Source: Thermobaculum sp. (lineage in GTDB: Bacteria > Chloroflexota > Chloroflexia > Thermobaculales > Thermobaculaceae). From it: a stretch of DNA of 38,428 nt. The stretch lies in NCBI GenBank assembly GCA_016782125.1, contig JADDPA010000095.1, positions 1-38,428 on the forward strand. Direction: 5' to 3'. The position numbers and the translations under genes are program-made. The notes beneath the pieces are model-generated. The model made no database searches. It was not told the DNA's origin and was given only the letters and a program-made list of their open reading frames with translations. Below, piece by piece: positions 1 through 38,428 of the stretch; the first letter of the stretch is position 1; each line of letters begins with the position of its first letter.

Positions 1-485
1 CCGGCGAGCGCGGCGTACGACGCGAGGGAAGCGCTCGTGTTCCCGGTCGACGCGCACGCGACGGTGCTTGCCCCCAGACGCCGCGCGACGCTCACCCCCG
101 CGGTCATGCCACGGTCCTTGAAGGACCCAGTCGGATTCTCCCCCTCGTGCTTGAGGTGCAGGCTGGCCACGCCGGCCCAGCGGGCAAGCGCTTCGGCAGG
201 GTACAGGCCGGTGTTGCCCTCCCCACGCGCGGTCATCTCATCGAGATCCAGCGGCGCGATCAACTCTCGGAAGCGCCAGACGCCGCTGCGGTCGTACGGC
301 GCGAGTCTCCCGCGGCGTGTGGCCCATACCTCCCGCAGGGTGCTTGCGTCGTACGCCGAAAGGTCCCGTGCCACCGTCAGCAGCCCACCGCACTCGGCGC
401 AGCGCGTGGCATGCTGCCAAAGGGATTGCTGCAGTCCGCAGCGAATGCAATATAGCGATTCGGTGATCGTTGAACTGGTCACCAT
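1..485 (-). CDS. thrC: Threonine synthase, N-terminal part (cut by window edge)
   Basis: Threonine synthase converts O-phosphohomoserine to threonine with PLP, in the cytoplasm. The minus frame runs open from an ATG at 485 to the window edge, giving 161 residues. An N-terminal zinc ribbon (C13, C16, C29, C32) is followed by the PLP-lysine motif ENPTGSFKDRG, with the Schiff-base lysine at about residue 123, and then by ASTGNTSAS, a phosphate-binding loop typical of the family. A strong GGAGGAG lies 6 bases before the ATG; a GTG directly follows it and could also serve as start. The gene follows thrS by 87 bases on the same strand with no terminator visible between, so it probably belongs to the same T-box-controlled transcript. 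The C-terminal half lies outside the window. Confidence 0.9.
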   Translation of the reverse strand, partial: MVTSSTITESLYCIRCGLQQSLWQHATRCAECGGLLTVARDLSAYDASTLREVWATRRGRLAPYDRSGVWRFRELIAPLDLDEMTARGEGNTGLYPAEALARWAGVASLHLKHEGENPTGSFKDRGMTAGVSVARRLGASTVACASTGNTSASLASYAALA

Positions 486-572
486 CCTGAACTCCTCCAG
501 GGCGATAAAGACGATGGATCGGGCTCGCCACTCACGATATGCAACGTCCCGGCTGCCTCCCTTGGAGCAACG

Positions 573-2363
573 TTAACGATGCTCCCGGATGTCCGCACCA
601 ATCAGGCGTATGACCTCGGCGAGGGGCTGGGCCTTGAGATCCGTGCCGTCGCGTAGTCGCACGGCTGCCGCCCCGGCCTCCGCCTCCCGGTCACCGACGA
701 CAAGCATGTACGGCGTCTTCTGCATCTGTGCGTCACGAATCTTGTGCTGCATCCGCTCGGAGCGGCCGTCGACCTCGACGCGGATACCCTCTGCGCGAAG
801 GGTCGCCGCTACCGACTCGGCGTACTCGGCGTGCCGATCCGCGATGGGGATCACCACCGCCTGCACGGGCGAGAGCCACACGGGGAACGCGCCCGCATGC
901 TGTTCCGTCAGGAACGCGAAGAAACGCTCCAGGCTGCCGATCGGCGCGCGGTGGATCATCGCAGGTCGCTGGCGGGAGCCGTCGGCGTCGACGTACTCCA
1001 GCTCGAACCGCTCCGGCAGGTACAGGTCCACCTGGTTCGTCGACGCGGCAAACTCCCGGCCGAGCACATCGCGCACCATTATGTCGAGCTTCGGGCCGTA
1101 GAACGCTGCCTCGCCCGCCGCCTCCACGTACTCGGCGTTGATGGAATCGAGCGCGTCGCGGATCGCGTCTTCGGCGATGGCCCACATCTCGTCGCCACCG
1201 ACGTACTTCTCCGTGTCCGCGGGGTCGCGCAGAGAGACCCGGTACGCATAGTCACGGAAGCCCACGGCCTGATACAGCTCCTGGATAAGCTCAACCACCC
1301 AGACGAACTCATCACGGAGTTGGTCGGGCCGGCAGAAGATGTGTGCATCGTTGATCGTGAAGCCGCGCACGCGCGACATCCCGGTGAGTTCGCCGCTCTT
1401 TTCGTAGCGGTACACCGTGCCCAGCTCCGCAAGCCGCAGCGGCAACTCCCGGTAGGAGTGCAGGTCGTGCTTGTAGGCGACGATGTGGTGCGGACAGTTC
1501 ATCGGCCGCAGGATGTACTCCTCCTCATCGATCTTGATCGGGGAGTACATCGAGTTTCGGTAGTGTTGCCAGTGGCCGCTGGTCTTGTAGAGGTCGATCT
1601 TGGCGATATGGGGGCTGTAGACGTGCTGGTATCCAGCCCGCTCCTCGGCACGCACGATGAAGTTTTCCAACTCACGGCGGATCGTCGCGCCTTTCGGCAG
1701 CCAGATGACCAGTCCACCGCCCACCTGCTCGGAGGTCATGAACAGCCCCTGGTCCCGGCCGATGCGCCGGTGGTCGCGCTTCTTCGCCTCCTCCAGGCGC
1801 CAGAGGTAATCTTCGAGCTCCTGCGCGGTCGGCCACGCCGTGGCGTACAGGCGCTGGAGCTGCGGACGCTTCTCGTCGCCCTTCCAGTACGCCGCGGCGA
1901 CACTGAGCAGCTTGAACGGACCCACGCCGCTAGAAGCCGGAACGTGCGGACCGCGGCAGAGGTCGGTGAACTGGCCAACCTGATACGTGGAGATCGTCGC
2001 GCTCTCGGGCAGATCATGGATCGTCTCGACCTTGTACGGCTGGTCTGCGAACAACTCCAACGCCTGCTCGCGGGACAGTTCCTCGCGCACGAACGGCTCG
2101 TCCGCCATGACGAGTCGGGCCATCCGCTCCTCGATCTCCTCGAAGTCATCGGGCGTCAGCGAGCGCGGCAGCTCGAAGTCGTAGTAGTAGCCGTTCTCGA
2201 TGGGCGGCCCGTATGCGAAGCGGGCATCGGGGAACATCTCCAGCACCGCCGCGGCCATGATATGCGCGGCGGAGTGGCGCATCCGGTCAAGCGGAGACAT
2301 CTCCACCATCTCCCCACCGTGGTACACCTGGTTCTCCGCGCCGGGCTCAACCTGCGTGCTCAT
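573..2363 (-). CDS. thrS: Threonyl-tRNA synthetase
   Basis: ThrRS charges tRNA-Thr with threonine. The 596-residue protein has the editing domain first (HSAAH at residues 30-34 and later CRGPHVP), then the class II catalytic core with RPMNCPHH, whose Cys and His bind zinc, then an anticodon-binding domain (VVIPIADRHAEYA onward). It is somewhat shorter than the usual 640 residues because the N-terminal TGS domain appears to be absent. The open frame extends 57 codons further upstream, but that extension runs through the T-box terminator, so the start is the ATG at 2363, preceded by AGGAGGG. Expression is predicted to be controlled by the T-box leader directly upstream, and thrC follows in the same direction. 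Confidence 0.97.
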   Translation of the reverse strand: MSTQVEPGAENQVYHGGEMVEMSPLDRMRHSAAHIMAAAVLEMFPDARFAYGPPIENGYYYDFELPRSLTPDDFEEIEERMARLVMADEPFVREELSREQALELFADQPYKVETIHDLPESATISTYQVGQFTDLCRGPHVPASSGVGPFKLLSVAAAYWKGDEKRPQLQRLYATAWPTAQELEDYLWRLEEAKKRDHRRIGRDQGLFMTSEQVGGGLVIWLPKGATIRRELENFIVRAEERAGYQHVYSPHIAKIDLYKTSGHWQHYRNSMYSPIKIDEEEYILRPMNCPHHIVAYKHDLHSYRELPLRLAELGTVYRYEKSGELTGMSRVRGFTINDAHIFCRPDQLRDEFVWVVELIQELYQAVGFRDYAYRVSLRDPADTEKYVGGDEMWAIAEDAIRDALDSINAEYVEAAGEAAFYGPKLDIMVRDVLGREFAASTNQVDLYLPERFELEYVDADGSRQRPAMIHRAPIGSLERFFAFLTEQHAGAFPVWLSPVQAVVIPIADRHAEYAESVAATLRAEGIRVEVDGRSERMQHKIRDAQMQKTPYMLVVGDREAEAGAAAVRLRDGTDLKAQPLAEVIRLIGADIREHR

Positions 2364-2380
2364 TGTGTCCCTCCTAAAAA

Positions 2381-2645
2381 GCAAAAAGCCCCTCGTCCCA
2401 TATACGGGACGAAAGGCCGATCTTTCGTGGTTCCACCCGAGTTCGCAGCGGCTTGCACCTACTGCCTCGTTGCATGCCGATAACGGTGGCAACCGGGGCT
2501 CCATACTCGCGCACGCTTTGGGGAGCCGGCTCACAGGTGGTTTTCCGCGTGGTGCTCGCCTGGTGGGCTCTCAGTCCGTGGCCCACCATCCCTGCCCGAC
2601 AGCTCTCCGCGCGTACTCGTCCTGCTCACAGCCTTTGCATGTGTG
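2381..2645 (-). promoter_or_regulatory. T-box riboswitch leader of thrS-thrC
   Basis: Read on the minus strand, the leader between the promoter and thrS holds the T-box core GGGTGGAACCACG (2438-2426), a long upstream region able to form stem I, and a terminator hairpin. T-box leaders bind uncharged tRNA at a specifier codon and at the tRNA acceptor end, and then favour the antiterminator. A likely specifier is ACC (Thr) at 2553-2551 in GAGCACCACG; that assignment is inference and needs a covariance fold. The position before a threonyl-tRNA synthetase fits the family well. Confidence 0.87.
2383..2418 (-). terminator. T-box intrinsic terminator before thrS
   Basis: On the minus strand, GGCCTTTCGTCCC and GGGACGAGGGGCT can pair over 13 positions (including G-U pairs) around a 6-base loop, followed by TTTTTGCTTTTT. 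It lies between the T-box core and the thrS ribosome-binding site, the normal place for the regulated terminator. Confidence 0.87.
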
Positions 2646-2650
2646 ACGCC

Positions 2651-2678
2651 AGTATAGCAGGCGCCACCTGAAACGCAA
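2651..2678 (-). promoter_or_regulatory. Promoter of thrS-thrC
   Basis: On the minus strand, TTGCGT (2678-2673) and TATACT (2656-2651) are separated by 16 bases. Transcription would begin near 2644, at the upstream end of the T-box leader. Confidence 0.65.
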
Positions 2679-2776
2679 GCTGCTTGGCCTGGGCAAGCGC
2701 ACGCCTCAATCGACCGCCAAGATGGTCACCTGGTCACGAGAGATACACCGATGGCAGAAACGTTGCCGTGAGAGGG

Positions 2777-3658
2777 ATGCCAATAAACCGACCGTTGCCG
2801 GAGGAAGCTCACGAGGACAAACGACCCGATCCGCCACGAGTCCCAGTCAACCAGTGGGAGTTGCACCCACTTCCCCTTCCCTCATCGCGGATGCCGTTTA
2901 TGCGCGCCGGCAGGCTGCTGAAGCGATGGCGGTACGTCTCTATCTGGAGTCGGGATATCTGGTTATGTGCCGCGAGCGTGCAAGTTGGTCCCGCACGGCA
3001 AGAGTTCTGGGCTGTGTGGGACCGGATACGACGACGGCTCTGGGAGCGTACGAGGCTATACCCACGTTGCGTACGCCTCTCGCGCGGCCGTGTTCTGGTT
3101 CGAGATGGCGAGATCCGCATCGACATCGTTCTCGAGGAGAACGAGGGCTTTCAGGTGGTCTCGCCCTCTGGGCCAGCGTATACATGGACCCGCAAACAAT
3201 GCGGCATACGGGCCCATGGTTCCGTGTGGGTCCAGAGCGAGATGCTGCCGGTGGAGGCCATAGCGCTGGTAGACGACAACGCCGGCTATCACCCTCGCCA
3301 CACCACCTGGTGGTGGTCTGGTGGGGACAGGATGGATACAAGGGATCGCGCAGTGGCCTGGAGCGTCATCGTCGGTCTGAACGACTCTCCGGTGAACAGC
3401 GAGCGCACGTTGTGGATCGAGGGGGTGCCGCACGAGTTGGGACCGGTGGAGTTCGCGTCCGACCTCTCCAGCGTAGAGCTCTCCGACGGAGGACGGCTGG
3501 TGTTCCACGAGGAAGCAGCGCGCGAGCGTCGAGAGAACCTGCTGCTCCTTCGCTCCTCGTATCGCCAGCCGTTCGGCTCCTACTCCGGCTCCCTGCCCAG
3601 GGGTACTACTCTCCGAGAGGCGTATGGCGTGATGGAGCACCACGAGGCGGTATGGTAG
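2777..3658 (+). CDS. DUF2804 family protein
   Basis: This is a soluble protein of about 293 residues that resembles the DUF2804 family, whose function is unknown. Supporting features are the N-terminal INRPLPEEAHEDKRPDPPRV, a tryptophan-rich central beta region, the segment WSVIVGLND followed by LWIEGVPHELGPVEF, and the closing YGVMEHHEAVW, which matches the GVxExHxAxW ending of that family. No signal peptide or membrane segment is visible. The frame is open further upstream to 2684, but the ATG at 2777 fits where family-like sequence begins; its ribosome site (GAGAGGG) is very close to the ATG, so the start is uncertain. It is transcribed away from thrS and is not obviously part of an operon. 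Confidence 0.75.
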   Translation: MPINRPLPEEAHEDKRPDPPRVPVNQWELHPLPLPSSRMPFMRAGRLLKRWRYVSIWSRDIWLCAASVQVGPARQEFWAVWDRIRRRLWERTRLYPRCVRLSRGRVLVRDGEIRIDIVLEENEGFQVVSPSGPAYTWTRKQCGIRAHGSVWVQSEMLPVEAIALVDDNAGYHPRHTTWWWSGGDRMDTRDRAVAWSVIVGLNDSPVNSERTLWIEGVPHELGPVEFASDLSSVELSDGGRLVFHEEAARERRENLLLLRSSYRQPFGSYSGSLPRGTTLREAYGVMEHHEAVW

Positions 3659-3790
3659 CGGGCAGCACGACCACTTCGAATTGGGTTGAACGGTAGAGCC
3701 ACGGTCATGGCAAGCAGTCTCGAATAGCGCAATCAGGGGGCTCACCTGCGTCGTTCCACCGACCCGGTCGCCTGCCTGAAAGGACTCTCG

Positions 3791-4528
3791 CTACTCGACC
3801 TCCGACAGCGTGCGCGAGGCGAGCGCCCAGAGCACGGCGATATACCCGAGGAGGACCGCGAGGTTCGGCCATACCTCGCCGATCGTCCCGCCGGGACGGA
3901 TTATCTCCTGGATCACGGTGTTGGCGTAGCGTAGCGGCAACAGCCTGCCAAGCCAGTCCGCCCAAGTCGGCAGCAGTGCCGTGTCGAGCAGGAGCCCGGA
4001 GAGAAAGACGGAAGGCACCGTCACCAACGGGATGAAGGGAAACACCTGCCCCTCGCTCCGCGCGAACGTCGAGATGAAGATGCCGAGCATGACGCTTGCA
4101 ACCGCCAGGAGCCACACCACGACGAAAAGCACGGCAAGTGTGCCGACACCGTAGTCGAGCCCGAACAGGAGCACCACCTCGGTCAGGGCCACGGCGGCCT
4201 GAAGCGTCGCGAGCCCCAGGTATCCCAGCAAGTATCCCCCGATGATCTCCGCGCGCCGGAAGCCATTGATGAACATCCGCTCCAGGGTGCCCGCGGTGCG
4301 TTCCTGTACGAGTACGATGGCGCACAGCAGGAAGGAGAGGAAGTGCACGAGAAACGCCGCCACCGGCACGGCATAGCGGGCGGTCGAGAAGGTGGCGGGC
4401 ATCGTGTCGAAGAAGAGTTTGAGCAGGTACACGATCGCAAGGGGTGCTATTACGGAGAGCCCCAGCAGCCGGTGCTCCCGCAGCAGCTGCCGTACCACCC
4501 GCCTGGCTATGATCAGCGTTCGCCTCAT
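3791..4528 (-). CDS. ABC-2 type transporter permease
   Basis: Membrane subunit of an ABC-2 type exporter, 245 residues. After a basic N-terminus (MRRTLIIARRVVRQLLREHR) there are about six hydrophobic segments, with the family signature QERTAGTLERMFINGFRRAEIIGGYLLGYLG between the second and third. The ATG at 4528 overlaps the stop of the ATPase gene by 4 bases (ATGA), so the two are translationally coupled. The longer upstream open frame only reads through the ATPase gene in another frame. With the TetR-type regulator at the head of the operon, the likely job is self-regulated efflux of a hydrophobic compound or drug; the substrate cannot be read from sequence. Confidence 0.92.
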   Translation of the reverse strand: MRRTLIIARRVVRQLLREHRLLGLSVIAPLAIVYLLKLFFDTMPATFSTARYAVPVAAFLVHFLSFLLCAIVLVQERTAGTLERMFINGFRRAEIIGGYLLGYLGLATLQAAVALTEVVLLFGLDYGVGTLAVLFVVVWLLAVASVMLGIFISTFARSEGQVFPFIPLVTVPSVFLSGLLLDTALLPTWADWLGRLLPLRYANTVIQEIIRPGGTIGEVWPNLAVLLGYIAVLWALASRTLSEVE

Positions 4529-5373
4529 CGTTTCGCCTCCTCGATGAGCCCGAGTATGACGGTCTCGAGCGTATCGCCTCGGACCTCCACCGCACCGATC
4601 TCCCGTGAGAGCCCATACACGTGGAGGGCGTCCGCAAGATCTTCGGGGTGTCCACCGACCACCCGCTCCTCGATCCGGCCGTCCTGCCGCACGAGCAGGT
4701 GCGTCTGGCCGCGTTCGAGGATTCGTGCTGGGGCGTCGGCCGTGATGACCTGTCCCTGACGGAGTACCGCGACCTCGTCGCAAAGGAGCGCCTCATCCAT
4801 CAGGTGCGTGCTCACGAAAAGCGTCGTCCCCTTCTGAGCAAGCCGCCGAAACGTGCTCCAGAAGCGAGCCCGAAGGCCAGGATCCACCGCGGCCGTGGGC
4901 TCATCCAGAAATAGCACGTCGGGCTGGTGCACAATCGCGCACGCGAGCGACACCCGACGCTGCATACCACCGGAGAAGGTGCGTACCGGATCGTCGGCGC
5001 GTGCACGCAGATCCGTAAACTCCAGCGCTTCCTCGACACGTCCAGCGAGGTCGGGGACACTATGCGCCGCGCCGAAGAACTGCACGTTCTCCCTGGCGGA
5101 CAGGTCCTGGTACAGCGCCAGGCCCTGGGGCATGTATCCGATCCGCTCTCGCAACGCGGCGCGCTGCCGCAACGGATTGAGTCCGAGCACGGACACGTCG
5201 CCGCCGGAGGGACAGAGCGACCCGACGAGCGCCTTAATGAGGGTCGACTTCCCCGCACCGTTCGGCCCCAGCAGGCCGTACACCGCGTCTTTGGGTACCG
5301 TGAGGTCTACTCCCTGAAGCGCCTGGATATCGCCGTACTGCTTCGTCAGCCCGCTAACTTTTATCGCGTCCAT
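4525..5373 (-). CDS. ABC transporter ATP-binding protein
   Basis: Cytoplasmic ATPase subunit of the ABC-2 exporter, 282 residues. Walker A GPNGAGKST lies near residue 36, the Q-loop in GYMPQGLALY, the signature FSGGMQRR near residue 133, Walker B VLFLDEP, the D-loop AAVDP and the switch His in STHLMDEA. The C-terminal 80 residues form an extension usual in DrrA/CcmA-like drug-export ATPases. GAGGAGG stands just before the ATG. The gene follows the TetR gene by 40 bases and overlaps the permease by 4, so all three form one operon. Confidence 0.95.
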   Translation of the reverse strand: MDAIKVSGLTKQYGDIQALQGVDLTVPKDAVYGLLGPNGAGKSTLIKALVGSLCPSGGDVSVLGLNPLRQRAALRERIGYMPQGLALYQDLSARENVQFFGAAHSVPDLAGRVEEALEFTDLRARADDPVRTFSGGMQRRVSLACAIVHQPDVLFLDEPTAAVDPGLRARFWSTFRRLAQKGTTLFVSTHLMDEALLCDEVAVLRQGQVITADAPARILERGQTHLLVRQDGRIEERVVGGHPEDLADALHVYGLSREIGAVEVRGDTLETVILGLIEEAKR

Positions 5374-5413
5374 CCCGCCTCCTCACCTGCGATCCCTGTC
5401 TCACCCGTGTTCG

Positions 5414-6019
5414 CTACGGCTTCGGCCTCAGCCCGTACAGGAAGATCTCGACGCACGCCTCCAGGTGCTCATCGTTGGTGAGCCCGTCCGTCGCGAGCGC
5501 GGGAAGAAATACGTTGCCGACCGCCTGCGGGATCAGCATGCCGATGAACGCTCGCGCGCTCGCGCGCTCGTCGTGCGGACGCAACCGGCCCAGCGCCACC
5601 TGGTGCGCCATGTACTCCCTAAGAAACGCGAGCACCCTGCCCGGCCCGCGCTTGACGAAAATATCGGCGATCTCTGGGCGTCGAAGCGCCTCACCAGCCA
5701 TCAGCCGAGCAATGCGCTGCACCGCGGGGCGCCGCAAGGTATCCAGATATGCCCGGCCGAGCATGGGCAACACCTCCTCCGGGGGGCGGTCCATCAGTCC
5801 CTCCGCATCATACATGGCCTGCAGGATCGGCAGATGTCTACCCAGCACGGCCTCCAGCAGATCCGCCTTATCCTTGAAGTACCAGTAGATCAGCGCGGGG
5901 GATGCGACGCCGGCCGCAGCGGCAATGCTCTTGATGGTCGCGCCGCGGAAGCCCTTCTCGGCAAACTCCTCCAGCGCCGCGTCGAGGATCTCTCCTCGCC
6001 GATCCGCCTCCTCAACCAT
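5414..6019 (-). CDS. TetR/AcrR family transcriptional regulator
   Basis: A 201-residue one-component repressor. The N-terminal helix-turn-helix covers about residues 8-55 (ILDAALEEFAEKGFRGATIKSIAAAAGVASPALIYWYFKDKADLLEAVL), with the family-typical YWYFKDKADL end. The rest is the variable ligand-binding domain. It heads an operon with an ABC exporter, the usual arrangement where the regulator senses the exported compound and derepresses the operon. Two palindromes in its own promoter (6034-6043 and 6066-6076) are good candidates for its binding sites. The ATG is preceded by AAGGGGG. Confidence 0.93.
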   Translation of the reverse strand: MVEEADRRGEILDAALEEFAEKGFRGATIKSIAAAAGVASPALIYWYFKDKADLLEAVLGRHLPILQAMYDAEGLMDRPPEEVLPMLGRAYLDTLRRPAVQRIARLMAGEALRRPEIADIFVKRGPGRVLAFLREYMAHQVALGRLRPHDERASARAFIGMLIPQAVGNVFLPALATDGLTNDEHLEACVEIFLYGLRPKP

Positions 6020-6033
6020 TCCGCCCCCTTGAA

Positions 6034-6076
6034 TGAACGTTCAAGCAATTGCATCATAGGCTTGATTGAACGTTAA
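6034..6076. promoter_or_regulatory. Paired TetR operator candidates
   Basis: A perfect palindrome TGAACGTTCA at 6034-6043 and a closely related TTGAACGTTAA at 6066-6076 are centred 33 bases apart, about three helical turns. They share the core TGAACGTT and flank or overlap the -10 and spacer of the operon promoter. Assignment to the TetR protein encoded next to them is inference. Confidence 0.7.
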
Positions 6077-6081
6077 GTCAA
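6053..6081 (-). promoter_or_regulatory. Promoter of tetR-ABC operon
   Basis: On the minus strand, TTGACT (6081-6076) and TATGAT (6058-6053) are separated by exactly 17 bases, a near-consensus housekeeping promoter. One palindrome lies in the spacer and another just downstream of the -10, so bound repressor would block it. Confidence 0.75.
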
Positions 6082-6145
6082 TACTTAGGGCTGCTGTGGG
6101 CAAGGAAGCAGTTGATGGGACGGGGTGGTCCTTGCGGCGCGGATG

Positions 6146-7420
6146 TTACGGCGACCAATGCAGGAGGTGGGCCGCTCCGCCCGCGAACTGCCACCGGCCG
6201 AGGAGGAAAACCCGGTGGCTATCGTACAACGCCGCTCGTACGCGGTCCTCGTCCATCCAGGCCGGATGGGGAATGCCCAGCGGAACCACGTTCGATCCGG
6301 GGAGTCCTGGAGCGTGCCGCCGTACCGCGGCGTCGGCGAGCAGGTAACCGTGGTTCTCAAGCACGGCCGCCTCGGCTGTGGAGAAGGCATCGAGGTCTGT
6401 CCGCACCTCGGATATGACCGCGTCAACGATGTCGCCGGAGTAGCCGCGTGCCTCCGGGTCGAAGTGCACCGCGTGGCTGCCCACACCCCAGTACGTCCCC
6501 TCCATCGCGCCTGTCTTGAAGCTGGCGATGATCCAGCGCTTGCGGAGCGCCAGGGACTGCTTCCCGAGAATCGATGCGTAGCGGGGGAGGCGCAGCAGCG
6601 GCCCCTTGTCGAGCCCGGGATCGAACGTTCCCCCACCATCGGACACCAGCACGGTGCGATGGGACTTCCACACAGGCTCCAGCCCCAGGTTGTCGTACAC
6701 CCCACCATCGGTAAGCCGCAGATCCCGAATGATCGTGTTGCGCTGCTCATCCCGCCGGGCCGTTCCCCCGGTCAGTTGCTCGGGCTCAATGCCGGCGCGC
6801 ATCGGCGGGAACACCGGCGGGAAGCACGACGAGGCAGCCACTGCCCAGGCCACCGGGTACGCCGCTGCGGGTCTCAGATAGCCGGCTCGATAGTCCCCCA
6901 CACGCCCTTTCTGGAAGGTCCAGTTGACGCCGTACGCCATGTCGGTTGCGGAGAAGATGAACCGTGGCTGATCCGGAAGGTCGCCAAGGGTCAGGCGCGT
7001 CAGCCGATCCCGATAGCGCACCTGCAAGGCATCGACGGCAACGCCCTCGTTGAACCAGTTCCACGGCAGAAACCTGCGGAACAGCGGGAAGGTGCGGAGG
7101 TTGCGCGCTGTGAACGCCCGAAACGGACGAGCCACGCGTTCGTCCCAGTTTGACACGGACTCGCCAGGTTCTGGCCACGGTCGGATACGGTCGGCCAGGA
7201 AGGCGGAGAAGATGCTACCCCCCGATACCGCTGAGAAGGTGTCCACCCGCGAGAGGACGCCGAGCTCGTTGAGGCGGCGGGCCGCGCCGAGGTGGAAGAG
7301 CGCGGCACGGAAGCCCCCACCGGACAGGCAAAGTGCGACGCCCTGGCGCAGCTCCTTCGCGACAGGGAGATACGGATCTGCTCCCGCCCTTGTCGTGCGC
7401 GGCTCATCCGGTAGATCCAT
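6146..7420 (-). CDS. Patatin-like phospholipase family protein
   Basis: Predicted serine acyl hydrolase of 424 residues. The patatin hallmarks are present: the oxyanion loop SGGGFRAALFHLG (about residues 33-45), the nucleophile motif AVSGGS (G-x-S-G-G, Ser near residue 66) and the catalytic Asp in LTDGGVYDNLG (about residue 238). No signal peptide is evident, so it is probably cytoplasmic or peripherally membrane bound. GAGG and AAGG lie just before the ATG. It faces away from the TetR operon by only its 3' end, and the enolase-superfamily gene lies upstream on the same strand about 70 bases away; co-transcription is possible. Substrate unknown. Confidence 0.9.
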   Translation of the reverse strand: MDLPDEPRTTRAGADPYLPVAKELRQGVALCLSGGGFRAALFHLGAARRLNELGVLSRVDTFSAVSGGSIFSAFLADRIRPWPEPGESVSNWDERVARPFRAFTARNLRTFPLFRRFLPWNWFNEGVAVDALQVRYRDRLTRLTLGDLPDQPRFIFSATDMAYGVNWTFQKGRVGDYRAGYLRPAAAYPVAWAVAASSCFPPVFPPMRAGIEPEQLTGGTARRDEQRNTIIRDLRLTDGGVYDNLGLEPVWKSHRTVLVSDGGGTFDPGLDKGPLLRLPRYASILGKQSLALRKRWIIASFKTGAMEGTYWGVGSHAVHFDPEARGYSGDIVDAVISEVRTDLDAFSTAEAAVLENHGYLLADAAVRRHAPGLPGSNVVPLGIPHPAWMDEDRVRAALYDSHRVFLLGRWQFAGGAAHLLHWSP

Positions 7421-7493
7421 CGGCCTTCACCTCATCGTCGCAGCACGTCCGCCGGGTGCCCTGTGAGCGGTAGCGTGATGCACTCGCGCCGCG

Positions 7494-8633
7494 CTAAGCC
7501 GTCCGGCTGTATCCGCCAGCCTCGACCGCCCGGTGGAAGATCTGCTCGTCCAGCTCCAGCCCGAAGCCCGGTGCGTCCGGCAAATTCACCCAGCCATCGC
7601 GAAGCGTGTAGCCTGACGTATCGAGGCCGGGAGTTTCCGCCTCGTCCCACTCAACGAAGGCGAAACGCTCAATCGCGCCCGCGAGATGGCACGCTGCGTA
7701 GTTGCCCCAGTGGCCGCCGTAATGGTGCGGTGCGGTGCGAACGCCCCAGCCGTCCAGCAACCGGCCGGTCTGGAGCCAGCGCGAAAAGCCGTGGGCGAAG
7801 ATGTCGTACTGGATCACGTCCACGAGACCAGCACGCGCCCACTCAAGCAGCGATGAACTGGCCTCTCCCTCCCCGTCCGCGATGAGCACTGGTAGCCCTT
7901 CCCGCTCCATCCATGTGCGCAGGTCTTGATGCAGCACGGGATCCTCACGGAATGGCTCCTCCATCCAGTAGATCCCACAGTCGGCGGTCTGGGTAAGCAC
8001 ATGCTTTGTGAGATTGAGGGTATAGCCGTCGTTCGCGTCGAGCATCAGCACCGCCCCCGGTCCCACGGCTTCTCGGACCGCGCGGACGACGGCTATGTCG
8101 CGCCGCGTCCCCTCCTCGGACGGCATATGCCGCGCACCACGCCCGACCTTGATCTTGAATGCCCGATGTCCACGCTCGTACCCTTCGCGCGCCTCCGCAG
8201 CGAGCAAGGCGGCGGCCCCACGATCGGTGGGCAGGTGCAGGTCGTCGAAGTAGAGCGACGTGTCGTAGCAGCGCACGCGGAATGGCGCTACCGAGACGTG
8301 GCCGTCGTCCGCTGCCGCGAGCGCATAGGTGGGCACTCCCGCACGCCGGGCGACGAGATCCCAGATGGGGTAGTCGCAACCACGCCATGCTTCCGCGGCG
8401 CCGACACCAGGCACGAACAGATCGCCGAGGCGCATGCCCAGCAGGGCATCGAATACGTGCGCCGGAGCATGGCACACGCCGAAGCCGGTAGAACCATCCT
8501 CTGCGGTAAGCCGGGCGATGGGCACGGAGATCGAGATGCCATGTCCCTCAAGTCGGGCGTTGCTGCCCGCGCTTCTCGGGCGACGCCCCGCCAGCCTTCC
8601 CCACTCGACACGGGATATACGCACATCTTCCAT
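7494..8633 (-). CDS. Mandelate racemase/muconate lactonizing enzyme family protein
   Basis: An enolase-superfamily enzyme of about 379 residues, which abstracts an alpha-proton from a carboxylate using Mg2+. The barrel shows the KxK base motif (FKIKVG), the metal ligands LDAND and WMEEPF, a third ligand region in IADGEGE, and a His-rich end (APHHYGGHWGNY) that could supply the second acid/base residue. Exact substrate cannot be told; sugar-acid dehydratase or related chemistry is most likely. The ATG at 8633 is preferred over an upstream GTG ten codons earlier because GGGGGAGG lies directly in front of it. Confidence 0.88.
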   Translation of the reverse strand: MEDVRISRVEWGRLAGRRPRSAGSNARLEGHGISISVPIARLTAEDGSTGFGVCHAPAHVFDALLGMRLGDLFVPGVGAAEAWRGCDYPIWDLVARRAGVPTYALAAADDGHVSVAPFRVRCYDTSLYFDDLHLPTDRGAAALLAAEAREGYERGHRAFKIKVGRGARHMPSEEGTRRDIAVVRAVREAVGPGAVLMLDANDGYTLNLTKHVLTQTADCGIYWMEEPFREDPVLHQDLRTWMEREGLPVLIADGEGEASSSLLEWARAGLVDVIQYDIFAHGFSRWLQTGRLLDGWGVRTAPHHYGGHWGNYAACHLAGAIERFAFVEWDEAETPGLDTSGYTLRDGWVNLPDAPGFGLELDEQIFHRAVEAGGYSRTA

Positions 8634-8653
8634 ACCGCCTCCCCCCTGGACCG

Positions 8654-8665
8654 CAGTGTACACTG
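8654..8665. promoter_or_regulatory. Palindrome CAGTGTACACTG upstream of the enolase-family gene
   Basis: A perfect 12-base palindrome lies 21 bases before the enolase-superfamily start codon. Its second half contains TACACT, which could itself be a weak -10 on the minus strand. It may be an operator; no regulator gene is adjacent. Confidence 0.35.
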
Positions 8666-8741
8666 ATCAGCCCGTAGAAATCAGCGTTGCGGGGCGGTCA
8701 ATGCTGTCGAGAGCATGGGAGCTTATCGCTGACTAGTTCGG

Positions 8742-8770
8742 TTGCCCCCGAAGTGGCCATCTGATACACT
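8742..8770 (+). promoter_or_regulatory. Promoter of the ribosomal-protection gene
   Basis: TTGCCC (8742-8747) and TACACT (8765-8770) are separated by 17 bases. Transcription would start near 8777, leaving a leader of about 90 bases that carries a small ORF. Confidence 0.6.
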
Positions 8771-8802
8771 CCCGGCATCAGCCAATCGCCAAGGAGAGTA
8801 CG

Positions 8803-8913
8803 ATGCGCAGAGCGTTCATAACCATCCAGACGGGAATAGCCACCTATCTTGAGGGAATGACGCTCCATGCGAACGCTAAACTTGGGGATCTTGGCGCATG
8901 TAGACGCCGGTAA
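8803..8913 (+). CDS. Possible leader peptide overlapping the OtrA-like gene
   Basis: A 36-codon ORF begins at ATG 8803, 5 to 6 bases after the best Shine-Dalgarno in the region (AAGGAGAG, 8791-8798). It begins MRRAFITIQTGIATYLEG and ends at TAA 8911-8913, so it overlaps the first 47 bases of the GTPase gene in another frame. The GTPase start at 8867 itself has only a distant GAGGG. The arrangement suggests translational coupling or antibiotic-sensed attenuation, as known for other ribosome-targeting resistance genes. The peptide resembles nothing I recognise, and expression is inference. Confidence 0.45.
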   Translation: MRRAFITIQTGIATYLEGMTLHANAKLGDLGACRRR

Positions 8914-10837
8914 GACGAGCCTGACCGAGCGGCTGCTCCACGCCGCCGGTGTCATCGACCAAATCGGCAGTGTCGATGACGGAAGTACACAGACCGATTC
9001 CTTGGCGCTGGAACGACAGCGCGGCATCACGATCAAGTCGGCGGTCGTGTCGTTCACCATCGACGACGTGACGGTCAACCTAATCGATACGCCCGGACAC
9101 CCGGACTTCATCGCCGAGGTGGAACGGGTGCTGAGCGTGCTCGACGGCGCCGTGCTGGTCATCTCCGCAGTGGAGGGCGTGCAGGCGCAGACCCGCGTGC
9201 TAATGCGGACGCTACAGCGGCTGCACAACCCGGTCCTCATCTTCGTGAACAAGATCGACCGTGGCGGCGCGGACGTGGAACGCGTGATCCGGGATATTGC
9301 CGATAGACTGACGCCGGCGATCATCCCTATGGGAACGTGCAGTGGCCTGGGTACCAGAGCCGCCACGTACACGCCGCACTGCGCAGAGGATGCTGCATTC
9401 ACTGCGAGGCTGGCGGAGCTTATCGCCGACCACGACGACGCGTTTCTGGCTGCGTACGTCGACGACGCAACGACCGTGTCGTACTGTCAACTCCGCCGTG
9501 CACTCGCGGTGCATACCAAGCGGGCGCTGGTGCGTCCGGTGTTCTGCGGCTCGGCACTCACGGGTGCGGGCGTGGATTCGCTGATCGCCGGCATCGCTGA
9601 GCTGCTACCCGCGAACGAAAGCGATGTCGATGGCCCCGTTTCGGGCACCGTGTTCAAGATCGAACGTGGTCCGGCCGGGGAGAAGATCGCGTACGTTCGT
9701 ATGTTCTCCGGGACGATCCGGACGCGAGATCGACTGCAATTCGGCCGAGGTAGCGAGGGCAAGGTCACCGCGATCAGCGTGTTCGACAACGGCTCAGCCG
9801 TCCGGCATGAGTCGGTCGCCGCAGGGCAGATCGGCAAGCTCTGGGGGCTTGGCGATATCCAGATCGGCGACACGCTAGGCATATCGCGTTCGACCTCGGA
9901 GCACCACTACTTCGCACCTCCGACCCTGGAATCGGTCGTCGTCCCCCGTCACCCTGGAGACAAGGGGAGGCTACACGGTGCGCTCGCACAGCTCGCCGAG
10001 CAGGACCCGCTGATCAACCTGCGGCAGGACGATACCCGGCAGGAGCTGTATGTCTCACTCTACGGCGAGGTCCAGACGGAGGTCATCCAGGCAACTCTGG
10101 CCGACGACTACGGTGTCGACGTGGCGTTCCGCGAGACAACGCTCATCTGTATCGAACGGCCGACCGCTTCGGGTGCAGGCGTGGAGATAATCGGCAGGGC
10201 GCCCAACCCATTTCTTGCAACCATCGGGCTGCGCGTCGAGCCCGCGCCGGCCAACACCGGCGTAGAACTTCGGCTGGAGGTTGACGTCGAGACCATTCCC
10301 CTCTTTGTGTACAAGGCAGTCGAGGACTTTCGAGCGGCGGTTGAGGACACCGTGCGAGACACGTTACGTGAGGGCCTCTACGGGTGGCAGGTCACCGACT
10401 GCACGGTCACTATGACGCATTGCGGCTATTCGTCACCGGGCACCACCGCGAGGGACTTCAGACTGCTGACGCCGCTGGTCCTGATGAGCGCGCTGAAGAA
10501 GGCCGGCACCGTGGTGTGCGAGCCGATCCACCGCTTCCACCTCGACATACCGACAGACACGTTCGGAGCGAGCGTACCTGCACTGGCACGACTGGGCGCG
10601 GTGCTGCAGACATCGGCAATGCGGGGTTCGTCGTATCTGCTGGAGGGGGAGATTCCAGCTGCTCGGGTGCATGAGCTGCAGCAACAGCTGCCCGCGCTGA
10701 CTCGCGGCGAGGGCGTGCTGGAATGCGCCTTTGCCCGCTACCAGCCCATAAGTGGCCCGTTCCCGACCCGGCCGTGCTCAGACCACAACCCGCTGAACCG
10801 CAAGGAATACCTGTTGCACGTCCTGCGGCGGGTATAG
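8867..10837 (+). CDS. Tetracycline-resistance ribosomal protection protein (OtrA/Tet(M)-like GTPase)
   Basis: A 656-residue translation GTPase related to EF-G that, in its characterised relatives, dislodges tetracycline from the ribosome. The start matches the family (LNLGILAHVDAGKTSLTERLL). G motifs are AHVDAGKT (residues 10-17), RGIT, DTPGH, NKID and GSAL. What sets it apart from EF-G is the domain IV loop near residue 520-545: CGYSSPGTTARDFR followed by LLTPLVLMSALKKAGT, which is the ribosomal-protection signature. Length fits OtrA (about 660) and Tet(M) (639). It is followed, after 197 bases, by two ABC half-exporters on the same strand, suggesting a resistance or self-protection cluster. 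Whether it confers tetracycline resistance cannot be told from sequence alone. Confidence 0.92.
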   Translation: MRTLNLGILAHVDAGKTSLTERLLHAAGVIDQIGSVDDGSTQTDSLALERQRGITIKSAVVSFTIDDVTVNLIDTPGHPDFIAEVERVLSVLDGAVLVISAVEGVQAQTRVLMRTLQRLHNPVLIFVNKIDRGGADVERVIRDIADRLTPAIIPMGTCSGLGTRAATYTPHCAEDAAFTARLAELIADHDDAFLAAYVDDATTVSYCQLRRALAVHTKRALVRPVFCGSALTGAGVDSLIAGIAELLPANESDVDGPVSGTVFKIERGPAGEKIAYVRMFSGTIRTRDRLQFGRGSEGKVTAISVFDNGSAVRHESVAAGQIGKLWGLGDIQIGDTLGISRSTSEHHYFAPPTLESVVVPRHPGDKGRLHGALAQLAEQDPLINLRQDDTRQELYVSLYGEVQTEVIQATLADDYGVDVAFRETTLICIERPTASGAGVEIIGRAPNPFLATIGLRVEPAPANTGVELRLEVDVETIPLFVYKAVEDFRAAVEDTVRDTLREGLYGWQVTDCTVTMTHCGYSSPGTTARDFRLLTPLVLMSALKKAGTVVCEPIHRFHLDIPTDTFGASVPALARLGAVLQTSAMRGSSYLLEGEIPAARVHELQQQLPALTRGEGVLECAFARYQPISGPFPTRPCSDHNPLNRKEYLLHVLRRV

Positions 10838-11034
10838 CGGCATGAGACAAGTTGCCTTCCCGATGACCACATCTCCCACGATGGCGCCGCTGAATGGATC
10901 GGTATCGTTGTTGTGCGAACTCGGCACACATTGGCCGCGCGTAGCGGAGATCGACGAGCATCATGACCTGGCTGACGGAGGAGCGGCGACGCCGTCCGCA
11001 CACTTTTATTTGTGCCACATCCAAGGAGCTTCTA

Positions 11035-12771
11035 TTGCTACCTAAGCGCGACCGTATCTTGCTCGCAACCTACCTGCGGCCGGAGTGGCCGCGCGTCGTC
11101 CTGCTCGGCCTGCTGCTGTTCGCCGGGATCGGCCTGCAGCTCGCTAACCCCCAGATCGTCCGGACGTTCATCGACCAGGCACGGGCCGGCGAGCCGTTCG
11201 AGCGGCTCGTCTGGATCGCGCTGCTCTTCATCGGTGTCGCACTCCTCACTCAAGGCATGACCATCGCCGAGACTTACGTTGCGGAGAACCTCGGCTGGCG
11301 CACCACCAACGCGTTGCGTGCCGACCTCGCGCGCCGCGTGCTCGCCCTCGACCTCTCGTTCCACGCGGAGCACGGCGTCGGTGAACTGATTGAGCGGATC
11401 GACGGCGACGTCTCGGCGATTGCCGACTTCTTCGCCCGCTTCGTCGTCCAAGTGCTCGGCAGCGCGCTCTTCCTGTTCGGCGTGCTCGTCCTGCTCTACC
11501 GTGAGGACTGGCGCGTCGGCGGGCTGCTGACGACATTCACCCTGGCCGCGCTTGCCTTCCTGACGTGGGGCGGTGGGTTCGTCGGCGTCCGCGCGCTGGC
11601 CGCCCGCCAGGCCAGCGCGGGGCTGATCGGCTACATCGAGGAGCGGCTCGGTGGTCTGCCCGACCTCAAGACGAGCGGCGCCGATGGCTACGCCATACAC
11701 CGTCTCCATGAGCGTCTGGCCGGGCGCTTCCACCGGATCAACGCTGCGGTGATGGCCGGTTCGATCCTGAACGCGGTTGTCGGTGTGCTCTTCGTGCTCG
11801 GCACGGGCGCGGCGTTCGGTTTGGGCACCGCGCTCTACGGCTCCGGTGCGATCACGCTCGGGACCATCTATCTCATCTTCCGCTACACCGGCATGTTGCG
11901 CGATCCGCTCGAGCGACTCACGCATGAGATGAACAGCTTCCAGCAAGCCACCGGCGGCATCGTCCGCGTACGCGAGCTGCTTGCGACCGATGCGCGTGTG
12001 AACGACGGCTCGGGCGCGACCTTCCCGGCTGGCGCCTTGTCGGTTGAGCTCGACGGCGTCTCGTTCGCCTACGAGACCGAGCCGGTGCTACACGGTGTCT
12101 CGTTCCGCGTCGAGCCTGGCAAGGTGCTCGGTCTGCTGGGCCGGACCGGATCGGGCAAGACGACGATCTCGCGACTACTGTTCCGACTGCACGACCCCAC
12201 CGAGGGGTCTGTCCGGCTTGGCGGCACGGACATCCGGGAGGCCCGCCTCGATGCGCTGCCAGAGCGGGTCGGCCTCGTTACGCAGGAGGTCCAGCTCTTC
12301 CAGGGGACGCTACGCGACAACGTCGCGCTGTTCGACCGGACCGTGTCCGACGCACGGCTGGTCGAGGTCTTCGCTGAGCTTGGGCTCGATGAGTGGCTGC
12401 GAGCGCTGCCGGCGGGGCTCGACACGCCGCTCGGCGCAGGTGGCCGGGGGCTGTCAGCCGGCGAGGCGCAACTCGTCGCGCTCACTCGAGTGCTCCTGAA
12501 AGACCCTGGCCTCGTCGTCCTCGACGAGGCGTCGTCCAGGCTTGACCCGCACACCGGGCGACTGCTCGAGCGTGCCGTGACACGCCTGCTCCACGGCCGC
12601 ACCGGCGTAGTCATCGCCCACCGGCTGGCGACAGTCGAACGGGCGGACCAAATCCTTATCCTCGAAGAGGGCCGCGTCGCTGAGTTCCGCCGGCGAGTCG
12701 ATCTGGCGCGCGACCCTGAATCCCGCTTCGCGCGGCTGCTCCGTGCTGGAATCGAGGAGGAGCTAGCTTGA
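11035..12771 (+). CDS. ABC exporter half-transporter, subunit 1 (TMD-NBD)
   Basis: A 579-residue fused membrane and ATPase protein of the multidrug/lipid exporter type. About six transmembrane segments fill the first 300 residues, followed by the nucleotide-binding domain: Walker A GRTGSGKT (369-376), Q-loop in LVTQEVQLF, signature LSAGE (473-477, off the LSGGQ consensus), Walker B LVVLDE with catalytic Glu 498, and H-loop IAHRL. I place the start at TTG 11035 because AAGGAG stands 6 bases before it; the ATG at 10963 has no ribosome site and adds 24 unlikely arginine-rich residues. The next gene overlaps its stop by 4 bases, so the two proteins probably form a heterodimer. Confidence 0.93.
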   Translation: MLPKRDRILLATYLRPEWPRVVLLGLLLFAGIGLQLANPQIVRTFIDQARAGEPFERLVWIALLFIGVALLTQGMTIAETYVAENLGWRTTNALRADLARRVLALDLSFHAEHGVGELIERIDGDVSAIADFFARFVVQVLGSALFLFGVLVLLYREDWRVGGLLTTFTLAALAFLTWGGGFVGVRALAARQASAGLIGYIEERLGGLPDLKTSGADGYAIHRLHERLAGRFHRINAAVMAGSILNAVVGVLFVLGTGAAFGLGTALYGSGAITLGTIYLIFRYTGMLRDPLERLTHEMNSFQQATGGIVRVRELLATDARVNDGSGATFPAGALSVELDGVSFAYETEPVLHGVSFRVEPGKVLGLLGRTGSGKTTISRLLFRLHDPTEGSVRLGGTDIREARLDALPERVGLVTQEVQLFQGTLRDNVALFDRTVSDARLVEVFAELGLDEWLRALPAGLDTPLGAGGRGLSAGEAQLVALTRVLLKDPGLVVLDEASSRLDPHTGRLLERAVTRLLHGRTGVVIAHRLATVERADQILILEEGRVAEFRRRVDLARDPESRFARLLRAGIEEELA

Positions 12772-14549
12772 GACCGATGATGGTGCTCCTCCGGCTGGTG
12801 CGCTTCTGCCCTGGTTACTTCGCGGCGAACACCTTCTTCGCCATCCTGGTGTACTTCCTCTTGGCGATCCCGCTGGGCCTTACGACGCGCGCCTTCTTCG
12901 ACGCCCTCTCCGGCGAGTCCGCCGGCCTGGTGGCCTGGAGCGCGATCGGCCTGCTTGTCGCCGTGCAGCTTGTCGAGGTCCTTGCCGGCCCGGCGCTCGG
13001 CAACCCCTGGAGTCCGTTGCAACAAAAAGGGCAGGTGCTCCTGCAGCGGAACCTGTTCGCCGGCCTACTGCGCGGCTACGGCCGCCACGGACTATCGGAA
13101 CCGGTCGGCGAGACAATCAGCCGCTTCCGCGACGATCCCGAGAGCATCACCGACACGCTGGATGCCCTCAGCGACCTGATTGGCAGATCGTTTTTCGCCA
13201 TCGGCGCGGCGATCGTGATGTGGCAGATTAACCCGACGATCACCGCGGCGCTGTTCGTCCCGCTACTGCTGAGCTCGTTCCTCACCGAGGCACTTGGCAA
13301 CACGATCATGGCTTACCGCGCCGCATCGCACGCGGCGACCGGCCGGGTAACCGGTTTCATCGGCGAGTTGGTCGGCGCGCAGCTCGCCGTCAAGATCGCA
13401 GGCGCCACGCGACCGGCCGTCGCCAGGCTGACCAAGCTAGGGGAGTTGCGCCGCAAAGCGGCGGTGCGCGACAGCGTCTTTGAAGAAACGCTCAACTCGT
13501 TCAACCTCAACGTGGTCCACGTCGGGACGGGCATCGTGCTGCTGCTCGGTGCCCGGGGGATCAGCGAGGGCACGTTCACAGTCGGCGACCTCGCCCTGTT
13601 CATCGTCTACCTGGATCAGCTCACCTGGTACCCGGCCGAGGTGGGACGTCTCATCAGCGATCTGAAGCGGATCGAGGTGTCGTTCGGCCGGATGCGCGCA
13701 ATCGTGCCCGGCGAGCCGCCAGCGGCGCTGCTCGCGCCGGTGCCCGTCTACCTGCGGGGCACGCCGCCCGAACCGCCTCCCCCACCGCCGCGCGAGCGGC
13801 TCGAGCGCCTCGAGGTGCTCCATCTCACCCACGCTCACCCGGGCAACACCCGTGGGATCATCGACGTTTCGTTCGCCTTGGAGCGCGGCTCCTTCACCGT
13901 GATCACCGGCCGCATCGGCGCCGGCAAGTCCACGCTCCTGCACGTGTTGCTCGGCCTACTACCGCGCGACGCCGGCGAAATCCGCTGGAACGGCCGGGCA
14001 GTTGACGATCCGGCGAGCTCCTTTGTCCCGCCGCGCAGCGCCTACACGCCGCAGGTGCCGCGGCTCTTCAGCGAGACGCTACGGGAGAACCTGCTGCTCG
14101 GGCGTCCCGAGGACCCGCGCGCGCTCGATGCGGCGGTCCACGCGGCGGTCCTGGAGCCGGACCTGGCGGCGCTCCGGGGTGGGCTGGACACGCTGATCGG
14201 GCCGCGCGGCGTCAAGCTCTCGGGCGGCCAGGTCCAGCGATCCGCTGCAGCGCGGATGTTTGTGCGTGACGCTGAGTTGCTGGTCTTCGACGACCTCTCC
14301 TCTGCGCTCGACACGGAAACGGAGGCCGAGTTGTGGAGGCGGCTCTTCGCGCGCGGCACTGAAACGACCTGCCTGGTCGTCTCGCACCGCCCGGTAGCGC
14401 TGCGTCGGGCCGACCAGGTGCTGCTCATGGACACCGGCCGCCTCGTCGCACGGGGTTCGCTGGATGAGCTACTTGCAAGCTCCGCGGAGATGCAGCGACT
14501 GTGGCGGGACGAGCAGCGTCCGCCCGAGGTGACTACGCGCGAACCTTGA
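12768..14549 (+). CDS. ABC exporter half-transporter, subunit 2 (TMD-NBD)
   Basis: A 593-residue partner of the preceding ABC protein. The membrane domain covers the first 310 residues; a proline-rich linker (PPEPPPPPPRE, about 335-345) leads to the ATPase domain with Walker A GRIGAGKS (381-388), a canonical signature LSGGQ (484-488) and Walker B LLVFDD, where Asp 509 replaces the usual catalytic Glu. The switch His is in VVSHRP. Translation probably starts at TTG 12768, which overlaps the TGA of subunit 1 (TTGA) and has GGAGGAG just upstream; an ATG at 12777 is the alternative. The motif pattern complements subunit 1, supporting an asymmetric heterodimeric exporter. Confidence 0.93.
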   Translation: MRPMMVLLRLVRFCPGYFAANTFFAILVYFLLAIPLGLTTRAFFDALSGESAGLVAWSAIGLLVAVQLVEVLAGPALGNPWSPLQQKGQVLLQRNLFAGLLRGYGRHGLSEPVGETISRFRDDPESITDTLDALSDLIGRSFFAIGAAIVMWQINPTITAALFVPLLLSSFLTEALGNTIMAYRAASHAATGRVTGFIGELVGAQLAVKIAGATRPAVARLTKLGELRRKAAVRDSVFEETLNSFNLNVVHVGTGIVLLLGARGISEGTFTVGDLALFIVYLDQLTWYPAEVGRLISDLKRIEVSFGRMRAIVPGEPPAALLAPVPVYLRGTPPEPPPPPPRERLERLEVLHLTHAHPGNTRGIIDVSFALERGSFTVITGRIGAGKSTLLHVLLGLLPRDAGEIRWNGRAVDDPASSFVPPRSAYTPQVPRLFSETLRENLLLGRPEDPRALDAAVHAAVLEPDLAALRGGLDTLIGPRGVKLSGGQVQRSAAARMFVRDAELLVFDDLSSALDTETEAELWRRLFARGTETTCLVVSHRPVALRRADQVLLMDTGRLVARGSLDELLASSAEMQRLWRDEQRPPEVTTREP

Positions 14550-14559
14550 CAGCAGACCC

Positions 14560-14595
14560 GTGGCATTTGACGGGTGAGAACCGGGCCCGTGCCAC
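14560..14595 (+). terminator. Hairpin after the ABC exporter operon
   Basis: GTGGCA (14560-14565) with ACGGG just inside can pair with CCCGTGCCAC (14586-14595), interrupted by a small bulge. It lies 10 bases after the stop of the second ABC gene. There is no T-run, so it may be a weak or factor-assisted terminator, or only an mRNA end structure. Confidence 0.35.
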
Positions 14596-14689
14596 CCGCT
14601 ACGCCGCACTGAGCACAGCGCCGCCAGTCGGGCTCACCTCCGTTGGGACAGAGTGTGCTGCCTGACTCCTGGCACGATAGAATGGCCGA

Positions 14690-15325
14690 ATGCCGCAGAG
14701 TCCTACGACCAGCACCATCTCGATTGACGGCGTGACGCTCACCCTAACTCTGGAGCGCAAGCGCGTGAAGAACGTGAATGCCCGCCTGCGAGGCACGACG
14801 CTCGCCGTGAGCGCTCCATTCGGCATGGCACAAGGCGAGCTCGACCCGATCATCACCACGCTCGCGCGCACGCTGGTGCGCCGGGAGCGGCAAGGACGGG
14901 TGAACGAGCAGGAAGACGCGCTCGCGCTGGCCGAGCAGGTGGCCGCCCGATTCCCGACCCCGCCGCGAGTGGCTCGCGTACTCTTCGTCACGACGCAGCA
15001 CAAGCGGTGGGGGAGCTACAGCACCAGAACGGGCATGATCCGGCTCCACGCGGCGTTGCGCGAGATGCCGCGCTGGGTGCTACAGGCCGTGATGGCTCAT
15101 GAGCTGGCGCATGTCGCCCATCCTGATCACTCCGCGGCATTCTGGTCGCTACTCCGCGAGGTGTGCCCTGAAACCGACAGGGCCGAGGCGTTCCTCGCCG
15201 GGGTGAGCTGGCTCGGTCAGCGCTGGGAGCAGCTGCCACCAGTGGAGCGATCGCTCTTGGCCGGTACGGAGGCAGGCATCGACGAGGTAAAGGGCAACGG
15301 CCACTCGCCGGGACAGGATACATAG
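14690..15325 (+). CDS. DUF45-type zinc metallopeptidase
   Basis: A 211-residue soluble protein with the metal-binding motif HELAHVAHPDHSAAFW (HExxH plus a downstream His, about residues 141-156), preceded by KRWGSYSTRTGMIRLHAAL, the characteristic WGS-x-n-I-x-L stretch of the YgjP/DUF45 and M48-related families. The N-terminal half is a small beta domain (VTLTLTLERKRVKNVNARL). Predicted to be a gluzincin protease or protease-like protein; the substrate is unknown. I see no Shine-Dalgarno before the ATG; a TAGAAT only 6 bases upstream could be a -10, which would make the mRNA leaderless. Neighbours give no functional hint. Confidence 0.83.
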   Translation: MPQSPTTSTISIDGVTLTLTLERKRVKNVNARLRGTTLAVSAPFGMAQGELDPIITTLARTLVRRERQGRVNEQEDALALAEQVAARFPTPPRVARVLFVTTQHKRWGSYSTRTGMIRLHAALREMPRWVLQAVMAHELAHVAHPDHSAAFWSLLREVCPETDRAEAFLAGVSWLGQRWEQLPPVERSLLAGTEAGIDEVKGNGHSPGQDT

Positions 15326-15604
15326 CGAGGACGCCGACAACACACCCTCCGTAGTGCCCGACATCTCAAAGCCCCCGGCGTTTGCCGTCAGGGCAGATCG
15401 ATGGGACAATGGAAGGGAGACCTCTAGCCGCAGGACGTGCTCGAACCTCGAAGGCCCAACGCGTGGCTCAGACAAGGCGTTCGTGCTGCCAGGGTCGGCG
15501 TCATTCGGGATAGACGGAACGGTGACGTTGGGCAGAGAGGCGCTTCGGGCGTCTGCCAGCAATACACAGCCATTCACCGCAAAGAAAAGAAAGAAGGAAC
15601 CCCT

Positions 15605-15958
15605 ATGCTCAGATCTCCGCTCGGACGCCTGCGCATCGTCAGCCTGATGGAGGGCGTCTCGTACCTCCTCCTCCTCGGGATCGCGATGCCGCTCAAGTAC
15701 CTGGCTGATCAGCCGGAGGCGGTACGGGTTGTTGGCTCGCTCCACGGCGCCCTCACCATACTGTTCGTGCTTGCCGTTGCCCACGTCTGGCTCGCGCGAC
15801 GGTGGTCCATCGTGCGGGTCGCAATCGCGCTGATCGCGTCAGTGATACCGTTGGGTGCATTCGCGCTTGAGGCAATCCTACGGCGAGAGAGCCGGACGGA
15901 TGCCCCGCGCCCCAACGCGCCAGCCAGCGGCACTCCTGCGCCCCACGGCTCGCAGTAG
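15605..15958 (+). CDS. DUF3817 integral membrane protein
   Basis: A 117-residue protein with about three hydrophobic helices (LMEGVSYLLLLGIAMPLKYL, SLHGALTILFVLAVAHVWLA, VAIALIASVIPLGAFALEAIL). The first helix contains the xEGxSYLLLLxIAMPLKY pattern and the second the GxxHGxLF-like pattern of DUF3817, a short membrane family of unknown function. The C-terminal 25 residues are hydrophilic and proline rich. AAGGA lies 7 bases before the ATG at 15605; the longer upstream frame is not needed and has no family match. The 280 bases before it, back to the metallopeptidase stop, hold no other gene that I can support. Confidence 0.82.
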   Translation: MLRSPLGRLRIVSLMEGVSYLLLLGIAMPLKYLADQPEAVRVVGSLHGALTILFVLAVAHVWLARRWSIVRVAIALIASVIPLGAFALEAILRRESRTDAPRPNAPASGTPAPHGSQ

Positions 15959-15994
15959 CGATAGGGCGGTAAGACGATAGTTTGAGGCACGAAG

Positions 15995-16864
15995 CTACTC
16001 GTCAGCGTGCAGGCCAGCATCCCGGAATATTCGCTCCATCGCCGCGCCGACGAGTTCGAGCCGCGCAGCATCGGACGGAAGGTCGCCGAGTTCCTGCTTG
16101 AACGGCTCGGGCGCGACCGGACCGTCGTAGCCGATAGCGCGCATCGCTCGCAGGAACCCGGTGATGTCGATCACACCTGTCTCGCCAGGCAGCGCGCGAA
16201 CGTTGTCGACCTGCTCATCGACCGGCACTCCTGCCGGGGCGTCGTTGACATGGACGTACACGACCTGCTCAGGTCGCAGCGCGTGCAGCTCATCTAGTGT
16301 CCCGCCCGACGTGTACCAGTGCCAGCAATCGAGCAGGAGGCCAACGTTTGTGCCGATCTCCGCGCCCATTTCGAGCATTCCGGCCATCGTATAGATGAAT
16401 GGGTGTTGGCGGCTGTCGCGCATCGTCTTTGGTCCGACGAACTCCAGACCCAGCTGGCAGCCGTGCTCGCCGAGTATCCGGGCGATCGGGGTGAAACGCT
16501 CCACGTGGAAGCGGTAGTTCTCCTCGAACGGAAGCTCATCGGAGCTGGGCAGCACCCAGGTCGTGGTGCGCGGGCAACCGATAGCCGCGGCTGCACTCGC
16601 CAGGCGGGGTAGCTTTTCGAGGTCGCGACGCCAGGTCTCATCGGCGCTACGCCAGTCAGTCGGGAGCGACCACGCCGCGGGACGCACGCCGGCATCTTCG
16701 AACAGGCCGCGCACATGTTCGTCGCCGTGCCGCTCCACGAGGCCCGCGACCTCGTCCGCGACGAACTCTACCCCCTCGAAGCCGCCCATTCGGGCCGCCT
16801 CAATAGCGGCCGGCAGATCGCTCGTCCGCACCCCTATCGCGTACGGCGCCAACGCTGTGTACAT
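15995..16864 (-). CDS. Sugar phosphate isomerase/epimerase (xylose isomerase-like TIM barrel)
   Basis: A 289-residue AP-endonuclease-2-type TIM-barrel protein. Expected metal ligands are visible in LGLEFVGPK (Glu), LLLDCWHWY (Asp/His), VYVHVND (His) and VAPEPFKQEL (Glu). This family includes inosose dehydratases, hydroxypyruvate isomerases and various ketose epimerases. AAGGGG precedes the ATG. It is divergent from a Gfo/Idh/MocA dehydrogenase with a 403-base shared upstream region; such pairs commonly work together in catabolism of inositol or unusual sugars, which is inference here. Confidence 0.87.
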   Translation of the reverse strand: MYTALAPYAIGVRTSDLPAAIEAARMGGFEGVEFVADEVAGLVERHGDEHVRGLFEDAGVRPAAWSLPTDWRSADETWRRDLEKLPRLASAAAAIGCPRTTTWVLPSSDELPFEENYRFHVERFTPIARILGEHGCQLGLEFVGPKTMRDSRQHPFIYTMAGMLEMGAEIGTNVGLLLDCWHWYTSGGTLDELHALRPEQVVYVHVNDAPAGVPVDEQVDNVRALPGETGVIDITGFLRAMRAIGYDGPVAPEPFKQELGDLPSDAARLELVGAAMERIFRDAGLHADE

Positions 16865-16930
16865 AGCATCCCCTTAGTCTGGTGTCGAAAGTGGCCTACG
16901 ACGTACGCCGGCCCGGAGGCACGGAGTGTG

Positions 16931-16959
16931 TTGACCATCGAAGAGCAGCATCTTATACT
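16931..16959 (+). promoter_or_regulatory. Promoter reading toward the Gfo/Idh/MocA gene
   Basis: TTGACC (16931-16936) and TATACT (16954-16959) stand 17 bases apart, close to consensus. The transcript would begin near 16966 and have a leader of about 300 bases before the dehydrogenase at 17268. Confidence 0.6.
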
Positions 16960-16965
16960 GCGGTG

Positions 16966-17267
16966 AACCGTTCCCGCAACCATTAGACCAGCCAGGCCGA
17001 TGCGCGACACACCGAGTCTCCCGTTCGGCTCATGCTGGAGATGGCTGAAGGCACAAGGGCCGAGACGTTCCCTTGTTCGCGGGGGGGCGGTCGACTGCCC
17101 ACTCGTTTCCCTGCGCCCGACAGACATCGCTCCCGTGTGGCACCGCAACCCGGCAACCGGCCGCTCACTCGCAGATGAGACGGGACAGCGCAGATCACAC
17201 GTGGACATATAACGTGTCATTTCTGATCGTATCCAACAGCGCGAAGTAGTACAGAAAGCAGGGGGAG
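16966..17267 (+). other. Long untranslated leader before the dehydrogenase
   Basis: No convincing gene lies in this 300-base stretch. It includes GTGGCACCGC (within 17135-17150), which resembles a T-box core, a G7 run near 17081, and an inverted repeat ACACGT (17197-17202) / ACGTGT (17212-17217) with a 9-base spacer containing TATAAC. GGGGGAG precedes the dehydrogenase ATG. It may hold a cis-regulatory RNA or operator, but I cannot name one. Confidence 0.35.
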
Positions 17268-18431
17268 ATGCAGAGGATCCGGGTCGGCGTGGTGGGATTA
17301 GGCGAAGTGGGGCAGATCACGCACCTGCCGATCCTGCAGGCGCACAGTGATCGATACGAGATCGGCGCGCTCTGCGACATCTCGCGCGAGCTGCTGCGCT
17401 CACAAGGGGAGCGCTACAACGTCGAGCACCGGTACACCGACGCCGGGGAGCTCGCGAAGCAGGACGACCTGGACGCGGTGTTCGTGCTCAACAGCGACGA
17501 GTACCACACCGAGTGCACGATCGCCGCCTTAGAGCACGGCAAGCACGTGCTCGTCGAGAAGCCGATGTGTCTCACCGATGCCGAGGCGGACGCGATCATC
17601 GCGGCCAGGGACCGCGCGGGCAAGGTGGTCATGGTCGCGTACATGCGCCGCTACGCCCCCGCCTTCCAGCGCGCCGTCGAAGAGGTGCGGTCGCTCGGCG
17701 GCATCCGCTACGCGCGGGTGCGGGACATCATCGGCCCGAACCGTCTCATGATCGAGCAGTCGAGCGTCGTGCACCGCCCGGACGACCTACCCGAGGACGC
17801 CATCCGGGACAAGCAGCGGCGGGCGGAACACCTGGTGCGCGAGGCCATCGGCGACCGGCACGAAGGGTTTGGGGGGGTGTACCGACTGCTGTGCGGGCTG
17901 AGCAGCCACGACCTCTCCGCGATGCGCGAGCTCCTGGGCATGCCCGAGCGGGTCATCGGCGCCGCGGTGTCCGAAAACGGCCGCTTCATCAGCGTGATCT
18001 TCGGGTACCCCGGGTACAACGTGGTGTTCGAGACGGGCACGGACAGCCAGCGCCGCTTCGACGCGCACATCGAGGTGTATGGGGAGTCGAAGTCGGTGCG
18101 CGTTCAGTACGACACGCCGTACATCCGCCACCTGCCGACGACGCTCACCGTTTCGGAGACGGTGGGTGAGGCGTACACGGAAACGGTGGAGCGGCCGACG
18201 TACACGGACCCGTACACGTGCGAGCTGGAGTACTTCCATGAGGTGGTCACGACCGGCGGCCAGCCGAAGACCACCCCCGAAGACTACAAGCAGGATCTCG
18301 TGCTCTTCCGCATGATCATCGACGCACTCAGCGAGGGAACCGCGGACATTGTCCATGACACAAAGCCGCCCAAGCAGGAGCCCAAAGACAATTTCTGGTA
18401 CACCAATGCTGATGGGTGGCCCGCGCTTTGA
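17268..18431 (+). CDS. Gfo/Idh/MocA family oxidoreductase
   Basis: An NAD(P)-dependent sugar dehydrogenase-like protein, 387 residues. The Rossmann motif is VGVVGLGEVG (about residues 6-15) and the catalytic-site motif EKP is at 97-99 in HVLVEKPMCLT, with the later SHDLSAMRELLG supplying the region where the family's catalytic His normally sits. Typical substrates are inositols, UDP-sugars or other pyranoses. It is divergent from the TIM-barrel isomerase, consistent with a shared catabolic task. GGGGGAG lies 3 to 9 bases before the ATG. A DNA-binding-like fragment follows in the same frame just after its TGA. Confidence 0.92.
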   Translation: MQRIRVGVVGLGEVGQITHLPILQAHSDRYEIGALCDISRELLRSQGERYNVEHRYTDAGELAKQDDLDAVFVLNSDEYHTECTIAALEHGKHVLVEKPMCLTDAEADAIIAARDRAGKVVMVAYMRRYAPAFQRAVEEVRSLGGIRYARVRDIIGPNRLMIEQSSVVHRPDDLPEDAIRDKQRRAEHLVREAIGDRHEGFGGVYRLLCGLSSHDLSAMRELLGMPERVIGAAVSENGRFISVIFGYPGYNVVFETGTDSQRRFDAHIEVYGESKSVRVQYDTPYIRHLPTTLTVSETVGEAYTETVERPTYTDPYTCELEYFHEVVTTGGQPKTTPEDYKQDLVLFRMIIDALSEGTADIVHDTKPPKQEPKDNFWYTNADGWPAL

Positions 18432-18710
18432 AAGGACGCACCCAAGGCGGAGCAGCTCAACTACCTCTGGTATCTCTGGGATCAGCACAACGTGCTGCTC
18501 AACAACAAGGGGCAGCCGGCCCGTAATGAGCATGGGCACTTCATAGAAAAGCTCAACACCGATCCTGAAAAGCTCAATGACTCAGAACTGGCGCGGCGGG
18601 TCGGCTTCAGCCCGCAGACAGTCAGGAGTTACATCGAGCGGTACAAGAAGACCGGCGAACGTGACGACCGAGCTCCCGGCGCCGGTCAAGGCAATCGACG
18701 GAACCACTAG
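18432..18710 (+). pseudogene. Helix-turn-helix fragment without a clear start
   Basis: Directly after the TGA of the dehydrogenase, in the same frame, 92 codons read as protein-like sequence ending at TAG 18708-18710. The first part is KAEQLNYLWYLWDQHNVLL, then a hydrophilic stretch, then NDSELARRVGFSPQTVRSYI, which looks like a helix-turn-helix. No ATG is present; the only usable start is GTG 18492, without a ribosome site. It may be a 5'-truncated remnant of a replication or DNA-binding gene, or a small gene with an unusual start. I do not recognise the family. Confidence 0.35.
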
Positions 18711-19118
18711 GGGACGGGGTTTAGTAGTTCTTCCTGCCAGTGCAAGACACCGCTGATCACCCTTTCTTCCTGACTAGCACTATGGCAAGGGCAGGTCCAT
18801 GGACTCCACAGCACCGGCTCCACGTGAGTACCCAAAGTGAACTCTATTCGCTCGTATCTTCTCGGCCAAAGATGCTCGACCTGTCTCCCGTCGGTGTTTC
18901 CTGAAGATCTCGCTCGCGTTAGGCAGGGGCGCTTGTCATGAGGGCCAATCCATACAAGGCCGTGGGTTGACAACCTTAGCGGGGATGCGGCGCATTATAA
19001 TAGTGATTTCGCCATCACGGTTATGCTGACGTCAAGGACACGGCAGCGGGTAATCCTGGCGCAATGCTCGCCATACATAGAGTCGATAACGAAAGCTTAG
19101 CGGGAGGCAGGGGAAGCC
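18711..19118. other. Intergenic region upstream of nicotinate phosphoribosyltransferase
   Basis: About 400 bases without a supportable gene. Near its end are a perfect TTGACA (18967-18972) and a perfect TATAAT (18996-19001), but 23 bases apart, too far for a standard promoter unless the DNA is bent by a regulator. The TTGACA sits in a dyad GGTTG-A-CAACC (18965-18975), a possible operator. I see no RNA gene here. Confidence 0.45.
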
Positions 19119-20483
19119 ATGTGGCGCATTTCCGAGATGCGAACCGGACTGTTGACGGATCTCTATCACCCGGACTCGGCCTATATCAGTTGGCGGAGCG
19201 GGCGCAATGAGCTCACGACCTTCGACCTGTACACCCGCACGGCACCCTTTGGCGGCGCCTATGTCCTGGTTGCGGGCCTGGAGCTGGCGCTCGACTTCGC
19301 CCGCAACTTCCGGTATGCCGACGAGGACATCGCGTATCTGAGCGAGATACGGGACTACGACGAGAGATTCCTGGAGGAACTCCGGCACCTGCGCTTCACC
19401 GGTGAGATACTGGCCCTGCCGGAAGGATCGGTCGCGTTTCCAAACGAACCGCTCATGCGCATCACGGCGCCCTTCCGTGAGGCACTGCTGCTCGAATCGG
19501 GCCTGCTCCACGCGCTGAGCGTGTCGTCGCTTATCGCGACAAAAGCGGCCCGCATCGTTCAAGCGGCCCAGGGCCGGTCGGTCGCGGAGTTCGCGTTTCG
19601 GCGCGTGCAGGAGCCGTTTCTCGCCGCCCGCTCCGCCTCGATCGGGGGATGCACCAGCACCTCGTTCGTCGCCGGTGCACGAGCCTATCGGTTGCGCGCC
19701 ACTGGCACCGTACCCCACGCGATGGTTCAGTTGTTCGAGACCGAGCGCGACTCCTTCATGGCGATAGCCGAGAGCTTCAACCGCTACACCCTGCTGCTCG
19801 ATACGTACAACACCGAACGCGCCATTCACACCGCGGTCGAGGTGGCGTGCGACGCCCAGCAGCGCCTGGGACACACCCTGGCCGCCATACGCCTCGATAG
19901 CGGCGACCTACATGCAGTGAGCCGCTATTGCCGCCGTGTGCTCGATGAAGCGGGACTGCCGGACGTGCGCATCATGGCAAGTGGAGACCTCGACGAGCAG
20001 AAGATCGCCGCGCTGGTGAAGCAGGAAGCGCCGATCGATGGTTTCGGGATCGGGACCATCCTGGCAGGGGGAGCGCTCGGCGCGGTCTATAAAGAGGTTT
20101 GGTACCAGGAGAAACACGTCGGCAGGGAAGCCAGAATCAAGCTCGCGGGCGCCAAGACGACGTGGCCGGGGAAAAAGGAAGTCTACCGCATCGGCAACTA
20201 TGTGGAAGATGTGATTCAGCTCGAGAGCGAGCCGGTGCCAGAGGGGGGATTCCGGATGCTCCGGCCGGTGATGGTCGGCGGACAGTTAATGCCGGGTAGC
20301 CAGCCACCAATCTCCGAGATCTGGGAGCTGGCACAGCACTCCATCGCGCGCCTGCCCGATCAGTACAAGACACTCGACAGTACGGAGCCATATCCGGTCC
20401 GGTTTAGCCAGGCGCTCCAGGACCTGCGGCGCTCGACCAGCGAGCAATTCCAGCGCGGCGGCGAGGTTCAGCCAAAGGAGTGA
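19119..20483 (+). CDS. pncB: Nicotinate phosphoribosyltransferase
   Basis: Salvages nicotinate into NAD by joining it to PRPP, forming nicotinate mononucleotide. The 454-residue protein begins with the family's LLTDLY motif, here followed by the unusual HPDSAYISW, and carries FDLYTRTAPFGGAYVLVAGL, the regulatory phospho-histidine region GTVPHAMVQLF (His 200), RLDSGDL and GFGIGTIL, a phosphate-binding loop. Length is near the usual 440-490. A purine-rich GGGAGGCAGGGGA precedes the ATG. It consumes PRPP, and an isolated prs-like gene lies 12 kb downstream. It converges with the PEP-utilizing operon, and a dispersed repeat separates them. Confidence 0.92.
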   Translation: MWRISEMRTGLLTDLYHPDSAYISWRSGRNELTTFDLYTRTAPFGGAYVLVAGLELALDFARNFRYADEDIAYLSEIRDYDERFLEELRHLRFTGEILALPEGSVAFPNEPLMRITAPFREALLLESGLLHALSVSSLIATKAARIVQAAQGRSVAEFAFRRVQEPFLAARSASIGGCTSTSFVAGARAYRLRATGTVPHAMVQLFETERDSFMAIAESFNRYTLLLDTYNTERAIHTAVEVACDAQQRLGHTLAAIRLDSGDLHAVSRYCRRVLDEAGLPDVRIMASGDLDEQKIAALVKQEAPIDGFGIGTILAGGALGAVYKEVWYQEKHVGREARIKLAGAKTTWPGKKEVYRIGNYVEDVIQLESEPVPEGGFRMLRPVMVGGQLMPGSQPPISEIWELAQHSIARLPDQYKTLDSTEPYPVRFSQALQDLRRSTSEQFQRGGEVQPKE

Positions 20484-20512
20484 TACAGACTCCGGCTGAA
20501 GGATAAGGCATC

Positions 20513-20660
20513 TGTCATGCCGAGCCTGCAAGGAATCCGTGGCACGGGCTGCGGATCCCCCACTGCGTTCGGGATGACATGCACCACGGTCCACGCCGTC
20601 TGCGTATGACTGGGTAATACAAACGTTGGCTAAACCGTAACAGTCGTGTCACCCCGAGCC
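20513..20660. repeat. Dispersed palindromic repeat, TGTCATxCCGAGC type
   Basis: TGTCATGCCGAGC (20513-20525) and GTTCGGGATGACA (20567-20579) are inverted arms matching at 11 of 13 positions, with GGAATCC and GGATCC inside. A further half-copy, TGTCACCCCGAGCC, follows at 20647-20660. This resembles intergenic 'TGTCATCCTGAGC...GGATGACA' repeats seen in many genomes. It lies between two convergent genes and may also act as a transcription end structure. Confidence 0.55.
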
Positions 20661-20702
20661 GGCAACGATTCCGTGGTCCGGGTTGACGGCGCTGCCGTGG
20701 CG

Positions 20703-22424
20703 TTAGCCGTGACCGTACCCGTCGCCTGCCGCCGCTGGAACTGGTGGTGCTGAATGCAGGATTCGGACGGTCCCCTGCTGTCCATCCACTTCCAGGGGTT
20801 GTCCCTCGTGCATCATCACCGTGGCTACGGACGTTCCCAACACCGCCGGGATACCATACTCGCGTGCAACCACCGCCGCGTGGCTCAGGATACCTCCCGT
20901 ATCGGTAACAACAGCCGCGGCCGTCGCAAACAGGGGCGTCCAGGAGGACGAGAGCGTTTGCGCCACGAGCACCTCGCCGCGTCTCAATCTGCCCGCCTCC
21001 TCCAGCGAGTGGGCGATCCGCGCCGGGCCACGCGCGATTCCCGTCGAGCCGGCGCTGCCCCATATGAGATCGGGCGCCACGGCATGCGCGCCAGTCGCGG
21101 ATCGAGACGCTCGGCTCATTGCCGGGCGGGTACCGAGTGCTGGCGGCGGGTCAATTAGGCCGAACCGCTCCATCTCGGCCCGTCGGGCAGCGGCCAGCGC
21201 CCGCAGATCGAGGTTAGCGAGATTGCTGCCAGCGTCGGCAAGCTCGACGGGCGTCAGATAGAAGACATCATCCACACGCTCGATAGCGCCGACACCGGCC
21301 AGACGTTTGCCAAACTCCAGGAAGACGCGACGTACCTGATACATACCACGAGCGTCGATCCAGAAGTTGTGGTCCTCCGAGAGCACAACCGCGTGCTGTG
21401 CTGCGTTCAGGAGAAACTCGAACTCATCACGCACTGGCGCCGGGTATCCCGCAAGGCGCCGCCTCGCCTCTGCAACAAGCAGATCTCGCCCTTCCGTGGA
21501 TGCGGCCAGTTCGGCCGCGAGGTCCCGGTCGGGCTGAGCCAGGTAGCCCTGGAGGTTCTCGATGACTGAGGTCGGGTCCTCAAGCCACGACGGATGGTCG
21601 AGGCTCAGTCCCTCACCCCGCTGCCCGTACTCCTCCAGATACGCACGCAGATCGACCAGAAACGCCTGCCCCTCAGGGAAGGTGCGGAGTGCCGGCACAA
21701 TCTCGGTCGGCGGGGTGCCCTTCAGCGCCCGCCGGACCGGTTCTACCGCAACTGCCTGCCTGCTCAACTGCCACAACGCCCTGGCAGCGCGCAAGATCTT
21801 GTTATCGAATCCGGTCAGCAGGCGGTATGCATCGAGCTTGCTTCCGCAGAAAAGCTCGATGTGCAACTTCCCAAACTCGCTGATCGCGCCGTGCATGGGC
21901 GATGCCAGGAGGAAGTGAATCTCCCACAGACGGTCGGCACGGGCCAGGGTCTCCTGCAAATGCACGACAAGGTCCGATATCGAGGCGGCCTCGAGGTCGA
22001 AGCTCTCCCAGTACTTCAGGCGTTCCTGGATCTCCGGCAGCCATTCCACCGACCAGAGCGTGTCGAGCCGGCCAATCGCCGCACGCAGGCGCTCGCGGGA
22101 GCGCCCGCGCCGGGCGGCCGCCACGGCCGGCGTCAAGTCAAGGGGAACGTTCGCGTGATACCGATAGCCGTTGATGTGTGCCATGCGGACATCGGCAATC
22201 GGCAGCTCATACGCACGGGCGGCCGCCGCAAGTCCCCGCCCAACCGCGTCCCCTGCTATGGCAAACACCAGGGGAGGCATCGGCCGGGGCCAATGCACGC
22301 GGTCCAGCGTCCAAAGAAGACTCTCATCCGCGGGGTTGTCCCAGTGGACCGGGAAGTCTGGCGGTGTCTCGATAGGGGTACCAACGAATGGATCTGGCTG
22401 AGTATCCCTCGGCAGTGTCTCCAT
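20703..22424 (-). CDS. PEP-utilizing enzyme, middle plus phospho-histidine domain (C-terminal half of a split PEP synthase/Rph-like enzyme)
   Basis: A 573-residue protein. It starts with a region like the central part of rifampicin phosphotransferase-type enzymes (FPVHWDNPADESLLWTLDRV), continues as a mostly helical middle region of about 400 residues, and ends with the swivelling phospho-histidine domain: TDTGGILSHAAVVAREYGIP, where the His carries phosphate between active sites. It lacks the ATP-grasp domain, which is encoded by the gene 4 bases upstream. Together the two proteins total 892 residues, close to single-chain Rph (about 865). The ATG at 22424 was chosen because it follows the upstream stop directly, with GAGGAA nearby. 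The acceptor substrate is unknown: antibiotic, pyruvate or another small molecule. Confidence 0.85.
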   Translation of the reverse strand: METLPRDTQPDPFVGTPIETPPDFPVHWDNPADESLLWTLDRVHWPRPMPPLVFAIAGDAVGRGLAAAARAYELPIADVRMAHINGYRYHANVPLDLTPAVAAARRGRSRERLRAAIGRLDTLWSVEWLPEIQERLKYWESFDLEAASISDLVVHLQETLARADRLWEIHFLLASPMHGAISEFGKLHIELFCGSKLDAYRLLTGFDNKILRAARALWQLSRQAVAVEPVRRALKGTPPTEIVPALRTFPEGQAFLVDLRAYLEEYGQRGEGLSLDHPSWLEDPTSVIENLQGYLAQPDRDLAAELAASTEGRDLLVAEARRRLAGYPAPVRDEFEFLLNAAQHAVVLSEDHNFWIDARGMYQVRRVFLEFGKRLAGVGAIERVDDVFYLTPVELADAGSNLANLDLRALAAARRAEMERFGLIDPPPALGTRPAMSRASRSATGAHAVAPDLIWGSAGSTGIARGPARIAHSLEEAGRLRRGEVLVAQTLSSSWTPLFATAAAVVTDTGGILSHAAVVAREYGIPAVLGTSVATVMMHEGQPLEVDGQQGTVRILHSAPPVPAAAGDGYGHG

Positions 22425-22428
22425 GCTC

Positions 22429-23388
22429 TTATTCTTCCTCGCAGGCTGAACGAGCGTCGAGCGTCGTGATCGGGCGGCACTGGAGCAAGTAAAGCTTTTG
22501 CGCGTGATACTCACACTCGATGTCCACGGGGCGGCCCGCCTCCGCCTCTAGCGCCAGGCCGATGCGGGCCATCTCGACGGCTTGTGCCTCGGCGAGCGCC
22601 GGACGGGTGCGCAGAAACGATGGCACCTCCACCTCGGGCGTGCCCGAATCGCCGGCCACTGTCATGTGCCGCTTCTTGGAGATCTGCCGGCCTACAACCG
22701 CCAAGTTCCCCTTGCTCACGCGGTACGTATCGGGCGTGACGGTCCCGCCGACGATGCTCTCGCCTAGTCCCCAACTGGCGTTGATGACGATCTCGTCACG
22801 CGCACCCGTGACGGGATTCGCGGTGAAGACCACTGCCGAGACATCCGCCACGACCAACTGCTGGACCAGGACAGCCACTCGCACACCCTCGATCGGCAGC
22901 CCCTGCTTGCGGCGGTACTCGATCGCGTGCGGCGTATGGAAAGACAGCCAGCAGTTCCGAACGGCATACACCACTGCATCGACGCCGACGACGTTGAGAA
23001 ACGTCTCGTGCTGACCGGCGAAGGCGGCGTCCGTGCCGTCCTCATCAACCGCAGAGGAGCGAACCGCCACTGCGGGGTTCTCCATCTCGCACAACGCTCC
23101 CAACTGGTGATACGGCTCGCGCACCTCCGCATGGAGATTCGGCGGCAGGATGAGTTGCCCTGTTTCCACCGATGCACCGACGGACGCCCGGTCAAAAGCC
23201 GCGGTGGTGAGGCTGAACCCCGGAGGCACCGGATAGTGCTCGGCAAGTCGGCTCAGGCTTGCAGCCTTCCCACCCACGAGGAACGGATCGTGACACTCGA
23301 TCTCGTCGAGCCACACGATGCTCCGTGACCCCTCGTGCGCCGGTGGGCCGTCCAGCAGCGCTCGCTCACGTTCCGAAAATGCGCTCAT
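22429..23388 (-). CDS. PEP/pyruvate-binding ATP-grasp domain protein (N-terminal half of the split enzyme)
   Basis: A 319-residue protein matching the N-terminal ATP-binding domain of pyruvate phosphate dikinase, PEP synthase and rifampicin phosphotransferase. Diagnostic segments are LVGGKAASLSRLAEHYPVPP, AVRSSAVDEDGTDAAFAGQH, the TANPVTG turn, NASWGLGESIVGG and, at the end, DIECEYHAQKLYLLQCRPIT. It should bind ATP and phosphorylate the His domain of the next protein. GGAGG lies 6 bases before the ATG at 23388. It begins 31 bases after the STAND gene and ends 4 bases before the partner gene, so all three are one operon. The long upstream open frame is only antisense reading of the STAND gene in another frame. 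Confidence 0.9.
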   Translation of the reverse strand: MSAFSERERALLDGPPAHEGSRSIVWLDEIECHDPFLVGGKAASLSRLAEHYPVPPGFSLTTAAFDRASVGASVETGQLILPPNLHAEVREPYHQLGALCEMENPAVAVRSSAVDEDGTDAAFAGQHETFLNVVGVDAVVYAVRNCWLSFHTPHAIEYRRKQGLPIEGVRVAVLVQQLVVADVSAVVFTANPVTGARDEIVINASWGLGESIVGGTVTPDTYRVSKGNLAVVGRQISKKRHMTVAGDSGTPEVEVPSFLRTRPALAEAQAVEMARIGLALEAEAGRPVDIECEYHAQKLYLLQCRPITTLDARSACEEE

Positions 23389-23419
23389 CCTGCCTCCTCT
23401 CAGGCGATCCGCCACCCGC

Positions 23420-26125
23420 TCACAGGTACTCCCCTTCTTCCAGCGCATATTCCACGGCCTGATCCAACGAGAGTTTCCTGCCTTCGGCCCATGCCGCCGT
23501 GAACACCGCGTAGTCTGTGTGCGTGCGCGCAGCTTCGATGAATGGCTCGTAAAAAGCACGGTCATTGGGCACCAGTGGAGCGTGCAGCGACTCACGCAGT
23601 GCCTCCGATGCCCCCCAGAGCCGTGCCGCCCGCTCGTTCTTCCCCTGGTCCGCGGCCACCGCCGCGAGACCTTCCAGGCAATACACGGCATTCCCTCGGC
23701 TGCCAACCTCCTCGGACAGTTTGAGCCCATAGGTGAGCAGACCGATGGCCCGGAACGGATTCCTGTCGAGCAGGGCAGACATCGCGAGCGTATTGAGGGT
23801 AAACACTGCAGTGGTCTTGTCCCCCAACTCCAGCAGCGTCGCGATGCTCTCCTCCAGCGCCCCCGAGACCAGTTCCAGGTCTCCCTGCCTCGCGGCCAGC
23901 CTGGCAATATACCCCAACATGATGGCAATGCCCCACTTGTTCCCCAGCGCGCGATAGAGTGCGAGGGCTTCCTCGAACATCGTGGTGGCGAGATTGAGGT
24001 CGTGCCGGTACAGGCCCACCATTCCCTGACCGCCAAGCGCCAGTGCTTCGCCGTCCCGGTCGCCCGCTTCGCGGAACAGCGCCAACGCCTGATCACATAA
24101 CGGGGCCGCCCGCTCGTGATCGCCCTGCCGAATCCGGATCGTCGCCGCGACGGAAACCGCCTTCGCGCGGGTGGCAACGGGCAACGATGCTCCCGTAGCC
24201 GTGATCGCATCCAACCAAGGCGGCACCGTGTTCTGGTGCCCGTGGGTCCACCAGAAGAACCAGAGCGCCCACGCCAGGCGGACCGCCGTCTCGGTGTCCC
24301 CCTTGTCCACCAGCCAGTTCAACGCCGCTTGCAGGTTGAGGTTCTCCTGCTCTAGCCGCCGCAGCCAGTCCAACTGTCGGGCGCCCCGCAGCTCGGGCGC
24401 GGCGGTCTCGGCCAGCGCGAGGAAATACATCGCGTGCCTGTCTCGGCCCTGCTGGCACTCTGCGCTTTGCTCAAGCTGTTCAATCGCAAACTGGCGAATC
24501 GTCTCCAGCATGCTGAAGCGCGGCTCGCCGTCGCCCTCATCCTGCTGCGCAAGGCTCTTGTCGATCAGCGAGGAAAGCCCTTCCAAAACAAAGTCTTCTT
24601 CATCGCCCCCGTAAACCGCCTCGACGGCCTCGAGCGTCCAGCCATGCGCAAACGCACCAAGCATCCGGAATAGCCGTCGCTCAGACTCGTCGAGCAATCC
24701 GTAGCTCCAATCAATGGCACCACGAAGCGTCTGCTGCCGCGCGGGGAGGTCCCTTGGCCCCACCGTGAGCAGCCCGAGGGAGTGTTGCAACCGCGCGAGG
24801 ATAGCCTCGGGCGTTAGGAGTCGCGAACGGGCTGCGGCGAGCTCGATGGCGAGGGGAAGACCGTCCAGGCGGCGGGCTAACTCGACAACGGCTGTAGCGT
24901 TCTCCTGCGTGAGCGTGAACCCCGGTCTGGCCGCCCGCGCCCGCTCGACGAAGAGTCGCACCGCGTCGTAGCGCATCAATGACGAGACACCATCCACCGC
25001 GGCGGGCGATTCGGTACCACGTCGAACCCTGCTTCTTGAGATAAACCGCTCACCACTTGCAGGCCGATCGGTTGCGTTGCGCAACGCAGTCATTTTCGCT
25101 CCCAGCACATCCGCGTCGGGCAGGGCGAGGGGCGGAACTGGAAACTCGTACTCGCCGGAGATGCGGAGCACTTCCCGGCTCGTTGCCACGACCTTAAGGC
25201 TCGGTGCGGCTGCCAACAGCTCGGATACCAGTGGAACGGCATCCATCACCTGCTCGAAGTTATCGAGCACGAGCAATATGTGCTGATCCCGAAGGTACTG
25301 CACCAGGTTATCGACCGAGGGCATCCCCGCCACTTCCTTCAGGCCAATCGCCTGGGCAATAGCGCCGACAACGAGATTGGGGTCCCGCAAGGATGCGAGG
25401 GCAACGAACCATACACCACCCTCGAAGTCCTCTCGGACTCGCGACGCCACCTCAATAGCCAGTCGGCTCTTGCCCACGCCGCCTGGCCCGCCAAGGGTAA
25501 CCAGCCGCACCTCCCGTCGCTGGAGTAGCGCCTGCACCGCAGCGGCCTCGGCTTCGCGCCCGACCAGCGGAGTGGGTGGCGTGGGCAGGTTGTCCGGGCG
25601 TCGCTCAGGTACCATCTCGACCACCGGGCGGGCCTCTGCCATCTCGAAGCGCTCGGTGAGCAGCACCATCAGGTCGTCCTCCAACAGCCGCCGCAACTGC
25701 GCCGCCGTCGAGAATCCCTTGTACGATACCGTGTCGTCGGACCGTATCCGATTGAGCAGGCCAGTGAGCCGCTCCTGCCGCCCCGGCGCGGGGCTCTTAA
25801 CGTAGATCAGCTTGGGCCGGTCGCCCGAGAGCAGGTACTCATCTTCCAGACCGGAGACCGACTCGCCCGGCGCGACCCAGCCGTAGCTCTCCCAGTATAT
25901 GCCGACGAAGATGTGGCTTTGTTCCAGGTAGGCGCGGTAGAGCTCCCGTGCCGGATGTGGCCGTGCCCCCAGCTCGAAAAGCACCGGGGCGAGCCGCAGC
26001 CGCGCAATCGCCGCGCGCGCCGCCTCACGCTCCGGCGCCAGCTCGCGCAAGGTTGAGCTCACAAACACCCGCAGTTTCTGGTCCGGCGTCCGGATTAAGA
26101 CCGGTGCTCCTGCCCTCTCTATCAT
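23420..26125 (-). CDS. STAND ATPase: DUF4062, NB-ARC and TPR repeats
   Basis: A 901-residue multidomain signalling protein. DUF4062 covers about residues 17-110 (KLRVFVSSTLRELAPEREAA...IFVGIYWESYGWV). The NB-ARC ATPase has Walker A GGPGGVGKS (212-220), Walker B ILLVLDN (283-289), sensor TSRE (315-318) and the GLPLAIELAA motif; about 45 extra, low-homology residues sit near 340-385. From about residue 600 on the protein consists of TPR-like helices. STAND proteins are off until a ligand meets the repeat domain, then oligomerise; DUF4062 would be the effector or adaptor. Start at ATG 26125 with AAGGGAG 7 bases upstream; the longer frame adds 38 unlikely residues. It leads an operon with a split PEP-synthase-like enzyme. 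It could be a regulator of that enzyme or part of a defence module. Confidence 0.9.
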   Translation of the reverse strand: MIERAGAPVLIRTPDQKLRVFVSSTLRELAPEREAARAAIARLRLAPVLFELGARPHPARELYRAYLEQSHIFVGIYWESYGWVAPGESVSGLEDEYLLSGDRPKLIYVKSPAPGRQERLTGLLNRIRSDDTVSYKGFSTAAQLRRLLEDDLMVLLTERFEMAEARPVVEMVPERRPDNLPTPPTPLVGREAEAAAVQALLQRREVRLVTLGGPGGVGKSRLAIEVASRVREDFEGGVWFVALASLRDPNLVVGAIAQAIGLKEVAGMPSVDNLVQYLRDQHILLVLDNFEQVMDAVPLVSELLAAAPSLKVVATSREVLRISGEYEFPVPPLALPDADVLGAKMTALRNATDRPASGERFISRSRVRRGTESPAAVDGVSSLMRYDAVRLFVERARAARPGFTLTQENATAVVELARRLDGLPLAIELAAARSRLLTPEAILARLQHSLGLLTVGPRDLPARQQTLRGAIDWSYGLLDESERRLFRMLGAFAHGWTLEAVEAVYGGDEEDFVLEGLSSLIDKSLAQQDEGDGEPRFSMLETIRQFAIEQLEQSAECQQGRDRHAMYFLALAETAAPELRGARQLDWLRRLEQENLNLQAALNWLVDKGDTETAVRLAWALWFFWWTHGHQNTVPPWLDAITATGASLPVATRAKAVSVAATIRIRQGDHERAAPLCDQALALFREAGDRDGEALALGGQGMVGLYRHDLNLATTMFEEALALYRALGNKWGIAIMLGYIARLAARQGDLELVSGALEESIATLLELGDKTTAVFTLNTLAMSALLDRNPFRAIGLLTYGLKLSEEVGSRGNAVYCLEGLAAVAADQGKNERAARLWGASEALRESLHAPLVPNDRAFYEPFIEAARTHTDYAVFTAAWAEGRKLSLDQAVEYALEEGEYL

Positions 26126-26555
26126 GATGGAACTCCCTTCCGACGGGATTAGATACCTGGTTGCAGTCGCCGGCTTAGTCTCTCCAGACAGATCGGCCGA
26201 TAAGGAGGATCGGCCAGCATACTCGATATGGGGCACCAAGGCTCACACTTGACACCTGCCCGCGGGGGAAGTGGTGGGCGGCACTGGGCGCGTGTCCCGT
26301 GCGCCCCAATGATAACATCAGCCGCGGCTCCTGTCAGCCTGTTCGCGAGCCGAAGATAGTGAGCCAGGGTCAACACAGCGGACCAGTGTCATGCGTTCGG
26401 TGCGACCTGGCGGATGCGCAGATCCCGCACCGTGAAGGCATATAGGATCGAGGCATGACACCCTGCCCAGAGAGATACCGCCGTTAGATGCAACCGAACC
26501 CAGCCGCTACTACCATGGTAGACACAGATGGATCCAACCACGTGGAGGTACCGGA
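26126..26555. other. Divergent intergenic region between STAND and SRAP genes
   Basis: About 430 bases without a gene that I can support. It must contain promoters for both directions, but I find no pair of boxes good enough to call. GGAGG, 7 bases before the SRAP ATG, is clear. Confidence 0.4.
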
Positions 26556-27200
26556 ATGTGCGGCAGGTTCGGGCTACTGTCCCCCAGCGAGATCAGTGAG
26601 CGCTTCGCCTTGGTAGCGCAGTTGAGCTTCGATGCGCGCTACAACGCGGCGCCGACCCAGGTTATGCCCGTGGTGACCGAGGACGGCACCAGGATGGTGG
26701 AGGCGATGCGCTGGGGATACGAGCCGCAGTGGCTGAAAGAGAAGCGCGGTGGCAGACCGCTCATCAACGCGCGCGCGGACAAGCTGGACACCGCCCCTAC
26801 CTTCCGTGAGGCGCTGCAAGCACGCAGGGCGATCGTTCCGGCCAGCCACTACATTGAATGGCGTCGGGACGGACATCGCAAGACACCATACGTCTTCCGG
26901 CTCAAGGATGGCGGACTGTTCGGCTTTGCGGGTCTGTGGTTCAAGGACGAGGGCGAGCGCCGGTTTGTCATCATCACCACGGAGCCAAACGAATTGACCA
27001 GTCCAGTTCACAACAGGATGCCGGCGATGCTGCTGTGCGAGCACGAGGACGAATGGTTAACGTCGGGCCAGTCGGACCCGAGCAAGCTGATATCGCTCCT
27101 CGGGCCGTATCCAGCGCGCGAGATGGAAGCGTACCCGGTCTCCGCTCGCATCAATAGCCCCGGCAACGACTCGGCGGACCTGCTGGAGCGAGTCGCGTAG
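26556..27200 (+). CDS. SRAP domain protein (YedK/HMCES family)
   Basis: SRAP proteins crosslink through their second residue, cysteine, to abasic sites in single-stranded DNA and so protect replication forks. This 214-residue protein has all key residues: Cys2 in MCGRFG, Asn71 in INARADK, Glu101 in SHYIEW and His152 in VHNRMPAML. Cys2 requires removal of Met1 and fixes the start at 26556, which also has a good GGAGG. The length is near the E. coli YedK value of 222. It is a single gene, and its stop lies 4 bases from the convergent ferritin-like gene. Confidence 0.95.
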   Translation: MCGRFGLLSPSEISERFALVAQLSFDARYNAAPTQVMPVVTEDGTRMVEAMRWGYEPQWLKEKRGGRPLINARADKLDTAPTFREALQARRAIVPASHYIEWRRDGHRKTPYVFRLKDGGLFGFAGLWFKDEGERRFVIITTEPNELTSPVHNRMPAMLLCEHEDEWLTSGQSDPSKLISLLGPYPAREMEAYPVSARINSPGNDSADLLERVA

Positions 27201-27204
27201 CGGA

Positions 27205-28479
27205 TTACCGAAACTGCCCGAGTTTCCGGGCTAGCCGGTGAAAGTTCGCCCGGACCGTATCCAGCCCGGCGGGCGCACCTGGCCGCGCGCCAATCTCGGC
27301 GCAGGTTGCTTCCAGCTCCTGAAGGCGCTCGTACATCACCGTCCATGCCGCCTCCTTGTGCGGCAGCAAGTATCCGCTGCGGTAGTACTCGAAACTCGGC
27401 CCAGCGGTCTTGCCCGGAAGGTTCGGACCGATCGGAAGTCGCGTCAGGATACTCGCCAGCGGCCGAATGATCATGAACATAGAGGACACAGCGGTGTCGG
27501 AAAGCGTGTCCAGCTCGTCGTCGTCCTCCTCGGTATGGGCAAAGAAGCGCGCAAGCATCTGTACGAGGACCTCATAGCTCGCGTTGAAGAGATCCGCCAC
27601 ATCTGCTGTCAGCGAATTGGTGACGAGAATCGGGGTAGCTACGTCCGGCGTCCCAGGGACGCGGCACCAGGCCATCTGCACAGGACGAGCCGGATCAAAC
27701 GTCGGGTCTTTCCGCACGAACTCCTGGTACTCTGTCAGCAGCCGCAGAAATTGTCCATAGTGTCCATCGTCTATGTGGCCACGCGCGCCCTCGCCTTGCT
27801 CGACGATCGTCTCGATCGCGGCTACCGCGGAACGCAGGTCGGTCACAGCCACCAGCTCGGGCCAGCGGAAGTATGCCTCGGTCGCCTGCGCCCGGGGCGG
27901 CCCGATGAACCGTCGATCCTCGCCGTACTTCTCCGCGAGATGACGAAAGCCTTGCTCGATGCCGCGATACAGGTGGCCAACGGTCGCGAAGTCCTGAAGG
28001 AACGGGACGATCTCGTGTCCGGTCGGCGTGGGGGTCGGCGCGAGGTCCGTGATGAATCCGGGGGCATCCTCGGCCTGCATCCCTTCGGGGCGCTCGAGGT
28101 AGATAAAGTGCCGCAAAGCGGTCTCACCGAATGGCAGCAGATCGAACTGCACACCGGCGGGAAAGTAACCGGCGCGCTGTGGGAAGTTGGGACGGCGAAA
28201 GTGCGGCGCGGCGCCGACCGCGGTGAGGAGGTTGCAGCGCAGGGCAAGATGCAGCATCTCCTGAGCTGCGACGTGCGAGACGGCACGGTCCCACCGTTTG
28301 CACGCGGCGAGCTGCTCAGGCGTGAGGCCTTCGTCTTCGTCTCGCTTGAGGCTGAATGCCGCGAAGAGGTACTGGAGCATGATCATATGCTCGAGCTCCG
28401 CCGCCTCGCAGAGCATGAAAATCAGCTCTTCCCGATCCTCGATGATGATGGGGTTCTCCGCCGCGCTCAACGTTTCCAT
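27205..28479 (-). CDS. Ferritin-like domain protein (VioB-type iminophenyl-pyruvate dimer synthase domain)
   Basis: A 424-residue soluble protein with a ferritin-like four-helix region. Metal-ligand patterns are EAAELEHMIMLQYLFAAFSLK (about 21-41) and VAAQEMLHLALRCNLL (about 70-85), followed by a proline-rich segment (HFRRPNFPQ) that is common in this family. Relatives include the N-terminal part of VioB, a violacein-pathway enzyme, and many uncharacterised proteins in soil bacteria. No biosynthetic partner genes lie nearby, so the substrate is unknown. The start is ATG 28479; a TTG three codons upstream is the alternative. An acidic run (EEDDDELD) occurs near residue 320. Confidence 0.82.
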   Translation of the reverse strand: METLSAAENPIIIEDREELIFMLCEAAELEHMIMLQYLFAAFSLKRDEDEGLTPEQLAACKRWDRAVSHVAAQEMLHLALRCNLLTAVGAAPHFRRPNFPQRAGYFPAGVQFDLLPFGETALRHFIYLERPEGMQAEDAPGFITDLAPTPTPTGHEIVPFLQDFATVGHLYRGIEQGFRHLAEKYGEDRRFIGPPRAQATEAYFRWPELVAVTDLRSAVAAIETIVEQGEGARGHIDDGHYGQFLRLLTEYQEFVRKDPTFDPARPVQMAWCRVPGTPDVATPILVTNSLTADVADLFNASYEVLVQMLARFFAHTEEDDDELDTLSDTAVSSMFMIIRPLASILTRLPIGPNLPGKTAGPSFEYYRSGYLLPHKEAAWTVMYERLQELEATCAEIGARPGAPAGLDTVRANFHRLARKLGQFR

Positions 28480-28568
28480 GATCCTCAATTCCCCCTTTCA
28501 GTTCCGCGGAACGTGCGGCCACGCGCTAGCGCTAACCATTTGAAAACGCCGCACCCTCGAACTCGCTC

Positions 28569-31011
28569 TTACTCCGGTGTCCAGACCCAGTCCCGAATCT
28601 CCGGCGGATCCTCGAAGTGCTCGCGCGAGTATGCTACGGCCCGCTGAATGAGCGCGCGGCATTCGTCCATAAGCGCCGACGCTCGTTCGTATCGATGCGA
28701 CACGCGCCGTAGCGCCGCTATGCACAGGTCATAGCGGCTCATTCCGTTGAGCACAACCATATCGAATGGGGTCGTCGTGGTGCCCTGCTCCTTGAAGCCC
28801 CGCACGTGGAACCGGTGGGCGTTCACCCGGCCGTGCACAATCTCGTGGATGGCGCGCTGGTAGCCATGAAAGGCAAAGATCACCGGCTTGTCCGCGGTAA
28901 AGAGTTCGACGAAACGCGTCTCGTCCATACCGTGCGGGTGCGACTCCGGCACGAACAGGCTCATCAGGTCGACCACATTCACTACGCGCACCGTCAGCTC
29001 GGGCATATGACGGCGCAGCCACCACGCCGCGGCAACGGTCTCCAGCGTCGCGATGTCACCCGCCGCCGCCAGCACGACATCCGGCTCCTTCCCATCCCCG
29101 TTGCCGGCCCAATGCCAGATGGAAGCGCCCGCGGCGCTGTGCGCAATCGCCGCGTCCATATCGAGCCACTGCAGTTGTGGCTGCTTATCGATCACGATGA
29201 GGTTGACGTAGTTGCGGCTGCGGAGGCAGTGATCCGCGACCGACAGCAGGCAGTTGGCATCGGGGGGTAGATAAATTCGCGCCACCGTGCCCCGCTTCGA
29301 GAGCATGACGTCGATGAGCCCCGGACCCTGGTGGCTGAAGCCATTGTGATCGTTCCGTCAGCACGTAGACGTTAGCAGGATGTTCAGCGACGGGATTGGG
29401 TCCCGCCACGGCAGGTTAACCGCCTCCTCCAGCCACTTCGCGTGCTGCACGGTCATCGACGCGGAGACCATCGCGAATGCCTCATACGTCACATACAGGC
29501 CGTGACGCCCGGTCAGGATGTAGCCTTCCAGCCAGCCCTCGCACAGATGCTCACTGAGCACCTCCATCACCCGTCCATCGGGCGAAAGGTGCTCGTCTCC
29601 GGGGATTCGCCTGCCGACAAAGCACCGATTCTCCACCTCGAAGACGGGCCCCAGCCGGTTCGAGTTTGCCTCATCCGGACTGAAGATCCGGAAGTTGCCC
29701 TGTGCGGCGTTGCGGGTAAAGACGTCCCGTAACATCTCCGCAAGCCGGCGGGTTGATTCGGCACGCACGACGGCTGGCTGCTCCACCGGAAGCGCGTACT
29801 CCCGGAAGTCTGGCAGGTCCAGATCGACCGCGAGCGTGCCGCCGTTGGCGTACGGGTTGGCGCCCATGCGCCGGTCGCCTTTGGGCGAAAGCGCCGCGAG
29901 CGAAGGGGCCAACCTGCCCGTCTCATCGAACACCGTTTCGGGCTCGTACCCGCGCAACCAGGACTCGAGCTGTTTGAGCTGGTCTGGATCCGTCCGCACA
30001 TCCGAGAGCGGTACCTGGTGGGCGCGAAACGTACCTTCGACTGGAACGCCATGAACCGACTGCGGTCCGGTCCAGCCCTTCGGCGTACGCAGAACGATCG
30101 CTGGCCACCGGACGCGGTCCGAGACGCCGTTCTCTCTCGCATCTCGCTGAATGTCCCGGATCCGCTCGTAGCACGTATCCAGCGTCGCGGCGAACACCTG
30201 GTGCATCAGTGCAGGGTCGTCGCCCTCGACGAAGTGAACATCGTAGCCATGTCCCTCAAGCATGGCGCGCACATCGGCGTCGCTGGTGCGGCCGAGCACG
30301 GTCGGATTCGCGATCTTGTACCCATTGAGATGCAGGATCGGTAACACCGCCCCGTCGCGTGCCGGATTGAGGAAGTGTACGCTCTTCCAGGACCCCTCCA
30401 ACGGCCCCGTCTCCGCTTCGCCATCACCAACGACCGCCGCGACGATCAGGTCCGGATTATCAAACGCCGCGCCGAATGCATGCGTGAGCACGTAGCTGAG
30501 CTCGCCACCCTCATGGATGGACCCAGGCGTCGGGACGCTGACGTGACTCGGTACGCCACCGGGAGTCGAGAACCGACGAAACAGCAGCCGCATGCCCGCG
30601 AAGTCCTCTGAGACATCCGGATACACCTCCGAGTACGTGACCTCAAGGTAGACAGTCGCGAGGATTGCCGGTCCGCCGTGGCCCGGCCCGGCCAGATAGA
30701 TGACCTGCGCATCGCGCTCCGTGATGAGCCGGTTCAAGTGGACGTAGATGAACCTAAGGCCCGGCGATGTTTCCCAGTGACCGAGCAGGCGCGGCTTGAT
30801 GTGCTCAACTTGGAGCGGCTCGCGCAGCAGCGGGTTGTCCTGCAGATAGATCTGCCCGATCGTCAGGTAGTTGGCCGCCTGCCAGTATCGCTGCATCCGC
30901 TCAAGAAGCTCCCCCCGACAGCGGCCCGTGGACTGCGGGCGTTCCTACTGGCTGGGGCCTTAATCCGTTCGTGGCGACCGCGCTGGAAATGGCCGGGTCA
31001 AACTGGTACAA
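28569..31011 (-). pseudogene. xfp: Phosphoketolase, disrupted by a frameshift and an in-frame TGA
   Basis: Phosphoketolase splits xylulose 5-phosphate and/or fructose 6-phosphate into acetyl phosphate and an aldose phosphate with thiamine diphosphate. The full coding run is about 814 codons, the usual length. It probably starts at TTG 31011, with AAAGGAG 6 bases upstream and inside the end of ackA. Reading is broken twice. A frameshift at a G6 run (forward C6 at 30911-30916) separates [20 protein letters not shown] from [20 protein letters not shown] at 29360-29358 replaces the conserved Trp in the motif TSTCWRNDHNGFSHQ. Intact family motifs such as [11 protein letters not shown] and [12 protein letters not shown] lie in the long middle part. 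Outside the two lesions the sequence looks fully preserved, so loss is recent or the lesions are sequencing errors. Confidence 0.87.
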
Positions 31012-32210
31012 AGTCCGCTCCTTTCCGAGCGATCAAGCGTTGAACGTGCCGTGCGATCATCAGTTCTTCGTTCGTTTGCATAACCCGGCCGGTCACCGAG
31101 CTACCCGGGCGGGAGATAACGGGCGTATGTGCCTTGTTGCGACGCTCATCGAGCTGGACCCCAAGGAACTCCAAACCCGCGCAGATTCGCCATCGGACCG
31201 GCGCGGCAGCCTCGCCTATGCCCCCGTGAACATGAGGGTGTCCAGCCCACCAAGAACAGCAACGAGCGCCCCGAGGTGCTTGCGGGCCTGGTAGCAGAAC
31301 AGGTCCACTGCCTCGGCCGCCCCTGGGTCGTCAGCTTCGCGTTCTAGCAGATCGCGCATATCCGAGCTGGTGCCGGACACACCAAGCAGTCCAGCCCGCT
31401 TGTTCACGAGCTCACTGACCTCCGAAGGGCCGAGGCCCTCGACCTGGAGCAGGTAGAGCATCACACCAGGATCGAGGTCACCGGTGCGCGTACCCATCGC
31501 CAGGCCACCGGTCGGGGAGAAGCCCATCGTGGTGTCGACTCCTACGCCGTCGTGTACCGCTACCATGCTGGCGCCGTTGCCCAGGTGCGCGATGATGACC
31601 CGCCGACGGGCAGCGGACGCATCGAGCGTCTCCAGCTCCTGCATGATGTACTCGTACGACAGACCATGGAAACCATAGCGCACCACGCCCCTGTCCTCGA
31701 ACCTGCGATGCAGCGGGTACAACTGCGCCACACGGTGCATGCGGCGGTGGAACGCGGTGTCGAAACAGGCCACCTGGGGCAGCTCTGGCAGGACGTGGCT
31801 GACAGCTTCGATCGCGCCTATCGCCTGCGGGAGGTGATCCGGATCTATCGCGTCAGGTCTCGAAGCGTCTCGATGAGCTGCGGGGTGACCGGCTGTGGCT
31901 CCCAGTAGTTGCTGCCGCCATGCACCACCCGGTGCCCTACTGCAGCGAGGTCGTCGTGCGGACGATCATCCTGCAGCCACGTAAGGAGCGTCCGCAGGGC
32001 AGCCTCGTGACTGGGCAGCGCCCCCTGTTGATCGAAGAGCGCGGTACCGTGGGAGTCAACGACCCGTATCCGGCTCTCGGCGGACCCGATTCGCTCCGCG
32101 CGCGCGCCGATCTCCAGTGTGCCAGTCCCGTTCAGCGGATACAGCGCCGCCTTCAAGTTGGAGGAGCCGGTGTTCACTGTCAGGATGCTTTGCTGCCTCG
32201 CAAGATCCAT
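30998..32210 (-). pseudogene. ackA: Acetate kinase, disrupted by two frameshifts
   Basis: Acetate kinase turns acetyl phosphate plus ADP into acetate plus ATP, the step after phosphoketolase. Three frames join into about 404 codons, the usual length: the first from ATG 32210 (TVNTGSSNLKAAL, VGHRVVHGG), the second with YGFHGLSYEYIMQ and AHLGNGASMVA, the third with TGGIGEAAAPVRWRICAGLE to TGA 31000-30998. Shift one, near 31851, appears to be one lost C (LT-P-IDPDHLPQ expected). Shift two, at forward C5 31221-31225, is one lost G in FTGGIGE. It lies upstream of, and overlaps by 14 bases, the phosphoketolase gene, so they formed one operon. Whether it is genuinely inactive or misread needs checking. 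Confidence 0.87.
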
Positions 32211-32307
32211 GGGCCATCATCCCTTCGATGCCGGCCGGCGCGCTTGATACGTGCGGTGGGTGAACCACACCACGCGACTCATCGCCCGGCGCCGCTCCCC
32301 GACCCGG

Positions 32308-32337
32308 ATAATATCCGCTTCACTCGCACTTTGCCAA
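32308..32337 (-). promoter_or_regulatory. Promoter of the ackA-xfp operon
   Basis: On the minus strand, TTGGCA (32337-32332) and TATTAT (32313-32308) are separated by 18 bases. Transcription would start about 90 bases before the ackA ATG. The promoter is intact although both genes it serves are broken. Confidence 0.6.
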
Positions 32338-32484
32338 GTGAGATAACACACCGAAGCACGGCGTCGATTATGGGGAGATCCAGCCGAAGTCCAACAGGGA
32401 CCGTCCGTAACTCCCAAACCATGGCGTTGCGCCATCGTGGGGCGCGGCCCGACAGAACGAAGGCGTCAGTTTCCGGTCAACCCA

Positions 32485-32493
32485 TGCTATGAT
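32485..32493 (+). promoter_or_regulatory. Extended -10 element of the prs promoter
   Basis: TGCTATGAT is an extended -10 (TGn then TATGAT at 32488-32493), 68 bases before the prs start. The matching -35 position (GTCAGT, 32465-32470) is weak, as is common with extended -10 promoters. Confidence 0.5.
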
Positions 32494-32560
32494 TGCGGGG
32501 CAAAGAAACTCACCGGACCTCAGGTCCGCATACCTTATTCAGAGACAGGCAAAGGAGACG

Positions 32561-33496
32561 ATGATGCGAGATATCACCGTGTTCAGCGGCGGTGCCCACC
32601 CTGGGCTCGCCGACAGCGTGTGTGACATCCTCGGCATCAACCGATCGCCGGCTACGATCTCTCGATTCAGCAACGACTGCCTCGGGGCACAACTGGACGC
32701 GAGTTGCCGTGAGAGCGACGTGTTTCTGATCCAACCGCTCGTCCCGCCGGTCCAGGAGCACCTGATGGAGTTGCTGCTGATGCTAGACGCCGCCCGTGGC
32801 GCCTCGGCAGCGCGCACCACCGCCGTGGTGCCATACTACGCATACGCGCGCTCGGACAAGCAGGACGCGCCGCGCATCTCCATCGGGGGCAGGCTCGTGG
32901 CAGACCTGCTGGCAAAGGCGGGCGCGAATCGGCTGCTGACGGTTTCGCTGCATTCGCCGCAGGTCCTCGGCTTTTTCAGCGTACCCGTGGATCACCTCAA
33001 TGCGCTGCACGTGCTCGCCGCCCACTTCCGTGGCCGCGATCTGGGTTCCACCGTTGTGGTCTCGCCCGACCTGGGCAACGTCAAATCCGCATCGCAGTTC
33101 GCTCGCCTGCTCGACCTGCCGGTAGCTGCGGGAAGGAAGCAACGCATTAGCGACGAGACCGTGGTGATCGACACGATTATGGGAGATGTGGCCGGCAGGG
33201 AGATCCTGCTCCTGGACGACGAGATCTCGAGCGGAGGCACCATCGTGGAAATGCTCGGCGTGCTCCAAAAGCACGGAGCGGCGAAAGTCACGGTGGTCTG
33301 CACCCATGGTCTGTTCACGAAAGACGCTCTCCGGCGGATTGCTGTCGCGCCGGGCGTTGTGGAGATCGTCACGACGGATACCGTGCCGCCGCCCCGGGAT
33401 GCGCAACACCACAACCTGCAAGTGCTGTCTATGGCCCCGCTGCTGGCCAGTGCCATCCAGAACATTCACAACGGGGGGTCTGTGAGCAACCTGTGA
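32561..33496 (+). CDS. prs: Ribose-phosphate pyrophosphokinase
   Basis: Makes PRPP from ribose 5-phosphate and ATP, for nucleotide, histidine and NAD synthesis. The 311-residue protein shows two tandem phosphoribosyltransferase-like domains: the N-terminal VFSGGAHPGLA and the catalytic loop region YYAYARSDKQDAPRISI, then VVSPDLGNVKSASQFA and the PRPP loop LLLDDEISSGGTIVEML, where the common DDMIDTAGT is replaced by DDEISSGGT. That change suggests a divergent group, so activity is probable but not certain. AAAGGAG precedes two adjacent ATGs; the second (32564) is better spaced, the first is given here. It is divergent from ackA-xfp, which also act on pentose phosphates. Confidence 0.88.
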   Translation: MMRDITVFSGGAHPGLADSVCDILGINRSPATISRFSNDCLGAQLDASCRESDVFLIQPLVPPVQEHLMELLLMLDAARGASAARTTAVVPYYAYARSDKQDAPRISIGGRLVADLLAKAGANRLLTVSLHSPQVLGFFSVPVDHLNALHVLAAHFRGRDLGSTVVVSPDLGNVKSASQFARLLDLPVAAGRKQRISDETVVIDTIMGDVAGREILLLDDEISSGGTIVEMLGVLQKHGAAKVTVVCTHGLFTKDALRRIAVAPGVVEIVTTDTVPPPRDAQHHNLQVLSMAPLLASAIQNIHNGGSVSNL

Positions 33497-33529
33497 CAGC
33501 ATCGGGGATTCCAGTATTTCGGTCTCGGG

Positions 33530-33535
33530 TATAAT
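33530..33535 (+). promoter_or_regulatory. Consensus -10 (TATAAT) before the membrane protein
   Basis: A perfect TATAAT lies 34 bases after the prs stop. The -35 position shows no good match. The transcript would start near 33542, which limits the start choices for the next gene. Confidence 0.5.
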
Positions 33536-33585
33536 TACGACTGTACACTACTGAGACCACACTTCGCGGACATAAGGGCACGCCG

Positions 33586-34995
33586 CTGATCCCTCAACCA
33601 TCGTCATCCGACCCCAAGTCCGCTTCCCTCGGTGTTCAACCGCCCCCCGCGACCGTCCGATGGCTGGCGATTGCGCGTCCTGGCTGGCTACTGTTCATCG
33701 GTGTGATCATCGTGCTGTGGGCACTCGGCGTACCTTCGACGTTCGACAACGCGCGCAATCTCGGCCCGGACGCGCGGGGAACGCTAGAGCCGATATCGCT
33801 CTACGGCACCATCGCCGCCTATTACCTTATCGCCTTGGACTCCTTCATGATGGTCGGGTTTGTGGTGATCGCGGGTATGATCTTCCTGCAGCGTCCGGAA
33901 GACCCGATGGGGGTCTTTGTACCAACCGTGCTTGTGCTGACGGGCATGCTGTACACCGCGCCCATGTATTTGGCAACGCCGTTCCTGCTCCTCGCCGCTC
34001 TGTGCGCCCTCGCCGAGATCTGCCAAGTCGCCTTTGTCTACCTCTTTCCGGACGGCCGCTGGGTGCCGCGCCGTGCCTGGCTCATCATCCTGCCCTTGCT
34101 GATCTGGCGGCCCACGATGTGGGTGGTCTACTACCTGCCCGATTTCTACGATCAGTGGCGGTCGGGCGGGGGATTCCTGGTAATTCCACAGAACTCGCTC
34201 GATATCAGTCTCTTCCTCGCCGTGATCCTGCTTGGAATGGTCGCCCAGGTCTATCGGTACCGCCGCGTATCCTCAGCGGTAGAGCGTCAGCAGGTGAAGT
34301 GGCTCCTGATGGGCGTGTTCGCCGCCGCGGGGGTGACCGGTATCTACACGATCGGCATCAACATACCCGGCGTGCTCGACGGCGACAACGACGTCGTGCT
34401 CACCACGCTCGCGGTGCGCACCGTCCGGCAGCTCGCTGTGCTGCTTGTGCCCGTATCGCTCGCCTATTCCATTCTGCGTCACCGGCTCTGGGACATCGAT
34501 ATCCTCATCAACCGCACACTGGTATACGGGACGCTGACCACCTCGCTGGCGCTCATCTACCTCACCGGCGTGGCGGCGCTGCAGGGCATCGTTAACGCTC
34601 TCACCGGCCAGCAGCGATCCCAAACAGCCGTCGTCGCCACGACACTGCTGAGCGCTGCGCTCTTCCACCCGCTCCGGCGTCGTATCCAGGCCGCGACCGA
34701 TCGGCGCTTCTACCGCAGCAAGTATGACGCGAGCCAGACGCTCGCACGCTACGGGGCAACGCTGCGCGATGAAGTGGACCTGGAAAAGATTCGCGTAGAC
34801 CTGCTCGCAGCCGTTCAGGAAACGATGCAGCCGGAACACGTCAGCCTCTGGCTTCCCCCTCCCGAGCATCGCACATCTGGTGATCCGGGTCGGGTTCCAC
34901 ATCGCGCGCCGCACTATCCGTCACGCTTGGGTCCAGAGCGGTGGTCGGGGAGGGCGAGCGGGGTCGGCGCCCGCAACCACAACGACATGCCGTAG
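33586..34995 (+). CDS. Multi-pass membrane protein resembling a histidine-kinase sensor module without kinase
   Basis: About 469 residues with eight to ten transmembrane helices, then a cytoplasmic tail. The closing part, LRHRLWDIDILINRTLVYGTL and later RRRIQAATDRRFYRSKYDASQTLARYG with VQETMQPEHVSLWLPP, is a signature seen in Chloroflexota and Actinobacteria proteins that either end here or continue into GAF and histidine kinase domains. Here it ends, so it probably senses or transports something unknown. The first helix begins before the only GTG (33703), so that start would cut it. In frame, the only plausible earlier start is CTG 33586, with AAGGG 7 bases upstream; this rare start is inference. 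The last 30 residues look poorly conserved. Confidence 0.72.
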   Translation: MIPQPSSSDPKSASLGVQPPPATVRWLAIARPGWLLFIGVIIVLWALGVPSTFDNARNLGPDARGTLEPISLYGTIAAYYLIALDSFMMVGFVVIAGMIFLQRPEDPMGVFVPTVLVLTGMLYTAPMYLATPFLLLAALCALAEICQVAFVYLFPDGRWVPRRAWLIILPLLIWRPTMWVVYYLPDFYDQWRSGGGFLVIPQNSLDISLFLAVILLGMVAQVYRYRRVSSAVERQQVKWLLMGVFAAAGVTGIYTIGINIPGVLDGDNDVVLTTLAVRTVRQLAVLLVPVSLAYSILRHRLWDIDILINRTLVYGTLTTSLALIYLTGVAALQGIVNALTGQQRSQTAVVATTLLSAALFHPLRRRIQAATDRRFYRSKYDASQTLARYGATLRDEVDLEKIRVDLLAAVQETMQPEHVSLWLPPPEHRTSGDPGRVPHRAPHYPSRLGPERWSGRASGVGARNHNDMP

Positions 34996-35006
34996 CGCGC
35001 CTGGCA

Positions 35007-35929
35007 TCAGTCGTCCTTGAGTTCTTCGGGGTACAGGAAGTAGTTCGCGGCAGATGCGGCCTGAGCGCCCTCGTGAACCGCCGCACTCACCTGATGGGAA
35101 TGCAGCTGCGTAAGGTCTCCGGCGGCATACACACCATCGACGCTCGTCTTCTGCTCGGTGTCTACGAGGACGAACCCGTTCCCCGCCAACTGTACGCCCA
35201 GCATTCGGGCGAGGTCGACCTGCGGGGTCGCACCCTGGATCACGAACAGCGCTTCGACGGGCAGCTGCAGACCGCCCGTGGTCTCCAGGGTCTCCAACTG
35301 CCCGTCTGAACCTTCCGCTGTATGAATCTTGTCGTGCAGCACGGGAATACCCGCAGCGGCAAGTCGCGCGGTGAAACGAACATCGATCTCGTGGACGTGG
35401 CTGTTGGTGATGAGCGTGATGTCGTCCGAAAGGCGGGTCATCTGCGTCGCCTCACTGGCGGCGTCGTTGGTGTGTCCGGCCACCACGATCTTCTTGCCCC
35501 TGGACTCGTAGCCGTCGCAGGTGATGCACCAGAACATAGAGACCCCGACGTACGACTCCCAGTCGCGAAAGTGCGGGTAATGGTCCAGCACGCCCGTTGC
35601 CAGGATGACGGCTCGCCCGTGCGCGCTACCGAACTGTCCTCCGGCAACGAACCCCCGTCGAACAGTTCAAGCCGCTCAACCCGATGGTGCCCGAGATACA
35701 CGTGATCGTATACGCTCAGCTGGTCAAGCCCGCGCTGGCGTAGCTCCGTCGTACGAATACCACCGGGAAAGCCGAGGTAGTTGCGGTTTACCTGGTGATG
35801 CGTGGAGCGTCCGTGTCTAATATCGAACAGCGCGACGCTCCGACCATAGCGCGCAAGATAGATCGCGGCCGAAAGTCCTGCCGGTCCACCCCCGACGATG
35901 ATCACCTCGGCCTCGTTGTCGCGCGCCAT
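35007..35929 (-). pseudogene. Thioredoxin reductase-like flavoprotein, frameshifted
   Basis: An NAD(P)/FAD-dependent pyridine-nucleotide disulfide oxidoreductase of about 307 codons in two frames. The first frame, from ATG 35929 (GGAG five bases before), has the FAD motif VIIVGGGPAGLSAAIYLARYG. The second has VSMFWCITCDGYES with the redox-type CxxC, a second dinucleotide motif and VYAAGDLTQ near the end. They separate at a run of five C (forward 35652-35656): one more G on the coding strand would give DGGFVAGGQFGSAHGRAVILATGV. So there is one single-base loss, real or a read error. If repaired, the protein would belong to the short TrxB-like group. It is divergent from the Rieske gene. Confidence 0.85.
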
Positions 35930-36139
35930 CCCCGCTCCAATCTCCTGCAAGTCACCGCCGAAACCGCTTGTGCGTTATCGCCGCACGCACGGGGATGCCA
36001 TTATACGAAATGCATCCTGCCCAGATACCGGCTCTACACCGCCGTTCACCGCTGGCATCGGAGTTGCTGGCCTCCGCGCACGGAGATAGCAGGACTCCAG
36101 GTACGGTTTGCGCCCCCAGACCCGCAAGGAGGAATCCGC

Positions 36140-37153
36140 ATGAGTCAACAGATCCGGACGCTGAGCTCACCGCTCGAGACCGAGAGGTTCGCGTGGCTCG
36201 ATACGATAGCCGATCCGCTCCAGGGGGCGTTGCACAGGATCTTTGGTTCGAGCGCGGCTGGACGGCAAGCCAAGAACATACTCAATGGGGTACCGATGCG
36301 GCATCGGATCCATCCGGCAATGGTGATCGTGCCACTTGGCGCGTGGTCAACGGCCGCCCTCCTCGATGTCCTGGACGGCGTCACGGCCCGAAAGGGCCGG
36401 AGCGAGTACCGCAAAGCCGCGGATGCCGCGGTGGCGTTCGGGGTGGCCGGTGCCGTGCCCGCAGTAGCAGCGGGGTTGGCAGACTGGACCGACGTGGACG
36501 GCCATCCGCGGCGGGTCGGTATGGCGCACGCGTTACTGAGCAGCATCGCGCTTAGCCTGTACACGTCGTCCCTCGCGCTGCGGCTTGCAGGACGACGCCG
36601 AACGGCACGGGGTACAGCTGGACTGGGATACGCCGTAGTCATGGTCAGTGGCTCACTCGGCGGTGAGATGGTCTTCAACCTCGGCGTGAATGTGACGCAC
36701 CAGCCACAACGGACGATCCCCGACGAATCGTTCGACGTGCTCGCGAGCGCCGACCTGCCTGAGGGCGAGCCGGTGGTAGTCGACGTACAGGACACTCCGG
36801 TGATGCTGCTGCGGCAAGGTGGCGAGTTATTCGCGGTCGATGCCAAATGCACCCACGCCGGTGGTCCGCTGAACGAAGGGGAGTTCGAGAACAATACGGT
36901 GCAGTGCCCGTGGCACGGGTCGATCTTTTCGCTCGCAGACGGCCACCCGGTGCAGGGTCCGGCTACCGTTCCGCTGCCGGACCTTCAACACGACCGAAGC
37001 CGGAGGGCGCATCCGGCTCACACCGGGCAATCCGCGGAGCGGTTAGTAGGAGCCAAGGGGCAGGCGCGGCAGCGATGCCAGACGTGGACAGAATACCGGG
37101 ACGAGCAGCCTGGCGAATACCAGGGCGGCCAGTTCCCTGCCCCTCGGTTATGA
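36140..37153 (+). CDS. DUF2231 membrane domain fused to a Rieske 2Fe-2S domain (3' end out of frame)
   Basis: The N-terminal 190 residues form a DUF2231-like membrane region ([23 protein letters not shown] and later [19 protein letters not shown]). The C-terminal part is a Rieske domain with both ligand motifs, CTHAGGPL and CPWHGSIF, which bind a 2Fe-2S cluster. Such fusions probably move electrons at the membrane. After GPATVPLP the frame appears shifted by one extra G near 36979-36980: the other frame reads [21 protein letters not shown] and stops at TAG 37044-37046, a normal Rieske ending. The annotated frame instead adds about 58 unrelated residues to 37153. Start ATG 36140 has AAGGAGG. 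It is divergent from the flavoprotein gene, possibly its electron donor (inference). Confidence 0.85.
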
Positions 37154-37190
37154 TAGATGTAATGACTGTTGGACGTGCAGGAGGTTCCCT

Positions 37191-37556
37191 ATGCCCGAGT
37201 TGCAAACACTGACCCCTGAGGAAGAGCGGGTGATCGCTCATAAGGGAACGGAGCGCCCGTTTTCGGGCGAGTACGACGATCACTTCGTTCCCGGCGTTTA
37301 CACCTGCCGGCGATGTGGCGCGGAGTTGTATCGCTCCGAGGACAAGTTTCATTCCGGCTGCGGATGGCCGAGCTTCGACGCCGAGATTCCGGGCGCCGTA
37401 CGTCGCCTGCCCGATCCCGATGGCAGGCGGACCGAGATTATCTGCGCTGCGTGTGACGGACACCTGGGCCATGTCTTCGAAGGGGAAGGACTCACCACCA
37501 AGAACATTCGCCACTGCGTGAACTCCATCTCCATGCGCTTCATCCCGGCCGAGTAG
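37191..37556 (+). CDS. msrB: Peptide-methionine (R)-S-oxide reductase
   Basis: Repairs methionine-R-sulfoxide in oxidised proteins with reducing power from thioredoxin. The 121-residue protein is complete: two zinc-binding pairs, C39/C42 (CRRCG) and C85/C88 (CAACDG), the [10 protein letters not shown] segment with a possible resolving Cys57, the active-site HLGHVF, and the catalytic Cys109 in [11 protein letters not shown]. There is no signal peptide, so it is cytoplasmic. CAGGAGG precedes the ATG. It lies near a thioredoxin reductase-like gene and a Rieske protein, so this part of the window has a redox theme. Confidence 0.97.
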
Positions 37557-37587
37557 TCCGGAACGTGAGTGCCCGGTGGCTATCGGC

Positions 37588-37604
37588 CCGGGACAATATC
37601 CCGG
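37588..37604 (+). terminator. Hairpin downstream of msrB
   Basis: CCGGGA and TCCCGG form a perfect 6-base stem around CAATA, 32 bases after the msrB stop. No T-run follows, so it may be an mRNA end structure rather than a full intrinsic terminator. The remaining 280 bases up to the carbonic anhydrase hold no gene that I can support. Confidence 0.45.
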
Positions 37605-37882
37605 AACGGTAGAACATCATGCTTCCTCGTCGGCAGGGTGTAGAACCCATCCCCGCACAGCAGCGGCATGATCGTTGCTCAACTCACCGCCAAGCGACGC
37701 TTCCCCTGATGGGCTCAGGTGGAGACCGGGCAACGGTGGCCGGCGCTGACGTCATAGCCAATAGCTGAGGCCCTGCCACTTCATCTCCTTCGGGAGCTGT
37801 CCCCTGACCCAGGCAAGCCATCAGGTGCGTTCAAGCGTCCTTGCGCAGGTCTACCGTCAAAACAAGAAAGAGGAGGTTCTCG

Positions 37883-38374
37883 ATTAGCGCCACGGATGAG
37901 CTTGTAAGCAACAACCGGGAATACGCCCGGTCTTTCGACAAGGGCGCACTGCCGATGCCGCCTGGCAAGCCGGTCGCCGTACTGGCGTGTATGGACGCCC
38001 GCCTCAACGTCTACGGGATGCTAGGACTCCAGGAGGGGGACGCGCACGTTATTCGTAACGCCGGCGGCGTCGTGACCCAGGATGCCATTCGTTCCCTTGT
38101 GATCTCTCAGCGGCTCCTGGGCACACGGGAGATTATCTTGATCCATCACACGGGCTGCGGGATGCTCTCCTTCCGAGACGATGAGGTGAGGGAGCAGATC
38201 CGGGACGAGGTGGGCTTCAAGCCAGAGTTTCCGCTAGAGAGCTTCGGCGACCTGGAGGGGGACGTGCGGGAGTCGATGGCCCGCATCAAAGCCAACCCCT
38301 TCATACCGCACAAGGAGAGCGTCCGCGGCTTCGTGTACGACGTGGAATCCGGGAGGCTGAACGAGGTGACCTAG
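37883..38374 (+). CDS. Beta-class carbonic anhydrase
   Basis: Interconverts CO2 and bicarbonate using zinc. The 163-residue protein carries the beta-class motifs: CMDARL (Cys36 and Asp38), HVIRNAGGVVTQDAIRSL, and HHTGCGM (His about 88-89, Cys92). It ends with IKANPFIPHKESVRGFVYDVESGRL, typical of the short bacterial beta-CA group. The start is unusual. GAGGAGG (37870-37876) is 6 bases before ATT 37883, exactly where relatives begin with M-S-x-T-D-E-L, so ATT appears to be the start codon. The alternative TTG at 37841 has no ribosome site and adds 14 basic residues. Confidence 0.9.
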   Translation: MSATDELVSNNREYARSFDKGALPMPPGKPVAVLACMDARLNVYGMLGLQEGDAHVIRNAGGVVTQDAIRSLVISQRLLGTREIILIHHTGCGMLSFRDDEVREQIRDEVGFKPEFPLESFGDLEGDVRESMARIKANPFIPHKESVRGFVYDVESGRLNEVT

Positions 38375-38428
38375 AGTTCCCTACAGCGGGCAGCGGTGGT
38401 ATTGGACCGGGCAGGGTATGCTGCGGGT

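Follow-up and report, generated by a model that had tools for sequence, protein, structure and literature searches.

A candidate translational attenuator with a leader ORF crossing the start of an OtrA-like ribosome-protection gene in Thermobaculum sp., and related elements upstream of other resistance genes

The analysed stretch of DNA, below called the window, comprises 38,428 nucleotides and is one contig of the 2.96-Mb draft genome of Thermobaculum sp. It contains a gene for a putative tetracycline resistance protein, a GTPase with EF-G-type domains. The two best NCBIfam matches of the protein are NF000120 (Otr(A), 735.6 bits) and NF012153 (the tetracycline ribosome-protection family, 728.1 bits). 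As both scores are below the curated cut-offs (900 and 775, respectively), the protein is named OtrA-like. Two ABC half-exporters (10963-14549) come straight after the GTPase on the same strand. In the 3-kb flanks of the 80 loci considered below, the gene order otrA-ABC1-ABC2 was also observed in L010, L011, L043 and L044, and the order ABC1-ABC2-otrA in L034. The features of the region are as follows.

8742-8747, plus strand: -35-like element TTGCCC, from the alignment with relatives
8765-8770, plus strand: -10-like element TACACT, with a spacer of 17 in the window
8781-8793, plus strand: 5' side (5'UTR and leader Shine-Dalgarno box) of a tentative, weakly supported outer stem S1, with its partner at 8881-8895 in the GTPase coding region
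8791-8796, plus strand: leader ribosome-binding site AAGGAG, 6 nt from the leader ATG; the aligned columns -75 to -72 are purine-rich
8803-8913, plus strand: leader ORF of 36 codons, MRRAFITIQTGIATYLEGMTLHANAKLGDLGACRRR, from the ORF list and the loci of relatives
8804-8823, plus strand: 5' arm of the hairpin S2+S3, leader codons 1-7, from swap tests, pair counts and folding
8851-8855, plus strand: GTPase ribosome-binding site GAGGG, 11 nt upstream of the GTPase start
8853-8871, plus strand: 3' arm of the hairpin S2+S3, over the GTPase Shine-Dalgarno box and start codon, from swap tests and pair counts
8867-10837, plus strand: OtrA-like ribosome-protection GTPase, 656 amino acids
8911-8913, plus strand: leader stop codon TAA, formed from the P-loop codons Gly15 (GGT) and Lys16 (AAG) of the GTPase
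10963-12771, plus strand: ABC exporter ABC1, whose homologues in the family of Nonomuraea have the same kind of leader of their own
12768-14549, plus strand: ABC exporter ABC2, the second half-transporter beside ABC1

The preliminary description of this region had reported an ORF of 36 codons that runs into the GTPase gene out of frame. Such an ORF is present: it starts with ATG at 8803, ends with the stop codon at 8913, is in another frame than the GTPase, and overlaps it by 47 nt, counted from the first GTPase nucleotide (ATG 8867). The start at 8742 given there does not belong to the leader. Positions 8742-8852 hold a mechanical ORF in another frame that begins with TTG, and its length, also 36 codons, is probably the source of that coordinate; the TTG falls inside the -35-like element. 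The ribosome-binding site of the GTPase had been called poor. The spacing is indeed wide, but a usable site does exist. Its columns in the aligned relatives have A at -15 in 55 of 62 sequences, G at -14 in 60 and G at -13 in all 62, and the site extends into the 3' arm of the hairpin. At gathering scores, no Rfam family matched in the window, and no Pfam or NCBIfam family matched any of the three leader peptides tried, so annotation pipelines may miss both the leader and its targets.

Genome contigs were scanned with the GTPase, and the best 80 of 565 confirmed relatives (62-77% identical) were taken. L041, whose contig begins within the gene and has no upstream DNA, was left out of all counts; the 80 loci are 79 relatives and the window. 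By record titles, the hosts among these best relatives include Actinomycetota, Chloroflexota and two alphaproteobacterial MAGs. A leader-frame ORF that starts with ATG or GTG after a Shine-Dalgarno-like stretch (by a permissive filter, with GAG accepted) is open across the GTPase start in 73 of the 80 loci. The start is at exactly -64 in 62 loci. In a scan without a frame filter, the leaders starting at -58, -61, -67, -70, -73 and -88 proved to be in the same frame, with the single exception of L070, and no leader was observed in L013, L015, L034, L071 and L077. Two loci outside the 73 retain the leader start: in L067 the leader stops after 14 codons, and in L070 it is shifted by one base. The leader peptides of L009 and L021 are divergent. 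Absence of the leader from relatives was one of the two outcomes that, according to the preliminary description, would refute its proposal. The leader is instead kept in these 73 loci, which supports the proposal, and the ORF and its conservation are confirmed as real and beyond chance.

Upstream of the leader, a TTG-led -35 box followed at 16-19 bp by a -10-like hexamer was found in 55 of the 62 aligned regions, versus 1 of 61 control stretches further upstream. A generic sigma-70 scan of 8640-8960 listed no promoter, so the candidate promoter of the window is taken from the comparison with relatives. By the rule that transcripts start 7-8 bp downstream of the -10 box (PMC7157823, section 10), transcription would start at about 8777 with a 5'UTR of about 25 nt. 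The bases before the -35 box of the 55 aligned promoters have the majority pattern G-W-A-A-A-Y-N-N-N (G in 27 of 55), that is, a GAAAWY-like motif 3 bp upstream of the box. This fits the WblC/WhiB7 consensus, described as GAAAWY 3 bp upstream of a TKGMNN -35 box that is 16-19 bp from the -10 box (PMC7157823). The type of gene in the aligned relatives is also that of this regulon, as tetM of S. coelicolor is activated by WblC (PMC7157823). One may thus suppose ordinary transcriptional induction of the WhiB7 type, with the leader and the hairpin described below merely setting a low basal level. However, in the window the motif is degenerate (CTAGTT) and the genome (91.9% complete) has no match to the WhiB family, yet the leader and the hairpin are intact, and this explanation looks decidedly improbable. 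PMC7157823 describes transcription, and its main text contains no word beginning with "leader". The actinobacterial copies may be under two layers of control, and in the window the leader is perhaps the only one.

A leader upstream of a tetracycline ribosome-protection gene is known for tet(M) of Tn916, where the listed mechanism is transcription attenuation (PMC5418344). By analogy with this related gene, the ribosome on the leader might choose between a terminator and an antiterminator. The scan of 8640-8960 produced zero terminator-like sites, including none between the leader and the gene, and as the leader runs into the gene, there is little room for a terminator. We consider such a mechanism highly improbable for the window.

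Folding of the leader region had been proposed in the preliminary description. The window RNA at 8778-8900 folds with z = -3.88, and the arm-swap and pair-count tests likewise favour a hairpin in which leader codons 1-7 are paired with the region of the GTPase ribosome-binding site, an architecture that the proposed mechanism requires. It consists of two stems. S2 joins leader codons 1-4 to the region around the GTPase start; S3 is formed by UCAUGUCC, from codons 5-7, and GGACAUGA, which adjoins the GTPase Shine-Dalgarno box, and in the window it has two mismatches. The 62 sequences of the main clade share common descent; near-identical rows were dropped, and the arm-swap test was applied to the 51 remaining non-redundant loci. 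Swapped arms reached the native mean in 0 of 5000 permutations for S2, for S3 and for S2+S3. For the outer stem S1 the value was 13/5000, but GTPase codons 4-16 show no reduced synonymous variation, and this stem is retained as a weak feature. A candidate apical stem, S4, was rejected as unsupported (684/5000). One of five control pairings, (-66..-52) x (+10..+25), passed the swap test too (14/5000), and therefore small swap values are no proof by themselves. The conclusion about the hairpin comes from S2 and S3 taken jointly, from compensatory changes, and from the distant clade considered below.

In alignment A1, 78.8% of cells are paired, as compared to 24-51% in slid pairings (maximum 51.2%) and 77.3% in shuffled ones; in alignment A2 (100 distinct rows) the respective values are 80.6%, 27-46% (maximum 46.1%) and 78.6%. 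Much of the pairing in these counts stems from conserved columns, as the shuffled value for A1 demonstrates. The covariation is 0.142 versus 0.121 for shuffled pairings in A1, and 0.164 versus 0.134 in A2 (0/500 in both cases). Changes on both sides of a pair are no more common than in one-column slides (27 versus 31 and 38 in A1; 53 versus 38 and 54 in A2, the latter at +1), and thus this measure is of no help. Particular loci do contain compensatory pairs: CAUAUCC:GGAUAUG in L024, CGUGUCC:GGACACG in L122 and L134, and CACGUCC:GGAUGUG in L113 and L140. RNAalifold produced no consensus pairs on A1, so we relied on explicit pair counts and swap tests; on A2, with softer penalties and ribosum scoring, it produced the S2+S3 hairpin plus a small apical stem. 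An opposite-strand row, L107, is included in A2 (101 rows), its pair counts and model R2, and was removed for the softer RNAalifold run and the counts of codon 2.

In the absence of a ribosome, the Shine-Dalgarno box is less accessible than in shuffled sequences in 54 of the 62 loci, and the start codon in only 38. In masked-ribosome folding, the median unpaired value increases from 0.40 to 0.50 for the Shine-Dalgarno box and from 0.20 to 0.34 for the start codon. This predicted gain is modest, and in the folding model it tells against a simple static picture.

A more distant clade was found within the class of the window, where the GTPase matched in 21 of 150 genomes, the window's own among them. 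L219, in which the gene start is missing, was excluded from the 19 other loci; at least four of the remaining 18 repeat loci of the best-80 set. Overlapping leaders are present in 16 of the 18, L206 and L212 being without one, and in ten of these 16 the GTPase is only 45-49% identical to the query. Several loci are apparently the same in different searches (by identical upstream DNA, L203, L205, L206 and L207, for example, appear to repeat L010, L021, L015 and L072 of the best-80 set, respectively), so that counts from different searches are not independent. Plasmid records matching the GTPase numbered 704, and six were examined among the matches listed. Two of them, L142 and L143 (plasmid, 60% identity), have the main-clade leader, with model E-values of 6.5e-11 and 1.2e-14. 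In L144 (Embleya), L146 (Rhizobium) and L147 (Streptantibioticus), with 48-52% identity, the overlapping leader has a different sequence. A leader with a Shine-Dalgarno box was looked for in L145, a plasmid record of R. rhizogenes, and none was seen.

The ten distant Chloroflexota loci together with L144, L146 and L147 contain hairpins at the same place with unrelated stem sequences, such as UCGUUGAAGAG:CUCUUCAACGA, CUGUCGAGAAC:GUUCUCGACAG and CACAUCGAGAA:UUCUCGAUGUG. In these 13 loci the mean energy is -20.0 kcal/mol for native arms and -15.3 kcal/mol for swapped ones, with 0 of 20000 permutations reaching the native value. The native partner ranks best of 13 in six loci, ninth in L216 and last in L147. 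Conservation of the place while both arms have changed in sequence is, at the level of sequence comparison, the strongest evidence for the hairpin.

The first residues of the leader peptide are conserved in the main clade as MRxAFMSxQ. Codon 2 encodes arginine in 81 of 91 main-clade leaders of the otrA type, with four synonymous codons in use (CGC, CGA, CGG, CGT), and in seven of nine leaders of other types, three of them with AGG; of codons 3-15 in 62 leaders, 3.2% encode arginine. The exceptions are cysteine or serine in 5 of 62 leaders, asparagine in both MFS leaders, serine in L133, and the divergent L009 and L021. The FMS stretch is accounted for by the hairpin arm and is missing from the distant clade, whereas all 13 distant leaders start with Met-Arg. 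As Met-Arg is the sole peptide feature common to most leaders of both clades, sensing probably takes place while the ribosome is on the start codon or on codon 2, and not via a nascent arrest peptide. Codon 2 might also be retained because its CG pairs partially with the target start codon. The conserved N-terminus might alternatively reflect a small functional protein encoded by the leader. We find this scarcely conceivable, given that the second half of the leader is set by the overlapped gene and is different before ABC and MFS genes, and that little beyond Met-Arg is common to the distant clade.

The leader stop codon in the window is made of the third base of the Gly15 codon and the first two bases of the Lys16 codon. 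Gly15 is encoded by GGT in 58 of the 62 leader-bearing genes, while 7.2 +- 2.5 would be expected from the glycine codon usage of each gene; in the five loci without a leader it is GGA, GGA, GGG, GGA and GGC. The GGC codon is that of L077, from an actinobacterial MAG, which at the level of sequence appears to be a natural deletion of the whole leader. At 2950-3000 of this locus the promoter abuts the GTPase start, and the mRNA would be nearly leaderless. GGT without a leader occurs in L212 and L145, and of the ten distant Chloroflexota leaders four combine GGT with a stop at +47; the remaining six end at +38, +62 or +77. Thus only the main clade holds the position of the stop tightly.

Overlapping ORFs often point to translational coupling, and a ribosome on the leader must melt the hairpin in passing. 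The leader could then be an activator with no role in drug sensing, its translation opening the hairpin and feeding the GTPase by termination and reinitiation. However, 66 of the 73 leaders stop at +47 (six at +38 and one at +53), and 47 nt downstream of the target start is far for backward reinitiation. Further, in L067 (the same locus as L097) the leader ends before the target Shine-Dalgarno box, yet the hairpin and the gene are kept. Coupling seems unlikely on these grounds.

Covariance models of the leader element, R1 and R2, were used in searches of further genomes; those covering more than 40 genomes can lose weak matches. A set of 100 source loci was compiled, with near-duplicates and loci without a match left out. 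The element was found in 3 of 301 genomes of the window's phylum, 13 of 396 genomes of the phylum of G301 (a Streptomyces), 55 of 200 genomes of the family of G301, 32 of 120 genomes of the family of G315 (a Nonomuraea), and 2 of 299 genomes of the phylum of G305 (a Phenylobacterium MAG). Matches on the opposite strand were not counted, as the hairpin is nearly palindromic. A weak match in the window's own genome (E 0.71) and the locus L101 (E 0.2, no leader seen) were discarded.

In the family of Nonomuraea, 25 of the 35 places are upstream of otrA-like genes, eight upstream of ABC exporters and two upstream of MFS transporters; one genome, G315, carries leaders of all three kinds. The eight ABC exporters are 39-44% identical to ABC1 of the window, and of the two MFS genes one matches MFS_1 and the other is 78% identical to it. 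In all ten loci of these two types, the distance from the leader ATG to an ATG, GTG or TTG that is in frame with the target is 61-64 nt, and this codon is not in the leader frame. As the element keeps the same geometry upstream of ABC and MFS genes, the leader and the hairpin are not by-products of the GTPase coding sequence, and one kind of leader has been shared among three unrelated types of resistance genes. In L122 (1576-1700) the ABC gene under the leader retains an otrA-like DAGKT stretch at its 5' end, which suggests capture of the leader from otrA, perhaps together with the first codons of the latter. In the family of G301, 55 leader places, repeats on the opposite strand left out, have otrA-like genes downstream. 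In L117 (from the Nonomuraea-family set) and L149 the otrA-like match after the leader, from 1576 on, is short (40 and 25 residues), which may reflect broken genes or errors in the sequence. At one of the 55 places, in L193 (reverse complement, about 120-530), a leader-like ORF lies upstream of a GTPase weakly similar to the query (37% over 162 residues), possibly another translation factor under the same control.

Taken together, we consider it likely that the element is a translational attenuator, with a sensor ORF that crosses the start of the gene it controls. Without the drug, ribosomes would traverse the leader, passing the GTPase Shine-Dalgarno box and start codon in another frame, and would terminate at +47. 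In their wake, leader codons 1-7 would pair with the region of the GTPase Shine-Dalgarno box and start codon, and the gene would be shut. A drug, for which tetracycline is the obvious candidate, would hold a ribosome at the first codons of the leader. The stalled ribosome would cover the 5' arm (the arm of S2 and the start of S3), so that the hairpin could not form and the GTPase start would open. The comparisons establish the leader ORF and its conservation, the co-evolving hairpin, the geometry and the reuse; the stalling, the induction and the identity of the drug we infer. The attenuator offers a concrete, testable answer to how a family of environmental genes for ribosome protection might be induced by the very drug against which they act.

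A wider scheme, to which we give slightly less than even credence, is that of a portable start-codon-stall cassette. It would comprise the promoter, the 5'UTR of about 25 nt, a leader mostly starting with Met-Arg, the co-evolving hairpin, and a spacing of about 61-64 nt between the two starts. The cassette would be ancestral to the OtrA family, and would have crossed phyla with OtrA. ABC and MFS exporters would have acquired it as well, and a single drug signal would thereby elicit both ribosome protection and efflux. The out-of-frame run through the target start and the arginine codon in the A-site would then be working parts: passing ribosomes would shut the target, and a ribosome blocked at the A-site would open it.

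A sensory leader that masks a ribosome-binding site is already known from ermC, tetQ and toiL. As in ermC/ermCL, the leader ORF has its own Shine-Dalgarno box and the leader region masks the target ribosome-binding site (PMC13410324, PMC5418344); the release of this site by a drug-stalled ribosome, expected for the ermC type, would be another similarity (PMC13410324, PMC5418344). Of the features of the ermC type, a leader with its own Shine-Dalgarno box is found in the 73 of 80 loci and the target Shine-Dalgarno box and start are paired, but the leader does not end before the target site: it crosses the Shine-Dalgarno box and the start codon and usually stops within the P-loop. Also unlike ermC, there is no family-wide arrest peptide, and the targets are ribosome-protection GTPase, ABC and MFS genes. 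By analogy of mechanism, the nearest precedent is toiL-topAI of E. coli, where the upstream ORF pairs with the target Shine-Dalgarno box, and tetracycline stalls ribosomes at the start of this ORF and opens the target (PMC12121999). The likeness is one of mechanism, as the target there is a toxin-antitoxin operon (PMC12121999), whereas here the leader overlaps its target and belongs to a family found on resistance genes across phyla. For tetQ of the Bacteroides element CTnDOT, also a gene for tetracycline ribosome protection, control at the level of translation via a very short leader is described (PMC5418344, PMC12121999). It differs from the window system in the GTPase branch, host phylum and leader; the available parts of these two sources mention neither overlap with the target nor reuse on other genes.

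We found no description of an otrA leader in the open-access literature, most subscription papers, including the older ones on otrA, being outside this search. New, as far as the open-access literature shows, are a leader crossing the start of its target, a hairpin that co-evolves across the whole family, and the occurrence of the element on three types of genes.

Elsewhere in the window, on the minus strand at 28569-30896, a frame resembling a single gene, which we take to be that of a phosphoketolase, appears to be split into two ORFs at about 29.31-29.36 kb, possibly by a sequencing error.
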